Positions 1 to 54,693 of a stretch of DNA of 54,693 nucleotides are shown here, one piece after another; within the stretch, counting starts at the first letter, position 1, and every line of letters begins with the position of its first letter. The DNA is taken from assembly GCA_031267575.1 (NCBI GenBank), contig JAIRYN010000059.1:1-54693 (forward strand), read 5' to 3'. The stretch comes from Synergistaceae bacterium (GTDB lineage: Bacteria; Synergistota; Synergistia; Synergistales; Aminobacteriaceae). Position numbers and translations under genes: made by a program. Below the pieces are notes generated by a model. The model saw only the letters and a list, made by a program, of their open reading frames with translations, was not told the origin of the DNA and did no database searches.

Positions 1-342
1 GAAATGCAGCACTCCTTTTGCTTCGATGCCTTCTTTTCTCAACTCATAGAGATAGTGAGCGAGCTGCAATAGTGCGGACCTTTCCGCACGGCTGCTCTTT
101 TTTACTTCTGACACGATTAGCGCCCCGTCTTTGTCTTGAACGAAGTCGAATTTATTATCGCCAAAAGTGATTTGGTGTTTTTCGCGAGTAAAAGTATTCT
201 GGTCTATCAAGCGTCCGAGAGCAAGGTAGTCGTTATCCGGATTCGGAGCAACACTTCTGGACATTAGCCAAACCTGCCTCTGGCAAATAGAATGATACCA
301 AACTAAGGTACCGCCTATACGCGCTTTCTCAGAGAAAGGCAA
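1..342 (-). CDS. cas4: CRISPR-associated Cas4 exonuclease, partial (3' end outside window)
   Basis: Cas4 is a RecB-like Fe-S nuclease that helps trim prespacers for adaptation. Reading the minus strand gives a Cas4 N-terminus: GGTLVWYHSICQRQVWL, with the first Fe-S cysteine, then YLALGRLI, then the nuclease core KFDFVQDKDGALIVSEVKKS with the metal-binding Asp and Glu-x-Lys. The C-terminal cysteines lie beyond the left edge. No ATG fits. TTG at 342 has a GGGAAG Shine-Dalgarno at suitable spacing; GTG at 351 is the alternative. The frame is continuous with the cas3 stop codon at 370-372, with no other stop between, so the two genes are separated only by one TAG plus about 27 nt. It follows cas3 in the usual type I-B order, with cas1/cas2 expected further left. 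Confidence 0.85.
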   Translation of the reverse strand, partial: MPFSEKARIGGTLVWYHSICQRQVWLMSRSVAPNPDNDYLALGRLIDQNTFTREKHQITFGDNKFDFVQDKDGALIVSEVKKSSRAERSALLQLAHYLYELRKEGIEAKGVLHF

Positions 343-369
343 TCGAAACACTTCCCATTGTGACCATGA

Positions 370-2640
370 CTACTCGTCCTCTTGTGAAACCCTTGTGAGA
401 GGTTGAAAACCGGCAATAGAATGATAGATATAGATATGCTCTTCGCTTTCCCCAATCCCAGAGGGGCGGATTATACAGTAATCATCGCCGAAGAACTCCA
501 TTTTTTCACTGCCCTTCGTGACAAAATTACCAATTTTATCGCTCCATGCGGTCAAATATTTTTTTGAGACTTCTATAGCATGTTGCTGCAACTTGTTTTG
601 AAGTCTTTTGAAATCTTCACGATTCTGCAAAGACTTGTCCATATCTTTCAATTTATAGATCAACTCATCTAACGTTCCATCTCTATCCACGTAGACCGGC
701 ACGTCGTAATTATTTTCCTTAATCAGTGGAGTGTATTCTCCCCACTGGCCGCGTCTGATTTTTTCCCATATCTTATATGAATGAAGCCGCTCTAGAAGTT
801 TTTTGTAATAATCAGCAACGACGTTTTGGACATCTCCATCTCCAAAAGTGGATGTTTTGTCGAGAATTTCCTTGGTGAAGCGCAGAGGAACATCGTCGTA
901 CACCATACCGGCAAAAGATTTGGCGCCGCTTCCCTCTTTGTTGAAAAATTCAGCAATAAGGACCAATCCTTCGCCACGAAGCAAGCTGCGATTACACCTT
1001 CCCGCAACTTGGATGATGCTGTCGAGAGGCCCGAAATCCCTAAAAACCCAATCAAAATCAAGGTCAACCCCTGCTTCCACAACCTGAGTCGACACCAGAT
1101 AATGAAGTTCTCCGGCTTTCTGATATTGTTTGATTGTTTTGAGCGTTTTACGCCTATGCTGAGGCGACATCCATCGAGACAGCATATAGACCTTAGCGTC
1201 TTTCAATTCTTTCGTAAGGAGCTTAAAGACATCGAGCGCTGATTTTTTGGTATTCATGACAATAAGCCCGGACTTACCTGACAGGAGCCCATGTTCCCTC
1301 AACAAGCCAGGCAGATCAGAGACAGTGTATTTCCCCGGCAAAAATTGATATCTGTGGCGTTTAAAGGGAAACTTTATCGGTGGGGCGAGTTCTCGACGCC
1401 AGGCTTCGTTTATGATTGCGGGTTGAGTAGCCGTCATGAGAATGAACACCGTGTGCCATCTTTCGTGGATATATTTCAATGCCTTTCCAAACTCATGCCA
1501 AAGACGCGGGGCTATTCCTTGTGGTTCGTCCAGAATGACAACTGCTCTACTTAACCTATGAAAATCCATCGTTGCCGAGGCTTTGGGGTTGAAAATTGTT
1601 TCCCAAAGGCGCACCATAGTTGTAATGACAACTGGAGAGTTCCAATATCTAAACAAACGGCACATTCGTTTCCAATTATCGCCATTGTCCTGAATATTTT
1701 CGCCCTCATCTTCCGCCAGCATCAAACTGTGATCTTCTTGCACCACAGTATCGCCGAAAACGTGTTTGGCAAAGTCGGCGTTCTGCTCGACAATACTAAT
1801 GAAAGGCAGAGCATAAATTATTGTTTTGTAGTCCAATTTTTCAGCGATGACATGAGCGACGCTGAGTCCGATGTTGGTCTTTCCCGAACCCGTCGGCAAC
1901 GTCAGGGTGAATATTCCAGACGAGTCGATCTCATATGCGTTTTGTAGACAGGTCTCCGTAACTTTTGTGCGCCATGCGTCCATTTCGTTGCGTTGCGGAA
2001 AAGTCTGCTTTCTATATTTCGAGAAATCTTCGAAATGGACGCGCTCGACATTGATTGCGTCCATCCTGTCTCCAGCGACGAGTAGAGACAAAATTGTACG
2101 CAACTCGAACCAAATTTTCTGCATTTGCCCATCACTGGGGTCGATCTCATCAATAATATCCAAAAGTTTTTCCCAGCGGTCTTCTTCTATCTCGCTTGGC
2201 CATTTGGGTAGCAACGCATTCATCTCGTCGTGTATGTTATCCAGACATTTGTGCTTAGAAAACCAATAGGTAGCGATCTCCTCCCAGTTCTCGATATGGG
2301 AGTGATGACGGCGAACAGCCTCGGCACAGAGAAAGAGGCTGAAAAGATCAAGTTCTTCCCCACATGATAGTGTAAAATAGGCGGAGGGAGCGGAATGCTC
2401 CACTCTCGCCTTTCCGCCATTGAGCTTTTTTTGAAAATCTGGGTCAGCTTTGCCTAGGTCGTGTGTACAGGCGGCAAGAAACATTTGCTGTTCTAGTTCG
2501 ATCAATTCATGATGACGCAATAAATCTTGCGCAAATAACGCCGACTGAAGCAGATGATCGTATAATTTTTTCCCTTGGTGGCTCTCCAGATCACCACTCA
2601 GGGAACCATGCAACAAATTCGTCCATGCTTCGAGTGACAT
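370..2640 (-). CDS. cas3: CRISPR-associated helicase-nuclease Cas3 (HD + DExH)
   Basis: Cas3 is recruited by the Cascade R-loop, and nicks and degrades target DNA. The 756 aa carry an N-terminal HD nuclease (His29; H60-D61 in THDLGK), a Walker A LPTGSGKT near residue 248, a DExx box DEPQ near 371, TATQP near 403, and helicase motif VI in VAGRCNR near 549. All core motifs look intact, so an active enzyme is likely. ATG at 2640 is preceded by GAGG at 8 nt spacing, and the gene overlaps the end of cas5 by 50 nt, indicating translational coupling. It ends at a TAG directly followed in frame by cas4. The length and HD-helicase order are normal for type I-B. Confidence 0.95.
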   Translation of the reverse strand: MSLEAWTNLLHGSLSGDLESHQGKKLYDHLLQSALFAQDLLRHHELIELEQQMFLAACTHDLGKADPDFQKKLNGGKARVEHSAPSAYFTLSCGEELDLFSLFLCAEAVRRHHSHIENWEEIATYWFSKHKCLDNIHDEMNALLPKWPSEIEEDRWEKLLDIIDEIDPSDGQMQKIWFELRTILSLLVAGDRMDAINVERVHFEDFSKYRKQTFPQRNEMDAWRTKVTETCLQNAYEIDSSGIFTLTLPTGSGKTNIGLSVAHVIAEKLDYKTIIYALPFISIVEQNADFAKHVFGDTVVQEDHSLMLAEDEGENIQDNGDNWKRMCRLFRYWNSPVVITTMVRLWETIFNPKASATMDFHRLSRAVVILDEPQGIAPRLWHEFGKALKYIHERWHTVFILMTATQPAIINEAWRRELAPPIKFPFKRHRYQFLPGKYTVSDLPGLLREHGLLSGKSGLIVMNTKKSALDVFKLLTKELKDAKVYMLSRWMSPQHRRKTLKTIKQYQKAGELHYLVSTQVVEAGVDLDFDWVFRDFGPLDSIIQVAGRCNRSLLRGEGLVLIAEFFNKEGSGAKSFAGMVYDDVPLRFTKEILDKTSTFGDGDVQNVVADYYKKLLERLHSYKIWEKIRRGQWGEYTPLIKENNYDVPVYVDRDGTLDELIYKLKDMDKSLQNREDFKRLQNKLQQHAIEVSKKYLTAWSDKIGNFVTKGSEKMEFFGDDYCIIRPSGIGESEEHIYIYHSIAGFQPLTRVSQEDE

Positions 2641-3304
2641 TGACCGATCCTCGATTCTTCAGAATGAGTTTGTTATCGCCAATATCGGAGTACAAAACCG
2701 TTTTGCTTTCCAAAAACGCTCTATCTTCGCTAAGTTTGAAAGGCACGATTTCTTTGAATACTCGAGTCAACTTGGCGGCAAAATCCAATTGAACATCATC
2801 GCAAAACGGAAGTACCGTTCCGACGGAAATCACTTTTTCGGAAATCGGAAAATCTTCGAAATAACCTACGTAAGACACCTCGGCAAGAGCATAGGCAACT
2901 CCTAAATAGGGAGTATAGACAAAGGAGCTTTTTTCTAGTTTCTCGCGTAGACGTGATTCTATGCCGTTTTTTACGAAAATCCTATATTCGGGGTGAAACA
3001 CAAATTGGTGTTTTACCTGAATATGGGGTGACTTTTGAGGGTCTTTCGTATTCCAGAAATTGATTGCGGCCCTCAGCCATTGAACGGATTTTTTGATGGA
3101 TATCGCGACGCTCGTTCCAGAAAAAGCGCTCCAATAAGCGGCGTTAGAGGCGTTTTCCGAGGCATTGTTGTCCAGACCGACGATACTTCCAATCAATCCC
3201 GCTACAGCGGTCGGAGGAGGAAACGCGAACGACACCGAGGAAGTCGTGGTATACGGCTTTCTGAACATCGCAATGTCCGACGAACAATCAAAAACGACGG
3301 ACAT
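2591..3304 (-). CDS. cas5: CRISPR-associated protein Cas5 (type I-B)
   Basis: Cas5 is the RAMP-fold subunit that caps the 5' handle of crRNA in Cascade. The 237 aa begin with the typical Cas5 strand and a FAFPPPTAVAGLIGSIVGL segment, the family's glycine-rich signature after the first beta-strand. The rest is beta-rich without catalytic motifs, as expected for a non-nucleolytic Cas5 working beside a Cas6. It starts 6 nt after the cas7 stop and its end overlaps cas3 by 50 nt, so it is in one transcript with both. Assignment to the I-B (Cas5h/Cas5b) group is from context and similarity by eye. Confidence 0.88.
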   Translation of the reverse strand: MSVVFDCSSDIAMFRKPYTTTSSVSFAFPPPTAVAGLIGSIVGLDNNASENASNAAYWSAFSGTSVAISIKKSVQWLRAAINFWNTKDPQKSPHIQVKHQFVFHPEYRIFVKNGIESRLREKLEKSSFVYTPYLGVAYALAEVSYVGYFEDFPISEKVISVGTVLPFCDDVQLDFAAKLTRVFKEIVPFKLSEDRAFLESKTVLYSDIGDNKLILKNRGSVNVTRSMDEFVAWFPEW

Positions 3305-3310
3305 GAGTGT

Positions 3311-4297
3311 TCACCGCTCTTCCTTTTTCAGCCTTTCGCCGAGTTTTTGCTCCAGCAAATTGAGTTGAACAATGTTAAGATCAGAATCATGAACCAACCT
3401 AACTGCCTTGATTTCTGGATCGACACGATCGATGGATTTCAGCAGTTTCGATATATCGATCGACAATTCGTCACACGACCTCAGGCACTGTTCCTGATCA
3501 CTGGAGAGTTCCTCTCCATTTTTTCCACGGAGTGAAATTTTCTCGTCCAATGCCCCGATGATTCCGTCGAATTTTTCCCTGTAGTTGATTTCCATCAATA
3601 AACGCGGTTGGTGTCCGACTTTGCTGCGTGTTATGAGATTCGCCGTGCCCCGCCATATCGAATCGAACAAAAAATCCAGGTCCTCATCTGTGGCTCCGGT
3701 TGTGACAGAAGCGTATTGGTTTGCGATTGCGTAATCGGCGATCAACGCAAAGGGAACGATGTATTCGTTGCGAAAAGAACGCTGCTTTTTTTCATCTTGT
3801 TCATCTTGTTCATCTTTTGCTTTTTTTGCTTTTTTTGTCGCAAAAGCCGCCGTTCCTTGAATCATCATGACTTCAGCCCTATGGAGCGAACGCCCCCATT
3901 TGAACTGGACCGGTCCTGTCCACGCGAAAGCTTCTCCTTTACTCTTGCTCTTACCCTCTTTGTCATCTTTATCGTCTTTGCCCAGGGCGAAAGTGACACC
4001 AAAAAGTCTTGTATCCACACACCTGGCAAGAGCCTCTTTCCCGCTATCCACTCTAAATTTCGCTTTGAGTTCATTGACCCGCTTCTCTAATGTCTTGGTT
4101 TCGCCGTCAACGAACACATCCTTTCCTTCCCTGATCCACTGATCGCGAATCGTGCGTTTAACGCGAACGTCAGAAACGAGAATTCGACCGCTATCGTCGT
4201 CATATCTAGGATGGTTTGAGTTTAACGGATCGCCGTTGGGGTTTGCATCCTTCACACTATAAACAAACAGTATCTCTCTACGGTTCTCGAAAGCCAT
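3311..4297 (-). CDS. cas7: CRISPR-associated protein Cas7 (Csh2-like, type I-B)
   Basis: Cas7 forms the crRNA-binding backbone of Cascade. The protein, about 328 aa, begins MAFENRREILFVYSVKDANP followed by NGDPL, the hallmark start of the Csh2/Cas7 family. I chose ATG 4297, one base after the stop of the upstream small-subunit gene; the frame stays open upstream but the extra 35 residues are low-complexity and antisense-like. Lysine/aspartate-rich inserts (KDDKDDKEGKSKSKGE and KDEQDEQDEKK) sit where surface loops are expected, and the latter looks like a short in-frame tandem duplication. It lies between the cas11-like gene and cas5, tightly packed. Confidence 0.92.
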   Translation of the reverse strand: MAFENRREILFVYSVKDANPNGDPLNSNHPRYDDDSGRILVSDVRVKRTIRDQWIREGKDVFVDGETKTLEKRVNELKAKFRVDSGKEALARCVDTRLFGVTFALGKDDKDDKEGKSKSKGEAFAWTGPVQFKWGRSLHRAEVMMIQGTAAFATKKAKKAKDEQDEQDEKKQRSFRNEYIVPFALIADYAIANQYASVTTGATDEDLDFLFDSIWRGTANLITRSKVGHQPRLLMEINYREKFDGIIGALDEKISLRGKNGEELSSDQEQCLRSCDELSIDISKLLKSIDRVDPEIKAVRLVHDSDLNIVQLNLLEQKLGERLKKEER

Positions 4298-4298
4298 A

Positions 4299-4772
4299 TC
4301 AAATTTCCCCCTCGTTGCCAGGATTATTAGGAGTCTCCTGTTTATTGTCTTTTTTATTGTCTTTTTTTTCGAAAATTTTTCCAAAGAAATAATCGGAAGC
4401 ATTCAAAAACGCTACGGAAAAGGCGAAATTGCCATTTACGCCAAGTCCTGTCTCTCCGCCTCGGATAATCAATTCGCCGGACTTAGCGTAAAGAGACTCT
4501 ATCATCCCCGCATACCCTACTTTTGTTTCATGGAGCGTTGTTCTTATCAGTATCGGCGCTTTAGCCCAAAGAGCCATGAGGTTACGTTTCTGAAGTCGAC
4601 CGAAGCGAATCTGTTTGTATAAAGGAGCGGAATCGATAGGTTCTCCAGTGGCGATTTGACTTTTTGCCAATATTCCCAAGGTTATTCCCGCCAGAAATAT
4701 TCCCTTCCCTTCGTCGGTCTGAAGGTAAGGATCCTTGAAATCACTAAAAAAATCTATATTCATCGTATTCAC
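4299..4772 (-). CDS. Putative separate Cascade small subunit (Cas11-like; resembles the Cas8b/Csh1 C-terminal region)
   Basis: This 157-aa protein begins at an ATG overlapping the cas8b stop by 4 nt and ends one base before cas7. The helical segment GIFLAGITLGILAKSQ, then PLYKQIRFGRLQKRNLMALW, then a late NGNFAFSVAFLNASDYF resemble, by eye, the C-terminal region of Csh1/TM1802-type Cas8b proteins, which in other type I-B systems is also made as a separate Cas11 subunit by internal initiation. Here it is an independent frame. The charged tail FEKKDNKKDNKQE is a short tandem duplication. The role (filament belly subunit stabilising the R-loop) is inferred from family knowledge. An unrelated accessory protein is the alternative. 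Confidence 0.6.
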   Translation of the reverse strand: MNTMNIDFFSDFKDPYLQTDEGKGIFLAGITLGILAKSQIATGEPIDSAPLYKQIRFGRLQKRNLMALWAKAPILIRTTLHETKVGYAGMIESLYAKSGELIIRGGETGLGVNGNFAFSVAFLNASDYFFGKIFEKKDNKKDNKQETPNNPGNEGEI

Positions 4773-6436
4773 CCCTCATTGACACGGTAAAAAAAATCTG
4801 AAACACGTTGCAGTCTACTCATACTGAGCGCTCCATACTTCGCAACCCAATCACTGTCCGCAAATAATCCTTGCAACCGCGACGTGACAAGGCTTTTCAC
4901 GGTATATACGTCGATGTTGTCTCCTTTCAGGAGCCGGCCAACAATATCCAGCAAAAAATCTTTCATCACAAGCGTCTCGCCCTTATCTCTTTTGTCTTTT
5001 TTGTCACCCTCGTTTTTACCCGCAAGTGACGTGATCGCCATTGTGGTTGAGCTGATTGCCACCGCCAACGTGGAACGATTCGGACGCTCATGCCCCTCGT
5101 CTCCCAACGAATCTCCGACATCGGAGCGTTTTGTCGCTTGTACCGAATCTTTCCATAGTTCCTCAATACGCTTCAGTCTAGACGGCGGAACGTCCTCGAC
5201 CATAAGTAGCAACCGCTCCTGCGCCTGATTTTGCTCCCAAAAGACAAAATGGAAAACAATCTCGTCCTCTTGTTCCAAAACTTTCTCCGAAACAAAGGAT
5301 TCGTTTTTCAACCCTACCTGAAGAAAATTGACAACGTTTTTGGACGCCCTCTTCAGGTTGGCGTTATTCGACAGCAACTCGGGAATAAGATAAATTCTGA
5401 CGTTTCTGATGGACTGGGTGTCCAAAAATTTTCTGTCGATAACGCTACGCCCTTCGGAAAGCAACTTGTAACATTGGTCACACACAGGAAAAACTTTCGA
5501 CTTTGCCGCATCGGAATTATTCATGCCCGGCAAGAAACCTTTTTTGTCGAAAGTCGCGAAGGCAAAAACCTTATCAAGATTAAGTCCGCTCTCCGAATAA
5601 GAATGACAAATAGCACACTCGTGCGCCTTTGTTGCTTCATGTTTTTTTAACTTAGCGCCAGACTTTGCGGATTTCGATGTCGACTTGGCCAGTCGCGAAC
5701 GAAAATAGCCAAGGTAACTTTTAACTTCGACGGGATAAAGAAAATGATCTCCGTCGCATGGCGAAACGATAAGTAGGTAAGATGATTTACTCTCGCTCCA
5801 GAGAGAGGCCAGTTCATCCACTCGTTCAACGAGATCATCCATGATTTTATCCACAGCTCCATACGAAAAAATTGCCCTTTCCTCAAAATCCTTCAATGTA
5901 GATTTATAAAATTTATAAAACCGACTATTTTTATCGGAACGCCAATCACCTCCTTTCCCTAGCAGTTCTTTGCGCCCATCTTTCACGCCTCTACCCAGCT
6001 TATGCACTGGAGAAAAGTGCCATGTCGTATTATTGCCCGGGGGATCTCGGTATAAATATCGACGTTTCATTTTTCTGTCATCCAAGTCATCCGATGCCCC
6101 ACTCCAAAAATCGGCAAGCTCGATTTTTTTGACGCCTTGCACTTCCAAAGTCTCCGCCTGTGGATCCGTGACGTCGAGACAGACCCATATTTCTTTTCCT
6201 CGCAAATGCCCCTGCTGTTTTTTGTCGTCTTCCGCGCCTGGAGATGCCTCAATAATACCCATCGGCATTTCAAGGAATGAATCAATATCCGCAAATTCGC
6301 CATCGCCAGAATAACGCTCCAGCTCTAGCTGCCCCAATTCTTTCACCGCGTTTAAGAAGCCCAAGACATCACCCCCTTTCTTGAAATTTAAATCCCTTAA
6401 CAGGAATTGCATGATGCATCGATCCACACATAACAT
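4769..6436 (-). CDS. cas8b: CRISPR-associated large subunit Cas8b (Csh1/TM1802-like)
   Basis: This is the large Cascade subunit that recognises the PAM and recruits Cas3. The 555 aa are placed between cas6 and cas7 as in type I-B. A zinc-finger region is visible: CAIC near residue 275, then FATFDKKGF, and CDQC about 40 residues later, typical of TM1802-like proteins. It is short for the family because the C-terminal small-subunit part is a separate downstream gene, overlapping by ATGA. ATG 6436 has an AGGGG about 10 nt upstream; ATG 6412 is a possible internal alternative. The start region contains a perfect 12-bp palindrome (CCCCTTAAGGGG, 6447-6458) that overlaps the ribosome-binding site and could affect initiation. 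Confidence 0.85.
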   Translation of the reverse strand: MLCVDRCIMQFLLRDLNFKKGGDVLGFLNAVKELGQLELERYSGDGEFADIDSFLEMPMGIIEASPGAEDDKKQQGHLRGKEIWVCLDVTDPQAETLEVQGVKKIELADFWSGASDDLDDRKMKRRYLYRDPPGNNTTWHFSPVHKLGRGVKDGRKELLGKGGDWRSDKNSRFYKFYKSTLKDFEERAIFSYGAVDKIMDDLVERVDELASLWSESKSSYLLIVSPCDGDHFLYPVEVKSYLGYFRSRLAKSTSKSAKSGAKLKKHEATKAHECAICHSYSESGLNLDKVFAFATFDKKGFLPGMNNSDAAKSKVFPVCDQCYKLLSEGRSVIDRKFLDTQSIRNVRIYLIPELLSNNANLKRASKNVVNFLQVGLKNESFVSEKVLEQEDEIVFHFVFWEQNQAQERLLLMVEDVPPSRLKRIEELWKDSVQATKRSDVGDSLGDEGHERPNRSTLAVAISSTTMAITSLAGKNEGDKKDKRDKGETLVMKDFLLDIVGRLLKGDNIDVYTVKSLVTSRLQGLFADSDWVAKYGALSMSRLQRVSDFFYRVNEG

Positions 6437-6537
6437 AAATTTCCATCCCCTTAAGGGGAATTCTGATCTTTGATCGATGGTATAGATTTTATTATGCTAT
6501 GTATGAAAAATCAAGCGATTTGCTAAAACACGATTTG

Positions 6538-7293
6538 CTAAAATAATCTCACACATCCCCAGCCGCCACTATTTTTTGCTCCCAGCCCGCAATCGATGCC
6601 CATTTGCAGTAGGGGAATCGGGCCTTTCAACACAAATTCTCCCTCCCAGCCCTTGATGGGAAAGTTGCTTCTCTCGTCGAACTTGGCCACTTGCTCCTGA
6701 ACCCTCCCCACTGGTCTTATCTCTACCTTGCCCTCCGGCAGATGAGGTTCCTGCGCGCGGTGGAACGCGCGGAATTTTTTGACGAGGTTGTTGTGGATTG
6801 ATTCGGAGAAGTCGGGTGAGGAAGGGTGGAAGTAAACGGTATACTTTCTCCCATCGCCTCGTTGCATCTGCGTGTAGCACGTTATCGGAGAAAGCGTTTT
6901 CACGTGAAGCTCCTCCGACGTCACAGTGAGAGGAACCACCTCCACACCCTCGCATACAATCGAGGTATTGCCGATGCGCAGATCCTCATTCTTGAAAGCT
7001 CCGCCGACAAATCCATCCAGCGCGTTGGTGATAGGGGTCGAGACGACGAGACGTATCGGCAAGTCATACTCAATCTTTCCCTCGCGCGCTCTCGGTCGCG
7101 TCGCGGAAATCGGCCAGCTCATCGCGAAAAGCTTCATCGGTCTCCCGTCCACCCTGTAGCCCTCGTCGTGAAGAAATGCGGAGAACTCCGGTGGCAACAG
7201 CTTATACAGAAGGGCCTGAAAAAGATGCAGGTTGACGGCAGGAAGCCTTAAAACATTCGATTCCCGCGAATTGAATTGCAGAGTCAAATGCAC
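6538..7293 (-). CDS. cas6: CRISPR RNA endoribonuclease Cas6
   Basis: Cas6 cleaves pre-crRNA within the repeats. The protein, about 251 aa, shows the ferredoxin-like start (HLTLQF, then NLHLFQALLYKLL) and ends with the family's glycine-rich loop in DCGLGAKNSGGWGCVRLF, matching the GxGxxxxxGxG-type Cas6 signature. A histidine-rich middle (FHPSSPDF; KFRAFHRAQEPHLP) may hold the catalytic His, but I cannot assign it. I prefer GTG at 7293, since AGAGGTGAGG lies at proper spacing upstream; GTG 7302 would begin inside that ribosome-binding site. It is the first gene of the leftward cas operon, 101 bp before cas8b. Confidence 0.9.
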   Translation of the reverse strand: MHLTLQFNSRESNVLRLPAVNLHLFQALLYKLLPPEFSAFLHDEGYRVDGRPMKLFAMSWPISATRPRAREGKIEYDLPIRLVVSTPITNALDGFVGGAFKNEDLRIGNTSIVCEGVEVVPLTVTSEELHVKTLSPITCYTQMQRGDGRKYTVYFHPSSPDFSESIHNNLVKKFRAFHRAQEPHLPEGKVEIRPVGRVQEQVAKFDERSNFPIKGWEGEFVLKGPIPLLQMGIDCGLGAKNSGGWGCVRLF

Positions 7294-7302
7294 AATCCTC
7301 AC

Positions 7303-8027
7303 CTCTTTTAAAATTCTTGAGAGTTTAAAGTTTTCGTATAGTAAAGTTAGAGAAGAAAAGCCTCTGTATTGAAAGAATGTAATCGTTCAAACCCTATGCA
7401 CTCGGAATAGACGTCTAAATAATGCTAAGATGTCGCCAGTGTCCTTCGGGAAGTTTTTTTATCACGCGAGCTTTGCGCCCAACGGGTCGAAAATGCCCAA
7501 AAGTTTGCTTTCCTCCTTTTTTTGTTTATTCCCTTTTTTGTTTATTCCCTGCACCACGGCAATGTCGCTTTGGGTCACAAACGCCAAACACAATATGCTA
7601 TCAGAACGGGCGTCCCCACGGGAAACTATCCGTCGATCTAGAAATAGTAGTCAATCACCGCAGGGTCCGGTGGATAGACCATTGTTATTTCTTCTCGACT
7701 AAAGCGCTACGAAGATGATCCTATCGATAAGACCCACCTCTCTCCAGACTGATTTTAGCATGAATCAGCATCGTTGCAATTGAGCATAGAGGAACGCATG
7801 AGGAGGCGAAAACACTCTACCCATAAACATTAAAATTTGTCTATTCAGCTAATTACTGAATTATTGAGTCCATTAGTAGAGCAAACTTGTCGCTATGAGG
7901 ATTTTTATCAGAATAGACTCCGAATTCTTTCTGTTTTTTCTTTGCGGCCTACACGCGAGAATGGACGTGTAGCTTGGCATCCTACCATACTACATGTTAT
8001 AGTTTTTAATAGAGGAGGGAATGGGCG
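7303..8027. other. Intergenic stretch without a convincing gene
   Basis: This gap separates the divergent cas operon and the mini-ptb/peptidase pair. Frames up to about 98 codons exist but have no recognisable motif, overlap each other and look non-coding. There is an inverted repeat ATTCAG/CTGAAT near 7846-7864, a hairpin CTACACG/CGTGTAG (7949-7972), and T-rich patches. No CRISPR repeat array is present. Promoters for the two flanking operons should lie here, but no good -35/-10 pair was found. Confidence 0.5.
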
Positions 8028-8372
8028 ATGGAGTACAGAAACTTCGATGAACTGATAAGAAAGGCTCAGGATATTTCTCGGCGCCGGCACGGCATCGTGG
8101 CAAGGGCAGAGGATAAGTATGTTCTGGAGGCTATAAATCAGCACTGTAGAAATTTTGACGTGCTGATACTTCCCAATATGACGACAGGTAACCTGTTGGG
8201 TAAAAGTTTGACCATTAGCGCCCGATCACAAATGGCGGGTATTGTCGTCGGAGCCAGGATCCCCATCGTCGTAACCTCCCGTGCTTCCAGCGCCGAGGAA
8301 AAACTCAACTCCATCGCTCTCTCCGCGATAGCCGCGGAATCCACGTTGTCAGGAGGCGACAACCATGAATGA
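8028..8372 (+). CDS. Internally deleted phosphate butyryl/acetyltransferase-like small protein
   Basis: Full-length phosphate butyryltransferase (about 300 aa) makes acyl phosphate from acyl-CoA. Here 114 aa join the family's N-terminus (FDELIRKAQ; ARAEDKYVLEAINQ) directly to its C-terminus (LILPNMTTGNLLGKSL; GIVVGARIPIVVTSRASSAE; KLNSIALSAIAAE). About 190 residues from the middle, including most of the substrate pocket, are missing, with no frameshift. A good ribosome-binding site (GAGGAGGG) precedes the ATG and the stop overlaps the next start by 8 nt, so it is probably still expressed with the peptidase. It may be an in-frame remnant or a shortened protein with a new role. Confidence 0.7.
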   Translation: MEYRNFDELIRKAQDISRRRHGIVARAEDKYVLEAINQHCRNFDVLILPNMTTGNLLGKSLTISARSQMAGIVVGARIPIVVTSRASSAEEKLNSIALSAIAAESTLSGGDNHE

Positions 8373-10335
8373 ACACATCAATCCCCACGATGTCTTGAAC
8401 TATCGTTTTTTGTCCTCTCCACGTTTTTCTCCAGACGGAGCGAAGATTGCTTTCTTGGTCCATCAGGCAGATCTGAAAGAAAATCGCTATTTCTCCAACC
8501 TCTGGATCTATAACCTCGCGTCGGAGAGGGCGACGCAGCTCACTTCCTCCGGATCTGAAAAAGCCTTCTGTTGGAGCGTGGACGGAACGAAAATTCTCTT
8601 AGTCAGCGAACGTGGCCTGAAAGATCCAAAAGAAAAGGAAAACAAGAAAAAAGCGGCACTCTACTCCATTGTTGTCGAGGGTGGCGAGGCTTTACTCTTA
8701 GCCCAGATACCGGAGCCGGTCACCGAGCTGTGGGCTCTGGGTGAAGACCAGCTGCTTTTGAAAACCGTCGCAGACCCCGATGAACCTCGATTTGAGGACG
8801 CGGACTACATGATCTTTACTCAGATCCCCTTCTGCTCCAACGGAAAGGGTTTCACGGGCCAGAAACGTGCGGCCCTTTCCTCCTACGCCATTTCCACGGC
8901 GGACTTGCGGCACCTCTCTCCCGAGGACATGGCCGTGGGACAGACGCGAATTTCCACTGATCGTAAACGCGCCTTGGCGGTGGGAATGGTCTACAAGGAC
9001 GTGATGCCGGAGACCAGCGGTGTGTGGGAGTTCAACCTGGAAAACGGAGCCGTGACCGCCCTTTTGCCTCAGGAATCCTTCGCTTGGTTCTGTGCCGCTC
9101 CTTTTGGAGGTGGGGTTTTGGCGACGGGCACGAACATGAAACATTACGGTAAAAACGAGAACGCCCGTTTCTACCTCAAAGAAGAAACCAAGGAAAAACT
9201 CGACTGTTTAACTCCCGAACTGGACAGGGGACTGCGAAGTTCCGTCATCTGTGATTGCCGCTACGGACTCACCGACATGAACCTGGCGTTCTGGGTCGAT
9301 TCCAGTGCTTCTTCCCCCAGCGCGTGGTTCGTTTCCACGGACGATTATCACGCGCGCCTCCACAGGCTTTGGGCCGATGGGAGCATTGAGCAAGTCACGC
9401 AGGAGCTTCGCAGCGTAGACGATTTCGACGTGCGAGGAGATTGCGCCGCGGTGGTGGGTTTGGAGGGGCTTTTTCTTCAGGAACTCTATCTGGTGGAAAA
9501 CGGTCGAGAACGTCGCCTGACTGACTTCAACCGCGCAATGATAGCCAGTCGCGAACTCAGCGTTCCCGAGTACGTTCACCTGGAAAATGGAACACCCTGG
9601 GGACTTGACTGCTGGTATATGCGTCCCGTGGGCTTCGAGGTGGGCAAAAAATATCCGACTCTACTCCACATACACGGCGGACCTAAGATGACGTTCGGCG
9701 ACGTTTTCGTCCACGAAATGCAGTGCTGGGCCGCGGAGGGCTTCGTTGTGCTATTCTGTAATCCGCGAGGCAGCGACGGCAAGGGCAATGAGTTCGACGA
9801 CATCCGAGGCAAGTACGGCACCATCGACTACGACGACCTGATGCTATTCACGGATTGGGCGGTGGAGACGCTGCCTTTCGTGGACAAGAATAGGATGGGA
9901 GTGACGGGGGGCTCCTATGGAGGTTTTATGACGAACTGGATCGTGGGACACACGGACCGTTTTCGGGCGGCGGTTACCCAGCGCAGTATCTGCAACTGGG
10001 TTTCGATGACGGGACTTTCCGACATCGGCCATTATTTCGTGGCGGATCAGCAGGCCGCTGACGTTTGGAGCGATGTCGACAAGCTGTGGTGGCACTCTCC
10101 TCTGAAGTACGCCGATCAGATCAAGACTCCTACTTTGGTTATTCACTCCGACGAGGATCATCGCTGTGAGGTATCCCAGGGACTCCAGATGTTTTCGGCG
10201 CTGAAGCGTAACGGCGTGGAGAGCAAGATTTGTGTCTTCAAGGGCGAAAACCATGAACTCAGCCGCGGAGGTCGTCCCAAGTCTCGTCTGGCACGGCTCC
10301 AAGAGATTATCAAGTGGTTCAAAGAACATTTGTAA
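8365..10335 (+). CDS. S9 family serine peptidase (acylaminoacyl-peptidase/prolyl oligopeptidase type)
   Basis: This is a predicted cytoplasmic oligopeptidase of 656 aa. The N-terminal part contains WD/beta-propeller-like repeats beginning SSPRFSPDGAKIAFLV. The C-terminal alpha/beta-hydrolase has the nucleophile in GGSYGGFMTNW (Ser517), the acid in HSDEDHRC (Asp598) and the base in GENHELS (His630). The oxyanion region HIHGGPKMTFGD is also intact. No signal peptide is visible. ATG 8365 follows AGGAGG and overlaps the mini-ptb stop, so the two genes are translationally coupled. Its likely role is in peptide use by an amino-acid-fermenting anaerobe (inference). A terminator-like hairpin follows at 10411. 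Confidence 0.93.
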   Translation: MNEHINPHDVLNYRFLSSPRFSPDGAKIAFLVHQADLKENRYFSNLWIYNLASERATQLTSSGSEKAFCWSVDGTKILLVSERGLKDPKEKENKKKAALYSIVVEGGEALLLAQIPEPVTELWALGEDQLLLKTVADPDEPRFEDADYMIFTQIPFCSNGKGFTGQKRAALSSYAISTADLRHLSPEDMAVGQTRISTDRKRALAVGMVYKDVMPETSGVWEFNLENGAVTALLPQESFAWFCAAPFGGGVLATGTNMKHYGKNENARFYLKEETKEKLDCLTPELDRGLRSSVICDCRYGLTDMNLAFWVDSSASSPSAWFVSTDDYHARLHRLWADGSIEQVTQELRSVDDFDVRGDCAAVVGLEGLFLQELYLVENGRERRLTDFNRAMIASRELSVPEYVHLENGTPWGLDCWYMRPVGFEVGKKYPTLLHIHGGPKMTFGDVFVHEMQCWAAEGFVVLFCNPRGSDGKGNEFDDIRGKYGTIDYDDLMLFTDWAVETLPFVDKNRMGVTGGSYGGFMTNWIVGHTDRFRAAVTQRSICNWVSMTGLSDIGHYFVADQQAADVWSDVDKLWWHSPLKYADQIKTPTLVIHSDEDHRCEVSQGLQMFSALKRNGVESKICVFKGENHELSRGGRPKSRLARLQEIIKWFKEHL

Positions 10336-10370
10336 CATCAATTCAGTAATCGGCGATAATCCTCTGGAAA

Positions 10371-10400
10371 GTTGATGTTGATGTTGATGTTGATGTTGAA
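10371..10400. repeat. Hexanucleotide tandem repeat (GTTGAT)
   Basis: Four perfect copies of GTTGAT plus a degenerate fifth (GTTGAA), followed by a GAA run, stand just before the terminator hairpin behind the S9 peptidase gene. They are non-coding on either strand. This is one of many short tandem duplications in the window. Confidence 0.9.
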
Positions 10401-10410
10401 GAAGAAGAAG

Positions 10411-10458
10411 GGGTTTCGAGAGGAAGAAACGTTTTCTTGCTCTCGAAAAACCCTTTTT
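10411..10458 (+). terminator. Rho-independent terminator after the S9 peptidase gene
   Basis: GGGTTTCGAGAG (10411-10422) pairs with CTCTCGAAAAACCC (10440-10453) with one bulged A. The loop can fold further (AAGAAAC/GTTTTCTT). The T-rich run TTTTTATTTT follows on the plus strand. It lies between the convergent peptidase and yedF genes. Confidence 0.75.
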
Positions 10459-10529
10459 ATTTTCTCAGCATTCAGGCCGTTTTACACATCGCGCTCTTTA
10501 ATTATCCTCATAACTCACACTCACGATTT

Positions 10530-11201
10530 CTACAGTGTGAGAATCTTGTTCGCTCTGTTCAAGGTCTCGACGATTTCAAACATGTTGGAGATTGTTCCGG
10601 CTCCAATCTGCTCGGCGATCTGGAAGTGACTGACGCAGGTTCCACAGACGAGGAGAATCACGTCCTTCTTTACTAAGTTCTTCAAGTGATCGCAGGAGGA
10701 GGAATCGTAAAGGGCCAGCTTGACTCCCTCGTTCATGAGCGCCACCGCGCAAGGCGGCTCGTCCAACTGCGACAAAGTCCCCAAAAAACTTTTCATCAGG
10801 ACTTCTCCCAACTGCTGATCGTTGCGCCCAAGGATATTGCAGGTGATGAGGACGGAAAAGGTTTCTTTCGTCGAGGGACAGGGAGCGAACTCTGCACGAG
10901 ACGGAAGAGGCCAGTCACCGGAGGCTTGGGCAACCGCAGCCGCCGCAGTCTCAATTAAAGCCTGGTCGGGTTGCTCTGATGGCGCTTGCTCTACTTGTCT
11001 CCTTGCCGAAATCGTGAGTTGCCCCTCATCGTCTCTCAGTTGAACCCCAAAACCCTTGCTCTCCAGAAAGCGCCGCACGTTGGTGGCCGAGACCGGGTTG
11101 TCCAGCAGGACCTCCAACTCCTCCTCGCCCCGATCCACGCAGGTCTTGGTCATGATGACTGGTTCCGGGCACTGTTTACCTCTCGCGTCGATTTTCTTCA
11201 T
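10530..11201 (-). CDS. yedF: Selenium metabolism protein YedF (TusA-like + DsrE-like domains)
   Basis: YedF-type proteins are associated with selenium use and are thought to handle or deliver reactive Se/S. The protein, about 223 aa, starts MKKIDARGKQCPEPVIMTK, a TusA-like domain with the conserved CPEP cysteine, followed by a linker and a DsrE-like domain (VLITCNILGRNDQQLG; LCVCGTCV-type region read as LLVCGTCVSHF). I chose ATG 11201, with GGGAGG upstream, because the upstream in-frame codons are a GTTCCTGTTGCT tandem repeat and not family sequence. It is divergent from selA-selB, which fits a shared selenium function. Confidence 0.9.
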   Translation of the reverse strand: MKKIDARGKQCPEPVIMTKTCVDRGEEELEVLLDNPVSATNVRRFLESKGFGVQLRDDEGQLTISARRQVEQAPSEQPDQALIETAAAAVAQASGDWPLPSRAEFAPCPSTKETFSVLITCNILGRNDQQLGEVLMKSFLGTLSQLDEPPCAVALMNEGVKLALYDSSSCDHLKNLVKKDVILLVCGTCVSHFQIAEQIGAGTISNMFEIVETLNRANKILTL

Positions 11202-11228
11202 TCTGCTCGTTCCTCCCAAATATATTGT

Positions 11229-11282
11229 TGGTGTTCCTGTTGCTGTTCCTGTTGGGATTCCTGTTGCTGTTCCATGTGATGT
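11229..11282. repeat. 12-bp tandem repeat upstream of yedF
   Basis: Variants of GTTCCTGTTGCT, with one GTTGGGATTCCT unit, repeat about four times between the yedF start and the yedF/selA promoter region. The repeats would lie in the yedF leader RNA or just upstream of it. They extend the yedF frame artificially and are not family sequence. Confidence 0.75.
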
Positions 11283-11319
11283 TCCGCGTGATTTTATCAT
11301 TTGGGTTTATTATAGAACG

Positions 11320-11354
11320 ATCGAAGTGAGAGCGACAATCAAGAGAACTTCGAT
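11320..11354. promoter_or_regulatory. Inverted repeat between yedF and selA, possible operator
   Basis: ATCGAAGT (11320-11327) and ACTTCGAT (11347-11354) form a perfect 8-bp inverted repeat with a 19-bp spacer in the divergent yedF/selA intergenic region. The right arm is followed by TATTATGCT, which could be part of a -10 for selA. The role as a regulator site is inference only. Confidence 0.35.
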
Positions 11355-11390
11355 TGTATTATGCTATCGAATTGGCGAGGAGCATCGATA

Positions 11391-12935
11391 ATGAGCGGCA
11401 ATAATGATGAAAAAAATAATGACGAAAAAATTGATGGAATCGAACGAAAGATGCGCATGATCCCAGGCATGGACATTCTTCTCGAAAAAGAATGGACTAT
11501 CCCATGGCAGAACGAGCTGGGGCGGGATACGGTCAAGCGAACGTTTAACGAAGAACTGGCGCGTGTCCGGCAGCGCCTTCTGGCGGGAAATGACGCGGAT
11601 GTCTCGCCGGATACATTGATGGATACATTGATGGATACATTGATGAAAACCCTTGAGTCTCTTTTGAGGGTCAAGGCGCGTCGACATCTGAGGCCAGTCA
11701 TTAACGTTACGGGAGTGGTGGTGCATACAAACCTGGGACGTTCTTGTCTGGCCCAGGACGCCATTCAGGCGATGCGGGAGGTCGCCCAGGGCTATAGCAA
11801 TCTGGAGTACGACCTAGAGGAGGGAACACGGGGAAACCGGAATGATCACGTGGAAGCACTCCTTTGCGAACTTTCGAACGCAGAGGCTGCCCTGGTGGTT
11901 AACAATAACGCAGGGGCCGTGTTGCTCTGTCTTTCCGCCCTGGCTCAGGGGTTGGAGGTCGTTGTGTCGCGAGGCGAACTCGTGGAAATCGGCGGTTCTT
12001 TCCGCATCCCCGACATTATAGTGTCCTCCGGTGCCATCCTGGTGGAGACGGGAACCACTAACAGAACGCACTTGGAGGACTATACCAAGGCCATTACGGA
12101 AAAGACATCCCTACTGCTGAAGATTCACCCTTCTAATTTCAGAATGGAGGGTTTCACGGCGGCTCCAGAGAGAAAGGCACTGGCCGCCTTGGCTCACACA
12201 CAAGGGTTGATCTTCATGGAGGACGCTGGTAGCGGGCTTCTGGTAGAGAAACAAATCCTGGGTCCGGTTTTCGAAGGGGAAACGGACGTGAAAAACTGCC
12301 TCCGAGAGGGCGTGGATTTGGTGACGTTCTCCGGAGACAAGTTACTGGGTGGCCCCCAGATCGGCGGTATCGTCGGCAAGAAAAACTTTGTGGACCGGTT
12401 GAGGGAACACCCTTTGCTACGGGCCCTTCGCGTGGACAAATTGACCTTGGCGGCCTTCGAGGCTACCCTACGCCTTTATAGAAAGGGCGACTACGACAGG
12501 ATACCCACTCTGGCCATGCTGCGCCGGACTCCAGAATCCATGAAAAACCAAGCGGAGCGCCTGGCTGAGAAACTTCGCAAAGTAATTGGACCCCAAGCCG
12601 AAATTTTGGTCATAGCCGTAGAAGACGCGGTGGGAGGTGGTTCTTGCCCTGCCTTGCCTCTGATGGGTTGGGGCGTCACTGTGACGAAACACCCTAGGGG
12701 CAACGCCGGACATTTGCAAAAACTCCTGCGCGACCGAGAGATCCCCATCTTGTGCGGGGCTCGGGAGGATGCCCTGGTGATCCACATGCGGACTCTGCAT
12801 GCAGCAGGAGAAGGAGAAAAAGAAGCGGAAGGAGAAAGGGAAATTTTGCGAGCCTTTGACGAGCTGAACGCGATGTCAAACGAAAAAAACAAAGAAAACA
12901 AAGAAAACTCCCCTGAAAGACAAAACGCAAGATGA
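11391..12935 (+). CDS. selA: L-seryl-tRNA(Sec) selenium transferase
   Basis: SelA is the PLP enzyme that converts Ser-tRNA(Sec) to Sec-tRNA(Sec) using selenophosphate. The PLP lysine is in [10 protein letters not shown] (Lys317), and the core [16 protein letters not shown] and [15 protein letters not shown] motifs are present. ATG 11391 has GAGGAG 8 nt upstream; an earlier in-frame ATG lacks this. At 514 aa it is longer than the usual 450-470. Part of the excess is a 12-bp tandem repeat (11609-11645) encoding [14 protein letters not shown] in the N-terminal region, plus a charged C-terminal tail ([10 protein letters not shown]). It overlaps selB by 4 nt (ATGA), so the two are coupled. No selC tRNA was found in the window. 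Confidence 0.95.
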
Positions 12936-14911
12936 GCGAAGAACGGGAAATATCACGGGAAATATCTTTGGTTATCGGCACGGCCGGCCACATCGACCAC
13001 GGCAAAACGGCGCTGGTAGCCGCTTTGACTGGTGTGGATTGCGATCGGCTGCTGGAGGAAAAGAAGCGAGGCATCACGATCGAGCTGGGTTTCGCTCCAT
13101 TACGCCTTGAAGACGGTCGCGTCATCAGCGTCATCGACGTCCCAGGTCATGAGCGCTTCATCCGCCAGATGGTAGCGGGCGCGTCGGGCGTGGATGCCGT
13201 GTTGTTGGTGGTGGCGGCGGACGAGAGCGTCATGCCTCAGACGCGAGAGCACCTAGCGATTCTGGAGCTTTTGGGCGTCAAAGACGGTCTAATCGCCATC
13301 ACTAAATCGGACAGGGTCGAACCCGAAATGTTGAAGCTGGTAGAGGAAGACGTGGAAGAGTTTGTCAAGGGGACCTTCCTTCAGGGAAAAAAAATTGTTT
13401 CACTCTCGGCCGTGACAGGACAGAACCTCCATGTTCTCCAAAAGGAGCTGATGACCTTGGTGAATCGGGTACACCCGCGCCCGCGAAAAGGAGCGCTGTT
13501 TTTGCCCATTGATCGAGCGTTTCCCATATCGGGTTTCGGCACGGTGGTGACGGGGACGGCTTATCGCGGCGTCGTCCATCCGGGAGATGAGGTGGAGGTT
13601 TTTCCCACCGGTGGAGATGGAAAAAACGGGAAGAAGCGGGAGGCGAAGATACGAAGCCTTCAAGTTCATGGGCAAACAGTGAAAGAGGCCTATGCCGGAC
13701 AGCGTGTGGCGGCGAACTTATCCAACATCGCGGTGGACGACCTGGCTCGAGGTGACGTGATCTGCCGCAAGGGCATTTACCTGGACACGCGTTGTTTCGA
13801 CGCTATTTTGAGGATTCTGCCCTCTGCCGTGGAGCCCGTGAAGCACTGGCAACGGGTTCGCGTCTACATCGGGACCTCCGATGTACTGGCGCGGGTTTCC
13901 CTTCTGGAAAGCAAGCGTATCTTGCCCGGCGAAGAGGCTCCGGCTCAGTTAGTGCTGGAGGAGAATGTGGTCTGCATCGCGAATCAACGATTCATCGTCC
14001 GGTTTTACAGTCCCCTCGTCACCATCGGCGGCGGTCGAGTGGTCTTTCCCTACGGATGCAAACCTAGAGGTACCGCGGCCCGCGCTCTGATGTCGCGCCG
14101 GATACGAGCTCTGGGAGTCTCCACCTCCATCGAGGAACGGTTTTCGCTCTTGGTCGGGCAAGCTGGGATCCTGGATTTCGACCGCGCCTCGGTGCTAGTT
14201 CAGGAGTCTCCGGCCGAATTGTCCACCATAGCCGGTCGGGTTCTGAAAAAGGACGAGGTCCTGGAGCTGAAAGGAAACAAGCCCATCTACCTGTCCCCGT
14301 CTTTTTTCGAGGAACTGATCTCGACGACGAGGGATATTCTGAGAGCTTATCATAAAACTTACAGTTCGAAGGATGGAATGCTTTTCGACGAACTGGTGTT
14401 GTCGGGACTTATTCTCAAAAAAGTGCGAGATGGTAAGGCAGCGCGCTCCCTAATCTCTCTCTTGGTGGAGAAAGGAATCGTTGTCCTGGAAAACGGCAGG
14501 GCGCGTCTGCCTGATTTCACGCCCAGGGACGATGAGGTTTTGCGCAAAAACGAAGAAGCTCTTTTCGCTTACTGCCGGAGAAAGGGCTTTCAACCACCCA
14601 CGCTGGAAGAGGCCCGGACGGAGCTGAAAATGGACCCCCGCGCTTTCTCTCTTTTGATTCAAAGTTTAAAAAATCAAGATTTAAAAAATACCCGCAGGCT
14701 TGTGCTGTTGCCAGGCGAGTTTCTGTTGACAAATGAGGTGGAAAATAACATGATAGAAGTCTTGAGAAAAATCGAAAGCGATGTGACCCTCGCCGCCGTT
14801 CGCGACGCCACAAACAGTAGCCGTAAGTTTATCCTTCCTATTCTGGAGTACTTCGACTCCCAGGGCCACACGCGCCGGGTGGGAGATATCCGCGTCGTGA
14901 AGGGACGGTAG
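12932..14911 (+). CDS. selB: Selenocysteine-specific translation elongation factor SelB
   Basis: SelB is a GTPase that brings Sec-tRNA(Sec) to UGA codons followed by a SECIS hairpin. The 659 aa show G1 in [19 protein letters not shown], the G2/switch I region [13 protein letters not shown]3 [16 protein letters not shown] and G4-type ITKSD, then EF-Tu-like domains 2 and 3 and C-terminal winged helices (from about residue 400) that bind SECIS RNA. The start ATG overlaps the selA stop. The N-terminus carries a duplicated REIS (EREISREIS) from a tandem duplication at about 12945-12968. Selenoproteins must be encoded elsewhere in the genome; I saw no UGA-interrupted selenoprotein frame here. Confidence 0.95.
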
Positions 14912-14916
14912 AGCCG

Positions 14917-15672
14917 GTGTTCGTGTTCAAGGGAGACAAGCTGTTGGCGCAGGGTGATTTTTGTGAGCTGGAGAGCCCAACCTCGAACGTGGTGAGAGAT
15001 TCCCGTCAGCTTCCACCTGCTTGGCAGGACTTATCCTTACCCACTTGGTGCGAAGTGAAGGAATGGGAAGAGAACCTAGTGTGCGAAAATGAATGGGTGG
15101 ACCTGCGGGATGTCTGGCAGAGGTGGGGGGAGGAGACCTTTGCTCGGGCAGGAACGGCCTATCAATACATGAACTGGCTGCGACACTCTCGGTTCTGCTC
15201 CAGTTGCGGCGCCCCCTTGTCACCGAAGGAGGAAGAGCGAGGGTTGCGGTGCGAGAACTGCGGCCGTGTGATTTACGCCCCCCTTCACCCGGCGGTGATC
15301 GTCGCCGTGGAACGCGACGGAAAGCTCCTTCTCGCCCACAACACCCGTATGCCATCGAGGCGCTACAGCGTCATTGCGGGGTTTGTTGAGCCTGGTGAGT
15401 CTCTGGAACAGACAGTGCGGCGGGAGATTATGGAGGAGGTTGGGATAGAAGTCCAGGATGTTCGCTATTTTGGAAGCCAGCCGTGGCCTTTTCCTTGCTC
15501 GCTGATGTTAGGTTTCACCGCACGATGGAAGAACGGGGATTTGTGCCCCGATGGTGTGGAGTTGGACGACGCTGGCTGGTTCGCCCCCAACGAGTTCCCC
15601 GACATCCCACCAGCCCTCAGCATCTCACGAAAGCTCATCGACGACTTCGCTCGGCGGATGAAAAGTATATAA
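14917..15672 (+). CDS. nudC: NAD(+) diphosphatase / NADH pyrophosphatase (Nudix)
   Basis: NudC hydrolyses NAD(H) and can remove NAD caps from RNA. The 251 aa have a zinc ribbon (CSSCGAPL ... CENCG), a Nudix box GFVEPGESLEQTVRREIMEE followed by VGI, and the NudC-specific SQPWPFPCSLMLGF motif after the box. All catalytic glutamates are present. The start is GTG 14917, 5 bp after the selB stop, with GGGACGG overlapping the end of selB as the likely ribosome-binding site. The close spacing suggests read-through from selAB, though a functional link to selenium is not evident. Confidence 0.93.
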   Translation: MFVFKGDKLLAQGDFCELESPTSNVVRDSRQLPPAWQDLSLPTWCEVKEWEENLVCENEWVDLRDVWQRWGEETFARAGTAYQYMNWLRHSRFCSSCGAPLSPKEEERGLRCENCGRVIYAPLHPAVIVAVERDGKLLLAHNTRMPSRRYSVIAGFVEPGESLEQTVRREIMEEVGIEVQDVRYFGSQPWPFPCSLMLGFTARWKNGDLCPDGVELDDAGWFAPNEFPDIPPALSISRKLIDDFARRMKSI

Positions 15673-15709
15673 TATTGAATATATAACAGTAAGGGAGGTC
15701 GGTTGTAAC

Positions 15710-16621
15710 ATGAAATTTAGTGGTGTTTTTATGTGGTGCGCGGTGGCGATTATTCTGTTTTCGATGAACACGCAGGCGTTTGCGGCGGATATTCCCAATG
15801 TATACAAATACCAGCTCGGAGCCTTTGAAGTGATTCTTTTGTCCGAGGGGCAGTCCCAGGGAAGCGGCGGAACCCTCATCGGAACCGACGATGAAATGAT
15901 GAAAAAATACATGCCCAGCGGGACTTACCCTACGGCGGTCAACACTTTTCTCGTTCGCACGCCGGACCGGGTAGTTCTCATCGACACAGGATTCGGGAGA
16001 GAGCTTTTCAAAAACATGAAAAGCGTCGGTGTAGAGCCAGAATTGATCGACGCTGTTTTATTGACTCACATGCACGGCGACCACATCGGCGGCTTGTTGA
16101 CCGAGGAGAACAAACTCGCCTTTCCCAATGCCAAACTCTACCTGGCGCGGCAGGAGCGCGACTACTGGGCCAGCGAGGAAATCATGAAGACCTTCCCGGA
16201 AGACCGGCAGGGTGGTTTTCAGAACAGCCAAAAAGCGCTAACGGCCTATGGCAACGCCGTACAGACCTTCGACCCCCGTGGGATCGATGTCGAACCGGAG
16301 TTTCTTCTGCCCGGCATCAAAACCATCGCGGCTTTTGGTCATACGCCTGGTCACACGCTTTATATGATAGAGTCCGATGGGGTAAGGCTTCTGATTTGGG
16401 GGGACCTGACTCATGCTATGGCGATTCAGATGCCCGTGCCACAGGTGGCTATGACATACGACGTTAACCCAGAGGAAGCTGTGGCCTCACGGTTGACCGT
16501 TCTGAAATACGTCTCGGAGGAAAAAATTCCCGTGGCGGGAATGCACGTTCCCTACCCCGGCGTAGGAGAGATTACCCCCAACCCAGAAAGCGGCTACACT
16601 TTTACGGCCTCTGCCCCATAG
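15710..16621 (+). CDS. Exported metallo-beta-lactamase-fold hydrolase
   Basis: The protein has 303 aa with a clear signal peptide (positively charged start, hydrophobic AVAIILFSM, cleavage likely after QAFA, about residue 25), so it is predicted periplasmic. The metal site LTHMHGDHIGG (HxHxDH) is intact, with further ligands in GHTPGHT and GDLTH. These place it in the MBL superfamily, close to quorum-quenching-type and other small hydrolases; the substrate cannot be read from sequence. The ribosome-binding site AGGGAGG precedes ATG 15710. It is separated from nudC by 37 bp, including an AT-rich stretch that may hold its own promoter. Confidence 0.88.
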   Translation: MKFSGVFMWCAVAIILFSMNTQAFAADIPNVYKYQLGAFEVILLSEGQSQGSGGTLIGTDDEMMKKYMPSGTYPTAVNTFLVRTPDRVVLIDTGFGRELFKNMKSVGVEPELIDAVLLTHMHGDHIGGLLTEENKLAFPNAKLYLARQERDYWASEEIMKTFPEDRQGGFQNSQKALTAYGNAVQTFDPRGIDVEPEFLLPGIKTIAAFGHTPGHTLYMIESDGVRLLIWGDLTHAMAIQMPVPQVAMTYDVNPEEAVASRLTVLKYVSEEKIPVAGMHVPYPGVGEITPNPESGYTFTASAP

Positions 16622-16763
16622 TGATCGGCAAAAAACGTCACGACGAGCGACGAGGTTGTTGGAGAAATTGTTTTGAGACGGGAAATCCATTGTCCGGAAC
16701 GGTACGATGTTGCCCTAAAGTAAAAATCATCAATATGAAAACCGTCGAAGTGTTGTCGAAGTG

Positions 16764-16795
16764 TTAATAAAAAACACGCGCAAGGCGTTCTTGCG
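16764..16795 (-). terminator. Rho-independent terminator of the leftward FtsK/nuclease/ATPase operon
   Basis: On the minus strand CGCAAG pairs with CTTGCG (16779-16795, 5-nt loop), then CGTGTTTTTTATTAA follows as the U tract (16776 down to 16764). It lies about 70 bp beyond the stop of the FtsK-like pseudogene, so it is placed to end that transcript. Confidence 0.65.
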
Positions 16796-16865
16796 AACGA
16801 AAACAACCGTAGAAGAACAAATCGCGCGTGATATGCCTGATCCGTAGCGGACAGTGAGATATCTC

Positions 16866-17805
16866 TTAGCCCTGTTGGCTCCAGTACTCCGCTCTCAGCA
16901 TATCCGCCGAGGCCAGAGGAGCTTGAAGGTGTTGTAGGGGAACGCTGCCTCCCACCAGCAGGTCGCCGTGTCCCAGAAGGTATTGCGCCTGCCCCACTCC
17001 CTCTCCCAGAATGATCTGGCTGTTGGCTTGGCTGGTCACCTTCAACGCAACGCGTAGTTGCAGATTCGCCTTATGCCTGTTACCACCTTGGCGTCGGGGC
17101 GCTGGGTCACCAGAATCAGGTGTATCCCGGCGGCTCGGCCAGATCCACCCAGAAGACCCTGCCGTCGATGTCCAAGCCTAGGAGAAACGTGGCTTCGGAT
17201 TTCGGGCGAGTCGGAGCGGCCATTTTCATCATATCGACCAAATCGACCAAACTCAGGGGTTGACGGACGCTTCGGGGCACGTCCACGCTGACATAATCGC
17301 TCTGTGCCTGAATCAGCGACGGAGAGGGTAAGGCAGAGGGTAAGGCAAGGGTGTAAACAGTTCGATTGAAATATGACTGAATCTATGTTAATATACATAA
17401 TTATGAATAAATTAGAGTAGTTGTCGCTATTGCTTCGGGAGTGGACGTGTCCGCAATGCGGCGTACATCGTGACCGAGACGTGAACGCAACGATCAATTT
17501 AAGAAATTACGCCGTGAGTTCCGCGGTGTTAGCTTGTGGAGAGGAAAGCTCTGGCCATCGTCACGAGATGGTGGTGAAACTGGCCTCAGTGAAGCAGGAA
17601 GTCAGCTTTGAATCTGTTTAGACAGATTTGAATGGGTCTGACGGAACGGCAACCTGTAGGTCCTATGAAACGTGGGCCTTTAATGTTCCTTTGCCTTCCA
17701 CGATCACGATGAGGCGATGCTGACGCAGCGCTTCCAGCAGTTGGGTTATGCGCTTTTGTCCTTTGCCTTGCTTTTGCCTTTTGTCTCGCGCCGTCTTCTC
17801 CTCAT
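16866..17805 (-). pseudogene. FtsK/SpoIIIE-like DNA translocase, decayed and interrupted by a tnpB remnant
   Basis: Pieces of one translocase are visible on the minus strand. The start region is 17805-17650: ATG, an Arg/Lys-rich stretch, then after a -1 frameshift KRITQLLEALRQHRLIVIVE. A pre-ATPase part lies at about 17330-17135 (YVSVDVPRSVRQPLSLVDLV; FLLGLDIDGRVFWVDLAEPP). The C-terminal RecA part is at about 17140-16866 (AAGIHLILVTQRPDAKVVTG; RVALKVTSQANSQIILGEG; LLGHGDLLVGG). The Walker A and B region, about 200 residues, is deleted between DLAEPP and AAGIHL. A second frameshift at about 17068 looks like one A lost from ATAAAGG. A tnpB remnant occupies 17.4-17.6 kb. It follows the nuclease gene at 1 bp, so it was the last gene of that operon. 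No ATPase activity is possible. Confidence 0.8.
17442..17628 (+). mobile_element. IS605-family tnpB 3' remnant with right-end hairpin
   Basis: The plus-strand codons encode a TnpB C-terminus: WTCPQCGVHRDRDVNATINL (the last zinc-finger CxxC and the HDRD-x-NA motif of the RuvC-like nuclease), then a tail ending VKQEVSFESV at 17621. The N-terminal nine-tenths of tnpB are missing. A perfect inverted repeat AATCTGT/ACAGATT (17611-17628) overlaps the stop and is typical of IS200/IS605 right ends. It is inserted inside the FtsK-like gene, in opposite orientation. Confidence 0.8.
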
Positions 17806-17806
17806 C

Positions 17807-18745
17807 CTATGGCTCCGTTTTCGGCACTGGGGAGCTCGGCGCTTTGGAGGCGTGACGTTCTCCCCAGTCTTTGTCGCACTGCGCGTCGTAGGGGCAGTCC
17901 CGGCACAAGAAAGAATCGGCCGCGACTGGAAGGGGAAGGCGCTTCTCCAGCACCTGTCGTGTTACGCGAAAAAGAGGGGGCAAGTTATTCATCATCGTTT
18001 TCACATCTGAGGCGACGACGTCGATAGGGGCTTCATCCTCCAAGTAGATCAGCTTGATGGAGGGGACGATGCTCGTCGCGACGAAGACAAGCCATGCGTA
18101 GACTAGAGTTTGCGACAGCTCCACCGTAACATCCGAGGACTCGAAACATTTGAACTCGAACAAAACCGTTTCAGTCGCGTCAGGATTGAAAAGCAGGCCG
18201 TCGTACCGGCCGCTCACCAAAAGCGTCTGTCCGTCGGGATAAAGATAGGTGGCGTACAAAGTCTTTTCAGGCTGATGGAACACCTTGCCCATGCATTTTT
18301 CAGGAGAGGCGAACAGCGAGGGAATACATGACAGAAAGTTTGCCAAGTACCCGACCCAGAGATCCGTGGCCTTCGCAAGTGCCATAATCTGTTTGTCGAG
18401 CAACTTAGCGCTGTTATTTGCCAGAAAAGGATTGAAATAATACGTGCGAACCATTTTTTCCAGCCGTTCTTTCAAGTTCAAGTCGGAAGACGCGTCCTGG
18501 AAAACTTCCGCCAACGCCGCGCGCTGAGGAGAGTCGGGGCTCGCGGCGCTCGCGTGAAAAGCGCCGGTAATGGCCTTGTGAAACAGCTTCCCGTAGCTGA
18601 TGTTGCTCCCCCTAATTCCCACCGCCCAAGCGTTCTGTCGACCATTTTTCAAATAGGCCAACAATCTTGGACAACGTTGACAAAGGTGCAACTCGGTCGC
18701 CGTCGCTTTTAGGACCGTCAGAACATCCACCTCGTTCTTGTTCAT
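17807..18745 (-). CDS. PD-(D/E)XK nuclease with a Cas4/AddB-type Fe-S cluster
   Basis: The 312 aa are a predicted DNA exonuclease. Visible elements are LCQRCPRLLAYL (Cys22, Cys25), GKLFHKAI (His56, motif I), GRYDGLLF (Asp182), EFKC (Glu197-x-Lys199), the QTLVYAW motif (Gln212/Tyr216), and C281-x2-C284-x5-C290. The N-terminal Cys plus C-x2-C-x5-C pattern is that of Cas4, AddB and Dna2 nucleases, but the flanking sequence is not Cas4. The catalytic residues look intact. It lies 44 bp downstream of the ATPase gene and 1 bp upstream of the broken FtsK-like gene, all leftward. The likely role is end resection or foreign-DNA degradation with these partners (inference). Confidence 0.75.
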   Translation of the reverse strand: MNKNEVDVLTVLKATATELHLCQRCPRLLAYLKNGRQNAWAVGIRGSNISYGKLFHKAITGAFHASAASPDSPQRAALAEVFQDASSDLNLKERLEKMVRTYYFNPFLANNSAKLLDKQIMALAKATDLWVGYLANFLSCIPSLFASPEKCMGKVFHQPEKTLYATYLYPDGQTLLVSGRYDGLLFNPDATETVLFEFKCFESSDVTVELSQTLVYAWLVFVATSIVPSIKLIYLEDEAPIDVVASDVKTMMNNLPPLFRVTRQVLEKRLPLPVAADSFLCRDCPYDAQCDKDWGERHASKAPSSPVPKTEP

Positions 18746-18789
18746 TTGATTCCTCCATCCAGCTAGGAAACGCTCCAGCCAGGAAACGC

Positions 18790-20871
18790 TCAGTCGCTCA
18801 ACAACTGTACGAAACTGCCATCACCGGACAAGTACAAAGCGAAGACGTCGTTTTGTTGCCGAATGAACTCCAACAACCCTTCATACGTCACCGCTACACT
18901 CTGGCCGGATAAACGACCGAACAAGAGATCCACTTTCATGAGATGCATGGGAACGTCGAGAAGACTTTCCCGGATTCTTCCTACCAACTCATCCACCTCG
19001 GGAGGAGAGATCGTCCTGTCGAACAAGGGGAGATTTTCATTTTTTCCCTTTTTCGTTTGGATATTTTTTCCTCTACTTTTTTCTTTACTCCAAGGATCCA
19101 TCGCCATCGGGTCGAGTTCCAAAAGGTTTTTATCAAAAGCCTGTTTCAAATGCAGTGAGAATTCCTCGTTTCCGACAGTACGCTCTCCGTCAAAGGACAG
19201 GAAGGTGACATCCCCATTGTTCAGCTTGGAGCGAAGAGAGGTCAAAGCGTACCAGCTCGTCGCCTGTCCTCGGTCCAAAAAGAGCGTGATACCCTTCAAT
19301 TGTTTGAATTTTCCCAGTTCATCATGCACCGTTTTCCAGCGCTCTGGACCACGAAAAACACAACGTCTGTCGCTAATGTAGTAACAAACCCTTCCGGGAT
19401 ACGTTTCTAAAAAAGAAACACCTCGTCTCAGAGCGGCTCTCACCGTCTGGTTGTGCTCCGCCGTGTTGACAATAAAAGCGCAGTCTTTTTTAGCGTTTTC
19501 CTCGATACACTGCCCTATCAGAGAGACAAATTTGTGATCCTTCGGACGCTTGATGCCTTCAAAGGACGCGTGATTAGTCAAGTAGGCCTCAAGAGCGTAC
19601 ACAAGACGTCCAGCGTCTGGAGGCCACATGTCAAAGTCGGCCGCCACTTTGTCATATTCCTCCCGATAAGCCTTGTCTAAAATTTCCGTGACAGAAGACA
19701 TTGGCACGATTTCCCCTCGATGAATAACGACGTGATTGGCGAGTTCCAGAATCGTTCGTGGCGAATAACCACGTTCCAGTTTTCCCTCCAGTCGTTCGAG
19801 GAGCCACTCCACCTTGCTTTCCGCGTTTTCTGAGTATAGCGAGGTTATACGGGCCCGTATTAGGTCGCGCGCCTGTTCCAACGAACAACCTTCGAGGAAA
19901 AGCCTGTTTCCTTCAAAACGCTGCACGACGGCGTCATCTAGGCCTTCCGTTTTTATTTTGAAACGCCGTCTCCAACTGGCATCCCTCAGAAAGGCCAAAG
20001 GTAACAGGCTAAACGTGTCGTTGATGACAAAAGCGACGGCCTTGCCCCATGCGTTGATTAAAACGGAATCCTCCATACCATCGAGTTGATCGAAGCAGAT
20101 GACCGTGGGCATTTTGCAGTAATCGAGAACGAGGCCCAGAGAAAGAATCAGCTCCCGCGCTTCCCACTCCAACTCACGAGGGGACATGTTGTAGCGGTCT
20201 TCCACACGCAAAAGACTGTGATGGTCGTCGTCTATGTTGCCCTGAAGCCACCTTTCGGCCGCGTGACGTCTCTCCTCGTCACGCGGATCATAATAGGCGA
20301 AAAGGGCTTTCAAAAAATCCACACGGACACCCGCCAGCAACGTCTGAAAATGTTGAATGCCTTCCGTGCTGTCGAAGTGCAAACTCCCCTTTGCCACATT
20401 GTGCTCACGGTAGATGTTCATCATCTTATTGACGATGAAATCGAATTGGCTGATCCCGTCGTTACAGCTTCGTCTCAAATTGAGAAAAATCTCTCGCCAC
20501 AGTTCTCGAAACACTCTTTCAGGCGTCTCAAAAGCTCTAACGTAAACAAAAATAGCGTCGATATTACTTTGTTTGATCCGGGAGAGGATCCGCTTCAGCA
20601 TATGCGTTTTGCCAGACCCGGCTTCCCCCAAAATCAAACCGGCCATAGGATTTCGGAGATGTTGCGCCTTGTTTTGCACAAGATGAAAAACTTGGTCGCA
20701 CACGTCTTTATTCAAGGAATAAATGTCGGGCGACGCGTTGTCCCATGGGTTTGCCGCCGCGTTAGAAGAAAATGGGTTATTGTTCAACAGTTCTTCTCGA
20801 ATATCCATGACTTCTTCTCCAATATACATGACTTCTTCTCGAATATCCATGAGTTTTTCTCGAATATCCAT
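18790..20871 (-). CDS. Large AAA/STAND-type ATPase of unknown function
   Basis: The 693 aa contain one P-loop, ILGEAGSGKTHMLKRIL (residues 81-96), and a Walker B-like VICFDQLDG (Asp261, Asp264), with NPWDNASPDIYSLNKD before it. The middle is helical with several Lys/Arg-rich segments; the C-terminus has no motif I recognise. By eye it resembles ATPases found in defence and DNA-repair clusters, but I cannot name a family. The N-terminus is a fourfold tandem repeat (MDIREEV-type, about 27-30 bp units), so the ancestral start was probably the last copy, MDIREELLNNNPF, near 20787. It starts 17 bp after the winged-helix gene and 44 bp before the nuclease gene. Confidence 0.6.
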   Translation of the reverse strand: MDIREKLMDIREEVMYIGEEVMDIREELLNNNPFSSNAAANPWDNASPDIYSLNKDVCDQVFHLVQNKAQHLRNPMAGLILGEAGSGKTHMLKRILSRIKQSNIDAIFVYVRAFETPERVFRELWREIFLNLRRSCNDGISQFDFIVNKMMNIYREHNVAKGSLHFDSTEGIQHFQTLLAGVRVDFLKALFAYYDPRDEERRHAAERWLQGNIDDDHHSLLRVEDRYNMSPRELEWEARELILSLGLVLDYCKMPTVICFDQLDGMEDSVLINAWGKAVAFVINDTFSLLPLAFLRDASWRRRFKIKTEGLDDAVVQRFEGNRLFLEGCSLEQARDLIRARITSLYSENAESKVEWLLERLEGKLERGYSPRTILELANHVVIHRGEIVPMSSVTEILDKAYREEYDKVAADFDMWPPDAGRLVYALEAYLTNHASFEGIKRPKDHKFVSLIGQCIEENAKKDCAFIVNTAEHNQTVRAALRRGVSFLETYPGRVCYYISDRRCVFRGPERWKTVHDELGKFKQLKGITLFLDRGQATSWYALTSLRSKLNNGDVTFLSFDGERTVGNEEFSLHLKQAFDKNLLELDPMAMDPWSKEKSRGKNIQTKKGKNENLPLFDRTISPPEVDELVGRIRESLLDVPMHLMKVDLLFGRLSGQSVAVTYEGLLEFIRQQNDVFALYLSGDGSFVQLLSD

Positions 20872-20874
20872 GAT
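20773..20874. repeat. About 27-30-bp tandem repeat at the start of the ATPase gene
   Basis: Four near-identical units (GAATATCCATGA with CTTCTTCTC or GTTTTTCTC, as seen on the plus strand) each supply an in-frame ATG plus the codons for DIREEV or a variant. Every unit therefore creates a possible start codon. Spacing from upstream Shine-Dalgarno-like sequences differs between copies, so copy number could tune expression. Confidence 0.8.
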
Positions 20875-20888
20875 GATCCCGTCTTAAA

Positions 20889-21599
20889 TCACTTCTTCCA
20901 GGTGATGGTTCCCATACGAAAGCCGTTTTTATCGACAAAACCATCCGCGATCTCATCCGCCGTCATGGTCGTGGTATCTCCCGCATGCAGTTGAATCGTT
21001 CCGGCGTTGCGCAGCTTCTGCAATATGGTGTCGAAAACATCACGAGACCAGCCAAGGCGCCGGCGTAACACATAGATATCCACGAAGACCTCCCCACGCT
21101 CCAACTCCCAAAAAGCCGTGTGGAACTGTTCGGCTCTTTGTTCTTCGTTTTTTGGTTCTTCTTTTGGTTCTTCTGTGTTCCGCGGCGCTTTGGCACTCAC
21201 GCGGTACAGGCAGGGCAACTGGGTCTTGCTCAATTTGATCTGGACTAAACCCTTGTCCACCAAGACATTGATGGGTTCGTGTAACATATCTTTTTTGATC
21301 GGAACCTTTTTTCCAAATTGACCAACCGACTCGCCGCCTTTGATGCTCAACGCGTGCAAAACCGTCTCATCAAGCGGCTGTACCAAGCAAAGATAAAGAG
21401 ACTTCCCCTTTTTTCGGATCTCAATCTTCTCCCCCAGATACGGCCCAATGTTTTTCTCTATTTCATTTGGCTTCGATTTACTATTGAGCCCCAACGCTTT
21501 TCTCAATGGCGATGGCGCGGTCAATCCGCTCAGGAGAATAAAATCCACCTTCTTGTTTCGCAAAAATTCTACCAACCGTTCTGTGATGTTCTGTTCCAT
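20889..21599 (-). CDS. Small winged-helix-type protein, first gene of the ATPase/nuclease module
   Basis: The 236 aa have no enzymatic motif. The C-terminal third (FHTAFWELERGEVFVDIYVL, RRRLGW, VFDTILQKLRNAGTIQLHAG, DGFVDKNGFRMGTITWK) reads as a winged helix-turn-helix plus a beta-hairpin. An N-terminal helical part and an EEPKEEPKNEE linker precede it. Such proteins often serve as DNA-binding adaptors or local regulators; here this is inference. ATG 21599 has AGGAGG at good spacing. It is the promoter-proximal gene of the leftward module, divergent from rbsK. I do not recognise a named family. Confidence 0.55.
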   Translation of the reverse strand: MEQNITERLVEFLRNKKVDFILLSGLTAPSPLRKALGLNSKSKPNEIEKNIGPYLGEKIEIRKKGKSLYLCLVQPLDETVLHALSIKGGESVGQFGKKVPIKKDMLHEPINVLVDKGLVQIKLSKTQLPCLYRVSAKAPRNTEEPKEEPKNEEQRAEQFHTAFWELERGEVFVDIYVLRRRLGWSRDVFDTILQKLRNAGTIQLHAGDTTTMTADEIADGFVDKNGFRMGTITWKK

Positions 21600-21820
21600 C
21601 GTACATGAACCTCCTCTTTTATTCCACTTTTTTTATTCTACGGTAGGGAAAACTTCCACTAGTTATCTTTTGAGTTTGTGCGTAATCCATTGAAAAATTT
21701 TCAACCTCCCAAGCTCGAACAAAAACTCTTCGTCCGCAAAACCCTTGCGTCGGGCACTCTGCGTCTATGGTATCATGAAGAGATAATAATATTTTCGGAT
21801 CATAGGAGAAGGTGGTAGAC

Positions 21821-22756
21821 GTGTCCGTCATAGCGGTCGTCGGGTCGTTGAATATGGATCTGGTCATTTGTGCGCCTCGTCAGCCGCTTTTGGGGGAAAC
21901 TCTCATGGGGCGCTCGTTCGGGACCACAGGAGGAGGTAAGGGGTCCAATCAGGCTTTAGCTTGTTCCAGGCTGGGAGCAGAGTCCCATATGATTGGCTGT
22001 GTCGGAGACGATGATTTTGGCGTGAGATTGCGCAGCACCCTCATGGAAGGGAAAGTCGATTGTAGCCATCTGGAGGTATCGAGAGAAGCGGGGACCGGCG
22101 TGGCGGTCATTACGGTGACCGACGCGGGGGATAATACGATCGTCCTGGCGACGGGGGCCAATGCCCTCGTCAACGAGAAGACCATCGAACGCGCCTCCGA
22201 CACTTTCAAAAAGGCCGACGCGGCGCTTTTCCAGTTAGAAATTCCCGTCGCGGCGGTGATGGCGGGGTTGGCCTTTGCCCGAAAAACGGGGTGTAAAACA
22301 GTCCTCACCCCAGCCCCAGCCACGGACCTTCCGCCCTCGCTCTGGCCGATGGTCGATTATCTTGTGTTAAACGAAACGGAACTCGCTTTTTACGCCTCGA
22401 AGGCAGAGGGAATGGGGGACAGCGCCAACACGGCCGATGCCGCGAGACGCCTGGTGAAGGCGGGCACAAAGGGAGTTGTTGTAGCCCGCGGCGCTCAGGG
22501 AGGGCTAGTCGTGACGAAGGACAGAACTTTTGCCTACGCGCCGTTCAAAGTGGACGCTCTAGATTCCACCGGGGCTGGCGACGCGTTTTGCGCTGGGATG
22601 ATCGTGGGGCTGTCAGAAGGAATGTCCTTCGAACAAGCAGCGCGCTTCGCCTCCGCGTCCGGAGCTTTGGCTTGCACTCGATTCGGTGCTCACCCCTCTC
22701 TGCCTTGGCGGCACGAGGTGGAGGCGTTGCTCGAACGAAGCCCTGACTGGAAATAG
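21821..22756 (+). CDS. rbsK: Ribokinase (PfkB-family sugar kinase)
   Basis: Phosphorylates ribose, or possibly another pentose or deoxyribose. PfkB hallmarks are present: VVGSLNMDLV at the start, TTGGGKGSNQALACSRLGA near residue 35, GCVGDDDFG, and the C-terminal DSTGAGDAFCAGM with the catalytic Asp and anion hole. The protein, about 311 aa, is of normal length. I chose GTG 21821, since AGGAGAAGG ends 8 nt upstream; GTG 21812 sits on the Shine-Dalgarno itself. No ribose transporter or ribokinase-associated regulator lies nearby, so it is a stand-alone gene divergent from the ATPase/nuclease module. Confidence 0.9.
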   Translation: MSVIAVVGSLNMDLVICAPRQPLLGETLMGRSFGTTGGGKGSNQALACSRLGAESHMIGCVGDDDFGVRLRSTLMEGKVDCSHLEVSREAGTGVAVITVTDAGDNTIVLATGANALVNEKTIERASDTFKKADAALFQLEIPVAAVMAGLAFARKTGCKTVLTPAPATDLPPSLWPMVDYLVLNETELAFYASKAEGMGDSANTADAARRLVKAGTKGVVVARGAQGGLVVTKDRTFAYAPFKVDALDSTGAGDAFCAGMIVGLSEGMSFEQAARFASASGALACTRFGAHPSLPWRHEVEALLERSPDWK

Positions 22757-22798
22757 CACTAATGGGGCGCGTGTTCGTTTTTGTGAGGGGAGCTAAAA

Positions 22799-24109
22799 AT
22801 GGCTGACATTCAAAATTTGGAGTTCAAAAACATGCTGCCGGGTCAGGGGGAGGCGGTATGCGATCTGGTACGGCAGGTCCTGGACAAACAAGTCCTGGAC
22901 AAACAAGAGGAAAAAGACTTTACCCCCTTGGGACGGGTGGCTCTGGATCGCTATGCCTCGCCGGAGGCGTTGGAGCACAGGGGCAGCTTGGGGTATGTTC
23001 ACGAGCTGGCCTACGTGTCAGAGGTTTTGGTTGGAATGATCGAGCTGAGAGGGCCAGACCGGATTTCCATGCTCTATATCCACCCCAACTACGCTAATAA
23101 AGGCTTGGGCTCGCGGTTGGTCACCCGGGCGGTGGCGCGTTGCGCGGCGATCGCGCCGAAAACGAGGTACATGACCGTTTACGCTACCGATAGCGCGGCG
23201 AATTTTTACGAGAGGGCCGGATTTGTCCGCAGCGGGGCACGAAAAGAAAGTAACGGGGTATTCTCCATTCCCTACAGACTCGATGTGAAGGTCAAGGGCA
23301 AAGCCGTGCCCGCAAAGCTCTATGGCAGCCCGGTGGAGCTTTTTGTCTTCACGGGCACGGGGAATAGCCTCTTGATCGCCCAGACCGTGGCGGAGACACT
23401 GAGACAGGAAGGAAAGCCGGTTCATCTGCGTAGTATGGATACGCCCTGTCCCGACATCTTGCACGAGGAATCCGCCGTGGGGCTGGCTTTCCCCGTCGCT
23501 TGCTTTTCCACGTACCCGACGGTGTGGCGTTTCGTGGAGTCCATGCCGATGGGCGCGGGCCGCGAGGTCTTCATGCTGGGCACGTGCGGGGGAGCTGCGG
23601 TGGGTATGCAGGGTCCTCTGCGCAAGTCTCTCCTAAAAAAAGGTTATAAGCCTGTAGCGGCCGGAATTTTTGTCATGCCGGGAAACTACAACAACAAGAC
23701 TCTGTTGCTCGAAAAGAACACCGCTCGCATCGAAAAAGCTACACTAGAAGCTCGCTCCTTCGCCTACGACCTTTTGAAAGGCGGAAGGAGATGGGGCGAG
23801 GGTATTCCTCTTGTCTCTTCCCTGGGCTACAACTTGGGTCAGACGCGAAAGCCCTGGGATTTTTTCTACAAAATTTTCCCCATCGCGGCGGATTTTGCCA
23901 AATGCATTCGGTGCAGACGTTGCATCGACGAGTGTCCTGCAAAAGCCATCCTAATGGAGGATTCGGGACCGGTCATCAATCCCAAAGTTTGTGAGTCGTG
24001 CCAGCGTTGCGTGGGTTTTTGCCCTACCGGCGCCATGCACGTTCCCGGCAAGCCCGCCGAGCCCTACAGAGCCATGAGCTACGAGGATTTCAAGGCAGCG
24101 TTCAGGTAA
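22799..24109 (+). CDS. GNAT acetyltransferase fused to an EFR1-type flavodoxin/ferredoxin
   Basis: The 436 aa combine two modules. Residues 1-160 are a GNAT fold (MLYIHPNYANKGLGSRLVTR acyl-CoA loop; YATDSAANFYERAGF). From about 180 on there is a flavodoxin-like FMN domain (VFTGTGNSLLIAQTVAETLR) and two 4Fe-4S clusters, CIRCRRCIDECP and CESCQRCVGFCP, as in EFR1 family proteins. The joint is continuous with no frameshift sign. A 15-bp tandem duplication encodes VLDKQVLDKQ near residue 25, and the 3' end is duplicated (24092-24129), leaving a second copy after the stop. The linkage of an acetyltransferase with an electron carrier is unusual; the substrate is unknown. Confidence 0.85.
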   Translation: MADIQNLEFKNMLPGQGEAVCDLVRQVLDKQVLDKQEEKDFTPLGRVALDRYASPEALEHRGSLGYVHELAYVSEVLVGMIELRGPDRISMLYIHPNYANKGLGSRLVTRAVARCAAIAPKTRYMTVYATDSAANFYERAGFVRSGARKESNGVFSIPYRLDVKVKGKAVPAKLYGSPVELFVFTGTGNSLLIAQTVAETLRQEGKPVHLRSMDTPCPDILHEESAVGLAFPVACFSTYPTVWRFVESMPMGAGREVFMLGTCGGAAVGMQGPLRKSLLKKGYKPVAAGIFVMPGNYNNKTLLLEKNTARIEKATLEARSFAYDLLKGGRRWGEGIPLVSSLGYNLGQTRKPWDFFYKIFPIAADFAKCIRCRRCIDECPAKAILMEDSGPVINPKVCESCQRCVGFCPTGAMHVPGKPAEPYRAMSYEDFKAAFR

Positions 24110-24137
24110 AAAGGCAGCGTTCAGGTAAAAAGTAAAA

Positions 24138-24196
24138 AACCGTTCGAGTCCTGTGAAGAGAAAGCCAGTCAGGGTCCGAACGGTTAATTTTAACTT
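24138..24196 (+). terminator. Rho-independent terminator after the GNAT-EFR1 gene
   Basis: AACCGTTCG (24138-24146) pairs perfectly with CGAACGGTT (24177-24185) across a 30-nt loop, followed by AATTTTAACTTTTT. It lies between convergent genes; the reverse direction has a run of A/T as well and may act bidirectionally. A tandem duplication of about 25 bp (AGAGGCGTTTGRTTTTTGAT) follows at 24217-24262. Confidence 0.65.
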
Positions 24197-24259
24197 TTTC
24201 CTTAAACTCTTTTTGAAGAGGCGTTTGATTTTTGATTAAAAGAGGCGTTTGGTTTTTGA

Positions 24260-24817
24260 TTAAAGAGGTGTTTGGGGTTTCAATCCCTTCCAGGCCATGA
24301 GCCACGAGAGAGCGACAAGGGTTTTCGCGTCCCTTACCCTGCCCTCCGCCAAAAGAGCGGGGATTTCCTCATAGCAAACCTCCACCATTTGGACATCCTC
24401 GTCGTCATCTTGAGGCAAGCTGGAAGCCCGCAGATCTGTGGCGAGGAAAAGCGTCAGCTCCTCCGTACAATAGCCTGGGGAGACGTAAAAATGCCCTATT
24501 TCCCGCAAATCGCTGGGGAAATACCCCAGTTCTTCCTGCATCTCGCGAGCAGCAGCCTCTTTCAGGTCTTCGCCCTCCTCCGCGAGACCCGCGCAGACCT
24601 CCAACATCTCCTCCCCGACCCCATAACGGAACTGGCGAACCAGGAGCGCGCCGTCTTTCGTCAAAGCTAGAACACACACGGCCGGACCGTGTTCTACCAC
24701 TTCGCGTTTCGTTTTGCGCCCGCTGGGCATCTCCACCTCATCGACCCGCAGGCTCAAAATATGCCCTGCATAAACCTTACGGCTCGTAAGCACCCGTTCC
24801 ATCGTAGTTCGTTTCAT
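24260..24817 (-). CDS. nudF: ADP-ribose pyrophosphatase-type Nudix hydrolase
   Basis: The 185 aa are of the ADP-ribose pyrophosphatase subgroup. The Nudix box GLAEEGEDLKEAAAREMQEE followed by LGY is intact. The family features VRQFRYGVGEEMLEVCAGL before the box and FYVSPGYCTEELTLFLATDL after it, including the SPGYC/T loop, fit NudF. It hydrolyses ADP-ribose to AMP and ribose-5-phosphate. It lies 44 bp downstream of korC on the same strand and so may be cotranscribed with the oxidoreductase, with no obvious metabolic reason. The C-terminus overlaps the duplicated segment at 24.22-24.26 kb. Confidence 0.88.
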   Translation of the reverse strand: MKRTTMERVLTSRKVYAGHILSLRVDEVEMPSGRKTKREVVEHGPAVCVLALTKDGALLVRQFRYGVGEEMLEVCAGLAEEGEDLKEAAAREMQEELGYFPSDLREIGHFYVSPGYCTEELTLFLATDLRASSLPQDDDEDVQMVEVCYEEIPALLAEGRVRDAKTLVALSWLMAWKGLKPQTPL

Positions 24818-24861
24818 CGTTTGTTTTGTTGTTCGTTTCGTTGTTCGTTTCGCGGATTAGC

Positions 24862-25476
24862 TTAAGGTAGGGGGCTTTGCTTGAAAATCGAGTAACCCTC
24901 GTCGAAAGCCTGAACGTTCATGTCCGCGATCTTTCCCGCGGGGAAATGGTCGCGGATCGCCTTACGGATCGAGTCCGACGACGCGACTTTTTCTAAATCC
25001 AAAACGCGCCCCACGCAGCCCAGAGCCACCATGTTAGTGACAATTTCCCTGCCCAGCTTCTCGCGCGCGGTACGTACGATGGGCAAGGTGTAGACCCTGG
25101 CGTCGATATTGCGCATCTCCTCCATGCTTCCGCCTCCGTAGGTCGTGTTCATTCCGGGTAGGTCCATGACGAAAAAGTCGTCATACACAATCCGACCCCC
25201 AGGGGTTGTATCGGACGAAAATTCCTCCGCCGCGGCCTGGGTTAAGATCACCTGGAGGTTCGGGGCCATCACCTTGGGATAGTCTATGAGGTTCCGGGAG
25301 ACAACCACTTCGGCTTTCGATTTGCCGCCCCGGGCTTCCGGGCCGTAGGCCTGAGACTGGACCACGTAGAGCCCCTCTTCGTAATGGGTGATGGCCTGTC
25401 CGATCAATTCTGTGGCGAGGATCACCCCTTGGCCGCCAGAGCCCGCGATGCGAATCTCGAATCTTTCGTTCGCCAT
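24862..25476 (-). CDS. korC: 2-oxoacid:ferredoxin oxidoreductase, gamma subunit
   Basis: Pyruvate/ketoisovalerate oxidoreductase catalytic-domain protein of 204 aa: IRIAGSGGQGVILATELIGQ at the start and SQAYGPEARGGKSKAEVVVS, the two signatures of the gamma domain. It completes a four-subunit enzyme with the three genes upstream. It converts a 2-oxoacid plus CoA to acyl-CoA, CO2 and reduced ferredoxin. The subunit set and order (ferredoxin, alpha, beta, gamma) fit 2-oxoglutarate oxidoreductase (KorDABC), but a branched-chain 2-oxoacid substrate cannot be excluded from sequence alone. It starts 6 bp after korB. Confidence 0.9.
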   Translation of the reverse strand: MANERFEIRIAGSGGQGVILATELIGQAITHYEEGLYVVQSQAYGPEARGGKSKAEVVVSRNLIDYPKVMAPNLQVILTQAAAEEFSSDTTPGGRIVYDDFFVMDLPGMNTTYGGGSMEEMRNIDARVYTLPIVRTAREKLGREIVTNMVALGCVGRVLDLEKVASSDSIRKAIRDHFPAGKIADMNVQAFDEGYSIFKQSPLP

Positions 25477-25482
25477 TGTCCC

Positions 25483-26301
25483 CTACTCCTTTCGAGCGTT
25501 TTCTATGACTTTGCCGTATTGCTCCGTGTACTCCGGCACGTTTTTGTCCACGAACTCACCGCACAGGATCTTGCCCACGAGTTCATCAGGAGACATGGTT
25601 TGGGCCTTAGCCAAGGAAACAGAGGCTTCTTTGAAAAAGTTGTAGTTATCCATCGGCAGTCGGCGGTCATTTTTACGCCCGAACTGGGTGTGGCAGTGGG
25701 TGACAACCTCCACTACCGCAAATCCCTTTTTTTGGATGCCGTTCATAATGAAAGTCTCCGCTTGCTTGGGGTTGGCGATGGTGGTTCGCGCCACGTAGGA
25801 CGCCCCTGCCCCCTCCGCCAGCTTGCAGATATCGAAGGGAGGGTCGATGGCCCCATAAGGTGTCGTCGAAGCCCACGCTCCCACGGGTGTCGTGGGACTA
25901 GCCTGGCCACCGGTCATGCCGTAGATATTGTTATTCATGATGATCGCCGTAATGTCGATGTTGCGCCGGCAGGCGTGTATGAAATGGTTGCCTCCGATGG
26001 CGGAGCAGTCACCATCACCCATGACATCCACCACCGTGAGCTCCGGCCTGTGCATTTTAATGCCCGTGGAGAAAGCCAAAGAACGCCCGTGGGTGGAGTG
26101 GAGTGTACAGGCGTTGATGTATCCTGCCATACGGCTGGAACAACCGATTCCCGACGCGACCACCGTCTGGGTCTTGTCTTTTTTCAACGCTACCAGCGCC
26201 CGGATAAGGGCGTGCATAATAACGCCGTGACCACACCCCGGACACCAGATATGCGGCATGAACCGCGTTCGGATCCAGCTCAGAACTTCTGTGCTCGGCA
26301 T
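25483..26301 (-). CDS. korB: 2-oxoacid:ferredoxin oxidoreductase, beta subunit (TPP-binding)
   Basis: The 272 aa carry the TPP-binding core: WCPGCGHGVIMHALIRAL (CPGCGH motif), ASGIGCSSRMAGYI, then VMGDGDCSAIGGNHFIHACR and NNNIYGMTGGQASPTTPVG (GDG ... NN metal/diphosphate site). This is the KorB pattern rather than the longer PorB. It starts 1 bp after the korA stop, with strong translational coupling. It works with the alpha, gamma and ferredoxin subunits encoded beside it in the cytoplasm. No deviation from the family length is evident. Confidence 0.93.
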   Translation of the reverse strand: MPSTEVLSWIRTRFMPHIWCPGCGHGVIMHALIRALVALKKDKTQTVVASGIGCSSRMAGYINACTLHSTHGRSLAFSTGIKMHRPELTVVDVMGDGDCSAIGGNHFIHACRRNIDITAIIMNNNIYGMTGGQASPTTPVGAWASTTPYGAIDPPFDICKLAEGAGASYVARTTIANPKQAETFIMNGIQKKGFAVVEVVTHCHTQFGRKNDRRLPMDNYNFFKEASVSLAKAQTMSPDELVGKILCGEFVDKNVPEYTEQYGKVIENARKE

Positions 26302-26302
26302 A

Positions 26303-27436
26303 TCACGCCACCTCCTCGATAACCCGCCGGATCTCCGAAGGCTTGAAAAGCTCCCCGTTCACCAGGCTCATTTTACGGACATCGCTCCTACCCTTGAAAA
26401 TGCGCTCCACCTCCAACACCATCTGCCCACAGTTCAGTTCGGGGACCAATATGGTCTTGGCGCCCAAGGCCAATTTTCTCAGCTCTTCCTCTGGGAAGGG
26501 CCAGAGGGTGATGGGCCGGAAGAACCCCGCCGTGAGCCCCATTGATCGGGCGTCCCGGACGGCCCGCAGTGCCGAGCGGCCGACGCTACCGTAGGCCACC
26601 ACCACCACGTTGGCCCCGTCCATGTACTCCGCTTCGTACTCGACGATATCTTTTCGGGATCGTTCGACTTTGTTCATGAGGCGTAGCATTTTCTTCGCGA
26701 TCTCCGGGGAGTTGTTGGTGGGAAAACCCCAGTCGTTGCTGGTCAATCCCGTCACGTGCCAGGAATAGCCGTCGCCGAAAGAGGCCATAGGGGGAATCTC
26801 GGTCATGGGGTCCGCCTCATAGGGCGTGAAGCGGTTGGGTGGCACGGTGGGTCGAATCCGGTTGACGATTTTCACCTTGTTCGGATCCTGTTTTGTCACT
26901 TTTTCCCTCATGTGGCCGACGACCTCGTCGGAAAGAATCAGGACGGGCTGACGGAACCGCTCGGCCATATTGAAGGCTTTAATGGCCAAATCATAACACT
27001 CCTGTACGGAAGAGGGCGAATAACAGATCGTCGCGTGGTCGCCGTGAGTTCCCCAACGAGCTTGCATCACGTCCTGTTGTGCCGTTTTCGTGGGAAGCCC
27101 CGTGGAAGGACCACCACGCATGACGTCCACCACAACGATGGGAATCTCCGCGATGTAAGCCAGTCCCAAGTTTTCCTGCTTCAACGAAAATCCAGGCCCC
27201 GAAGTGGCGGTAAGAGCCTTGGCCCCCGCGATAGACGCCCCGATAATCGAGGCGATTCCCCCGATCTCATCCTCCATCTGGATGAACTTGCCGCCAATTT
27301 TGGGCAGTTCCTCCGCCATGACCTCTGCGATTTCCGTGGATGGCGTTATCGGATACCCTCCAAAAAAATTGCACCCGGCCAGGAGGGCGCCGTGCGCCAA
27401 GGCCGTGTTCCCCTGCCAAAAGGCCACATTAGACAT
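26303..27436 (-). CDS. korA: 2-oxoacid:ferredoxin oxidoreductase, alpha subunit
   Basis: The alpha subunit has about 377 aa and begins MSNVAFWQGNTALAHGALLA, then GCNFFGGYPITPSTEIAEVM, the hallmark of KorA/VorB. Later motifs QMEDEIGGIASIIGAS, ATSGPGFSLKQENLGLA and DVMRGGPSTGLPTKTAQQD also match. I chose ATG 27436, which overlaps the ferredoxin-gene end by 8 nt; the upstream in-frame extension is antisense-like and lacks family sequence. It forms the pyrimidine-binding half of the TPP enzyme together with the beta subunit. Confidence 0.93.
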   Translation of the reverse strand: MSNVAFWQGNTALAHGALLAGCNFFGGYPITPSTEIAEVMAEELPKIGGKFIQMEDEIGGIASIIGASIAGAKALTATSGPGFSLKQENLGLAYIAEIPIVVVDVMRGGPSTGLPTKTAQQDVMQARWGTHGDHATICYSPSSVQECYDLAIKAFNMAERFRQPVLILSDEVVGHMREKVTKQDPNKVKIVNRIRPTVPPNRFTPYEADPMTEIPPMASFGDGYSWHVTGLTSNDWGFPTNNSPEIAKKMLRLMNKVERSRKDIVEYEAEYMDGANVVVVAYGSVGRSALRAVRDARSMGLTAGFFRPITLWPFPEEELRKLALGAKTILVPELNCGQMVLEVERIFKGRSDVRKMSLVNGELFKPSEIRRVIEEVA

Positions 27437-27638
27437 TCTGTTCGTCCTCCTTGATCGTGATCGCGAAGTCGGGGCATATGTTCTCACATTGTCTGCACCC
27501 GATACAATCACTTTCTCGCGCTGGAGTGGACTTCATACGGTCGCTCAACTCCAGAACGGACTTAGGGCACACCCCAATGCATAAAGAACATCCTTTACAC
27601 CACGCACTATTGACCCCCACTTTAAATTTTTTTGCCAA
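27429..27638 (-). CDS. korD: 2-oxoacid:ferredoxin oxidoreductase, ferredoxin (delta) subunit
   Basis: Small 69-aa protein with two 4Fe-4S motifs: CKGCSLCIGVCP and CIGCRQCENICP. It feeds electrons from the TPP centre to soluble ferredoxin. The start appears to be TTG 27638 (encoding MAKKFKVGVNSAWC), with GGGGGTG at about 9 nt upstream; no ATG is available in frame. It is the first gene of the kor operon and overlaps korA by 8 nt. Naming as delta subunit rests on size and position. Confidence 0.9.
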   Translation of the reverse strand: MAKKFKVGVNSAWCKGCSLCIGVCPKSVLELSDRMKSTPARESDCIGCRQCENICPDFAITIKEDEQNV

Positions 27639-27778
27639 CAGCCGTACACCCCCTTAACGGTCTTTATATCTTCTGTATTTTCCCCTCAATTCGCTTTCAG
27701 CGCAATCGTATGTTTTCACGGTATTTACAAAAAACATTAAAAGAAGACAGTACACAGTCGGAGCGGGAAGAGCCTCGT

Positions 27779-28969
27779 TCAAAAAGCAACTTTACCCACG
27801 TCTTGGAGGGATCGTCGTACAAAAAGAGAATCGCTTGTGCTCATATCGAGGATTTTGAGACCGTTGACTTTGTGTCCCAGGTGGTCGATTTGCAAGAGAA
27901 CCTGGGGACGTAATAGATCGTCACCTCGCGCGCCAACCACCACTCCTAGACTTCCATCCGAAAGCTCCACCCCCATTCCCGGCGGATAAAGGCCGATCGA
28001 AACCAAAAGCGCGCGCACTATAAAGGGATCGAAATGTGACTCCATGCTGCCGATCATAAGGGAAACCGCGCTCCGGCTCTCCATGGGTTCTTTGTAAATC
28101 CGTTTCGCCGTAAGCGCGTCAAAAACATCCGCCACGGCCGCTATTCTCGCCTCTATGTCAATTCGTTTTTTTAACAGGGCGTCAGGGTAACCGTCCCCAC
28201 CGTAGCGTTCATGATGCCCGCGAATCACCGCTAAAATCCGACGGTCGGAAACACCGTTTTGAATGGCCGTTTTCTCTCCGTAAATGGTGTGTTTTTTCAT
28301 TATCTCGAATTCCTGATCCGTCAGGTGACCCGGCTTGTTCAAAATTTGCTGAGGAATAAGTGCCTTTCCCAAGTCGTGGAGGAGCCCTCCAACGGACAAA
28401 CATTCCACGACCTCCGATTGCTCCGGAAAAAGCCGGCTAGCAAGAAACCCTCCCAAAAGTGCTACATTCAAGGAGTGCACATAGGTATACTCATCCCAAC
28501 GGCGCACTCGCCCCAGGCACAACATCACTTGTGGCGCCTGAGCGATCTCCTGAGCGAGGATCCGCCCCTGCATAATAAGATGAGAAATATCTTCTGGGTC
28601 ACACACACCCTTGGCAATACGGCCATAAACCTGTGCTACTTGTTCAATCGTTTGCTTGGCCAACTCTGGATCAACAGTGGATACGTTGATTTCTGAGCTT
28701 TTCAAGATCTCTTCGAGATCATGTATGTCCAGAACATTCTGAAGGGTGATTAGGATTGAGAAAATTCCCCAGCCGCGCAAAATTTTTTCCAAATTGTGAG
28801 CGGAGGCGGCCAAAGAACTCAGTTCCGTACCGTAAGGTAAAAGAATGGACCCGCTTGAAGAAAGCACATCCTCCGCTACTCGGGCGGTGCTCTGGGTATA
28901 TTCGCTTAACTCACCTATAGAGATGCGTCTTTTTAGAGGTCGCTGAACGGCTTCATCTTCAGAGGGCAT
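27779..28969 (-). CDS. HD-GYP domain protein, putative c-di-GMP phosphodiesterase
   Basis: The 396 aa have a C-terminal HD-GYP domain: HSLNVALLGG near residue 165, GGLLHDLGKALIP (His198-Asp199), HHERYGGDGYP (252-262) and VADVFDALTAKRIYKEPM. These residues define the metal-dependent c-di-GMP (or related cyclic dinucleotide) hydrolases, all present here. The first 130 residues (LPYGTELSSLAASAHNLEKI) resemble the degenerate N-terminal domain common to such proteins and are not a known sensor. No membrane segment is visible, so it is cytoplasmic. It is transcribed towards the kor operon. Confidence 0.9.
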   Translation of the reverse strand: MPSEDEAVQRPLKRRISIGELSEYTQSTARVAEDVLSSSGSILLPYGTELSSLAASAHNLEKILRGWGIFSILITLQNVLDIHDLEEILKSSEINVSTVDPELAKQTIEQVAQVYGRIAKGVCDPEDISHLIMQGRILAQEIAQAPQVMLCLGRVRRWDEYTYVHSLNVALLGGFLASRLFPEQSEVVECLSVGGLLHDLGKALIPQQILNKPGHLTDQEFEIMKKHTIYGEKTAIQNGVSDRRILAVIRGHHERYGGDGYPDALLKKRIDIEARIAAVADVFDALTAKRIYKEPMESRSAVSLMIGSMESHFDPFIVRALLVSIGLYPPGMGVELSDGSLGVVVGARGDDLLRPQVLLQIDHLGHKVNGLKILDMSTSDSLFVRRSLQDVGKVAF

Positions 28970-28998
28970 CCCTTTTTCGATCCTTTCAGCGTACTAAT

Positions 28999-29019
28999 AC
29001 CTACTTATAACTAGTAGGT
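28999..29019. promoter_or_regulatory. Perfect inverted repeat upstream of the HD-GYP gene
   Basis: ACCTACT and AGTAGGT (7 bp arms, 7-bp spacer TATAACT) are centred about 40 bp upstream of the HD-GYP start. Position and symmetry suit a repressor/activator site; no regulator is assignable. A hairpin role is the alternative. Confidence 0.35.
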
Positions 29020-29190
29020 AGGTTTCGCATAGTATTTCTTCAAGTACAAAGCCCAAAAAAAGCTAAATCTTACAAAGCTCGTAGAAATATTCTAAAATAT
29101 TCTACAAGCATCGTTTATGTGTGACTTTCATGTGGCCGGTCTCTCCCCCGGCGATCTTTTGTGTATTTTCGCCAAGTTCCTTCAGTTTTT

Positions 29191-30132
29191 CTAGGGTATT
29201 TTATGAAGTTTATATTTAATGCCTTCCTCGTAACCGCCGTCGATCTTGCCCATGATGGATGGTCGGGGAAACTCGCCGCGCCTCAAAAAGCGCTCGGTGG
29301 TCAAAAACGCCTTCCCCAATTCGTTCAAGGAGAGTTTCAGGAAAAAATGGGCGATTTCCCCCGCTTCAATGACCCAAGGGCGTATGAGAGCGGAATCGGC
29401 GGAGAAGCCCTCTTCTCGTCCCGTTGCCACGGCTTTTTCTCGGTAAAACTCCTCGTCCACGGATAAATTGGCCCAGGGAAAAAGCGCGGGCAACCGCATC
29501 GTATAAGGCATGTCCGCGTCTGTTTGAAACGTCCAATCATAGACAGCCTCGCGAGTTCCGTCCACGTTGCAGACGCAAAGCCTCAATGCTCCTCTTGTGG
29601 AGGGTCTATTGATCCACTCGTCCAGTTCGAGGGTCACGTCTCTGCCTGCCTCCACAAGCTCCATCCAAGGTCGGTCAAGAGCCAGACGGGACAGGTAGGG
29701 ACTATAACAGGGCAAAGCTGATATTGCGGGCACAGCCTCGGGGCCGTACACCTGGTCACTGGGGATCACCAATTCCCACTTTGGGCCATCGACCTCGATC
29801 GTATCCGCGCTGGCAAATTCCCACAAAATACGATCATTCTTGCGATCATAGATCATCACGAGAACGGGAATAGTATGTTGAAGCCAATAAGCCAGGTGTG
29901 ACATCTCCCCTCGGCAGACATATCCCCGCGCGCCTCGTTCCATCCACGCGCTTTCATCTGAACGTATCTGAAGGCCGATCGACTTTCCCATCTTGGGGAA
30001 GTCCTCCGTAATCTCCAAGTGCGCGTTCAAACCGGTATCTCCGCTCCTCTGTTCTCGGAATATCAGACCCGGCAATTGCGCGGATACTCGGCTTGCCGCA
30101 TAGACGCCAATGCGTTCAGCCATCTCATTCAA
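29191..30132 (-). CDS. DUF4365-like protein (degenerate nuclease-type fold)
   Basis: The 313 aa start (residues about 1-130) with a DUF4365-like region: FREQRSGDTGLNAHLEITED, KSIGLQIRSDESAW, HLAYWLQHTIPVLVMIYD. DUF4365 proteins usually keep a GID-x-HIE and VQVKSG pattern typical of PD-(D/E)XK-like folds; here the corresponding residues are GLN-AHLE and LQIRSD, so the usual Asp and Lys are replaced. The C-terminal half is unknown. It has its own ribosome-binding site (GAGAGG) and a divergent promoter region shared with the ilv operon. Its role is unknown; it may be a binding-only relative of a nuclease. Confidence 0.6.
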   Translation of the reverse strand: MNEMAERIGVYAASRVSAQLPGLIFREQRSGDTGLNAHLEITEDFPKMGKSIGLQIRSDESAWMERGARGYVCRGEMSHLAYWLQHTIPVLVMIYDRKNDRILWEFASADTIEVDGPKWELVIPSDQVYGPEAVPAISALPCYSPYLSRLALDRPWMELVEAGRDVTLELDEWINRPSTRGALRLCVCNVDGTREAVYDWTFQTDADMPYTMRLPALFPWANLSVDEEFYREKAVATGREEGFSADSALIRPWVIEAGEIAHFFLKLSLNELGKAFLTTERFLRRGEFPRPSIMGKIDGGYEEGIKYKLHKIP

Positions 30133-30263
30133 AAAAAATCACCTCTCACTCTCGCGATATATGATCTTTTGCATTATAACATAACTCATTAACTCATTTT
30201 AATCTAAAATACAATTCTTTACGCTTTTCCTGATGCGTTTATTCCGCACAGGGAAGCCAGAGG

Positions 30264-30292
30264 TTGACAAAACGGATATCGAGAGATAGAAT
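30264..30292 (+). promoter_or_regulatory. Strong sigma70-type promoter of the ilv operon
   Basis: TTGACA (30264-30269), a 17-bp spacer and TAGAAT (30287-30292), close to consensus. Transcription would start near 30299, giving a leader of about 120 nt before the leader peptide and 350 nt before ilvN. The leader's first part holds two sets of short tandem repeats (CTAGTGCGYTAT and AAAGTGTGCTAT, each about three copies, 30315-30395). Confidence 0.8.
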
Positions 30293-30418
30293 TTCACAAG
30301 ATTGATTTAGATAGTATTCTAGTGCGCTATCTAGTGCGTTATCTAGTATGTTATTGAAAAGTGTGCTAAAGTGTGCTATTAAAGTGTGCTATTGAATTGA
30401 AAGGAGGTAATCTGTAGA

Positions 30419-30517
30419 ATGAGTAGGTTATTTATATATAGTTATGCTAGCCTTGTCCTCGTCGTTATTATCGAGTTACTTATTCGCGGGTCCTCTGTTG
30501 GGGTGGTCGGCGTTTAG
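30419..30517 (+). CDS. Branched-chain amino-acid leader peptide (ilv attenuator)
   Basis: A 32-codon frame behind AAAGGAGG encodes a peptide with the run SLVLVVIIELLI and a terminal VGVVGV, so 17 of its 32 codons are Leu, Val or Ile, the end products of the downstream genes. It is followed by an intrinsic terminator at 30546-30576. The sequence at codons 23-25 (CGGGTCC, 30487-30493) is complementary to GGACCCG (30549-30555), the 5' arm of the terminator, so an antiterminator is possible. This is the classic arrangement for ribosome-mediated attenuation. I see no T-box motif. The position before ilvN makes the assignment firm, though conditions are untested. Confidence 0.8.
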   Translation: MSRLFIYSYASLVLVVIIELLIRGSSVGVVGV

Positions 30518-30544
30518 GTGCCGTGATTCGAAAGAAAACTCCAG

Positions 30545-30576
30545 ACCGGGACCCGAAAAGGGCCCGGTTTTTTTAT
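30545..30576 (+). terminator. Attenuator terminator of the ilv leader
   Basis: ACCGGG-A-CCC pairs with GGG-CCCGGT around a GAAAA loop (one bulged A), followed by seven T residues and ATT. It lies 28 bp after the leader-peptide stop and before ilvN, so it can stop transcription unless the antiterminator forms. Confidence 0.8.
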
Positions 30577-30648
30577 TATGAGCAAATCTGAATAAAAAAC
30601 TGTAATGAAGAAACCTGACATGAAGAAACCTGAATGGAGGAAACGGCA

Positions 30649-31191
30649 ATGAGGTGTACTTTCAGCGTTGTGACGCAGGATGCCCCAGGAGTGTTAATGA
30701 GGATCGCGAGTCTGTTCTATCGGCGAAACTACAACATCGAGAGCCTGAGCGTCAGTCAGACGGATCAGACGGGATTCTCGCGTTTTACGATCATGATCGA
30801 CGCGGACGAATGGGCCCACGAACAGGTCGAAAAACATCTTTCCAAACTCGTGGAGGTGATTTCCGTGGAAAACCTGAGCCACAGAGGCCGTTTCGTCGAA
30901 CGGTGGTTCTCGCTGATTAAGGTCAGAGCCACGCTAGAGACACGACCCCACATTCTCCAGATAGCCGATGTTTTTAGATGCCGCGTCGTCGATTTCGGCA
31001 CAGACGCTTTAACGTTCGAGGTCACGGGCGACGAAGCGAAAATTCAGGCGTGCACGGAGGCATTCCGCACTTATGGTATTATCGAAACGGCTGGCTCTGG
31101 CTCCGTGGCGCTAGGACGCGCCGAACTCCGGACCGAGGGAGCCTTCGAGCGCCAACCCCAAGAATCCTACCCGCATGCAGTCAATGCGTAA
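30649..31191 (+). CDS. ilvN: Acetolactate synthase small (regulatory) subunit
   Basis: The 180-aa protein starts [20 protein letters not shown], an ACT domain that binds valine for feedback inhibition, and continues with [11 protein letters not shown] and a second half ([27 protein letters not shown]) typical of IlvN. ATG 30649 is preceded by GGAGG; the in-frame ATG 15 nt upstream lacks room for it. It is the first structural gene of ilvN-ilvC-ilvB; having the small subunit first is less usual than ilvBN. A charged C-terminal tail of about 20 residues follows the conserved part. Confidence 0.93.
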
Positions 31192-31211
31192 TTCATGAGA
31201 GGAGAGTCAAA

Positions 31212-32222
31212 ATGGCAAAAGTGTACTACGACAGAGATGCGAATCTGAAGGTTCTTGGAGGTAAGACCGTGGCGATTCTGGGCTACGGTAGCCAAGGGCA
31301 CGCTCATGCCCTCAATTTGAAGGACAGCGGAGTTTCGGTTGTCATCGGGTTGCACGAGGGCAGTAAATCTCGTGAAACAGCCCGCAAAGACGGTTTCGAG
31401 GTTTATTCTGTGGCGGAGGCCGCCTCTCGCGCGGACATCGTCATGTTCCTGATCCCGGACCATCTTCAGGCGGATGTCTACAATCGACTTGTGGCGCCCA
31501 ACATGAAGGAAGACGCCGCGCTGGCTTTCGCCCACGGTTTCGCCGTCCACTTCGGCCAAGTGACTCCGTCCCAAAAACACGACGTTTTCATGGTGGCCCC
31601 CAAGGGACCGGGGCATATCGTCCGTCGCATGTACACAGAGGGCAAGGGAGTTCCCGCTCTGGTCGCCGTTCATCAGAACGCGTCGGGAAAAGCTATGGAA
31701 ATTGCCCTCGCCTATGGATCGGGCATCGGCGCGGGCAGAGCCGGTATCTTAGAAACCACCTTCCGCGAGGAAACGGAATCCGACCTCTTCGGCGAACAGG
31801 CCGTCTTATGTGGCGGCTTGTCGGAACTGATCAAGGCCGGTTTCGAGACGCTGGTGGAGGCGGGATACCAACCGGAAATCGCGTACTTCGAGTGCCTGCA
31901 CGAGATGAAATTGATCGTCGATTTGGTCTTCGAGGGAGGACTTTCGTGGATGCGTTATTCCGTCAGCGACACCGCCAAATACGGAGACAGCGTATCGGGC
32001 AAGCGCGTCATCGACGAACGCACGCGCGAGACCATGAAGAAGCTGTTGAGTGAGATCCAAGACGGCACCTTCGCGAAAAACTGGATTCTGGAAAACATGG
32101 CGGGTCGTCCTGGGATGAAGAAATGGGTCGCCAACGAGCGTAGCCAGTTGATCGAACGGGTGGGCAAGGACCTGCGCGGAATGATGCCCTGGCTTGGAGA
32201 GAAAGAAGCTCCGGAGTATTAG
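31212..32222 (+). CDS. ilvC: Ketol-acid reductoisomerase (class I)
   Basis: The 336-aa enzyme carries out the NADPH-dependent rearrangement/reduction of acetolactate. It begins [20 protein letters not shown] with the Rossmann [13 protein letters not shown]. The Mg-binding, catalytic KARI domain has [35 protein letters not shown] and a single knotted domain, as in class I. ATG 31212 follows GAGAGG. It lies 20 bp after ilvN and 13 bp before ilvB. All conserved acidic residues are visible. Confidence 0.96.
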
Positions 32223-32235
32223 AGGAGAAGTCGAA

Positions 32236-33918
32236 GTGGAACTGACCGGCGCTCAGATCATGGTCAAATCGCTGGAGGACGAAGGGGTTAAAACCGTTTT
32301 CGGCCTGCCAGGTGGTACTGTGATTCCTCTTTATGACGCAATTTACGATTCGTCCCTGGAGCATATTCTCGTGCGTCACGAGCAGGCGGCCGCCCACGCG
32401 GCGGACGGGTTCTCGCGGGTGGGCGAGGAGGTTGGCGTTTGCATCGCCACCTCAGGTCCCGGGGCGACAAATTTGGTGACGGGTTTAGCCACCGCGCACA
32501 GAGACTCGTCGCCAATGGTGGCCATAACGGGGCAAGTCGCCACGGGTTCCATTGGAACGGACTCGTTTCAAGAAGCGCATATGATGGGTATTTCCCTGTC
32601 CATCGTGAAACACAGTATGCAGGTCAGGCGGGCGGAGGATATTCCTCGTATGGTGCAAGACGCGTTTTTCATTGCCTCCACGGGACGCCCCGGTCCCGTC
32701 GTCGTGGACCTGCCAGTAGACATTCAGAAAGCTCCAGCGGAGTATCGGCGCCCCTCTAATCCAGGGGGCGGTTATCCCGGATACTCCGCCAACCCGCCGG
32801 AGGATCTGACGCGATTCGAGGAGGCGGTGAAGCTGATACGTCACGCGGAACGGCCCCTAGTCATCGCTGGCAACGGGGTGAACCTCTCGTGGGCCTTCGA
32901 ATCCCTACGGTTGTTTTGCGAAAAGTTGGAGATGCCGGGCGCGACGTCTCTTTTGGGCAAAGGAGTGTTTTCCAGCGACCACCCCAATTTCATCGGGATG
33001 GTGGGGATGCATGGCAACGCCGCGGTGAATCGGGCCGTCATGGCGGCGGACCTAATTATCGCCGTGGGCACGCGTTTCAGCGACCGCAGCACGGGCAAAA
33101 GCGAGGATTTCGCGCGATCCGCTCGCGTTCTCCACATCGACATCGACAACTCCGAAATTGGCAAAAACGTCAACGCTGACGTTTGGCTGCTCGGGGAAAC
33201 GGGCAAAATCCTCGACCTGTTGGCTCAGGAAGCTGGAGGCCACAATATCACCTCCCGACGAACGTGGATGGAAAAAATTCGCAAGATGGAGACCGAAGAA
33301 CCTCAGGAGCGTTCCTCTGGAGATGAAAAAATCCACCCCTGGCAGATTTTGGAGGCTCTCGACAAGATGACGAAGGGTGAGTTAATTCTCACCACGGAGG
33401 TCGGTCAACATCAGATGTGGGCGGCGCAATATCATAAAGCGCTTTATCCGAGGCGATTCGTGACCTCCGGAGGTTTGGGGACCATGGGATTTGGTATCCC
33501 GGCTTCTATGGGAGCGCACTTTGCGCGCCCTGACCTGCCCGTGGTGTGCGTCGCGGGGGATGGCAGCGCGATGATGAACATTCAAGAGCTGGACACTTAC
33601 GCGCGGTATAATCTGCCCGTCAAGGTGCTGCTCTTCGACAACAGTTGTCTGGGAATGGTGAGGCAGTGGCAGCAATTGTTTTACGGCTGCCGTTATTCGC
33701 ATACCCTTTACCAGCGCCATCCGGATTTTGTGAAAATAGCGGAGGGCATGGGTGTTGAGGCTTTTTCCGTCGATTCGCCCGAAAAAATCGAAAGCGCGAT
33801 AGAACGGGCTCTTGAAATCCCAGGGCCGGTGCTGGTACATTTCCCCATCCCACAGTTGGAGAACGTGTTTCCCATCGTCCCCGCTGGAGAGTCGCTTTCC
33901 CAGATGTTGCTGAATTGA
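32236..33918 (+). CDS. ilvB: Acetolactate synthase large (catalytic) subunit
   Basis: TPP/FAD-dependent enzyme of 560 aa condensing two pyruvates (or pyruvate and 2-oxobutyrate). It shows GLPGGTVIPLYDAIYD with the nearby catalytic-type Glu in LVRHEQAAAHAADGFSR, SGPGATNLVTG, and the TPP site GDGSAMMNIQELDTYARYN near the C-terminus. GTG 32236 is the start: GGAG lies 8 nt upstream, and the longer frame would begin within ilvC. It is the third ilv gene, with 13 bp between ilvC and ilvB. Length is normal. Confidence 0.95.
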   Translation: MELTGAQIMVKSLEDEGVKTVFGLPGGTVIPLYDAIYDSSLEHILVRHEQAAAHAADGFSRVGEEVGVCIATSGPGATNLVTGLATAHRDSSPMVAITGQVATGSIGTDSFQEAHMMGISLSIVKHSMQVRRAEDIPRMVQDAFFIASTGRPGPVVVDLPVDIQKAPAEYRRPSNPGGGYPGYSANPPEDLTRFEEAVKLIRHAERPLVIAGNGVNLSWAFESLRLFCEKLEMPGATSLLGKGVFSSDHPNFIGMVGMHGNAAVNRAVMAADLIIAVGTRFSDRSTGKSEDFARSARVLHIDIDNSEIGKNVNADVWLLGETGKILDLLAQEAGGHNITSRRTWMEKIRKMETEEPQERSSGDEKIHPWQILEALDKMTKGELILTTEVGQHQMWAAQYHKALYPRRFVTSGGLGTMGFGIPASMGAHFARPDLPVVCVAGDGSAMMNIQELDTYARYNLPVKVLLFDNSCLGMVRQWQQLFYGCRYSHTLYQRHPDFVKIAEGMGVEAFSVDSPEKIESAIERALEIPGPVLVHFPIPQLENVFPIVPAGESLSQMLLN

Positions 33919-33949
33919 GTTTGAAATTAAAAGAAAGCGAGATGCCGCT

Positions 33950-35245
33950 GTGTTGTTTTTTAAAAATCGATCTGACAGATACGACGCCTTCGCCAAATTC
34001 GAGAAGGCTCTGAGTCTGCCCGGGGGAAGAGAAGACGAGGCTTTCGCGCTCATCACCGCCGCCGCGTCGGAGGTCGTAACCGAGGCTGAGCGTTATTCCC
34101 TAAAGGGAGATCTCTGGGAAGCCTTTTTCGCGTTGCTTCTGGCCGAGGACGAGAACCCTCTGGGCTGGACCTCGGAATTGGGTGACGCCCCCTTGGGGTC
34201 TTTAGTCAACATCGCTTCGGAAGAGCTGTGGTGTCTCCACGGGACGGTGGCTGCTTTGCGGGCTTTGATCCGCCAAAACGAACAGTTCCGGCATTTGCGT
34301 TCATTGGAGGATTACATCCCCTCGAAAGGGGGGATTCCTTTTCTTCAGCCCGCAGGAGTCCGTGATGAGGCTCTTTCCGCTCTTTTTCGTCTATCGGCCG
34401 CCTTCAAGGAGGCCGGTAGCCCGGAAGAAATGTACAACGCGCTGGTCTTTTTTTACCGATCCTGTGGTTCAGGGCTCTACGCGCTGAATAGGGCGTTTCG
34501 TTGGTCGCGAGAGAGGGGTTTGACGCCAGTGAAGGACTTGGATCCTTTGGCTTTGATATCTCTTGTCGGCTACGAGGCTCAAAAAAAAGAACTACTGGAC
34601 AACACCGAACTCTTTTTGAGCGGCAGAGCTGCCAACAACGTGTTGCTCTTTGGCGACAGTGGAACGGGCAAGTCCTCCTCCGTCCGGGCGCTTTTGAACG
34701 AGCCGGGGTTCGTGGGACGGGGTCTGCGCGTGATTGAGGTGCACAAGGATCAGTTCACCGATATCCCAGAGATACTGGACGCGGTGCGGTTTCGTAACTA
34801 TCGATTTGTCATTTTCATGGACGACCTGTCTTTCGAAGAATTCGAGACGGATTACAAGCACTTGAAGGCCATCATCGAGGGGGGTATTGAGCCCAAGCCG
34901 GAAAACGCCGTGATCTACGCCACCTCCAACAGACGGAACATCGTCCGGGAGATCTGGACTGACCGCAAGAAATCCAGCGACGACGTGCACGGAGGGGACA
35001 CCATGCAGGAAAAACTCTCTCTGGCGGATAGGTTTGGTATCACCATCTGGTACGGATCGGTAGGTAAAAAAGAGTATATGGAGATAGTCCGCGCGCTGAC
35101 AGAAGAGTCCGGCTTGTCGATGGACAGCGCGGAACTGGAAAAACTGGCTATGCGCTGGGAACTAGAGAAAGGAAGTTTCACGGGCAGAACAGCTCGTCAG
35201 TTCGTCCAGCGCCTGCTGATCGGAAACGTGGAGCTGCAACGCTAG
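33950..35245 (+). CDS. DUF815 family AAA ATPase
   Basis: The 431 aa contain a DUF815-type ATPase domain in the C-terminal half: LLFGDSGTGKSSSVRALL (Walker A), FVIFMDDLSFEEFETDYKHL (Walker B), NAVIYATSNRRNIV (sensor 1) and SLADRFGITIWYG. The N-terminal half is helical. Its function in bacteria is unknown; it may act as a disassembly or remodelling factor. GTG 33950 is 31 bp after ilvB with a weak ribosome-binding site (GAAAGCGAG), so expression may depend on upstream translation or be low. A terminator follows at 35328. Confidence 0.88.
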   Translation: MLFFKNRSDRYDAFAKFEKALSLPGGREDEAFALITAAASEVVTEAERYSLKGDLWEAFFALLLAEDENPLGWTSELGDAPLGSLVNIASEELWCLHGTVAALRALIRQNEQFRHLRSLEDYIPSKGGIPFLQPAGVRDEALSALFRLSAAFKEAGSPEEMYNALVFFYRSCGSGLYALNRAFRWSRERGLTPVKDLDPLALISLVGYEAQKKELLDNTELFLSGRAANNVLLFGDSGTGKSSSVRALLNEPGFVGRGLRVIEVHKDQFTDIPEILDAVRFRNYRFVIFMDDLSFEEFETDYKHLKAIIEGGIEPKPENAVIYATSNRRNIVREIWTDRKKSSDDVHGGDTMQEKLSLADRFGITIWYGSVGKKEYMEIVRALTEESGLSMDSAELEKLAMRWELEKGSFTGRTARQFVQRLLIGNVELQR

Positions 35246-35327
35246 TCCGGCTGGTTCGACTGATTCGACTGGGAAGCCGTGGCGCCTCTCACCAGCATCG
35301 AGGCTCTGCTCACTAAATAGCCGGAAG

Positions 35328-35376
35328 TACGGTGGATGGGCGACAGTTCAGTCGTCATCCACCGTATTCACCGTTT
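35328..35376 (+). terminator. Rho-independent terminator between DUF815 and rsgA (convergent)
   Basis: TACGGTGGATG (35328-35338) and CATCCACCGTA (35356-35366) are a perfect 11-bp inverted repeat with an inner GCGAC/GTCGT extension, followed by TTCACCGTTTTT. It is placed to end the ilv/DUF815 transcript and, less clearly, the convergent rsgA transcript. Confidence 0.75.
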
Positions 35377-35386
35377 TTGCTAGTGG

Positions 35387-36451
35387 TCAATTTTTCTTGA
35401 GGGTCTTTTGGAACTGCTTCAGAGCCTTTTTACCGCCAAACATTCGGTTCAACTTCTCCTGTTCGCGCTGGCGAGAGTTTAGCCCCTCGTAGTTCACCTC
35501 ACGTTCGAGCTTCAGGTAATTCTCGAAGCGCTTTTCGGAAAGAGAACCGTCCTTGATTGCCCTGCGAACCGCACAACCGGGTTCTTTCGTATGGCTGCAG
35601 TTGTTGAATCTGCACTGCATGGCGAGTTCTTCAATATCCACAAACGTTTTTGAAACATCGCCCGAATAGAGCGACAACTCGCGCATACCAGGCGTGTCTA
35701 TGACGACGCCGCCGCTTGGAAGCAACAGTAGTTGTCTGTGAGTCGTGGTGTGCCTGCCCTTGTCATCGTTTTCCCGTATGGCTTGAGTAGCAAGCAATTC
35801 CTCGCCAAGGAGCCGGTTTATTATCGTGGACTTGCCCACGCCGGATGAACCAATGAACGCGACTGTTTTTCCCGTGCCTATCATAGCGTTGACCTCTTCA
35901 AAACCATCACCATTTTCGGACGAACAGACAATCACTGGAACACCTGCGCTTACCGTTTCAACTTCTACGAGTCTGCTGGGCAAATCCTCGCATAAGTCTG
36001 ACTTCGTGAGGACGATGACCGGCAAGGCCATACTATCCCAAGCGACAGTCAAGTAACGTTCCAATCGCCGTGGGTTGAAATCGGCGTTCAGCGACATAGA
36101 AATGAAAACGGTGTCGATATTCGCCGCCACAATCTGCACGTTATTGCCTGTCCCGGCCGCCTGTCTTGCGAATACGCTTTTGCGCCGCAGGATATGATGG
36201 ATGACGGCGTTCACATTGGTGCCGGCGTCGTCGAGCATGACCCAATCTCCGACAGCTGGAAAATCTGAAGCAATGTCGGATGCATACCGCAGCTTACCTG
36301 AAACAACGGTGGCGCGTTCGCCTTGTTCGCATACCGCTTTGTACATGTCGCGGTGCTGTTCGGTTATTCTTGCGAGAACAAATCCACCATACATCGCCGC
36401 TTCCTGCTCGAAGTGATCAGAAAGACCATATTTCTTTAAGTTTGTATACAT
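35387..36451 (-). CDS. rsgA: Ribosome small-subunit GTPase RsgA
   Basis: RsgA checks late 30S assembly. The 354 aa have an N-terminal OB-type domain (KLRYASDIASDFPAVGDWV) and a circularly permuted GTPase: G4 VLTKSDL precedes G1 GSSGVGKSTIINRLLG, then G3 DTPGMRELSLYS. A C-terminal zinc-binding segment CRFNNCSHTKEPGC follows. All fit RsgA/YjeQ. ATG 36451 is preceded by AGGAGG. The length is slightly above usual. No neighbour with a ribosome function was found, so it is a stand-alone gene. Confidence 0.93.
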   Translation of the reverse strand: MYTNLKKYGLSDHFEQEAAMYGGFVLARITEQHRDMYKAVCEQGERATVVSGKLRYASDIASDFPAVGDWVMLDDAGTNVNAVIHHILRRKSVFARQAAGTGNNVQIVAANIDTVFISMSLNADFNPRRLERYLTVAWDSMALPVIVLTKSDLCEDLPSRLVEVETVSAGVPVIVCSSENGDGFEEVNAMIGTGKTVAFIGSSGVGKSTIINRLLGEELLATQAIRENDDKGRHTTTHRQLLLLPSGGVVIDTPGMRELSLYSGDVSKTFVDIEELAMQCRFNNCSHTKEPGCAVRRAIKDGSLSEKRFENYLKLEREVNYEGLNSRQREQEKLNRMFGGKKALKQFQKTLKKN

Positions 36452-36607
36452 CTTTACCCTCCTAAATTGTAGTGTTTGGCCGCAATTCGGAGGAAGGCTG
36501 ATTTACTGTATCAAGACTCCCTCCGAGTCTGACACAATCTCCAGTATTAATGTAATAAACATAAAAAATCTCCTCTCTAAAGTCGCGTTTGTCATTTCCT
36601 GTTCTTC

Positions 36608-36830
36608 TTACCATATGTTTACTTTTATGTTAAACTCCTTTTATGGCTTATCAACGCGAGATGCTGGGCGGAACACGACCGGGATATTAATGCGGTTGTA
36701 AATATTCTCAGAGTGGGAGCATCCACCCTTAAAGGAGACTTAAAGGAGAAGACGTAAGACCGGTTTCAGTCGGCTGTCTTTGTCGATCTTAGAATCCCAT
36801 GACTTTAGTCGTGGGAGTATGTTAAGTTAC
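36608..36830 (+). mobile_element. IS605-type remnant, copy A (tnpB 3' end + right-end hairpin)
   Basis: About 223 bp. Codons at 36647-36757 read LINARCWAEHDRDINAVVNI then LRVGASTLKG, a TnpB C-terminus. The right end carries the hairpin CCCATGACTTTAGTCGTGGG near 36795-36815. The segment is about 95% identical, in inverted orientation, to 38247-38470. Both copies begin at the same place (near TACTTTTATGTTAAACTCC), so they appear to be copies of one defined short element rather than independent deletions. It carries the duplication CTTAAAGGAGA in tandem. The stretch corresponds to the tnpB-3'/right-end region that in active elements makes the omega RNA. Confidence 0.8.
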
Positions 36831-36832
36831 TG

Positions 36833-37612
36833 CTATCTCTCGGACGTGACAAACTCCACTCCGGCGTCTTGGAGCAATCGGAGGGACGCGTCTCGATCAA
36901 AGCCTCCCACCGGCGAGGCGCAGTCCACAAGCAGCCGAACTCTTTGTTCCATCTTCCCTTGTAATGCTAACCTACGCCGGTAGGACAAAATCGACTCCCC
37001 CACGCAATGACTGAGGGCCTCGCCCGCGAACGTCACCTTCTCGAAGGAGGCGAGACGCGCAAAAAAGTTTTCATTGAACGCAGTCTCCGGGTACGCGCTG
37101 TTCACACCTTCGAAAACAGAAAACTGATCCGTATAGGGGTTTTCTCCCTTGAAGACGTAGCGAATCGGAAAGTTCGTCCTCTCGCGCCAGCCTTTGAACG
37201 CCTTCAGCAAAGGCTCTGCCACCTGGTGCCCCCAGGTGGAGACAACGCAGTGTTCCGGCCAGATCATAAGCGTAAGACCTTTAGCCTCGATGACCTCGAA
37301 GGTCCTCCTGGCAAAAGGTTCGTTCTCTAGCGCGGCGACCTTCCATTTTGACCCGAAACCCACCGGCGCGATCTGTGTAAAAGGCGCCGGGCGTTCCCCC
37401 GCTTCGTTAATCCAGAACGTCGGGTGAAAAATCGCCACGTCGTCGTGAGAATCCAGAGAGACGAAAATCGCCGATATCGCCGCCTTGTCCGCTTGGGCGA
37501 TATAACTCGACAATCTCTCGATGTCGGCTTCCGCCCCCTCCACATAAAGACTTCCCCTTCGATCACAGAAGTCGTTTTGCGGATCAATGAGGACGAGCGC
37601 GTTGGCGTCCAT
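36833..37612 (-). CDS. Isochorismatase/nicotinamidase-family cysteine hydrolase
   Basis: The 259 aa begin LVLIDPQNDFC (catalytic Asp), include MIWPEHCV and the late nucleophile region GEALSHCVGESI (catalytic Cys). The order Asp ... WPxHC ... Cys matches nicotinamidases/pyrazinamidases, but the spacing is longer and the protein about 50 residues longer than classic PncA, so the substrate is uncertain. It lies 24 bp downstream of rubrerythrin on the same strand (likely one operon) and directly against the right end of IS605 remnant A. The gap between the two genes has a short duplication (CTCTTACC repeated). Confidence 0.8.
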   Translation of the reverse strand: MDANALVLIDPQNDFCDRRGSLYVEGAEADIERLSSYIAQADKAAISAIFVSLDSHDDVAIFHPTFWINEAGERPAPFTQIAPVGFGSKWKVAALENEPFARRTFEVIEAKGLTLMIWPEHCVVSTWGHQVAEPLLKAFKGWRERTNFPIRYVFKGENPYTDQFSVFEGVNSAYPETAFNENFFARLASFEKVTFAGEALSHCVGESILSYRRRLALQGKMEQRVRLLVDCASPVGGFDRDASLRLLQDAGVEFVTSER

Positions 37613-37636
37613 TTTAAACTCTTACCGATTAAGCTC

Positions 37637-38215
37637 TTACCAATTGATGCTCAACATCTCGAAATGGGCCTGAGGATGATCGCAGGCGGGACACTTGTTG
37701 GGGGCCTCGGCGGATTCCAAAACATATCCGCAGTTGCGGCAACGCCAACGGATTTTCGTGTCCTTCTTGAAGACTTTACCCTCAGCGATGTTTTTGGCCA
37801 AGCCCAAGTAGCGCTCCTCATGGAACTTCTCCGCCACGGCGATGGCGCGCATCACGGCTGCGATTTGGGGAAAACCCTCTTCTTCCGCCGTTTTCGCGAA
37901 CTCTGGATACATGATGACGTGCTCGTGGTTTTCTCCCGCCGCCGCGTCCTTGAGGTTGGTCAGAGTATTCTGTTCCGGTCCGGCGGGGAAACTGGCGGTG
38001 ATTTCAATTTCACCGGGCCCCTCCATAAAGCGGAATAGGCGTTTAGCGTGTTCTTTCTCCTGATCCGCCGTCTCCGTAAAAATATATTCGATTTGTTTGA
38101 ATCCCTCGTTTTTGGCCACCGATGCATAGTAGGTATAGCGGTTGCGCGCCTGTGACTCCCCAGCGAACGCCTTCATCAAGTTACCTTCTGTTTTCGTTCC
38201 TTTGACGCTTTTCAT
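37637..38215 (-). CDS. rbr: Rubrerythrin
   Basis: The 192 aa have an N-terminal ferritin-like diiron domain ([20 protein letters not shown], then [14 protein letters not shown]) and a C-terminal rubredoxin domain ([20 protein letters not shown]). It acts as a peroxide reductase in anaerobes. I chose ATG 38215, encoding [17 protein letters not shown], with GGGGG upstream; the longer frame includes right-end sequence of an IS605 remnant (from 38247). Its promoter therefore lies in or beyond that remnant. It is followed by the amidase gene. Confidence 0.94.
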
Positions 38216-38246
38216 AACTTTATTACCCCCAAAAAACAAGAATTTA

Positions 38247-38470
38247 TTGACATACTCCCACAACTAAAGTCATGGGATTCTAAGATCGACAAAGACAGCC
38301 GACTGAAACCGGTCTTACGTCTTCTCCTTACGTCTTTTCCTTTAAGAGTGGATGCCCCCACTCTGAGAATATTTACAGCCGCATTAATATCCCGGTCGTG
38401 TTCCGCCCCACATCTCGCGTTGATAAGCCATAAAAGGAGTTTAACATAAAAGTAGATATATGGCAAGAAA
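38247..38470 (-). mobile_element. IS605-type remnant, copy B (tnpB 3' end + right-end hairpin)
   Basis: Inverted counterpart of 36608-36830. On the minus strand it encodes LINARCGAEHDRDINAAVNI, then LRVGASTLKGKD, and ends in the hairpin CCCATGACTTTAGTTGTGGG (38259-38278 as seen on the minus strand). It differs from copy A by a few substitutions and by a different tandem duplication (AAGACGTAAGGAG repeated instead of CTTAAAGGAGA), so the two duplicated independently after the copies formed. Its right end faces rubrerythrin, 32 bp from the start codon, so it may supply or disrupt upstream signals of that gene. Confidence 0.8.
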
Positions 38471-38507
38471 TCAAATACAAAACAAACGCCACCGTTGGCG
38501 ACGTTAC

Positions 38508-38545
38508 GATTCTCATCCAACGGCTGAAGTCGGTGGATGAGAATC
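38508..38545. repeat. IS605-type end hairpin (12-bp inverted repeat)
   Basis: GATTCTCATCCA (38508-38519) and TGGATGAGAATC (38534-38545) are perfectly complementary. The minus-strand loop sequence GACTTCAGCCGTTGGA resembles the right-end hairpins of the two remnants (GACTTTAGTCGTGGGA), suggesting a left end or the end of a related element. A second palindrome (CTGAAAAT/ATTTTCAG, 38575-38593) and two TATAAT-like hexamers (38599, 38619) lie between it and ugd and may be promoter elements. Confidence 0.55.
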
Positions 38546-38785
38546 ACTTTATCGTAAGATACCAAAAAGTATAACTGAAAATTTGATTTTCAGACAGGTA
38601 TAATTACTCTTCATCCGTTATAATAGCCCAGTTTGAGCTGTTATATGGGGAGATTATATAGGAAAGTGATATAGGAAAGTGATATAGGAAAGAAGGCATG
38701 GTGTTCGCTGTGGATATTTTGTCTCAGTGGATGTTTTGTCTTAATTATTGTGGTACGCCGGGCGAAAACTGGAGGAGTGGAGTAT

Positions 38786-40117
38786 ATGAAACTGGTAGTC
38801 ATCGGTTCGGGATATGTGGGCCTAGTCACGGGGACGTGTCTGGCGCGGTTCGGAAACAACGTGGTCTGCGTGGATACGGACGAAAATAAGGTCGAAACCC
38901 TGCGCAAAGGAGAGATCCCCTTTTACGAACCCGGTCTTTCGGACATGATGGTCCGCAACATGGCGGAGGGACGCCTTGAGTTCTCGTCAGATCTTTCCTG
39001 GGCTTTGGAAAACGCGGAGGCCTGTTTCATCACCGTGGGAACTCCCTCGGCCTCGGATGGAAGCGCGGATCTTCGCTACGTGGAGACCGCGTCCCGCGAT
39101 ATTGGCCGCGTCATGAAAGGTCCTCTTCTGGTGGTGGTCAAGTCTACCGTGCCTGTGGGAACCAACGACAAAGTCAAAGCGTGGGCCTCCGAGGAACTGG
39201 ACAAACGGTCCACCGATCTCTCGTTGAGCATGGCGTCGAATCCTGAGTTTCTGCGCGAAGGCGCGGCGGTCCGTGATTTTGTGGAACCCGACCGAGTCGT
39301 GGTAGGCACGGAATCCCTCGACGCCACAGAGCGGATGAAGGAAATTTACTCTTTTGTGGAGCCCGAAAAGATCCTCTACATGGATATTGCCTCAGCGGAA
39401 ATGGCGAAATACGCCTCCAACGCCATGCTGGCCACACGTATCTCCTTTATGAACGAAATGGCGAACATTTGCGAGCGTGTGAACGCCAACGTAGACAGTG
39501 TCCGCCAAGCTATGGCCATGGATACGCGCATCGGTAACAAGTTTCTGTACGCGGGCTGTGGTTACGGCGGATCCTGCTTCCCCAAAGACGTTCGGGCGAT
39601 TCGCGACTTCGCCGCGTCCTCCGGGTATATTTCCCAGATCCTGACCGCCGTGGACGAGGTCAACGTTCGTCAAAAAGAGGTATTGTACGAAAAGCTAACC
39701 TCCCATTTCGCGGGAGGAATCGAGGGGCGCACCATGGCCCTCTGGGGACTGGCTTTCAAACCCAAGACCTCCGATACCCGGGAGGCTCCAGCTCATACCT
39801 TGATCCGCCGGTTGCTGGATCAGGGCGCACGGGTTCAGGCTCACGACCCCCGCGCCATCGAGGAAACGCGGGCGATCTTGGGTGAGCGTCAGGGGCTTCT
39901 TTATGTACATGACCCCTACGACGCCGTCAACGGGGCTGACGCGTTGGTGGTGGTAACGGAGTGGGACGTTTACAAACAGCCCGATTTCGACCGAATTGGA
40001 CGACTCCTGAAGGAGCCGGTGGTGGTGGACGGCCGTAACCTCTATTCTCTGCCCGAGATGAAGAGAAGGAATTTCGATTACTACTCCATCGGACGGCCCG
40101 TCGTCCGACGGAGCTAA
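38786..40117 (+). CDS. ugd: UDP-glucose 6-dehydrogenase
   Basis: Oxidises UDP-glucose to UDP-glucuronate for envelope polysaccharides. The 443 aa start MKLVVIGSGYVGLVTGTCLA (Rossmann). They contain SNPEFLREGAAVRDFVEPDR, AEMAKYASNAMLATRISFMN, the catalytic Cys in CGYGGSCFPKDVRAI, and a second UDP-binding domain (LWGLAFKPKTSDTREAPA). ATG 38786 has GGAGGAG upstream. Several copies of GATATAGGAAAGT stand in the leader (38656-38692). It is 11 bp upstream of hldE, and both serve envelope sugars. Confidence 0.95.
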   Translation: MKLVVIGSGYVGLVTGTCLARFGNNVVCVDTDENKVETLRKGEIPFYEPGLSDMMVRNMAEGRLEFSSDLSWALENAEACFITVGTPSASDGSADLRYVETASRDIGRVMKGPLLVVVKSTVPVGTNDKVKAWASEELDKRSTDLSLSMASNPEFLREGAAVRDFVEPDRVVVGTESLDATERMKEIYSFVEPEKILYMDIASAEMAKYASNAMLATRISFMNEMANICERVNANVDSVRQAMAMDTRIGNKFLYAGCGYGGSCFPKDVRAIRDFAASSGYISQILTAVDEVNVRQKEVLYEKLTSHFAGGIEGRTMALWGLAFKPKTSDTREAPAHTLIRRLLDQGARVQAHDPRAIEETRAILGERQGLLYVHDPYDAVNGADALVVVTEWDVYKQPDFDRIGRLLKEPVVVDGRNLYSLPEMKRRNFDYYSIGRPVVRRS

Positions 40118-40128
40118 ACTAAAAACTC

Positions 40129-41586
40129 ATGTCGAACCTTCCAGAGCGAGCCCTCGATCTGTTACGCTTCGGTCGCGTGAAAGAACTGGGCGTGGCGATA
40201 CTAGGTGACGTGGTTCTGGACCGCTATCTAGCGGGTTCCACTACACGAGTCTCTCGGGAGGCCCCCATTCCCGTTGTGGTCTGCGAAGAGGAGACGGACA
40301 ATCTGGGAGGGGCGGGCAATGTAGCTATGAACTTGAGAGGACTGGGATGCCGCGTTTTCCTGGGAGGGGCGGTGGGACGAGACGAAGGAGCCGCGCGAAT
40401 CCGCGACCACTTGAAGGAGGGAGGGATTCAATCCCGGCTTTTTGAGCGAGATTCCCCCACCTTGACCAAAGCTCGCCTAATCTGCGGTGGTCAACAGGTG
40501 GCGCGTTTCGACCACGAGAGACCCGACCCCCTCGACGATCACATGGTGGAGGAGGCGGTGTTCTGGCTCCAGAGCCTTCTGGAAGAAAACGCTGTACAAG
40601 TCCTCATTCTGTCCGATTACGGGTTGGGATTTTGCACGCCTCAGCTTTCCGCCGCGGCGATACGCTCGGCTCGGAGCCGAAATATTCCGGTGCTCGTCGA
40701 CCCGCGGAGCGATGATTGGAGCAAGTACCGAGGCGCTACTGTTGTTACACCCAATCTGTCGGAGCTGGCCACCGTCTGTGGTCCTGTTCCCAATGAAAAT
40801 ATGGCCGTCGCCCGGGCTGGGGAAAACATCCGACGAAAAACGGCTCTGGACTGGCTTTTGGTCACCCGATCTTCTCAGGGCATGACACTGATCGGCGAAA
40901 CCGGAGTGATCCACGTACCAGCGCGACCCGTAGAGGTTTTCGACGTCAGCGGCGCGGGGGATACGGTCATCGCTTGTGTCGCGGCTGGAGCGGCGGGTGG
41001 ACTGACCATGGATGAGGCGGTACGATTTTCCAACGAGGCCGCTCAGATCGTCGTCACCAAAGCAGGAACCTATCCTATCGCCGCGACCGACTTGCTCGCC
41101 GCGCCAAGAAGCAAAATTTTTTGTGAGTCCCGTGAGTTCGCAGCCGAAATTTGTCGAAAGTGGAAAAAAGAGGGCAAACGGGTGGTCTTTACCAACGGTT
41201 GTTTCGACATCCTCCACGCCGGACATGTGGAGAGCTTGGAGCGCGCTCGAGAACTGGGCGACCGATTGATCGTGGGGTTGAACAGTGATCGCTCCGTCAA
41301 GGCTCTGAAAGGGGAAAAACGCCCCATCAATAGAGAAGAAGACCGAGCCCACGTTTTGGCCGCGCTGCGAGCCGTGGATCTGGTGGTCGTTTTCGATGAG
41401 GACACTCCGGAAAAACTTTTGTCCGAACTCCAGCCTCAGTTTTTGGTCAAGGGTGGAGATTACAAGGCGGACCAGCTTCCTGGACGCCAATGGGTGGAGG
41501 AAGTCGTTATTCTACCCCTCCTTCCAGGGCGCTCCACCACGGAAGCAATCCGCCGCCTGGAGAATATAAAAAACAGCGAGCTCTGA
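40129..41586 (+). CDS. hldE: Bifunctional heptose-7-phosphate kinase / heptose-1-phosphate adenylyltransferase
   Basis: The 485 aa combine a PfkB-type kinase (residues about 1-330: GDVVLDRYLAGSTTRVSREA, LGGAGNVAMNLRGLG, DVSGAGDTVIACVAAG) and a nucleotidyltransferase (about 345-485: VVFTNGCFDILHAGHVESLE, LIVGLNSDRSVKALKGEKRP). It makes ADP-heptose for the LPS inner core, which is good evidence for an LPS-bearing outer membrane. It is 11 bp after ugd. GmhA/GmhB and heptosyltransferases are not in the window. Normal length, no frameshift. Confidence 0.95.
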   Translation: MSNLPERALDLLRFGRVKELGVAILGDVVLDRYLAGSTTRVSREAPIPVVVCEEETDNLGGAGNVAMNLRGLGCRVFLGGAVGRDEGAARIRDHLKEGGIQSRLFERDSPTLTKARLICGGQQVARFDHERPDPLDDHMVEEAVFWLQSLLEENAVQVLILSDYGLGFCTPQLSAAAIRSARSRNIPVLVDPRSDDWSKYRGATVVTPNLSELATVCGPVPNENMAVARAGENIRRKTALDWLLVTRSSQGMTLIGETGVIHVPARPVEVFDVSGAGDTVIACVAAGAAGGLTMDEAVRFSNEAAQIVVTKAGTYPIAATDLLAAPRSKIFCESREFAAEICRKWKKEGKRVVFTNGCFDILHAGHVESLERARELGDRLIVGLNSDRSVKALKGEKRPINREEDRAHVLAALRAVDLVVVFDEDTPEKLLSELQPQFLVKGGDYKADQLPGRQWVEEVVILPLLPGRSTTEAIRRLENIKNSEL

Positions 41587-41926
41587 AACGATCTTGTTAG
41601 GGAGGTATCGGGGGGCCAGTGAGGCTGCTTTTGGCCGATAAGCAGAAAGCCAGCGACGAAGGAGCTGTGCGAATCGCTTAGTTTCTTCATCAACGGGCTC
41701 CGCCTTCCCTGAATCAACGGGCTCCGCCCTCCCTGAACCAACGGGCTCCGCCCTCCCTAAATCAACGGGCTCCGCCTTCCCTGAACCAACGGGCTCCGCC
41801 CTTCCCTGAACCAACGGGCTCCGCCTTCCCTAAATCAACGGGCTCCGCCTTCTCTGAATCAACGGGCTCCGCCCTCCCTGAACCAACGGGCTCCGCCCTC
41901 CTGAGCTTGAACAATTACCGATCTTT
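41587..41926. repeat. 24-bp minisatellite (about 9 copies) downstream of hldE
   Basis: From about 41692 to 41905 a 24-bp unit (AACGGGCTCCGCCCTCCCTGA plus three bases, with variants CTTCCC and TAAATC) repeats about nine times; one copy is 25 bp. Each unit can form a small GGGC/GCCC stem. The unit has no stop in one minus-strand frame (GKAEPVDS-type octapeptides), but the 25-bp copy breaks that frame. Between hldE and the array there is no clear gene. The repeats end 22 bp before the larE stop and could influence termination or mRNA stability of the convergent genes. Confidence 0.85.
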
Positions 41927-42784
41927 TTATAATGATAATGTCTCGTTCATGCTTCCTGTGCGGTACCCCAGCAGGTCCAGGGAGACGTAGGCAAAGCCGA
42001 TCCGTTTGAACTGAGCGTACAACGTCTCTCGAACCGCGCGATCTTGGAGAACCCCGAACCCTTCTTCATCGGTTTCGATGCGGGCCAAGTTGTCGTGATG
42101 TCTTACACGTACCTGGCGGAGTCCCAAATCTAGAAGAAGTTGTTCCGCCTGATCCACTCTCTTCAGCCGCTCCTCGGTGATGCTTTCCCCGTAAGGAAAA
42201 CGGGAGGAAAGGCAGGCAAAAGACTGTTTGCTCCAGGTAGAAAGCCCCATCTCCCTGGAGAGGGCGCGGATTTCTGCCTTGGCCAGCTCCGCGTAGCGCA
42301 AGGGGCTTTTGACTCCTTGCTCTTGAACCGCGATCAAACCCGGCCGGTAGTCCCCATTGTCGTCCATATTGGAACCCTCGGCGACATTGGCAATATGGTG
42401 TCCCCGCGCAACCTCCCATATTTTCGTGAACAGCTCGTTTTTGCAAAGGTAGCAGCGGTTGGTGGGGTTCTGTGAGAACCCCTCGATATCGAGTTCCTCG
42501 GAGTCGCAGATGACGTGTGTGATGTTCTCCCGCTCGCAGAAGGCCTTCGCTTCGTTGAGTTCGCGAACCGGAAAGGAACAGGAGCGCGCCGTAACGGCCA
42601 TAGTTTGGGAACCCAGCACATCGTGAGCCGTCTTAAGCAAAAAAGTGGAGTCCACACCTCCAGAAAAGGCCACGGCCACGCTTCCCAACTGGAACAGATA
42701 TTCTTTCAATGTTTCGTGCTTCCGGTGGATCTCCCTATCGTCTTGATTAAAAACCTCATTGAAAACCTTTTGCAGAACATCCAT
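41927..42784 (-). CDS. larE: ATP-dependent sacrificial sulfur transferase LarE
   Basis: LarE adenylates and sulfurates the nickel-pincer cofactor precursor of lactate racemase. The 285-aa protein has the PP-loop SGGVDSTFLLKTAHDVLG near residue 40, followed by NPTNRCYLCKNELF, with the cysteine(s) used as sulfur source or cluster ligands, and SNMDDNGDYRPGL. I chose ATG 42784 (encoding MDVLQKVFNEVFN), with AGGAGG about 12 nt upstream; the 14 codons before it are not family-like. No larA, larB or larC neighbour is in the window, so its partner enzyme must be elsewhere. It converges on the minisatellite. Confidence 0.92.
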   Translation of the reverse strand: MDVLQKVFNEVFNQDDREIHRKHETLKEYLFQLGSVAVAFSGGVDSTFLLKTAHDVLGSQTMAVTARSCSFPVRELNEAKAFCERENITHVICDSEELDIEGFSQNPTNRCYLCKNELFTKIWEVARGHHIANVAEGSNMDDNGDYRPGLIAVQEQGVKSPLRYAELAKAEIRALSREMGLSTWSKQSFACLSSRFPYGESITEERLKRVDQAEQLLLDLGLRQVRVRHHDNLARIETDEEGFGVLQDRAVRETLYAQFKRIGFAYVSLDLLGYRTGSMNETLSL

Positions 42785-43117
42785 AAATGAACCCAACCTC
42801 CTGTGCCGTGATGGGCACCTATGCAAAAAAATTTTTCGGCATTCGTGACTATACCCGTTATTTTACCTCTTTAAAAAATTATCTGGAATTCAGGATTATA
42901 TACAATGATATACAATTGAGACATACCTCCGAACTCATCCGGACTCATCGGAAAGCCCAAATGTCATCGACAAGCAAATGGTCGAGAGTTTTGATATGCT
43001 TCTTCAAAATCCCATCAGTTCTCATATTGGGGCGCATATCACAGTTTGGGGCGCATATCACAGTAATAAACTCCGTCGAGAGGATTCAGCCTGCCCAATG
43101 GACAATTTGAGATAAAG
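42785..43117. other. Intergenic stretch with a 19-bp tandem duplication
   Basis: No convincing gene. A perfect 19-bp direct duplication (TTGGGGCGCATATCACAGT at 43027-43045 and 43046-43064) lies near the methyltransferase stop. The upstream part should hold the larE promoter, but no -35/-10 pair is clear. AT-rich stretches (TATACAATGATATACAATTG, 42899-42918) show a small repeat. Confidence 0.6.
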
Positions 43118-44098
43118 TCATCTGATCGACTCTCTCCTTTTTGCGTTGGCTTTATCAAATTCAATCCATTCCTCAACAGAACGATACATGACATTATCTA
43201 ACCGCTCAATAGCCCATTCGTTATATTCAAAATTATTATCACAACCAATCCATTTTCTACCTAACTGCTCGGCGACAACTAAGGTGGTTCCAGATCCGGA
43301 AAAAGGGTCCAGTACAACGTCGAAAGGATTCGATGATGCCAACAAAATTTTCCTAAGAAGTTCTTCTGGCTTTTGTGTTGGATGATTTGTTTTTTCTGGC
43401 ATCCCATTACAGATTGTGGGTATCTCAAAAACGTCTTTCGGTTTCGCTCCCATAGGGTGCGGCCTCCACAAAGTTGTGGTTTTGCGTCCATTTCCGTATT
43501 GGCTCGTTTCAGCCTGCGGGTGTGACGGGTATTTTAATGTGTGTGCCCCGTATGGAATCCGAACATCGTCAACATTCATTTTATAGTTTTTAGACTTGCG
43601 AAGGTGCAATATACTTTCATGGGAACGTCCCCAATCATTTCCCATATTTGCTTTGTTTTTATAAGACCAAATAAGCCATTTACAACCCGCGAAATACTTC
43701 ATGGCGGGATGCTTGATATCGGCAAGGATCTCGCTAAAACCACAAACATATAATGATCCGGCAGGCTTCAAAATACGAGAGGCTTCTTTAATCCATTGTA
43801 TTGACCAAGCAATGTATTCTTCCTGTGAATCAAATTTATCCCAATCGGCTTTCTTGATGTTATATGGCGGATCGGCAAATAACACATCGATAGATTCATC
43901 ATAAATTGTTTTTAGCCAACTAACGCTATTGTGAGTAAAAAGCAAACCGTTTCGATGGCTATAGGTTGGCAATATAATCTCATATGAAGTTTTGCCGAAT
44001 ATATCTCTATATAGCGTCGATTCAGCAGCCGGAATGACATAGTCATTTGTCATTTTTAAAACCATCTTCTGAACATTACTTCTTGTTTTAACTGGCAT
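43118..44098 (-). CDS. Beta-class DNA methyltransferase (N6-adenine/N4-cytosine), orphan
   Basis: The 326 aa have the catalytic DPPYNIKKADWDKF (motif IV, near residue 76) before the SAM-binding DPFSGSGTTLVVAEQLGRKW (motif I, near 265), i.e. the beta-class order. NHPTQKPEELLRKIL (motif X) is just ahead of motif I. Substrate sequence cannot be read. ATG 44098 has GGGGGG upstream; the preceding in-frame ATG has poorer spacing. No restriction endonuclease gene adjoins, so this is an orphan. A 9-bp tandem array lies just upstream (44163-44233). Confidence 0.9.
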   Translation of the reverse strand: MPVKTRSNVQKMVLKMTNDYVIPAAESTLYRDIFGKTSYEIILPTYSHRNGLLFTHNSVSWLKTIYDESIDVLFADPPYNIKKADWDKFDSQEEYIAWSIQWIKEASRILKPAGSLYVCGFSEILADIKHPAMKYFAGCKWLIWSYKNKANMGNDWGRSHESILHLRKSKNYKMNVDDVRIPYGAHTLKYPSHPQAETSQYGNGRKTTTLWRPHPMGAKPKDVFEIPTICNGMPEKTNHPTQKPEELLRKILLASSNPFDVVLDPFSGSGTTLVVAEQLGRKWIGCDNNFEYNEWAIERLDNVMYRSVEEWIEFDKANAKRRESIR

Positions 44099-44162
44099 TT
44101 TTTTCACCCCCCCTATCGACAAGTAGGCGATGCCGTTTTTCTGTCACTCTACACTATCTGAG

Positions 44163-44233
44163 CGGACTCAACGGACTCAACGGACGGACTCAACGGACTC
44201 AACGGACGGACTCAACGGACTCAACGGACTCAA
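44163..44233. repeat. 9-bp tandem repeat (GGACTCAAC) upstream of the methyltransferase
   Basis: Seven to eight GGACTCAAC units, in pairs separated by an extra GGAC, fill most of the gap between the divergent methyltransferase and lipid-methyltransferase genes. Another 170 bp up to 44507 hold no gene. The repeats would lie in the promoter or leader region of the methyltransferase, so copy-number change could alter its expression. Confidence 0.85.
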
Positions 44234-44507
44234 GCAAGCTGATGATATCACATAGACCTCATCATAGACCTCATCGAAGGCTACAGCGATATCTTTCACC
44301 GCAAGACTCAGGTGACAATCGGGAGCGCTGCCGCGCATTACCCCAATCATACAGGGGCAAGTTTGGAGAAGATCGCCAATGGAGTATAATGCTATAAGGA
44401 TTTATTGTAAATGTTCGAGTCCAAGGAGTTTTGATTGTGCCAAGGTATGAGGTTTGAACGCTTACGATTTATCCATACATTCCGAATAGGCGGAGGTTTC
44501 CAGCGAA

Positions 44508-45119
44508 GTGATAGGGTATTATGAAAAATTGCAAAAGCAAAGCAAGGTATTGACTTCACGGATGACTGAAGGAGTGGTTTTCCTGCGGCGTTTCGTGGGC
44601 GCTCCGCGCCAAGTGGGTAGCGTCATACCCAGCTCGCCCTTTTTGACAAGGGCGGTGATGGATAGAATTGTGTGGGACGACGCACGGTATGTAGCGGAGC
44701 TGGGCGCTGGCACGGGAGTTTTCACCCGAGCCATCGTGCGAAATCTGAAATCGGGGGGGAACGTGTTGGTGTTCGAGATCGATCCGGCCTTGAGAAACAT
44801 CATCGAAAAGGAACACGACAGTCTCAAAGTCTACGACGATGCCCAGAAATTGCCGGAGATCATGGAGGAACGGAATATCCGGCAGTTGGACTACATCGTT
44901 TCCAGCTTGCCTTTCGCGGTACTGCCGCCGCGCGTGACGGCCTCCATTCTCGATGCTGTGGACAAATGCCTGAAGCCCGGCGGAAAGCTGGTCGCTTATC
45001 AATACTCCAGGCACATGAAACCCTACTTTGAGAAACGTTTTGGAAGCGTGAAAATATCTTTCGTCCTGCGCAACGTTCCTCCCGCTTTTCTCTACGAGTG
45101 TACGAAAGCCCACAAATGA
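44508..45119 (+). CDS. SAM-dependent methyltransferase, phospholipid N-methyltransferase type
   Basis: The 203 aa resemble PmtA-like and rRNA-dimethyltransferase-like enzymes: FLRRFVGAPRQVGSVIPSS, a SAM loop VAELGAGTGVFTRAIV, FEIDPA, then LDYIVSSLPFAVLPPRVTAS, which are signatures of the phospholipid N-methyltransferase group. It could methylate phosphatidylethanolamine or another lipid; substrate inferred. The start is GTG 44508 with CGGAGG about 11 nt upstream. The downstream gene's ribosome-binding site lies in its last codons, so it is coupled to the DUF2156 gene, which also suggests lipid work. Confidence 0.8.
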   Translation: MIGYYEKLQKQSKVLTSRMTEGVVFLRRFVGAPRQVGSVIPSSPFLTRAVMDRIVWDDARYVAELGAGTGVFTRAIVRNLKSGGNVLVFEIDPALRNIIEKEHDSLKVYDDAQKLPEIMEERNIRQLDYIVSSLPFAVLPPRVTASILDAVDKCLKPGGKLVAYQYSRHMKPYFEKRFGSVKISFVLRNVPPAFLYECTKAHK

Positions 45120-45133
45120 GGAGTCTCGAAAAT

Positions 45134-46105
45134 ATGGATATCGACATTGAACAAGACGTCCAGCAAGACGTTCGGCAGGACGTTAAGCTGAATATTGAGC
45201 CAGGGGCTTTTCGACTCGGTTCGGGGTTACGTTTCACACCGCTTTCTATGGCCCGCAGAGAAGAATATTCCGCGCTCTTCGCGCTTTCCAGTGAAAAAGC
45301 TTCGGACTATTCTTTCATCAATATATGGGGCTGGTCGGAAGAGCGGCGGTATGAGTGGGCGTTCGATCACGACCTCTGTTGGCTGCGACTGGCCAACGGC
45401 GTGGAACCCATCTACTGGGCCCCGGTGGGCGACTGGAACCGTTCCGATTGGGCAGATGTTCTCGACAACACCGTCGCTCCCGGTACAGTTTTCGAGCGTG
45501 TTCCCCAGGGCCTGGCGGACATTTGGACAGAGCGGCTCCAAGGGCGCGTCCACCTGGAAGAGCAACGCTCCGAGTGGGAATACCTTTACAGTTGCGAGAA
45601 AATGGTCTCTCTCTCCGGCAATAAGATGCACAAAAAGAAAAATCTGCTAAACCAGTTTCAAAAACTCTACAACTACACCTACTCCCCCATCTGTTTCAAG
45701 TGTATCGGGGCCATACGTGACATGCAGCAGGAGTGGTGCGAGTGGCGAGGCTGTGAGGAGTCGCCAGGCTTGGTAGCGGAAAACATCGCGATCGCACGGG
45801 TCCTGGATCAATGGGAAAACTTACCCGGCATTTTGGGCGGTTCCCTTTCGATCGAGGGCAAGACGATCGCCTACACCGTCGCCGAGGACTTGGGCAACGG
45901 CACAGTGGTCATCCACTTTGAAAAGGGTTTGGACAGCTACAAGGGTGTGTACCAGGCCATCAATCAGATGTTCCTGGCTCATACCTCCGGTTTTGATACC
46001 GTGAACCGAGAACAGGACATGGGCTCTCCAGGGATCCGACAGGCCAAGGAGTCCTATAACCCTATAGGTTTTCTGAAAAAATACCGAGCCTATTGGCAGG
46101 GTTAA
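45134..46105 (+). CDS. DUF2156 protein (GNAT-like, phosphatidylglycerol lysyltransferase C-terminal type)
   Basis: The 323 aa match the soluble DUF2156 domain: YSALFALSSEKASDYSFINI near residue 50, HKKKNLLNQFQKLYNYTYSP, and VHFEKGLDSYKGVYQAINQM in the last third. The fold is a tandem GNAT that in membrane-bound relatives aminoacylates phosphatidylglycerol; here no membrane segments are present, so the acceptor is unknown. ATG 45134 has GAGGAG 10 nt upstream. The first residues hold a tandem duplication (EQDVQQDVRQDVK). It is placed between a lipid-type methyltransferase and a small coiled-coil protein. Confidence 0.82.
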   Translation: MDIDIEQDVQQDVRQDVKLNIEPGAFRLGSGLRFTPLSMARREEYSALFALSSEKASDYSFINIWGWSEERRYEWAFDHDLCWLRLANGVEPIYWAPVGDWNRSDWADVLDNTVAPGTVFERVPQGLADIWTERLQGRVHLEEQRSEWEYLYSCEKMVSLSGNKMHKKKNLLNQFQKLYNYTYSPICFKCIGAIRDMQQEWCEWRGCEESPGLVAENIAIARVLDQWENLPGILGGSLSIEGKTIAYTVAEDLGNGTVVIHFEKGLDSYKGVYQAINQMFLAHTSGFDTVNREQDMGSPGIRQAKESYNPIGFLKKYRAYWQG

Positions 46106-46182
46106 ATAGTTATAGGTAGTTATTAGTACACTAAAAAATCACTAATAGTTTTACGGCATAAAACGGGAAAGGATGTCGCCAT

Positions 46183-46620
46183 ATGTTGACTGTAGAAGAA
46201 ATGCAGGAATTGAACGCGGGGATTCTCGTGCCCCAGGAGGTGGAATCCTTCCCTAGCCTTGTACCTATCGAAGTACCCATCGAAACAAATCAGGGACAGA
46301 GCGAGGACCTGACGCGGAAATTGAACGACATAACGCAACAATACAACCATTTGAGCATGCGTTACAAGCATGTACTGGAAGAACGAGACGAGATGTCCAC
46401 TCAGATAGCGGAGTTTCGCCGCAGGATCTCGAACGAGAGTGAAGCCCGTGTCCAGTATAAAGCCGAGGCTCTGAGGCTGTTGGGAAAACTGGTGGACGAG
46501 GAACATAGCCTTCGCGAGTCAGTTGGGAGCTTACCCGCCGATGGCGATCTCTACGCCCGGCACAATAAGTTCGTCAAGGCGTTTTTCAATCTTATGCCTG
46601 ACGAGCAGAAAATGCCATAA
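46183..46620 (+). CDS. Small hypothetical coiled-coil protein
   Basis: The 145 aa have no recognised family. Residues about 40-105 (EDLTRKLNDITQQYNHLSMR; EERDEMSTQIAEFRRRI; EARVQYKAEALRLLGKLVDE) show heptad spacing of hydrophobics and are rich in Glu/Gln/Arg, so a coiled coil is likely. The N-terminus is acidic, with no signal peptide or membrane span. ATG 46183 is preceded by GAAAGG. It follows DUF2156 by 77 bp and may be in the same transcript. A hairpin at 46641 follows. It might be a structural or adaptor protein; no function can be assigned. Confidence 0.65.
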   Translation: MLTVEEMQELNAGILVPQEVESFPSLVPIEVPIETNQGQSEDLTRKLNDITQQYNHLSMRYKHVLEERDEMSTQIAEFRRRISNESEARVQYKAEALRLLGKLVDEEHSLRESVGSLPADGDLYARHNKFVKAFFNLMPDEQKMP

Positions 46621-46640
46621 AAGCAATTTTAATCCCGACC

Positions 46641-46671
46641 CCCTTTCCCTCTGCGTTTAGGAGGGAAAGGG
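46641..46671. terminator. Terminator-like hairpin between the coiled-coil gene and pgm
   Basis: CCCTTTCCCTC (46641-46651) and GAGGGAAAGGG (46661-46671) form a perfect 11-bp stem with a 9-nt loop between convergent genes. The T tract is weak on either strand, so efficiency is uncertain. A duplication (TTTCGTCAAACCTG repeated) follows at 46683-46710. Confidence 0.55.
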
Positions 46672-46713
46672 AGTTTACAGGTTTTCGTCAAACCTGCTTT
46701 CGTCAAACCTGCC

Positions 46714-48360
46714 TTAATGTCTCTCGATGGCGTCGGCGACAATTTGTCGAGCTTCGTTTTGCAGTTGTCTTAAGTGATTTTCTCCCATAAAACTTTCGGC
46801 GTAGATCTTATAAAGATCTTCCGTTCCCGACGGTCGCGCGGCAAACCATCCGTTCTCGGTAACGACTTTTAGTCCGTCGATGGGGGCGCCGTTGCCTGGG
46901 GCCTCAGTGAATTTGGCTCGGATCTTTTCCCCAGCAAGAGTGTCCGCCCGCACCATTTCAGGCGAGAGCTTGCTGAGAATTGCCTTTTGTTCGGGTGTGG
47001 CGGGAGCGTCGATGCGCTCATAAAAAGGCGTCCCGTAAAGCTGAGTCAGGTCGGCGTAGTGTTGCGCCGGGTCTTTCTCCGTCACCGCCGTGATTTCCGC
47101 GGCCAACAGATCCATGATAAACCCGTCTTTGTCTGTGGTCCAGGTGGTTCCATCCCCGCGCAGGAAGGAAGCTCCCGCGCTTTCTTCACCACCGAACCCT
47201 AGAGTCCCATCCAACAACCCGTCCACAAACCACTTAAAGCCCACCGGCACCTCTTGGAGTCGGCGCCCTAAAGATTTCGCCACTTTGTCAATGATCGAAC
47301 TTGACACCACGGTCTTTCCCACCGCGGCGTTCTTATTCCAGGCGAGGCGCGTTTTAAAAAGATGTTGTATCGCCACGGCCAAGTAAGCGTTGGGGTTCAT
47401 CAGACCCGATGGCGTCACGATACCGTGGCGGTCGAAGTCAGTGTCGTTTCCGAAAGCCACGTCAAACCGGTCCTTCATCGCCACCAGACTTGCCATCGCC
47501 CAGGGGGAAGAACAGTCCATACGGATTTTGCCATCGTGATCCAAGGTCATAAAGCTAAAGGTAAAATCCACACCTTTGTTCACGATCTCTAGGTTTTTCA
47601 GCCCGTAAATACTGGAAATGGGTTCCCAGTACCCTACTCCAGAGCCACCCATAGGATCGACCCCAATACGCACGTCCGACTCTCGAATCACGTCCATGTC
47701 CACTACGTGGCGCAGGTCATGGACGTAAGGGAGAACATAATCGTAAAAACGGGTCGTTGGAGCGTAAAGAGCTTTCTCGAAGGGCAGCCGGCGAATCTGT
47801 TCTCCAGAGGCGATCAACTCGTTGGCGCGGTTCTGTATCGCCATCGTAATCTCTGGAGAAGCGGGACCGCCGCTGGGTGGATCGTACTTGATACCTCCGT
47901 CGTTTGGCGGGTTGTGGGACGGCGTGATCACCAGTCCGTCGGCCGTACCGCTGTCCTTGCGCTCCCGATTCCAGACCAGAATAGCGCGAGAGATGACCGG
48001 TGTCGGCGTATAGCTGAGGTTGTTCTGGACGACTACCTCCACATTGTGGGCGGACAGCACCTCTACACAGGTGCGAAGGGCGGGCTCGGACAAGGCGTGG
48101 GTGTCCATGCCGACGAAGAGGGGTCCGGTGATTCCTGCCGCTTTGCGGTGTTCCGCCACCGCCTGAGCGATGGCCATAATATGCGCTTCGTTGAAGTTGT
48201 TTCGTGATGATGACCCGCGATGACCCGACGTTCCGAACGCCACACGATGGGACGGTTCAGCGGGGTCGGGTCTGTTCGTGTAATATTCGCTGACGAGACG
48301 AGGAATGTTGACCAACATCTCCGGGGAAACAGGTTTTCCCGCTTGCGGTGATACACTCAT
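46714..48360 (-). CDS. pgm: Phosphoglucomutase (alpha-D-glucose phosphate-specific)
   Basis: The 548 aa belong to the alpha-D-phosphohexomutase family: [20 protein letters not shown] at the start, catalytic serine in VITPSHNPP (about residue 150), metal-binding [23 protein letters not shown] (sugar-binding loop) and the C-terminal [16 protein letters not shown]. Length and motif order fit the bacterial Pgm type. It interconverts glucose-1-P and glucose-6-P and so provides UDP-glucose for Ugd upstream. ATG 48360 follows an AGGAGG sequence. No neighbouring glycogen gene is present. Confidence 0.95.
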
Positions 48361-48650
48361 GTGAACAGTCCTCCTTTTATCAAATGATCGAACGGTCTCA
48401 TTTTCTATTCACTTTTCTCCACCCTATTCACGCGCTTTTTTCCGGTATTTCTCGGACGGAAATCCATCAACGCGACCTCTCACATCTCGTTGCCATTATA
48501 CATGAGGGCGGCGAGGGTTTCTTCCGAGTCATCACTCGTTACCTGTCTAGAACGCGAGCATCGCGCGGATCCTGGATTCTCATCTGGAATCTTTAGGAAA
48601 ACGATGGCATAATGTAACTTATTATTAACTTTTTTGCAGGGGTGATGGAC
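48361..48650. other. Divergent intergenic region between pgm and the Rrf2 regulator
   Basis: About 290 bp with no gene. The AT-rich end (TAATGTAACTTATTATTAAC, 48610-48629) should contain the Rrf2 gene's promoter or an autoregulatory site, but no confident -35 or operator is visible. Confidence 0.4.
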
Positions 48651-49085
48651 GTGAGGATATCGACGAAAGGCCGCTACGCTCTGCGGATGCTTTTAGATTT
48701 GGCGGAGCACGGAAACGACGATTTCGTGGCTTTGAGGGACGTGGCAGAAAGACAGGGCATTTCCAAAAATTACCTCGAACAAATTATAACGCTTTTGAAA
48801 AACGCCGACGTTTTGAAAACGGCCCGAGGTTTTCAAGGTGGCTACAAACTCGCGAAAACCCCTGACTTCTACACTGTGGGATCCATCCTTCGGTTGACAG
48901 AGGGCAGCCTGGCCCCCGTGGCCTGTGTGGAAGACGACGAGGTTTGTAACCGCAGCAACGAATGTATGACATTGAAGGTCTGGCAGGGATTAGGCAAGGT
49001 TATCACGGACTATCTAGATGGCATCACCCTCCAAGATATGCTAGACGAACACCACAAACAAGATGGTGGACAATATTACATATGA
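48651..49085 (+). CDS. Rrf2/IscR-CymR family transcriptional regulator
   Basis: The 144 aa start MRISTKGRYALRMLLDLAEH (winged helix of the Rrf2 family), continue AERQGISKNYLEQIITLLKN (recognition helix) and have three cysteines in CVEDDEVCNRSNEC (C-x6-C-x5-C), as in the Fe-S sensors IscR, NsrR and RirA. The cysteine-responsive CymR type usually lacks these. GTG 48651 is preferred, since it gives the typical family start and AGGGG at suitable spacing. It lies upstream of cysK-mnmA, matching the CymR genomic context; regulation of sulfur or Fe-S supply is likely. Confidence 0.88.
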   Translation: MRISTKGRYALRMLLDLAEHGNDDFVALRDVAERQGISKNYLEQIITLLKNADVLKTARGFQGGYKLAKTPDFYTVGSILRLTEGSLAPVACVEDDEVCNRSNECMTLKVWQGLGKVITDYLDGITLQDMLDEHHKQDGGQYYI

Positions 49086-49156
49086 GGCCACTGAGGCCGC
49101 CGTTTGTCGCGACAACGCGAAATCCAACGATGCGAAATCCATCAATATTAGCGGCA

Positions 49157-49185
49157 TTGACAGGAAGCATAGAGAGTCCTATTAT
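49157..49185 (+). promoter_or_regulatory. Strong sigma70-type promoter upstream of cysK
   Basis: TTGACA (49157-49162), 17-bp spacer, TATTAT (49180-49185). It is 72 bp after the Rrf2 stop. Transcription would begin near 49192, giving a leader of about 270 nt before cysK. The sequence over and after the -10 (ATATCTTACTAAGTTTATAT) is a plausible place for the Rrf2 protein to bind. Confidence 0.75.
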
Positions 49186-49189
49186 ATCT

Positions 49190-49460
49190 TACTAAGTTTA
49201 TATGTTTAAAATACATAGAGCGAGGGAAGGCGGCATGCAGGGTATTTTACGAAAGCTGTTAATATCCAGGTTTTGTAGCGGGCAAAGGTGTTGTCGTCCG
49301 GGTGACCTTGCTTCCGGCACCCCCCATGTTGTTGAATGGGCGGTCTGAAAGAAAGATTCGAAGGAAGGACTCGAAAAGGATGAGTTTTCTAATTTTTCTA
49401 GTTTGGAGCGCATCATGAAAGCCGCATTTGCTGTCGTTGCGACAAAAGGAGATTATTCTT
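49190..49460 (+). other. Long untranslated leader of cysK
   Basis: About 270 nt with no convincing gene. I searched for T-box, SAM-riboswitch and leader-peptide signatures and found none. Possible stems are present (for example TTTCTAATTTTTCTAGTTT near 49384), but no terminator with a T run precedes cysK. Its length suggests post-transcriptional control or a missed small gene. Confidence 0.4.
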
Positions 49461-50390
49461 ATGCCAGTATATTCTAAAATCACGGATTTAATCGGTCAAA
49501 CCCCGCTGTTAGAGTTGGCGAGGTATGGAGCGCAAAACGGAGTTTCTGCCAGACTCGTGGCGAAGTTGGAGTATTTCAACCCAGCCGGAAGCGTCAAGGA
49601 CCGCATCGCCAAGGCCATGATCGACGACGCGGAAGCCAAGGGTTTGCTGAAACCCAACGCGGTTATCATTGAGCCTACCAGCGGCAATACGGGCATCGGC
49701 TTGGCCGCCGTGGCCGCGGCCAGGGGGTATCGAATCATCCTGACTATGCCGGAGACCATGAGCGTGGAGCGTCGCAACCTTCTCAAAGCCTATGGGGCGG
49801 AGCTGGTGCTCACGGAGGGAGCCAAGGGCATGAAGGGGGCCATCGCCAAAGCTGATGAACTGGCGGCGTCCACGCCTGGCGGCTTCATACCGAGTCAGTT
49901 CACCAATCCAGCTAATCCTGCCATCCATCGGGAGACCACCGGTCCCGAGATCTGGGAGGACACTGACGGCCAAATCGACGTTTTTGTCTCTGGCATCGGT
50001 ACGGGTGGCACAATCACGGGAGCGGGAGAGTTTCTGAAGTCGAAGAACCCGAAGCTACAGATCGTGGCCGTGGAGCCCGCGGGCTCTCCTGTGCTTTCCA
50101 AAGGGACGCCCGGCGCCCACAAGATCCAGGGGATTGGAGCAGGTTTCATTCCTGAGGTGTTGAGCACCTCCATCTACGACGAGATCATCGCCGTAGAGGA
50201 CAAAGACGCCTTCAACGTAGGGCGAGAGATTGCCAGAACAGAGGGGCTTCTGGTGGGTATTTCATCGGGAGCAGCGCTCTGGGCCGCCACCCAGGTAGGC
50301 AAACGCTCTGGAAACGCTGGGAAGACGATTGTGGCGTTGCTGCCGGATACCGGGGAGCGTTACCTCTCAACGCCCATGTTCGCGGAGTGA
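49461..50390 (+). CDS. cysK: Cysteine synthase A (O-acetylserine sulfhydrylase)
   Basis: PLP enzyme of 309 aa that makes cysteine from O-acetylserine and sulfide. The PLP lysine lies in [20 protein letters not shown] (about Lys45), the substrate loop in [20 protein letters not shown] and the phosphate-binding loop in [16 protein letters not shown]. The C-terminal [10 protein letters not shown] is also present. ATG 49461 has AAGGAG 9 nt upstream; earlier in-frame ATGs lack it. It follows the Rrf2 gene and precedes mnmA (33 bp gap), forming a sulfur-assimilation/thiolation group. Confidence 0.96.
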
Positions 50391-50423
50391 CTTAACGTTT
50401 TTTAAAAGAACGTTTTTTAAAGA

Positions 50424-51494
50424 ATGAATCGAAACGCGATGATCGCTATGAGCGGCGGCGTGGATAGTTCTGTCGCTGCTCATTTAATGAAGGAGAACGG
50501 CTTCGATTGCGTTGGCGTCACAATGAAGCTGTTCTCTAATGAGAACATTGGGATCGACCGAGACGACGTCTGTTGTTCGCTGAAGGACACGGACGATGCT
50601 CGCGGTGTGGCTTATCGCTTGGGGATTCCTCACTATGTCTTCAATTTTTCAAAAGACTTCATCGAGCAGGTGATCCGAAGATTCGTGGAGGCTTACGAGA
50701 AGGGCCTCACTCCAAACCCTTGCATCGATTGTAATCGTTATATCAAGTTCGAAAAGCTCTTCCTGCGGGCCAAGGAGCTGGAGTACTCTTTCTTGGTGAC
50801 GGGACACTATGCTCGAATCGAGAAGGACGGCGCGGAGGGGCGATTCCTTTTGTTGAAAGCCCTGGACGATACGAAGGACCAGAGTTACTTTCTCTACTCC
50901 ATGACCCAGGAGCAGTTAGCCCATACACTGTTTCCTCTGGGAGGGCTTCGGAAGAAAGAGGTGCGGGAGATTGCTTTGGCCCAGGGCTTTCTCAACGCGC
51001 GAAAACGAGAGAGTCAGGATGTTTGTTTCGTCTCGAAGGAAAGCTACACGGACTTTATCAGACATTACAGAGGTAACCCCTCCAAGGAAGGAAACTTTGT
51101 AGACCTGGAGGGCAACGTCCTGGGGCGGCACAAGGGATTGATCTGTTATACCATCGGACAGAGGAAGGGCTTGGGCATCGCTTTTGCTCGTCCTCTTTAT
51201 GTCTGTGCCAAAGACCCGGCGATGAACACGGTGACGCTGGGAGAAGATCAATTTTTGTACTCCAAGGTCCTGTTCGCTCACTCGCTCAACTGGATTTACA
51301 CTCCGCCTTCATCGACGCTGAGGGTTCGAGCAAGGACTCGCTACAGACAGGTCGAACAGTGGGCTACGGTGGAGCGGACCGGAGAGGACACAATACGGGT
51401 TGAGTTCGACGAACCTCAACGCGCCATCGCCGCCGGCCAGGCGGTCGTTCTTTACGACGAGGATCGAGTTGTGGGGGGCGGAACGATTCTTTGA
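50424..51494 (+). CDS. mnmA: tRNA-specific 2-thiouridylase MnmA
   Basis: Installs the 2-thio group at U34 of several tRNAs. The 356 aa begin MIAMSGGVDSSVAAHLMKEN (PP-loop). The first catalytic cysteine region NPCIDCNRYIKFEKLF near residue 95 and the second RESQDVCFVSKESYTDFI near 195 are both present, with the C-terminal beta-barrel domain. The start ATG follows a duplicated ACGTTTTTTAAA (50396-50421). It lies 33 bp after cysK and probably draws sulfur from the same pool; no IscS gene is in the window. Confidence 0.95.
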   Translation: MNRNAMIAMSGGVDSSVAAHLMKENGFDCVGVTMKLFSNENIGIDRDDVCCSLKDTDDARGVAYRLGIPHYVFNFSKDFIEQVIRRFVEAYEKGLTPNPCIDCNRYIKFEKLFLRAKELEYSFLVTGHYARIEKDGAEGRFLLLKALDDTKDQSYFLYSMTQEQLAHTLFPLGGLRKKEVREIALAQGFLNARKRESQDVCFVSKESYTDFIRHYRGNPSKEGNFVDLEGNVLGRHKGLICYTIGQRKGLGIAFARPLYVCAKDPAMNTVTLGEDQFLYSKVLFAHSLNWIYTPPSSTLRVRARTRYRQVEQWATVERTGEDTIRVEFDEPQRAIAAGQAVVLYDEDRVVGGGTIL

Positions 51495-51623
51495 CCTGTT
51501 TTTTTCTGTTTTTGACGATTGCTTCTAGAGTCTGGTAGATGATTCATACGCGTTTCAATAACTGCTGACGTTATAGCCGAAAACCAAGGCCGTGCGGTGG
51601 CTGTTAACCCAGTTATCCGAACG

Positions 51624-51694
51624 GTTGTGACCTTCTAGTTGTGACCTTCTAGTTGTAACCTTCTATGAAATACTATGCGAGAAATACTATGCGA
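51624..51694. repeat. Two adjacent 14-bp tandem repeats between mnmA and the PLP lyase
   Basis: GTTGTGACCTTCTA occurs three times (51624-51665, one mismatch) followed by GAAATACTATGCGA twice (51667-51694). These lie in the 5' region of the downstream PLP-lyase gene, so they are part of its promoter or leader. Confidence 0.9.
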
Positions 51695-51757
51695 AAAGTA
51701 TCTGCTAGGTTATAAGTAGGTATGAGTACGCTGAAAGGATCGGAATGGTTGAACACC

Positions 51758-52954
51758 ATGAACAGTCAAAATTTGTCCACGAAGCTGATACACACCGGCG
51801 ACGGCCAGGTTTGTAAAGAGCTGGCGAAGACCGCGTCTGTCCCCGAAACGTTCCCTATCTACTTGACTTCTGTTTTCTCCTTCGACGACGTGCCGTCAGT
51901 GGACGCGATTTACGAGGGAGAGGCGGATGGCTATATCTACTCCAGATCGGCGAATCCCAACGCGGACGCGGTTTCTCGGATTCTAGCCGCAGCGGAGGGT
52001 GGAGAGAAGGCTCTCGTGTTCTCCTCCGGCATGGCCGCCATCACGACCTCAATCTTATCTTTCGTCAAGTCCGGAGATCACATAATCGCGTCCAACGTTC
52101 TCTATGGCGGCGTGTACGATTATTTAGCCAACGAGCTGCCTCGCTTTGGCGTGGAGGTCACCTTTGTCAATCTTCTGAGAGAGGATCTGGCTGCCAGCTT
52201 CCGCCCCAATACGAAACTACTCTACACAGAAACGATCAACAACCCCCTTATGGAGGTTCCCGACATCGCCGCGGCGGCGAAAACAGCACACGAGGGAGGA
52301 GCTCTGCTGTTGGTGGATAACACCTTCGCGACCCCTGTGCTGGTGAAACCTCTCTCGCTGGGGGCGGACGTGGTTTTGCACAGCGCCACCAAGTATCTGG
52401 GGGGGCACAGCGACATCACGGCCGGGGTCGCGGTGACCCGCGCCGAACTCGCCGAGACGATCAAAAGATTTCAAGTGCTGTACGGGGCCGTGCCAAGCCC
52501 GATGGATTGTTGGCTGCTGGCCAGAAGTTTGCGCACTCTTGAGCTGCGGGTGGAAAAACACTCGAAAAACGCTCTAGCCGTGGCGCGGTTCTTGGACTTC
52601 CATCCCAAGGTGGAAAAAGTGTTTTATCCTGGACTTCCTTCCTCTCCGTCGCATGAACGGGCAAAGCGTCAGTTCGCCCAGGAGCGCTACGGCGGAATGC
52701 TCAGCGCTGACGTGAAAGGCGGAGTGGCGGAGGCATCCGCCCTGATCAAGGCCTTGAGCATGATTTCTTTTGTTCCCAGCCTCGCCGGGACTGCCACCAC
52801 AGTATCTTATCCAGTCAAGACGTCTCATCGCTTCTACGACAAAGAAGAGCTGGACAAAACTGGGATCGCGCAGGGACAGCTCCGCTTTTCTATCGGTCTG
52901 GAAGACGAAAACGACATTATCGAGGATTTTTCCCAGGCCTTGGAGAAAATTTAA
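51758..52954 (+). CDS. Cys/Met metabolism PLP enzyme (methionine gamma-lyase / cystathionine lyase or synthase type)
   Basis: The 398 aa are of the trans-sulfuration family: SVFSFDDVPSVDAIYEGEAD, YIYSRSANPNADAVSRIL near residue 45, FSSGMAAITTSILSFVKSGD, and the PLP lysine in VVLHSATKYLGGHSDITAGV (about Lys204). The C-terminal half has MLSADVKGGVAEASALIKAL and SLAGTATTVSYPVKTSHRFY. Methionine gamma-lyase, cystathionine gamma-synthase and beta-lyase are not separable by eye. ATG 51758 gives the family start; ATG 51722 adds 12 non-conserved residues. It is located beside cysK and mnmA, consistent with sulfur amino-acid catabolism. Confidence 0.85.
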   Translation: MNSQNLSTKLIHTGDGQVCKELAKTASVPETFPIYLTSVFSFDDVPSVDAIYEGEADGYIYSRSANPNADAVSRILAAAEGGEKALVFSSGMAAITTSILSFVKSGDHIIASNVLYGGVYDYLANELPRFGVEVTFVNLLREDLAASFRPNTKLLYTETINNPLMEVPDIAAAAKTAHEGGALLLVDNTFATPVLVKPLSLGADVVLHSATKYLGGHSDITAGVAVTRAELAETIKRFQVLYGAVPSPMDCWLLARSLRTLELRVEKHSKNALAVARFLDFHPKVEKVFYPGLPSSPSHERAKRQFAQERYGGMLSADVKGGVAEASALIKALSMISFVPSLAGTATTVSYPVKTSHRFYDKEELDKTGIAQGQLRFSIGLEDENDIIEDFSQALEKI

Positions 52955-52981
52955 AATTTGAATATAGGGAGCAGATTTTTT

Positions 52982-53794
52982 ATGCCGGGAAGTGAGCGAT
53001 CAGAGCTAAAGCGAAAAATCAAGCGTGAGGCCCAAAAGTTGGGGATGAACCTCGTGGGCGTGGCTAGCGTGGAGCGCTGGGAGGAGTACCGGGAAACGGA
53101 CCAGGCTTTTTTCCCAACAGATATTTGGCCCTGGAGCCGTGTGGTGATCGTGATGGGTGTACAAATTTTCCTTCCCATGATCGAGACGACGCCCTCGGTA
53201 GTTTACTCCGAACTTTACAACACAACAAACCGGCTGCTGGACGAGGTCGCCTATCGACTCGCGAACTTCTTGAATACGTTGGGGCACAGGGCTTTCTTTT
53301 TCCCCAGGGACTGTTACGGCGACATCTCGGTGCTGGTCCGAAAACCGGAGGCTGCTTTCTCCCACGTTCTGGCGGGGAAGTATGCGGGGTTGGGTAGCAT
53401 CGGCTTCAACCACACCCTCCTGACCCCGGAGTACGGCCCCCGAGTGAGACTTGTTTCAGTGCTCTCGGATGTAGAACTGCCACCGGACAAAGTGATCGAA
53501 AAAGATCTGTGCTTTCAATGCGGCGTCTGCAAAAAAAATTGCCCGGTGGGCGCTTTCACGACAATCCCCCGGGCAGTGGTAGCGGATATGAACAAGAATA
53601 AATGCGCGGAATATCATCAGAAGCTCAAAAACGAACTGCGCTACCCCTGCGGCGTTTGTACTATGGTCTGTCCCGTGGGCAGGGATCGCCAGATTTACGG
53701 GCATTCTTCCGTGACAAAGGAGGGCATTGCCCATTGTCAAAATTTCGGGTCGAAAAACGCCGTAGGAAAAAACGACTTAAAAAAATTGGCATAA
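52982..53794 (+). CDS. QueG-like double 4Fe-4S protein (epoxyqueuosine-reductase family relative)
   Basis: The 270 aa have GMNLVGVASVERWEEYRETD and KYAGLGSIGFNHTLLTPEYG, the family core, and two 4Fe-4S motifs: CFQCGVCKKNCPVGAF and CGVCTMVCPVG. It is shorter than classic QueG (about 370-380 aa) and I cannot see the cobalamin-binding features clearly. So it may be a related reductase (similar proteins occur with reductive-dehalogenase-like folds) rather than a true epoxyqueuosine reductase. ATG 52982 has AGGGAG 10 nt upstream and starts 27 bp after the PLP-lyase stop. A terminator follows. Confidence 0.75.
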   Translation: MPGSERSELKRKIKREAQKLGMNLVGVASVERWEEYRETDQAFFPTDIWPWSRVVIVMGVQIFLPMIETTPSVVYSELYNTTNRLLDEVAYRLANFLNTLGHRAFFFPRDCYGDISVLVRKPEAAFSHVLAGKYAGLGSIGFNHTLLTPEYGPRVRLVSVLSDVELPPDKVIEKDLCFQCGVCKKNCPVGAFTTIPRAVVADMNKNKCAEYHQKLKNELRYPCGVCTMVCPVGRDRQIYGHSSVTKEGIAHCQNFGSKNAVGKNDLKKLA

Positions 53795-53804
53795 TGACAG
53801 AAAC

Positions 53805-53846
53805 AAATTCCCGGCGTGTATTGAATGCCTCACCGGGAATTTTCTG
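53805..53846 (+). terminator. Rho-independent terminator after the QueG-like gene
   Basis: AAATTCCCGG (53805-53814) pairs with CCGGGAATTT (53833-53842), with T-rich sequence after it. Three copies of CTGAATAATTYGAT follow at 53844-53883. It ends the sulfur operon transcript and stands between this and the minus-strand gene fragment. Confidence 0.75.
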
Positions 53847-53953
53847 AATAATTTGATCTGAATAATTCGATCTGAATAATTCGACTGGACATTTTCCCTG
53901 ACGCTTGACACATCTGCTACAAGGGAAGGTTTTCTAAGACCAAGGAATACCGT

Positions 53954-54105
53954 TTAAATTTGGTTCAGGATATTCAATAACGGTTGAATCTCGCTGGTTA
54001 TACGCAGTCGAACCGCGCTTTTATCCAGGCCAACGTCCTCTCCCCTTTCGGTCAAAACACCTTTTTTCCTGAGTTCGCTATACAAGTCGCCACCGATGCA
54101 AAAAC
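53954..54105 (-). pseudogene. 3' end of a gene cut by an IS605/IStron-type insertion (aminotransferase-like?)
   Basis: On the minus strand about 48 codons ending at 53954 read CIGGDLYSELRKKGVLTERG then LDKSAVRLRITSEIQPLLNI. This has the flavour of the C-terminal small domain of a class I/II (histidinol-phosphate type) aminotransferase, but the identification is weak. The preceding DNA (54106 on) is the end of the IStron remnant. The 5' part of the gene should lie beyond the right window edge. If the intron still spliced, this would be the downstream exon. Otherwise it is a broken gene. Confidence 0.4.
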
Positions 54106-54145
54106 GTTATAATTCCTAAGGCTTAAATTCGAGCACACCGAAAAA

Positions 54146-54362
54146 CTACATAAAAATACTCCGCTTTCCATTCTGAGAATTCGTCTGAGAATTCGTCTTA
54201 AAACTCGTCTTAGAACTCGTCTTAGAACTCGGAAAGAATCTATCGGTTATCACTAACTTGATTCCTCTTCGTTCTGCTTGATAAGTCAGTTCTTGCCTGA
54301 ACTCATAAAGATTCTGCTCTGCTATAGCTCTTGATAGATGTTTATTTTCATCATTTCCGCGT
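54146..54362 (-). pseudogene. tnpB internal fragment within the IStron remnant
   Basis: Codons on the minus strand read NKHLSRAIAEQNLYEFRQEL, then TYQAERRGIKLVITDRFFPS then SKT. This matches the TnpB stretch after the first catalytic region, up to the PSSKTCS zinc-finger motif; the expected CS-x-CG is replaced by repeats of KTSS/TNSQ type, then a stop at 54146. Upstream of 54385 stop codons close the frame, so the N-terminal two-thirds are absent. Non-functional as a nuclease. Confidence 0.7.
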
Positions 54363-54407
54363 GCTGCTCGAATTGTTAAGTTTTACTAAAACATTTGGAA
54401 CTACTTC

Positions 54408-54693
54408 GTCTTTTGCATGTTCAAAGAAGTTCGCTACTCTTCTCCGGTTCTAAGAGCTTTCACTCATGAACTCCTCATACTTTCGTATGAGCGCAGACTA
54501 TATCTTCATCTCTGCAAATTTATAAATCTATAAATTCATAAATCTATAAACAGAGAGCCTACCTTTTCGGGACACTTATCCCTACTCCCTTCCGGGATAG
54601 TCGTTGAACGTTCTCCTTGTTCGGAGCTTCGCTGCTGAAGACCCATTGTTAAAGTGTTTAGAGTTACCTCGTGCACCATCTCGAAGATTTTTT
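54408..54693 (-). ncRNA. Group IA (td-like) self-splicing intron core, partial
   Basis: The minus strand contains AACGACTATCCC (P7 5' strand) and GATATAGTCTGC (P7 3' strand): GACTAT at 54602-54597 pairs with ATAGTC at 54501-54496. Between them lie GGGAGTAGGG, AAGTGTCCCGAAAAGGTAG (the P7.1/P7.2/P3' area) and P8 CTCTG/CAGAG with an AT-rich loop. P9 CTCATAC-GAAA-GTATGAG (54474-54491) follows. P5/P6-like stems (CTTC/GAAG; CTCC/GGAG) precede P7. The order and many positions match the phage T4 td intron from memory. The end TTTGAACATG near 54418 resembles the td 3' terminus. P1/P2 and the 5' splice site lie outside the window. Confidence 0.8.

Follow-up and report, generated by a model that had tools for sequence, protein, structure and literature searches.

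An IStron split by a contig end

The window analysed here (54,693 nucleotides) is contig C59 of the genome G000 (2.76 Mb, 76 contigs) from end to end, and its last base, 54693, lies inside a repeated mobile intron whose 3′ part makes up the final 601 bases on the minus strand. Judging from sequence, this element is very probably a group B (BcISt1-like) IStron of which the window has the 3′ half. It interrupts an aminotransferase gene of a member of the Synergistota, where it follows the GG of ..CCCAGAGG; an assembly break divides it, its P3-P9 core is intact, and it is presumably able to splice. Along the minus strand of C59, the 3′ part of the element precedes 46 codons of another reading frame, which stops at 53954. 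The features are as follows.

54474..54693, minus strand: group IA2 intron core, 3′ part (P5a region to P9); Rfam RF00028, model R1 and covariation in alignment A1
on contig C27: intron 5′ part (P1, P2, P3 5′ strand, P4 5′ strand)
54597..54602, minus strand: P7 5′ strand, GACTAT (guanosine-binding helix)
54569..54596, minus strand: hairpins P7.1 and P7.2, characteristic of class IA2 (class feature from Tourasse et al. 2014, PMC4227781)
54558..54563, minus strand: P3 3′ strand, GGTAGG, whose partner CTTATT is on contig C27
about 54551-54555 and 54510-54514, minus strand: arms of P8
54496..54501, minus strand: P7 3′ strand, ATAGTC
54474..54491, minus strand: P9 hairpin CTCATAC-GAAA-GTATGAG with GAAA cap (Rfam)
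54417..54474, minus strand: P9.1/P9.2 region with the GAACAT motif at its end; the IS part of IStrons sits here
54361..54374, minus strand: inverted repeat, left arm (AATTCGAGCAGCAC), flanking the former ORF region
54230..54358, minus strand: tnpB remnant that corresponds to residues 316-358 of the intact C30 TnpB
54126..54138, minus strand: inverted repeat, right arm (GTGTGCTCGAATT)
54093..54116, minus strand: element 3′ end ..GGAATTATAACGTTTTTGCATCGG, with the predicted 3′ splice site after the final G at 54093
53954..54092, minus strand: 3′ exon, comprising the final 46 codons (the first split with the 5′ exon) and the stop of a HisC-like PLP aminotransferase

From the junction, the 3′ exon frame runs through 46 codons (53957-54094) to a stop at 53954-53956; an earlier note on this DNA had given about 48 codons of this unrelated frame, ending at 53954. 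The TnpB fragment that it reported was recovered by tblastn with the intact C30 TnpB (54230-54358, minus strand, 67% identity, E 1.7e-16) and by a Pfam PF07282 match at 54197-54307. This remnant lies 3′ of the GAACAT motif, the place equivalent to that occupied by the intact tnpB in C30, and the inverted repeat around the ORF region is about 13 bp long and of mixed composition.

Short tandem duplications with units of 9-24 bases are frequent in the window (41689-41901, 44163-44233, 53843-53884, 54172-54231 and many others) and are also found inside the IStron loops and the C30 tnpB (SSKRSSKRSSKR, SRVHSRVHSRVH); they are perhaps a replication-slippage trait of this genome.

The ribozyme core

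The group IA core with P7, P8 and a GAAA-capped P9 that had been read from the minus strand was borne out, each helix being located within an Rfam RF00028 (Intron_gpI) match at 54474-54693 (minus strand; E 2.3e-9) whose 46.7 bits stay below the gathering score of 50, its 5′ side being cut by the contig end. Model R1, built from 18 relatives with the window sequence itself included, gives this sequence 146.5 bits. Alignment A1 covers P3-P9 in 19 sequences, taken from Synergistota, Firmicutes and a single MAG with the label Kiritimatiellae, and has standard pairs in 98.0% of its 1170 cells. Both sides have changed in 264 cells; shuffling gave a mean of 77, and slid structures gave 22-47. Since these are related sequences, the shuffle count is not a probability, but the slid-structure control preserves relatedness. 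P3 is paired in all 19 sequences, four of its six pairs showing double changes; P4 does not vary and P7 hardly does. By sequence, the class IA2 core is intact from P3 to P9.

A candidate group II intron at 43120-43209 (minus strand) was set aside as probably chance or debris, its 26.2 bits in Rfam (E 0.12) falling under the gathering score of 40.

The missing 5′ half and the joined aminotransferase

The 5′ end of the element was found on contig C27, immediately downstream of 370 codons of a HisC-like PLP aminotransferase, and the 5′ exon anticipated for the N-terminal part of the same protein is therefore on that contig. Exact removal of GG|T...CGG| joins these 370 codons to the 46 codons of C59 in a single frame, ..VALLNPR followed by GGDLYSELRKKGVLTERGEDVGLDKSAVRLRITSEIQPLLNILNQI. 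The in silico join that had been proposed aligns across the junction to the histidinol-phosphate aminotransferase 3ffh, and an uninterrupted homologue in genome G019 is 52% identical over residues 334-414. Translation of the unspliced mRNA would end at a stop 7 codons inside the element. The two contigs overlap by 12 bases only, so the link depends mainly on protein continuity. The same start occurs on one other contig, at C4:1, but the 3′ flank there is unrelated. DNA resembling the element is present on several further contigs of this genome, mostly at contig ends, as expected if assembly breaks in a repeat.

The description of the locus as a td-like group I intron joined to tnpB debris and interrupting a gene in a diderm anaerobe agrees with the IA2 core, the remnant and the two-exon aminotransferase found here. 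Its reading as an IStron remnant holds in that the transposon protein is lost and the ribozyme kept; the intron itself is not truncated, since the whole-contig window breaks within the repeat and the remainder, with the 370 codons, is on C27.

IStron class and transposition genes

Group B IStrons have a target ending in GG, U as first base, a CGG end and an internal loop in P1 (Tourasse et al. 2014, PMC4227781), and RT-PCR showed for BcISt1 that splicing takes place after G, the U belonging to the intron (Tourasse et al. 2014, PMC4227781). As in BcISt1, the copies described here carry a class IA2 core with P7.1 and P7.2, begin with U outside the exon after a GG, end in CGG, have a predicted P1 in which an internal loop comes after the U-G pair, and place the IS gene (TnpB) after P9.2. 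They are also dispersed in unrelated genes, as is general for IStrons; C30 is the exception in its insertion site, following GC. An accessory group B trait, the long and very AU-rich repeat enclosing the ORF, is replaced by the short repeat of mixed composition, and TnpA is missing from every copy of the subfamily. Placing the U in the 5′ exon and ending the intron at the terminal G was tried and rejected: this leaves the exons one base out of frame, whereas removal of T...CGG restores an open frame in every gene copy.

The earlier note named CdISt1 of Clostridia as background on IStrons; membership in its group A was considered here and rejected. CdISt1 (group A) likewise combines an IA2 intron and TnpB in a single element and has degenerate IS parts, but its target is TTGAT and its end TCAG, and neither the T-rich pentanucleotide target nor the TCAG 3′ end of group A is present here. 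Nor is a ribozyme that has outlived its transposase as little described as the same note supposed: emetic B. cereus has BcISt1 copies that lack ORFs (Tourasse et al. 2014, PMC4227781), and CdISt1 variants with truncated IS parts retain splicing. Further differences from BcISt1 are the Synergistota host and the fact that one genome has ORF-less copies at several loci that are not orthologous.

A search for IS607 TnpA in the copies of this subfamily returned none, and the C30 TnpB scored below cut-off with both the IS200 (183.0 bits) and the IS607 (147.5 bits) models. The genome does encode IS607 serine transposases at other places, C9 and C73 among them. Two IStrons of the same Synergistota family, G027:C22 and G093:C125, share the IA2 core by model R1, but their ribozymes are more divergent (about 84-85 bits against 146.5 for the window, whose sequence entered the model) and both carry tnpA, an IS607 transposase (NF033518) located between intron and tnpB in the more distant IStron of G027; G093 also has a full-length tnpB frame.

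Copies of the element in the genome

At least seven copies of the element are present in G000. Five keep the ribozyme core: C59 (HisC-like), the end of C4 with C76 (HtrA/DegP), C15 with C25 (DHH-CBS-nucleotidyltransferase), C39 (EcfA) and the start of C4. Exact T...CGG removal leaves one ORF in the four verified gene copies (HisC-like, HtrA/DegP, DHH-CBS-nucleotidyltransferase and EcfA) and in the relative G004, all of which meet a stop after 0-7 codons of the element if read unspliced; the HtrA and EcfA joins align with solved homologues through the junction region. The predicted junctions are as follows.

HisC-like: ..AATCCCAGAGG/TGGCGACTTG..
HtrA: ..CCCAAGAGG/TCGAGATTAC..
DHH: ..CTAAAGG/ATTACTACGAC..
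EcfA: ..GATGGGG/CGCATAAAG..

The 5′ half of the copy at the start of C4 was not found in searches of the G000 contigs. This copy is followed by 19 codons and a stop overlapping the start of a deacetylase-like gene, and so it too probably interrupts a gene. The HtrA, DHH and C4-start copies are fully ORF-less, and none of the ribozyme-bearing copies has an intact tnpB.

The reverse is seen in C30 (L020 6854-8653, i.e., G000:C30:32858-34653), located between the recA stop and the next gene. It is the only copy with an intact tnpB, encoding a TnpB of 413 residues (NF040570, 190.9 bits) with RuvC-type motifs GID, IED and DRD and a zinc ribbon, and it lacks P4-P9 and most of the 3′ region. The C14 copy is a stub of about 40 bases at a gene's end, with no ribozyme. 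Ribozyme-bearing copies thus lie in genes in five of five cases (one of them by inference) and neither of the two copies outside genes has a ribozyme, a split with a chance of 1 in 21 that, with so few copies, is only suggestive.

About 100 bases of 3′ region retained by the ORF-less copies are likewise missing from C30; this stretch may encode the TnpB guide RNA, which those copies might supply in trans. Zinc-ribbon matches of TnpB number 31 in this genome, including 17436-17501, 38368-38415 and 54197-54307 in the window; nearly all are short fragments, C30 having the sole full-length open frame among them.

Predicted P1 and the joint change of guide and exon

A P1 with a U-G pair at the 5′ splice site, as the earlier note had sought, is predicted for each of the five gene copies tested. 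The final four bases of the exon and the first U of the element pair with GCCUU or GCCCU, and beyond the U-G pair lie an internal loop and an AU-rich extension. Three copies have a pairing probability of 0.8-0.98, those of EcfA and G004 one of 0.3-0.5; for the intergenic C30, prediction did not form a P1 of the gene-copy type. An exon A at position -3 goes with a guide U (AGG/GCCUU) in HisC, HtrA and DHH, and an exon G with a guide C (GGG/GCCCU) in EcfA, G004 and L156. The first guide fits 26% of GG sites in the window and the second 11.5%, so that the six fits out of six would arise by chance at about 3e-5 if insertion prefers nothing beyond GG.

That proviso matters, for the gene copies may fit the guide through a recombinase preference for RRGG targets and not through the survival of splicing-competent insertions. 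We regard this as a fair possibility, short of probable: IS607 elements owe their insertion after GG to the recombinase (Tourasse et al. 2014, PMC4227781), whereas C14 (AACGG) and C30 (GAGC) were inserted at sites outside the guide-matching motif and do not fit such a preference, and the guide varies among copies in step with the exon.

Proposed mechanism and alternatives

In the mechanism that we propose, transposition would have placed the element after GG within genes. P1 would form in the pre-mRNA between the guide GCCUU and the stretch made up of the exon end AGAGG and the first U of the element, a guanosine bound by P7 would attack after the GG, and the freed exon would attack after the terminal G of ..CAUCGG, joining the exons without a scar. 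The interrupted aminotransferase gene would in this way continue to yield enzyme, and loss of tnpB would leave splicing unaffected. The ribozyme is probably kept by selection acting on the host genes and would decay where the element interrupts no gene. The C59 copy encodes no transposition protein and would be movable only in trans, for example by one of the IS607 serine transposases encoded elsewhere.

It could instead be argued that the element is dead, its fold kept only through recent insertion, the intron non-splicing and the aminotransferase a pseudogene. The decayed tnpB and 3′ region of C59 suit such a reading, and splicing is a prediction, but the gene copies are up to 9% apart within their close subfamily, and about 35% for EcfA, with core helices still paired; all exons are still open, and both copies outside genes have lost the ribozyme. 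We therefore consider a dead element improbable. An ordinary homing-type group I intron with no transposon history would share the IA2 class, and related genomes seem to have plain IA2 introns in loci that resemble prophages (L212, L213). The dispersed copies and the termini that they share already contradict such an origin, several similar copies being found at unrelated sites and genes of G000, after GG in the verified gene copies and with a CGG end; the location of tnpB within the element, from P9.2 towards the 3′ end, also speaks against it, and we attach practically no probability to it.

With the IStron reading retained, one may speculate further that the intron-transposon partnership has split in this genome, with transposon-free ribozyme copies selected in genes and a ribozyme-less tnpB copy outside, the ribozyme-only copies spreading MITE-like via unrelated IS607 transposases in trans and persisting only where the exon pairs with the guide. 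Taken as a whole, this scenario is tentative and rather doubtful.

Distribution and significance

Model R1 found the core in eight of the 188 Synergistota genomes searched, in three genera of one family. The loci resembling IStrons are those of G004 (same family as the window genome), G027, G093:C125, L210 and L211, the last two with TnpB-like frames, while L212 and L213 resemble plain introns and lie in phage- or prophage-like regions of related genomes. Contig C155 of G004 matches BNVH01000155 of Synergistales bacterium MS502-76 letter for letter, which places the host of the window in Synergistota.

Among the matches listed, the goat-rumen Desulfovibrionaceae MAGs RGIG3727 and RGIG3607 have many LsISt1-like IA2 introns, most without an adjoining transposase or TnpB frame (L039, L040, L043, L049, L052, L061, L066, L072, L080, L106, L109, L110, L132 and L147). 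If the bins are clean, these would add a further phylum with multicopy, mostly ORF-less elements. Many Patescibacteria pattern matches, again among those listed, are followed by apparent 23S rRNA exon sequence, a different setting.

In a 2014 survey, Firmicutes and Fusobacteria were the only groups with IStrons (Tourasse et al. 2014, PMC4227781), and our literature search, which may not cover later surveys, returned no paper on IStrons in Synergistota. The element is of a known kind, ORF-less IStrons having been described before; what it adds is a wider host range, extended to Synergistota relative to that survey. The explicit predicted exon junctions make splicing of several host mRNAs testable. 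The most interesting part of the finding is the complementary losses between copies: with several copies in this one genome, in and out of genes, they provide a natural experiment on ribozyme retention.
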